From Anaerolineales bacterium (GTDB lineage Bacteria > Chloroflexota > Anaerolineae > Anaerolineales > Villigracilaceae), in assembly GCA_016928525.1 (NCBI GenBank), contig JAFGKO010000119.1:1-5462 (forward strand): a stretch of DNA of 5,462 nucleotides, written 5' to 3'. The translations under genes and the position numbers were made by a program. The first letter of the stretch is position 1; every line of letters starts with the position of its first letter. Below, in pieces: positions 1 through 5,462 of this stretch. The notes under the pieces are model-generated. The model ran no database searches, was not told where the DNA came from, and was given only the letters and a program-made list of their open reading frames with translations.

Positions 1-28
1 AGTAATTATCTTGTTAGGAGAAATTACC

Positions 29-373
29 CTATTGCACCCTCAACAACACCTTCCCCTCGCTCCACAACTCTTCCAACTGGTAATAGTCGCGCTGGTCGGG
101 TGAGAAGAGGTGCACGACCACATCGCCGTAGTCCACCACCAGCCAGCCGTCGCGGGCTTCGCCTTCCAGCCGGCCACGCTTCTTATGTTGCGCGCGCATA
201 TCGTCTACGACCGTTTTGGCCAGGGCGTCCAGCATGCGGTCGCTGGTGCCGTTGCAGATGACGAAGTAGTCGGTGAAGGAGGCAATGTACTTCAGATCGA
301 GCAATAAAATGTCTTCGCCCTTCTTTTCTTCCAGGGCATTGACGATGGAGCGGGCAAGTTCAAGTGCGTTCAG
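29..373 (-). CDS. rsfS: Ribosomal silencing factor RsfS, start uncertain
   Basis: RsfS (Iojap/DUF143 family) binds ribosomal protein uL14 on the large subunit and blocks subunit joining when nutrients are short. The product shows the family signatures: an N-terminal helix reading ALELARSIVNALEEKKGEDI, the strand and turn DYFVICNGTSDRM, and the C-terminal core WLVVDYGDVVVHLFSPDQRD followed by YYQLEELW. The frame ends at TAG (29-31). The first ATG/GTG/TTG-type start in frame is TTG at 302-304, which would remove the conserved N-terminal helix. Homology clearly continues upstream to about 365, and the frame is closed by TGA at 377-379. The only candidate keeping the helix is CTG at 371-373, giving 114 aa, a normal RsfS length. 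A GTG at 378-380 in another frame would encode V-T-T-E-R before leaving frame, so a small indel around 360-370 is possible. The gene lies downstream of thpR, separated by a palindromic repeat. Family identity is secure; the start is not. Confidence 0.85.
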   Translation of the reverse strand: MNALELARSIVNALEEKKGEDILLLDLKYIASFTDYFVICNGTSDRMLDALAKTVVDDMRAQHKKRGRLEGEARDGWLVVDYGDVVVHLFSPDQRDYYQLEELWSEGKVLLRVQ

Positions 374-388
374 TAGTCACCTCTATTT

Positions 389-543
389 TGTCATTGCGAG
401 CTGCCGCTGGTCGAGTGGCGGCGGGATACGATACAGACTTCACTCTACTCGACCAACGTCGCTGTATCGAGACCGAGGCAGCGAAGCAATCTCAGGGTCG
501 AATGTTACTTGAGATTGCCACGGCCTTCGGCCTCGCAATGACA
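389..543. repeat. Palindromic MITE-like repeat between thpR and rsfS
   Basis: The ends are a perfect 12-bp inverted repeat: TGTCATTGCGAG (389-400) and CTCGCAATGACA (532-543). Nested inside are more inverted repeats: GCAATCTCA (486-494) with TGAGATTGC (510-518), TGGTCGAGT (408-416) with ACTCGACCA (447-455), and CGATACAG (429-436) with CTGTATCG (462-469). The ending TCATTGCGAG and the inner GAAGCAATCTC resemble a family of dispersed palindromes I recall from many uncultured and Chloroflexota genomes; this is recollection, not a search. There is no coding potential and no clear target-site duplication. The element starts about 5 bp after the thpR stop and ends about 15 bp before the likely rsfS start, so it fills the gap and will form a strong hairpin in any thpR-rsfS transcript. 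Confidence 0.8.
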
Positions 544-548
544 TGTAG

Positions 549-1130
549 TTAAGTTTTTAACGGCGCAGAAAACAGCCGCGTATAAACTGCGCCAGACGGT
601 TTCAAGTCGCTTTTGAGGAGATGCACGGCGCTCACCTGCGTCGTTCCCAGCGCGCCGACTTTGGTCTGCTCCAAGGCGTTACGGATCTTTTGTACACCAG
701 CCGAGCCGGCGTTCTGTTTGATACGCCCGATCGTCAGGTGGGGCGAGAAGGGACGCTCTTCGCTGGGATATCCCAACGTAGCGGCGGCAGCTTCGATCCC
801 GTGTTGAAGCGCTTCGAGCCCGGCCGGGGCCTGGATCCCGATCCAGATCACGCGCGGCCGTTTGGGGTTGGGAAAGGCTCCCAATCCCCCGAATTTTAAT
901 ACAAAAGTCGAGTGTTGGCTCACTTCCATGCTGAGCATCTGGGAGAGCATTTCCACGTTGGCCGGTGAAACATCGCCCAGGAATTTGAGCGTCAGGTGGA
1001 TGTTGTCGGTCGGCACCCAGCGCACCAGTGATGCGTCGAGCGCAACCCGCAGCGGGGCGGTCTCGCTTTCGATTGCCTGGTGGATTTCGGGGGGGATTTC
1101 GACCGCAATGAACGCGCGCAACAAGCTCAT
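549..1130 (-). CDS. thpR: RNA 2',3'-cyclic phosphodiesterase ThpR (2H family)
   Basis: This 193-aa protein belongs to the 2H phosphoesterase superfamily (LigT/ThpR), which opens 2',3'-cyclic phosphate ends on RNA to 2'-phosphates and can join tRNA halves in vitro. Both catalytic H-x-T-hydrophobic motifs are present: H45-L-T-L and H131-L-T-I, about 86 residues apart as expected for the two-lobed fold. The N-terminus RAFIAVEIP and the segment IHLTLKFLGDV are typical, as is PFSPHLTIGR. The length is normal for the family. The ATG start is 3 nt after the stop of the upstream response regulator, with no clear Shine-Dalgarno sequence, so translation is probably coupled. The gene ends in TAA just before the palindromic repeat. 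Cytoplasmic; no signal peptide or membrane segment. Confidence 0.95.
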   Translation of the reverse strand: MSLLRAFIAVEIPPEIHQAIESETAPLRVALDASLVRWVPTDNIHLTLKFLGDVSPANVEMLSQMLSMEVSQHSTFVLKFGGLGAFPNPKRPRVIWIGIQAPAGLEALQHGIEAAAATLGYPSEERPFSPHLTIGRIKQNAGSAGVQKIRNALEQTKVGALGTTQVSAVHLLKSDLKPSGAVYTRLFSAPLKT

Positions 1131-1133
1131 AAG

Positions 1134-1544
1134 CTAGGTGGGCAGATCCATGATCGAGCCGGATTCATTCCCCTGCATGACCTCGTCGACCGCCTTTTTC
1201 AAATCCAGGTAGCCGACCGGTTTGGTCAGGTACAGGGTTGCGCCTGCTTCCAGCCCTTCTTTGATGTCGGAAGGCATGCTCCTGGCCGAGACGACAATGA
1301 CAGGAGTGCCCACCAATTGCGGTTCGCGGCGCATGAAGCGCAGCACTTCCAGGCCGGAGACATCCGGCATCATGATGTCCAGAATGACCACGTCCGGTTG
1401 CTCTTTGGCGATCAGGGAAATGGCTGGCGTGCTACTGTAGGTCTTGAGCACTCGAAAGCCGCTGACGCGCATCATTTCGGCGAACAATTCAGCGGCATCC
1501 GGCTCATCTTCGACAACGATTACGGTCTTCAGGTTTTCGGTCAT
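1134..1544 (-). CDS. Single-domain response regulator (CheY-like REC)
   Basis: This 136-aa protein is a stand-alone receiver domain without an output domain. Visible REC residues are the acidic pocket E12-D13-E14 (VVEDEP), the phosphoacceptor D56 in VVILDIMMPDVSG, the switch Ser86 in VIVVSARS, the aromatic Y105 and the invariant K108 in LTKP. About 15 residues follow the domain and contain no recognisable motif. I chose ATG 1542-1544 because AGGAG (1555-1559) lies 10 nt upstream; the frame is open further upstream but that part lies in the promoter region. Such proteins usually act by protein-protein contact or as phosphorelay intermediates. No histidine kinase is in the window, so the input is unknown. 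It is followed 3 nt later by thpR and forms the first gene of that operon. Confidence 0.93.
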   Translation of the reverse strand: MTENLKTVIVVEDEPDAAELFAEMMRVSGFRVLKTYSSTPAISLIAKEQPDVVILDIMMPDVSGLEVLRFMRREPQLVGTPVIVVSARSMPSDIKEGLEAGATLYLTKPVGYLDLKKAVDEVMQGNESGSIMDLPT

Positions 1545-1568
1545 GAAAGGAAAACTCCTGTTGCTTGT

Positions 1569-1597
1569 AAAATAGCACAAGATGTATGAAAAGGCAA
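1569..1597 (-). promoter_or_regulatory. Candidate sigma-70-type promoter of the response regulator-thpR operon
   Basis: Reading the minus strand, a -35 box TTGCCT (1597-1592) is followed by a 17-bp spacer and a -10 box TATTTT (1574-1569). TGC directly precedes the -10 box, forming an extended -10. Each hexamer matches consensus at 4 of 6 positions. Transcription would begin near 1562, just upstream of the AGGAG ribosome binding site (1555-1559), giving a short leader of about 18 nt. The position fits well; the call is by inspection only. I found no equally good promoter for the divergent DUF1684 gene in the rest of the 1545-1773 gap. Confidence 0.5.
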
Positions 1598-1773
1598 GAG
1601 TCCCGTAGGTAGAGCGCATTAATCTATTTGTAAGAAACGCTGGCGTGTGGTGGTCTTAACCGCATAAGTTTACAGAGTGCTGCGTAAGTATCCGAATCAG
1701 ACTCCCGGTTTTTGAAGACAATTTATTAGATGAAAGTTTGGGAAAATATGAAAGAAGCAATATTGGAGGCAGT

Positions 1774-2277
1774 ATGAGTGAGTTACAGGAGTTCCGTGTC
1801 AGCAAGGACGAATTCTTTGCCCGTCATCCACAGAGTCCGCTGACATCTGAACAAAAACGGGCCTTCCGGGGCCTGGATTATTTCGACGAAAACGAGGATT
1901 TGCAGTTGGAAGTCCTGGTAGAAAAATTCCCTGAGCAGAAGCAGGTTATGCTTCAGACATCGACGGGTCAGACCCAAGTCTACACTCGCTATGGCAAATT
2001 CAAGTTCAGCGTGGACGGGCAGGAGGCTGAGTTGACCCTGTATTCCAGTGACAGCGGATTCTTCTTGCCCTTTGCAGACTCACTGGCCGGTGAGGAAACT
2101 TATCCTGCCGGGCGTTACCTCGAACCGGATCCTCTGCCTGGTGACCGTTTTCTGGTAGATTTCAACATGGCCTATAACCCCTACTGTGCCTACAACGAGA
2201 TGTGGTCCTGCCCTTTGACACCGCCTGAAAATCGGTTGAAAGTGCCCATTCGGGCTGGCGAGAAGATGTTCCATTAA
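1774..2277 (+). CDS. DUF1684 family protein
   Basis: This 167-aa protein carries the conserved DUF1684 signatures: FFLPFADSLAGEETYPAGRY around residues 96-115, then VDFNMAYNPYCAYNEMWSCP around 128-147, and a PPENRLKVPIRAGEK tail. DUF1684 proteins are widespread and lack a firmly assigned biochemical role; conserved Cys (C138, C146), Asn and Arg residues suggest a binding or catalytic site, but that is inference. I chose ATG 1774-1776 because GGAGG (1765-1769) lies 4 nt upstream; an in-frame TTG at 1738 lacks such support. It is the only plus-strand gene, divergent from the response regulator and convergent with the anti-sigma-like gene. No signal peptide or membrane segment is seen, so it is probably cytoplasmic. 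A strong hairpin terminator follows 7 nt after the stop. Confidence 0.9.
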   Translation: MSELQEFRVSKDEFFARHPQSPLTSEQKRAFRGLDYFDENEDLQLEVLVEKFPEQKQVMLQTSTGQTQVYTRYGKFKFSVDGQEAELTLYSSDSGFFLPFADSLAGEETYPAGRYLEPDPLPGDRFLVDFNMAYNPYCAYNEMWSCPLTPPENRLKVPIRAGEKMFH

Positions 2278-2284
2278 AAATAAA

Positions 2285-2310
2285 AACAGGCTGCCGTCAG
2301 GCAGCCTGTT
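2285..2310. terminator. Bidirectional rho-independent terminator
   Basis: An 11-bp perfect stem (2285-2295 pairing with 2300-2310, core ACAGGCTGCC/GGCAGCCTGT) is closed by a GTCA tetraloop. On the minus strand it is followed at once by a T-rich run (TTTTATTTTTAA), an ideal terminator for the sigma/anti-sigma operon. On the plus strand the T tract (ATATTTTT) begins a few bases later, so it can also end the DUF1684 transcript. It sits between two convergent genes, as expected for a shared terminator. Confidence 0.9.
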
Positions 2311-2328
2311 GTCATATTTTTGGGGGTG

Positions 2329-2643
2329 TCAATCGGATTTGGTTCCCTCCAGCACGCTTAACAAAGCCAAGTATTCCTCCTCACACTCCCGGCACATGTC
2401 CAGGTGCTGGCGGATGATCGGTTTGAGGCTGGTAACATCTTCCCCGCGCTGGCTGGCTTCGGCGTATTCGTCCACCAACGCAAAGACTTCATCGCAGGAA
2501 AGCTCTTCCTCGTGGGTGATCAGCAGTCTGTGCATAAGATCGGATACCAAACCATCGGAGATTTCAGGTTCGCGGCGCAAACGCCGGGTGACATTGTTAA
2601 ATAAGTGCTTGATATTCATAAGGGCCATTGTTTTGACGTGCAT
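2329..2643 (-). CDS. Putative zinc-finger anti-sigma factor (ZAS-like)
   Basis: This is a 104-aa soluble protein with a C50 ... H80-x3-C84-x2-C87 arrangement (CDEVFALVDEY, then RQHLDMCRECEEEYLAL), the metal-binding pattern of zf-HC2/ZAS anti-sigma domains. Such proteins sequester the partner sigma factor and may release it upon metal loss or thiol oxidation. There is no transmembrane segment, so it would be a cytoplasmic regulator. It is immediately downstream of a sigma factor gene with a 13-nt gap, the usual place for its cognate anti-sigma factor. I chose ATG 2641-2643, preceded by a purine-rich GCGAG; later ATGs and a TTG at 2670 overlapping the sigma gene are alternatives. The gene ends in UGA (2329-2331), showing that UGA terminates translation here. 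The sigma-binding role is inferred from context and the metal motif. Confidence 0.8.
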   Translation of the reverse strand: MHVKTMALMNIKHLFNNVTRRLRREPEISDGLVSDLMHRLLITHEEELSCDEVFALVDEYAEASQRGEDVTSLKPIIRQHLDMCRECEEEYLALLSVLEGTKSD

Positions 2644-2656
2644 CTCGCTATCTTTC

Positions 2657-3295
2657 TTACCCACCCTCAAAGGCTGTAAGGACTTCCTGGACGTTCAGCC
2701 CTTCTGTCTGCAAGCGCTGCTTGAGGCGCAGGCGCGCGTCGTGGAGAAGTTTATAGAGCGCGTTGCGGTTGGTCTTGAGCCGCCTGGCTGCTTCCTCCAT
2801 GGGCATGCCCTGCATCCCCAGCATGATCAGCGCGCGCCGCTGGCGCTCAGTCAGCTCTTCGTCGATCACGCGCCGGACGCGTTCCATCATATCCGCGCGC
2901 TCGGCAGTTTGTTCGGGCGTGGCGCTTGCGTCTTCCAGGATGCGTGGTGAGACGGGTGTCTCCTCGTCGTCCACCATTTCGTCGAGGGACGAGTCCTGCC
3001 AGCGTTTGCGGCGCAGCTCGGTCAACGCAATGCGGATGGCGATCTTATGCACCCATGTGGTGAACATGCTGCGCCCTTCGAAGGTATGCAATTGGTCCAA
3101 TACACGCAGTAGCGTTTCCTGGGCTACTTCTTCGGTCAGGGATTCGAATTGTGGGTTGGAGGGGGAGAGCCAACGCGACAAGGCAAACGGCAAGCCGCGC
3201 AGGATAACGGCATGCAAATCTTCGAGGGCGACTTCGCGCGCGGCGCCGTCGGTGTTCAGGTCAGAAATCCATTGGTCGTTGGTGCGGGTAGTCAT
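2657..3295 (-). CDS. RNA polymerase sigma-70 family factor, ECF-like
   Basis: This 212-aa protein has the two-domain ECF layout. Region 2 covers about residues 25-100 and includes EEVAQETLLRVLDQLHTFEG, the TTWVHKIAIRIALTELRRKR core-binding and -10 recognition helices, and tryptophans near 81 and 99. An acidic linker (about 104-132) follows. Region 4 (about 136-195) has a helix-turn-helix for -35 recognition, LTERQRRALIMLGMQGMPME then EAARRLKTNRNALYKLLHDA. ATG 3293-3295 is chosen because the protein aligns from there; no Shine-Dalgarno sequence precedes it, though a perfect TATAAT does. It begins 10 nt after the uracil-DNA glycosylase stop and is followed by the zinc-finger gene, suggesting a sigma/anti-sigma pair. 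The regulon is unknown; clustering with a DNA repair enzyme hints at a stress role, which is inference. Confidence 0.93.
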   Translation of the reverse strand: MTTRTNDQWISDLNTDGAAREVALEDLHAVILRGLPFALSRWLSPSNPQFESLTEEVAQETLLRVLDQLHTFEGRSMFTTWVHKIAIRIALTELRRKRWQDSSLDEMVDDEETPVSPRILEDASATPEQTAERADMMERVRRVIDEELTERQRRALIMLGMQGMPMEEAARRLKTNRNALYKLLHDARLRLKQRLQTEGLNVQEVLTAFEGG

Positions 3296-3304
3296 GTAAG
3301 AGAA

Positions 3305-3310
3305 ATTATA
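3305..3310 (-). promoter_or_regulatory. Possible internal -10 box for the sigma factor gene
   Basis: A perfect TATAAT hexamer on the minus strand (3310-3305) overlaps the uracil-DNA glycosylase stop codon and ends 9 nt before the sigma factor ATG. A transcript from it would start about 3 nt upstream of the ATG or at it, so it would be leaderless or nearly so. This fits the lack of a Shine-Dalgarno sequence. No good -35 box is visible 17 bp upstream and the local DNA is AT-rich, so a chance match is possible. Confidence 0.35.
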
Positions 3311-3941
3311 ACTTATGAACAATCAATTCGTCGTATTTTCTCCGGACTGCGCGGATGTCGTCCCACATCAGCGCTTTTGGGGAGCCTGGGCTTTTGGAGG
3401 GGTTCCGTAGCAGGTAAGAGGGATGGAAGATGGGCATGATCCAGCGCTCATGAGATTGTGTCCATTGGCCGCGCAGACTGGTAATGCCGGTTTTGCCAAG
3501 AATGGAATAGCAGGCAACATTGCCGGTCAGCAGCATGATGCAAGGATCAATCAGACGGATGATCTCGAAGACATACGGTCGATAGTATTCGATTTCCTCA
3601 TCGGTCGGTTTGCGAAAGGCTTTGCCGTCATCGCCGGGCGGCATGCGGAAAACCGAGTTGGTAATGTAAACGTCCTTTTCAGGGTCAAAATTTACCGCCA
3701 GAAGGATCTTATCCAGTAGTTGGCCTGCGCGCCCGACGAAGGGTTTGCCCTGGATGTTCTCCTGTGGGCCGGGAGCTTCGCCAATGAGGAGCAATTTGGC
3801 TTTGGGGTTGCCGCGGCTGATGACCACGTTGGTGCCTGCAGCGGCAAGCGGGTCATCGGTCATCTTCATCATCTCGGCGATCAGCTCGTCTAGGGAGGTG
3901 TGTTGAGAAGATTCTGTGTTGGACATATCGAATTGGATCAT
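3306..3941 (-). CDS. Family 4-type uracil-DNA glycosylase lacking the Fe-S cysteines
   Basis: This 211-aa protein would excise uracil from DNA to start base-excision repair of deaminated cytosine. Family 4 signatures are clear: motif A GEAPG at 54-58 followed by PQEN, the GKPFVGRAGQLLDK segment at 65-78, VYITN at 91-95, and motif B H173-PSYLLRNP. Typical family 4 enzymes hold a 4Fe-4S cluster with four cysteines. Here all four positions are changed: no N-terminal CxxC (MTDDPLAA in its place), FRMPPG where KCRPP is usual, and EYYRPYV where a Cys is expected. The two cysteines present (C134, C144) lie elsewhere. Start ATG 3939-3941 is supported by AAGGA (3949-3953) 7 nt upstream. It heads the cluster with the sigma and zinc-finger genes. 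Glycosylase activity is likely but inferred from motifs. Confidence 0.88.
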   Translation of the reverse strand: MIQFDMSNTESSQHTSLDELIAEMMKMTDDPLAAAGTNVVISRGNPKAKLLLIGEAPGPQENIQGKPFVGRAGQLLDKILLAVNFDPEKDVYITNSVFRMPPGDDGKAFRKPTDEEIEYYRPYVFEIIRLIDPCIMLLTGNVACYSILGKTGITSLRGQWTQSHERWIMPIFHPSYLLRNPSKSPGSPKALMWDDIRAVRRKYDELIVHKL

Positions 3942-4044
3942 AGGGATTTCCTTTTGGTAATCCGAAACCGTCCCGGGAATTTTACCGTATGTCCGCCTTT
4001 ACCCTGGCGAGCTTGATTGGGCTTTCTAATCAGATTCAAATGCA

Positions 4045-4193
4045 GGTAGTCTCCCTGTCGGGTGCAGTTGGTCCTTCAGGCCGTAAATTTACCGCGAAGA
4101 CCGCAAAGGGCGCGAAGAAAACCCTTTAAAATCTTTGCGAACTTCGCGTACTTCGCGGTTCAAAAGAAAACTGCACCGTAAGGGGAGACTATC
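4045..4193. mobile_element. MITE-like element with 25-bp TIRs and 8-bp direct flanking repeats
   Basis: The gap 3942-4299 holds no gene but contains this 149-bp element. Its ends, 4045-4069 and 4169-4193, are inverted repeats matching at 20 of 25 positions (outer block TAGTCTCC, inner block GGTGCAGTT). It is flanked by an identical 8-bp direct repeat, CAAATGCA (4037-4044 and 4194-4201), placed exactly outside the two ends, as expected of a target-site duplication. The interior has nested palindromes: ACCGCGAAG (4091-4099) with CTTCGCGGT (4151-4159), CGCGAAG (4111-4117) with CTTCGCG (4142-4148), and CGCAAAG with CTTTGCG. There is no transposase frame, so it would be moved in trans by a transposase making 8-bp duplications. 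I cannot name the parent IS family. Confidence 0.75.
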
Positions 4194-4200
4194 CAAATGC

Positions 4201-4268
4201 AAAACAACAAACAAACCTTGCGAAGGTTATCCATAACGGCGTGGCTTTTAAAAGCAACCTTCGCAAGG
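4201..4268 (-). terminator. Rho-independent terminator of the hydrolase-MerB operon
   Basis: A perfect 13-bp inverted repeat, 4216-4228 pairing with 4256-4268 (CCTTGCGAAGGTT / AACCTTCGCAAGG), encloses a 27-nt loop. On the minus strand it is followed by a T-rich run (4215-4201, TTTGTTTGTTGTTTT). It lies 32 nt past the stop of the read-through MerB-like frame, about 400 nt past the first in-frame UGA. This placement supports the long reading frame as the true gene. Each arm is itself nearly palindromic and could form a small hairpin alone, so the arms may also belong to a dispersed repeat family. Confidence 0.8.
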
Positions 4269-4299
4269 CTTTATTGATCCTGAGTCTAAAGATCGTCCC

Positions 4300-5058
4300 T
4301 CATCCGTTTTTTCTGGGAAAGCCGAAAATAGCTCCTTGCACTCTGGGTGTCAGGAAAAGGCTTTGTGCCAGCGTCATGTAGGAGCCGCGTACCTCTGCAT
4401 GTTCCCGGCGGTAATCTCTCGCATGTTCTTCTGACCAGAAGAAGACCGATTTCCGTCAGAATGCATCGATGATGCTGGGGTCTTCCAGTTTGCTGAAATC
4501 CACCATGGGGACGAAAACCAGCGGCCTGGCATCTGGATCGGATATGGAATAATTAAGTTCACTATCCATCTCAATGTGCATTTCTTTCCTACAGTGAGCG
4601 CATTCCGTTTGAATGCTGAAAGTCAAGTGCTTTTTTCGGAGTTGCCCTTGCACGAAGGGCGTCGCAATTGCGTCGATACCTCAAGCGGCGTATATCTGTT
4701 CGCCAGTGCTGAAGGTGATGCGATGGGGCGTTTGCTCCACGGTGACCGGGTAAGCCCAGATCACCGCGCCCTCTTCGTTCCGATAGAGGAAGGTCAGTTT
4801 CTTTTCCAACTCGTCCAGAATGGGGATGACCTGCTCCAGTTCCATGTCCAGGCTTTGGGCGATCGTCTCAGGCGGAATCGGCTTCGCAATGCGTGGTATC
4901 TCGCGCACCACAAAATCACGGACTTTGTGATGATCCGTTGTCATAAAGGCCAGCGATTTTTCGGATGCTCGCGCGCTGCGCGTCACTTCCTGTTGCCAGA
5001 TTGGCCGCGGGATACGCAACAAGATGCGCCACAGTCCAAGCAAAAGGCTTTTGTTCAT
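4300..5058 (-). CDS. merB: MerB-like organomercurial lyase homologue, predicted selenoprotein with two Sec
   Basis: Read through two in-frame UGA codons, this frame encodes 252 residues. Residues 1-40 are a basic N-terminal extension; about 45-110 form the winged-helix-like domain of alkylmercury lyases; from about 111 onward is the MerB catalytic domain (PHRITFSTGEQIYAA-U126-GIDAI). In E. coli R831b MerB the matching stretch is YAWCALDTL, so U126 aligns with catalytic Cys96 and D129 with catalytic Asp99. U201 (DAF-U-RKSVFF) aligns with catalytic Cys159 (QSF-C-CHVHFF). A CxxC pair, C153/C156, sits between and provides the only cysteines. MerB breaks carbon-mercury bonds with Cys96, Asp99 and Cys159; whether this homologue acts on mercury or another substrate is open. 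Start ATG 5056-5058 has AGGAG (5065-5069) 6 nt upstream, overlapping the TAG of the hydrolase gene, so translation is likely coupled. The frame ends at UGA 4300-4302, followed by a terminator. The alternative, a pseudogene, is much less likely because both UGAs hit the catalytic cysteines and both carry SECIS-like hairpins. Confidence 0.85.
4426..4443 (-). promoter_or_regulatory. Predicted bacterial SECIS element for Sec201
   Basis: On the minus-strand RNA, UUCUUCU (4443-4437) pairs perfectly with AGAAGAA (4432-4426), leaving the tetraloop GGUC (4436-4433). The loop begins 20 nt after the UGA. The E. coli fdhF SECIS has the same GGUC in its apical loop at nearly the same distance, and its G and U are the main SelB contacts. 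The bulged U of the fdhF stem is not present here. Confidence 0.75.
4456..4458 (-). other. In-frame UGA, predicted selenocysteine 201 (MerB Cys159 position)
   Basis: The codon follows ...PSIIDAF and precedes RKSVFFWSEEHARDYRREH. Aligning the F-F pair with MerB QSFCCHVHFFAS places the UGA exactly on Cys159, the second mercury-binding catalytic cysteine, with no gap in the local alignment. Confidence 0.82.
4644..4660 (-). promoter_or_regulatory. Predicted bacterial SECIS element for Sec126
   Basis: On the minus-strand RNA, GCCCUU (4660-4655) pairs perfectly with AAGGGC (4649-4644), closing a CGUGC loop (4654-4650). The loop starts 27 nt after the UGA, inside the usual bacterial range of roughly 16-37 nt, and has a G in its first two bases followed by U, as SelB binding usually requires. 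Thermodynamic folding was not run. Confidence 0.65.
4681..4683 (-). other. In-frame UGA, predicted selenocysteine 126 (MerB Cys96 position)
   Basis: The codon after ...EQIYAA is UGA, and homology continues at once with GIDAIATPF, matching the MerB pattern Y-A-x-C-A-[IL]-D. The codon thus replaces the nucleophilic cysteine, and the catalytic Asp is kept three residues on. Confidence 0.85.
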
Positions 5059-5067
5059 TGTTTTCTC

Positions 5068-5462
5068 CTAACCGGTTTTCTGCAACCAGGCGGACAGCGC
5101 CGCTTGATATTCTGCCGGGCGCTCCCAATAAGGTGCGTGTCCGGCGCCGGGAATGAGGGCTAATTCCGCGTTGGGCACCAGGGAAGCGATCTTGCGCGAT
5201 TCTTCCGGTGGCACGGTTGGATCGCGGTCACCGGCGATTGCCAGGGTGGGAGCCTGGATTTGCGGTAGCAGGGAAGTGATATCGGTCTCTGGCATGACCG
5301 TAAAATATTGCGCCATGGCATCCAGGTCCAGGTTTTGATAATTGAACAAATTCAATTCGATCACTTCTTCAATATCAGGATTGGCATGCATCGCCCTGGC
5401 TTCGGCGGTATACGTCCGCAGCACGGCTCGGAACAGGCCCGGGCTTGCTCCCGCCGAGCGAT
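5068..5462 (-). CDS. Alpha/beta hydrolase fold protein, C-terminal part (cut by window edge)
   Basis: About 130 C-terminal residues are visible; the frame stays open to the window edge, so the start and the nucleophile elbow (GxSxG) lie outside. Two members of the catalytic triad can be placed: the acid in APTLAIAGDRDPTVPPEES (D of GDRD) and the histidine in IPGAGHAPYWERP. The segment between the edge and about 5320 is the helical cap region. This C-terminal pattern is typical of small soluble alpha/beta hydrolases with esterase, lactonase or C-C hydrolase activity; the substrate cannot be read from it. The TAG stop (5068-5070) overlaps the Shine-Dalgarno sequence of the downstream MerB-like gene, so the two are very probably co-transcribed and translationally coupled. 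A GTG at 5422-5424 is internal, not the start. Confidence 0.88.
   Translation of the reverse strand, partial: RSAGASPGLFRAVLRTYTAEARAMHANPDIEEVIELNLFNYQNLDLDAMAQYFTVMPETDITSLLPQIQAPTLAIAGDRDPTVPPEESRKIASLVPNAELALIPGAGHAPYWERPAEYQAALSAWLQKTG

Follow-up and report, generated by a model that had tools for sequence, protein, structure and literature searches.

A MerB-family gene with UGA at both catalytic cysteine positions, predicted to encode a two-selenocysteine organomercurial lyase

The question raised by this locus is what a MerB-family reading frame encodes when UGA stands in it at two internal positions, and what the product would do. In the window, i.e. the whole stretch of DNA analysed (5,462 nucleotides), the gene, here termed MerB-UU, occupies positions 4300..5058 of the minus strand and comprises 252 codons plus a terminal UGA, an assignment based on its frame, on Pfam, and on its relatives. 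Translation with table 11 yields only a 125-residue ORF ending directly before the first UGA; with TGA read as a residue, the frame runs from the ATG at 5058-5056 through 252 residues, including U126 and U201, the next stop being the terminal one, which confirms the coordinates and the doubly interrupted frame given by the first-pass annotation. The internal UGA codons lie, on the minus strand, at 4681..4683 (codon 126) and 4456..4458 (codon 201), both being predicted to specify selenocysteine (Sec). The terminal UGA (4300..4302, minus) is taken as a true stop from the ends of full-length relatives, whose C termini fall at about codons 247-252; three loci among the best 80 of 115 relatives have an aligned TAA or TAG at codons 248-250.

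The protein scores 56.9 bits against the Pfam MerB family (PF03243; cut-off 27), with a match covering residues 106-234, and its predicted structure has the MerB fold, at less than 20% identity to solved MerB (structures 3f0o and 5c17); its N-terminal part shows a resemblance, with low Z scores (about 5), to winged-helix folds that bind DNA. The canonical MerB equivalog models of NCBIfam, PRK13239 and NF033555, are missed (54.5 versus 193 and 43.7 versus 200 bits, respectively), so the substrate of MerB is not transferable to MerB-UU. Both UGA codons had been placed on the catalytic residues Cys96 and Cys159 of MerB, with Asp99 retained, and the alignments bear this out. On phmmer comparison with mercury-bound MerB2 (5c17), three residues meet cysteines: 126 is paired with the one in 'AWCAIS', 153 with the conserved Cys that comes next, and 201 with the last Cys in the alignment. 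Four MerB relatives in carrier genomes (L089 and L091-L093) have Cys at both columns 126 and 201, these being homologues of the kind that the first-pass annotation proposed to look for, and the reverse of the non-Cys residues that it named as counter-evidence; one of them, L089, exceeds the MerB equivalog cut-off (204.1 versus 193 bits). In the alignment with the Cys/Cys relatives, Asp129 (4672..4674, minus) corresponds to Asp99 of MerB, a column in which MerB2 has Ser, and is encoded by GAC or GAT in 80/80 related loci. Cys153 (4600..4602, minus; TGC or TGT in 80/80 loci) aligns with the third conserved MerB cysteine, which we take to be Cys117 of R831b. The residues described as essential for MerB are Cys96, Asp99, and Cys159 (PMC8261052). 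Compared with MerB, MerB-UU keeps the predicted fold, both catalytic positions, the Asp99 equivalent, and the third conserved Cys, but it has UGA for both catalytic Cys codons, and no mer operon was seen around the gene.

That standard gene calling yields only a 125-residue ORF would also be expected from a sequencing error or from a pseudogene carrying a pair of nonsense mutations. A genome scan, using the patterns FFWSEEH and GxVxWAYPVT, which do not include the two UGA codons, found 115 relatives, the best 80 of which, all in metagenome-assembled genomes, were analysed; the query alignment represents this subfamily alone, thus distant relatives with Cys at codon 201 would escape the scan. 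The 80 loci, at 46-65% identity, come from several phyla, the taxa by record title including Chloroflexi/Anaerolineae, Deltaproteobacteria, Desulfobacterales, Acidobacteriota, Rokuibacteriota, Binatia, Abyssobacteria, and Zixiibacteriota. TGA is present at both codons in 79 of the best 80 and at codon 201 in every one, the sole exception being L046, with TGC at codon 126 and TGA at codon 201. Within the aligned part, further in-frame stops are confined to codons 248-250, in five of the 80 loci, so that the decayed frames named beforehand as a refutation are absent before codon 248, and the view that the stops are not there by chance holds. With this identical pair of UGA codons and the strong conservation downstream, at both the amino acid and the synonymous level, a pseudogene or sequencing error is refuted, its probability being negligible.

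The same picture emerged from surveys of three taxa, which overlap with the scan in that some of the surveyed carriers are among the 80 loci. MerB-UU was found in 8/150 genomes from the class that contains G050 (within Chloroflexota, by record title), in 5/217 from the G045 phylum (Acidobacteriota), and in 13/155 from the G035 class, which includes syntrophs. Wherever both sites were covered, the survey carriers have two TGA codons, except for a partial match with three (G298); four carriers also have one TAG or TAA, which is terminal in the two inspected (G012 and G397). One survey match is a fragment (G358), and another is split into two (G443).

UGA126 might instead act mainly as a real stop, the 125-residue N-terminal domain being the product and read-through a rare by-product. 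A protein search found 156 homologues, and the counts given here refer to the 120 that were listed; 52 of these 120 are annotated as ending exactly at residue 125, and the winged-helix resemblance of the N-terminal part, albeit at low Z, would fit a free-standing domain. The sequence past UGA126 is, however, well conserved, with the catalytic residues kept in 80/80 loci, and versions with Cys126 continue to UGA201, 17 of the 120 listed homologues having Cys126 and ending exactly at 200. We therefore regard a stop at UGA126 as highly improbable.

The listed homologues also bear on the proposal that the carriers use UGA as a sense codon, for tryptophan or another residue. Trp is present at both sites in 40 of the 120 (including P0003-P0015), and two more, P0030 and P0052, have W126 and end at 200. 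The Trp pairs, judged from the protein records alone, most probably reflect short contigs on which genes were called with code 4; such pairs may mark hidden selenoproteins elsewhere. Eleven of the 120 show neither the Sec-type, the Cys, nor the Trp-pair pattern; seven of these are fragments or poorly aligned rows, with P0030, P0052, P0037 (R126, ending at 200), and P0016 (G126 and L201) also lying outside the Sec/Cys pattern. Against a reassigned code, these frames use UGG for Trp, with 1-7 aligned TGG codons per locus in the 80 loci, and the zinc-finger gene of the window terminates with UGA, both as noted at first pass for the window. At the DNA level, the relatives without UGA carry Cys at these positions (L046, L089, and L091-L093), most of the carriers examined have tRNA-Sec and selB, and a freeze of synonymous codons is confined to the stretches after the two UGAs, besides Ala125. 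The use of UGG, the Cys relatives, the Sec machinery, and the freeze already contradict a sense codon of this type, which we consider extremely improbable.

The sequences following the UGA codons provide more specific evidence. A hairpin after each UGA had been noted at first pass, and SECIS-like hairpins were found, on the minus strand, at 4660-4644 and 4443-4426. The first (4644..4660; GCCCUU-CGUGC-AAGGGC) has its loop 26 nt after UGA126, and the second (4426..4443; UUCUUCU-GGUC-AGAAGAA) has its loop 19 nt after UGA201. In the window and the 80 loci, codons 134-138 (CCC TTC GTG CAA GGG) and 206-211 (TTC TTC TGG TCA GAA GAA) are almost fixed, with synonyms being used freely in other conserved columns, including those of the scan pattern GxVxWAYPVT; comparison of the ten hairpin columns with 76 others gave p=1.7e-7. 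The sole non-hairpin column with equally low synonymous variation is that of Ala125, adjoining UGA126. Codon 125 (4686-4684 in the window) is GCC or GCT in 77/77 Ala codons, such that a pyrimidine directly precedes UGA126 there.

The CGUGC loop at 26 nt and the GGUC loop at 19 nt are each present in 79/81 sequences, and pairing is maintained in 81/81 for the inner five pairs of stem 1 and the seven pairs of stem 2. The outer pair of stem 1 changes from G-C to U-A in five and to C-G in one, and is unpaired in nine of the 81, and stem 2 has pair-keeping changes from U-A to C-G at two positions, in two and in three sequences. The published bSECIS model specifies a loop of 3-9 nt, a stem of 4-16 bp, a G within the first two nucleotides of the loop, a distance of 16-37 nt from the UGA, and an MFE of <= -7.5 (PMC13188914). 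Its geometry applies to 81/81 sequences at both sites and its energy limit to 81/81 after UGA126 and 65/81 after UGA201, the window hairpins having MFE values of -11.7 (first) and -8.2 (second). The model is loose, in that 554/1052 background codons also fit it, and the folding energy is unremarkable relative to synonymous resampling (mean z of -0.90 for UGA126 and 0.01 for UGA201); the frozen hairpin sequence is far stronger evidence than the mere presence of a hairpin. Hairpin 1 is still kept in L046 despite its Cys126. The SECIS of Escherichia coli fdhF has, some 18-19 nt downstream of its UGA, an apical loop with the sequence GGUC; compared with that element, hairpin 2 shares the loop and the spacing but differs in stem sequence. 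The GGUC loop with 19-nt spacing is also present in the 10 members examined of two other groups of Sec-MerB proteins.

The machinery for Sec insertion was examined in 50 carriers drawn from the 80 loci, together with 14 control genomes. Among these genomes of relatives, selB was above cut-off in 42/50 carriers versus 2/14 controls, and tRNA-Sec in 43/50 versus 5/14, the latter implying that some of the weaker tRNA hits are spurious; tRNA-Sec scored at least 60 bits in 40/50 carriers, and the anticodon is UCA in the three checked. Three of the 50 carriers (G013, G017, and G029), which are perhaps incomplete assemblies, have neither selB above cut-off nor a tRNA-Sec of at least 60 bits. Over the three surveys, selB was present in 24/26 carriers versus 387/496 non-carriers (p=0.06), a distribution that is consistent with Sec decoding without proving it. 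The two-Sec interpretation of the first-pass annotation is thus supported, with frames intact in relatives and with Cys/Cys relatives in existence, and MerB-UU is almost certainly a two-Sec protein, as predicted from the sequence.

With respect to function, our favoured explanation, which we consider quite probable on sequence grounds, is that both UGA codons are read as Sec to give an enzyme predicted to split C-Hg bonds with two selenolates; that MerB-UU is a lyase for organomercurials, or for a close organometal, is likewise a probable prediction. By analogy with MerB, a two-selenolate mechanism may be inferred. SelB and tRNA-Sec would decode both UGAs, making two insertions per chain; Sec126 would take the organomercurial R-Hg+, Sec201 would join as the second ligand, weakening the Hg-C bond, and Asp129 would protonate the leaving carbon with release of R-H (methane in the case of methylmercury), Hg(II) then departing to small thiols or selenols or to a partner. 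Mercury is bound more tightly by selenium than by sulfur; two selenolates acting on one Hg-C bond, if true, would be a new way of building a lyase, and would pose the question of how Hg(II) leaves it. The setting would be sediment and groundwater bacteria, many of them probably anaerobic, that meet trace amounts of methylmercury or a similar organometal, and with selenium in short supply translation would stop at codon 125, leaving an inactive fragment.

The two Sec residues may be real but serve another role, i.e. with a different organometal(loid), in Hg(II) buffering, or in redox chemistry via a Sec126-Sec201 diselenide, and we regard this as the less likely, though appreciable, prospect. 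The score far under the MerB equivalog cut-off given above and the lack of a nearby mer operon point this way, as does the absence of HgcA above cut-off in 34/50 carriers. On the other side, the predicted MerB fold is clear, and the Asp99 equivalent and the third Cys, needless for a simple redox pair, are kept in 80/80 loci. No conserved mer operon was found around the gene in the 80 loci, and no neighbour was seen to be conserved in more than 12 of them. A MerR-type regulator lies on the same strand at <=90 nt from the gene in 10/80 loci, which argues against another role, although MerR-type proteins answer many signals, and a MarR-type regulator lies within 1 kb in 8/80, one cluster member having been tested with Pfam in each case. 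In the window, an alpha/beta hydrolase fragment (5068-5460, minus) lies on the MerB-UU strand and ends nine bases short of that gene's start; the fragment is absent from every conserved neighbour cluster of the related loci.

An association with mercury methylation genes also argues against another role. HgcA was above cut-off in 16/50 carriers versus 0/14 controls. Within the class of G050, hgcA was present in 2/8 carriers versus 7/142 others (p=0.07 alone), and within the class of G035 in 10/13 versus 66/142 (E <= 1e-75; p=0.03 alone), a stratified permutation giving p=0.006 for enrichment, uncorrected for kinship. In one of the 80 loci (L067, positions 4219-8738, from the chromosome record CP070719), hgcA is near MerB-UU: hgcA (428 bits; cut-off 275), hgcB (114 bits; cut-off 99), two ORFs, and MerB-UU follow consecutively on one strand, the intervening ORFs being one that is weakly hemerythrin-like, below cut-off, and one without family.

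Is a MerB with Sec at both catalytic positions new? The claim that none had been described held insofar as none was found in the literature searched, but a Sec-containing MerB-like protein with one Sec, SaoL, is published (PMC13188914). In the Sec-assisted organometallic (SAO) system (Haft & Gwadz 2023, as cited in PMC13188914), SaoL (NCBIfam NF040728) is the MerB-like organometallic lyase, and Table 1 of PMC13188914 gives it as the only MerB-like selenoprotein, with one Sec in the motif CU; the remaining two-Sec families there are, judged by their names, non-MerB (PMC13188914). Both SaoL and MerB-UU are thus MerB-like selenoproteins, but SaoL has one Sec, in its 'CU' motif, whereas MerB-UU has two, one per catalytic position, and the window protein falls short of the SaoL model (52.8 bits versus a cut-off of 140). 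A two-Sec MerB was not found in the available portions of deep-Sep (PMC12013277), PMC9312934, and the GOS paper (PMC2398784), nor by a full-text literature search, a mention in Haft & Gwadz 2023 or Haft & Tolstoy 2025 being possible. Since SaoL is already published, the novelty lies in Sec at both catalytic positions and in the wide spread.

Two further MerB groups also carry UGA at catalytic positions. A second MerB group (L097-L101 and L104) has UGA at both catalytic positions but differs from MerB-UU in having Glu for Asp99, in the sequence after the first UGA, and in forming a separate branch; the Glu implies that the chemistry of the family varies, and is a further point in favour of another role. 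A C96/U159 group (L090 and L094-L096) shares with MerB-UU the UGA at the second site and the GGUC loop 19 nt after it, but has Cys at the first site and forms a separate branch; L090 and L095 are below both the SaoL and the MerB cut-offs. By eye, the frame of L098 (genome G050) extends into an AAA-ATPase-like C-terminal part.

The level of methylmercury reflects the balance of its methylation, by hgcAB, and its demethylation, the potential for which is, according to literature abstracts, commonly judged from merB genes. With both catalytic Cys residues predicted to be Sec encoded by UGA, ordinary gene finding truncates the protein, and a likely methylmercury-splitting enzyme is overlooked. Standard annotation, ending at 125, keeps just the initial 20 residues of the match to Pfam MerB, and the MerB domain was found on 0/52 of the listed homologues that end there; with this truncation, MerB-UU genes would be missed by merB counts. 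We tentatively propose, as a possibility somewhat short of even, that a Sec-based lyase family, with Sec at both Hg-attacking positions and spread across several phyla of uncultured bacteria, is a missing methylmercury demethylase, which merB surveys would overlook because its frame is cut by two UGA codons ahead of the catalytic residues, and which would often occur with hgcA and could travel with a selA-selD-selB cassette of its own. With its carriers, its pair of SECIS elements, and the link to hgcA, the family is open to direct testing, both in metagenomes and in culture.

Linkage to the sel genes was seen in one Acidobacteriota survey genome, G397. When the selA, selD, and selB proteins of that locus (L119) were used in tblastn searches, 0/80 loci had a match in the flanks examined. 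In L119 (3743-10245), three sel genes lie downstream of MerB-UU on the same strand: first selA (539.5 bits; cut-off 267.9), at a distance of some 550 bases, then selD (351; 125) and selB (284.5; 242.25). The selD is fused to an AhpD-like domain, and a second selB is present elsewhere in the genome.
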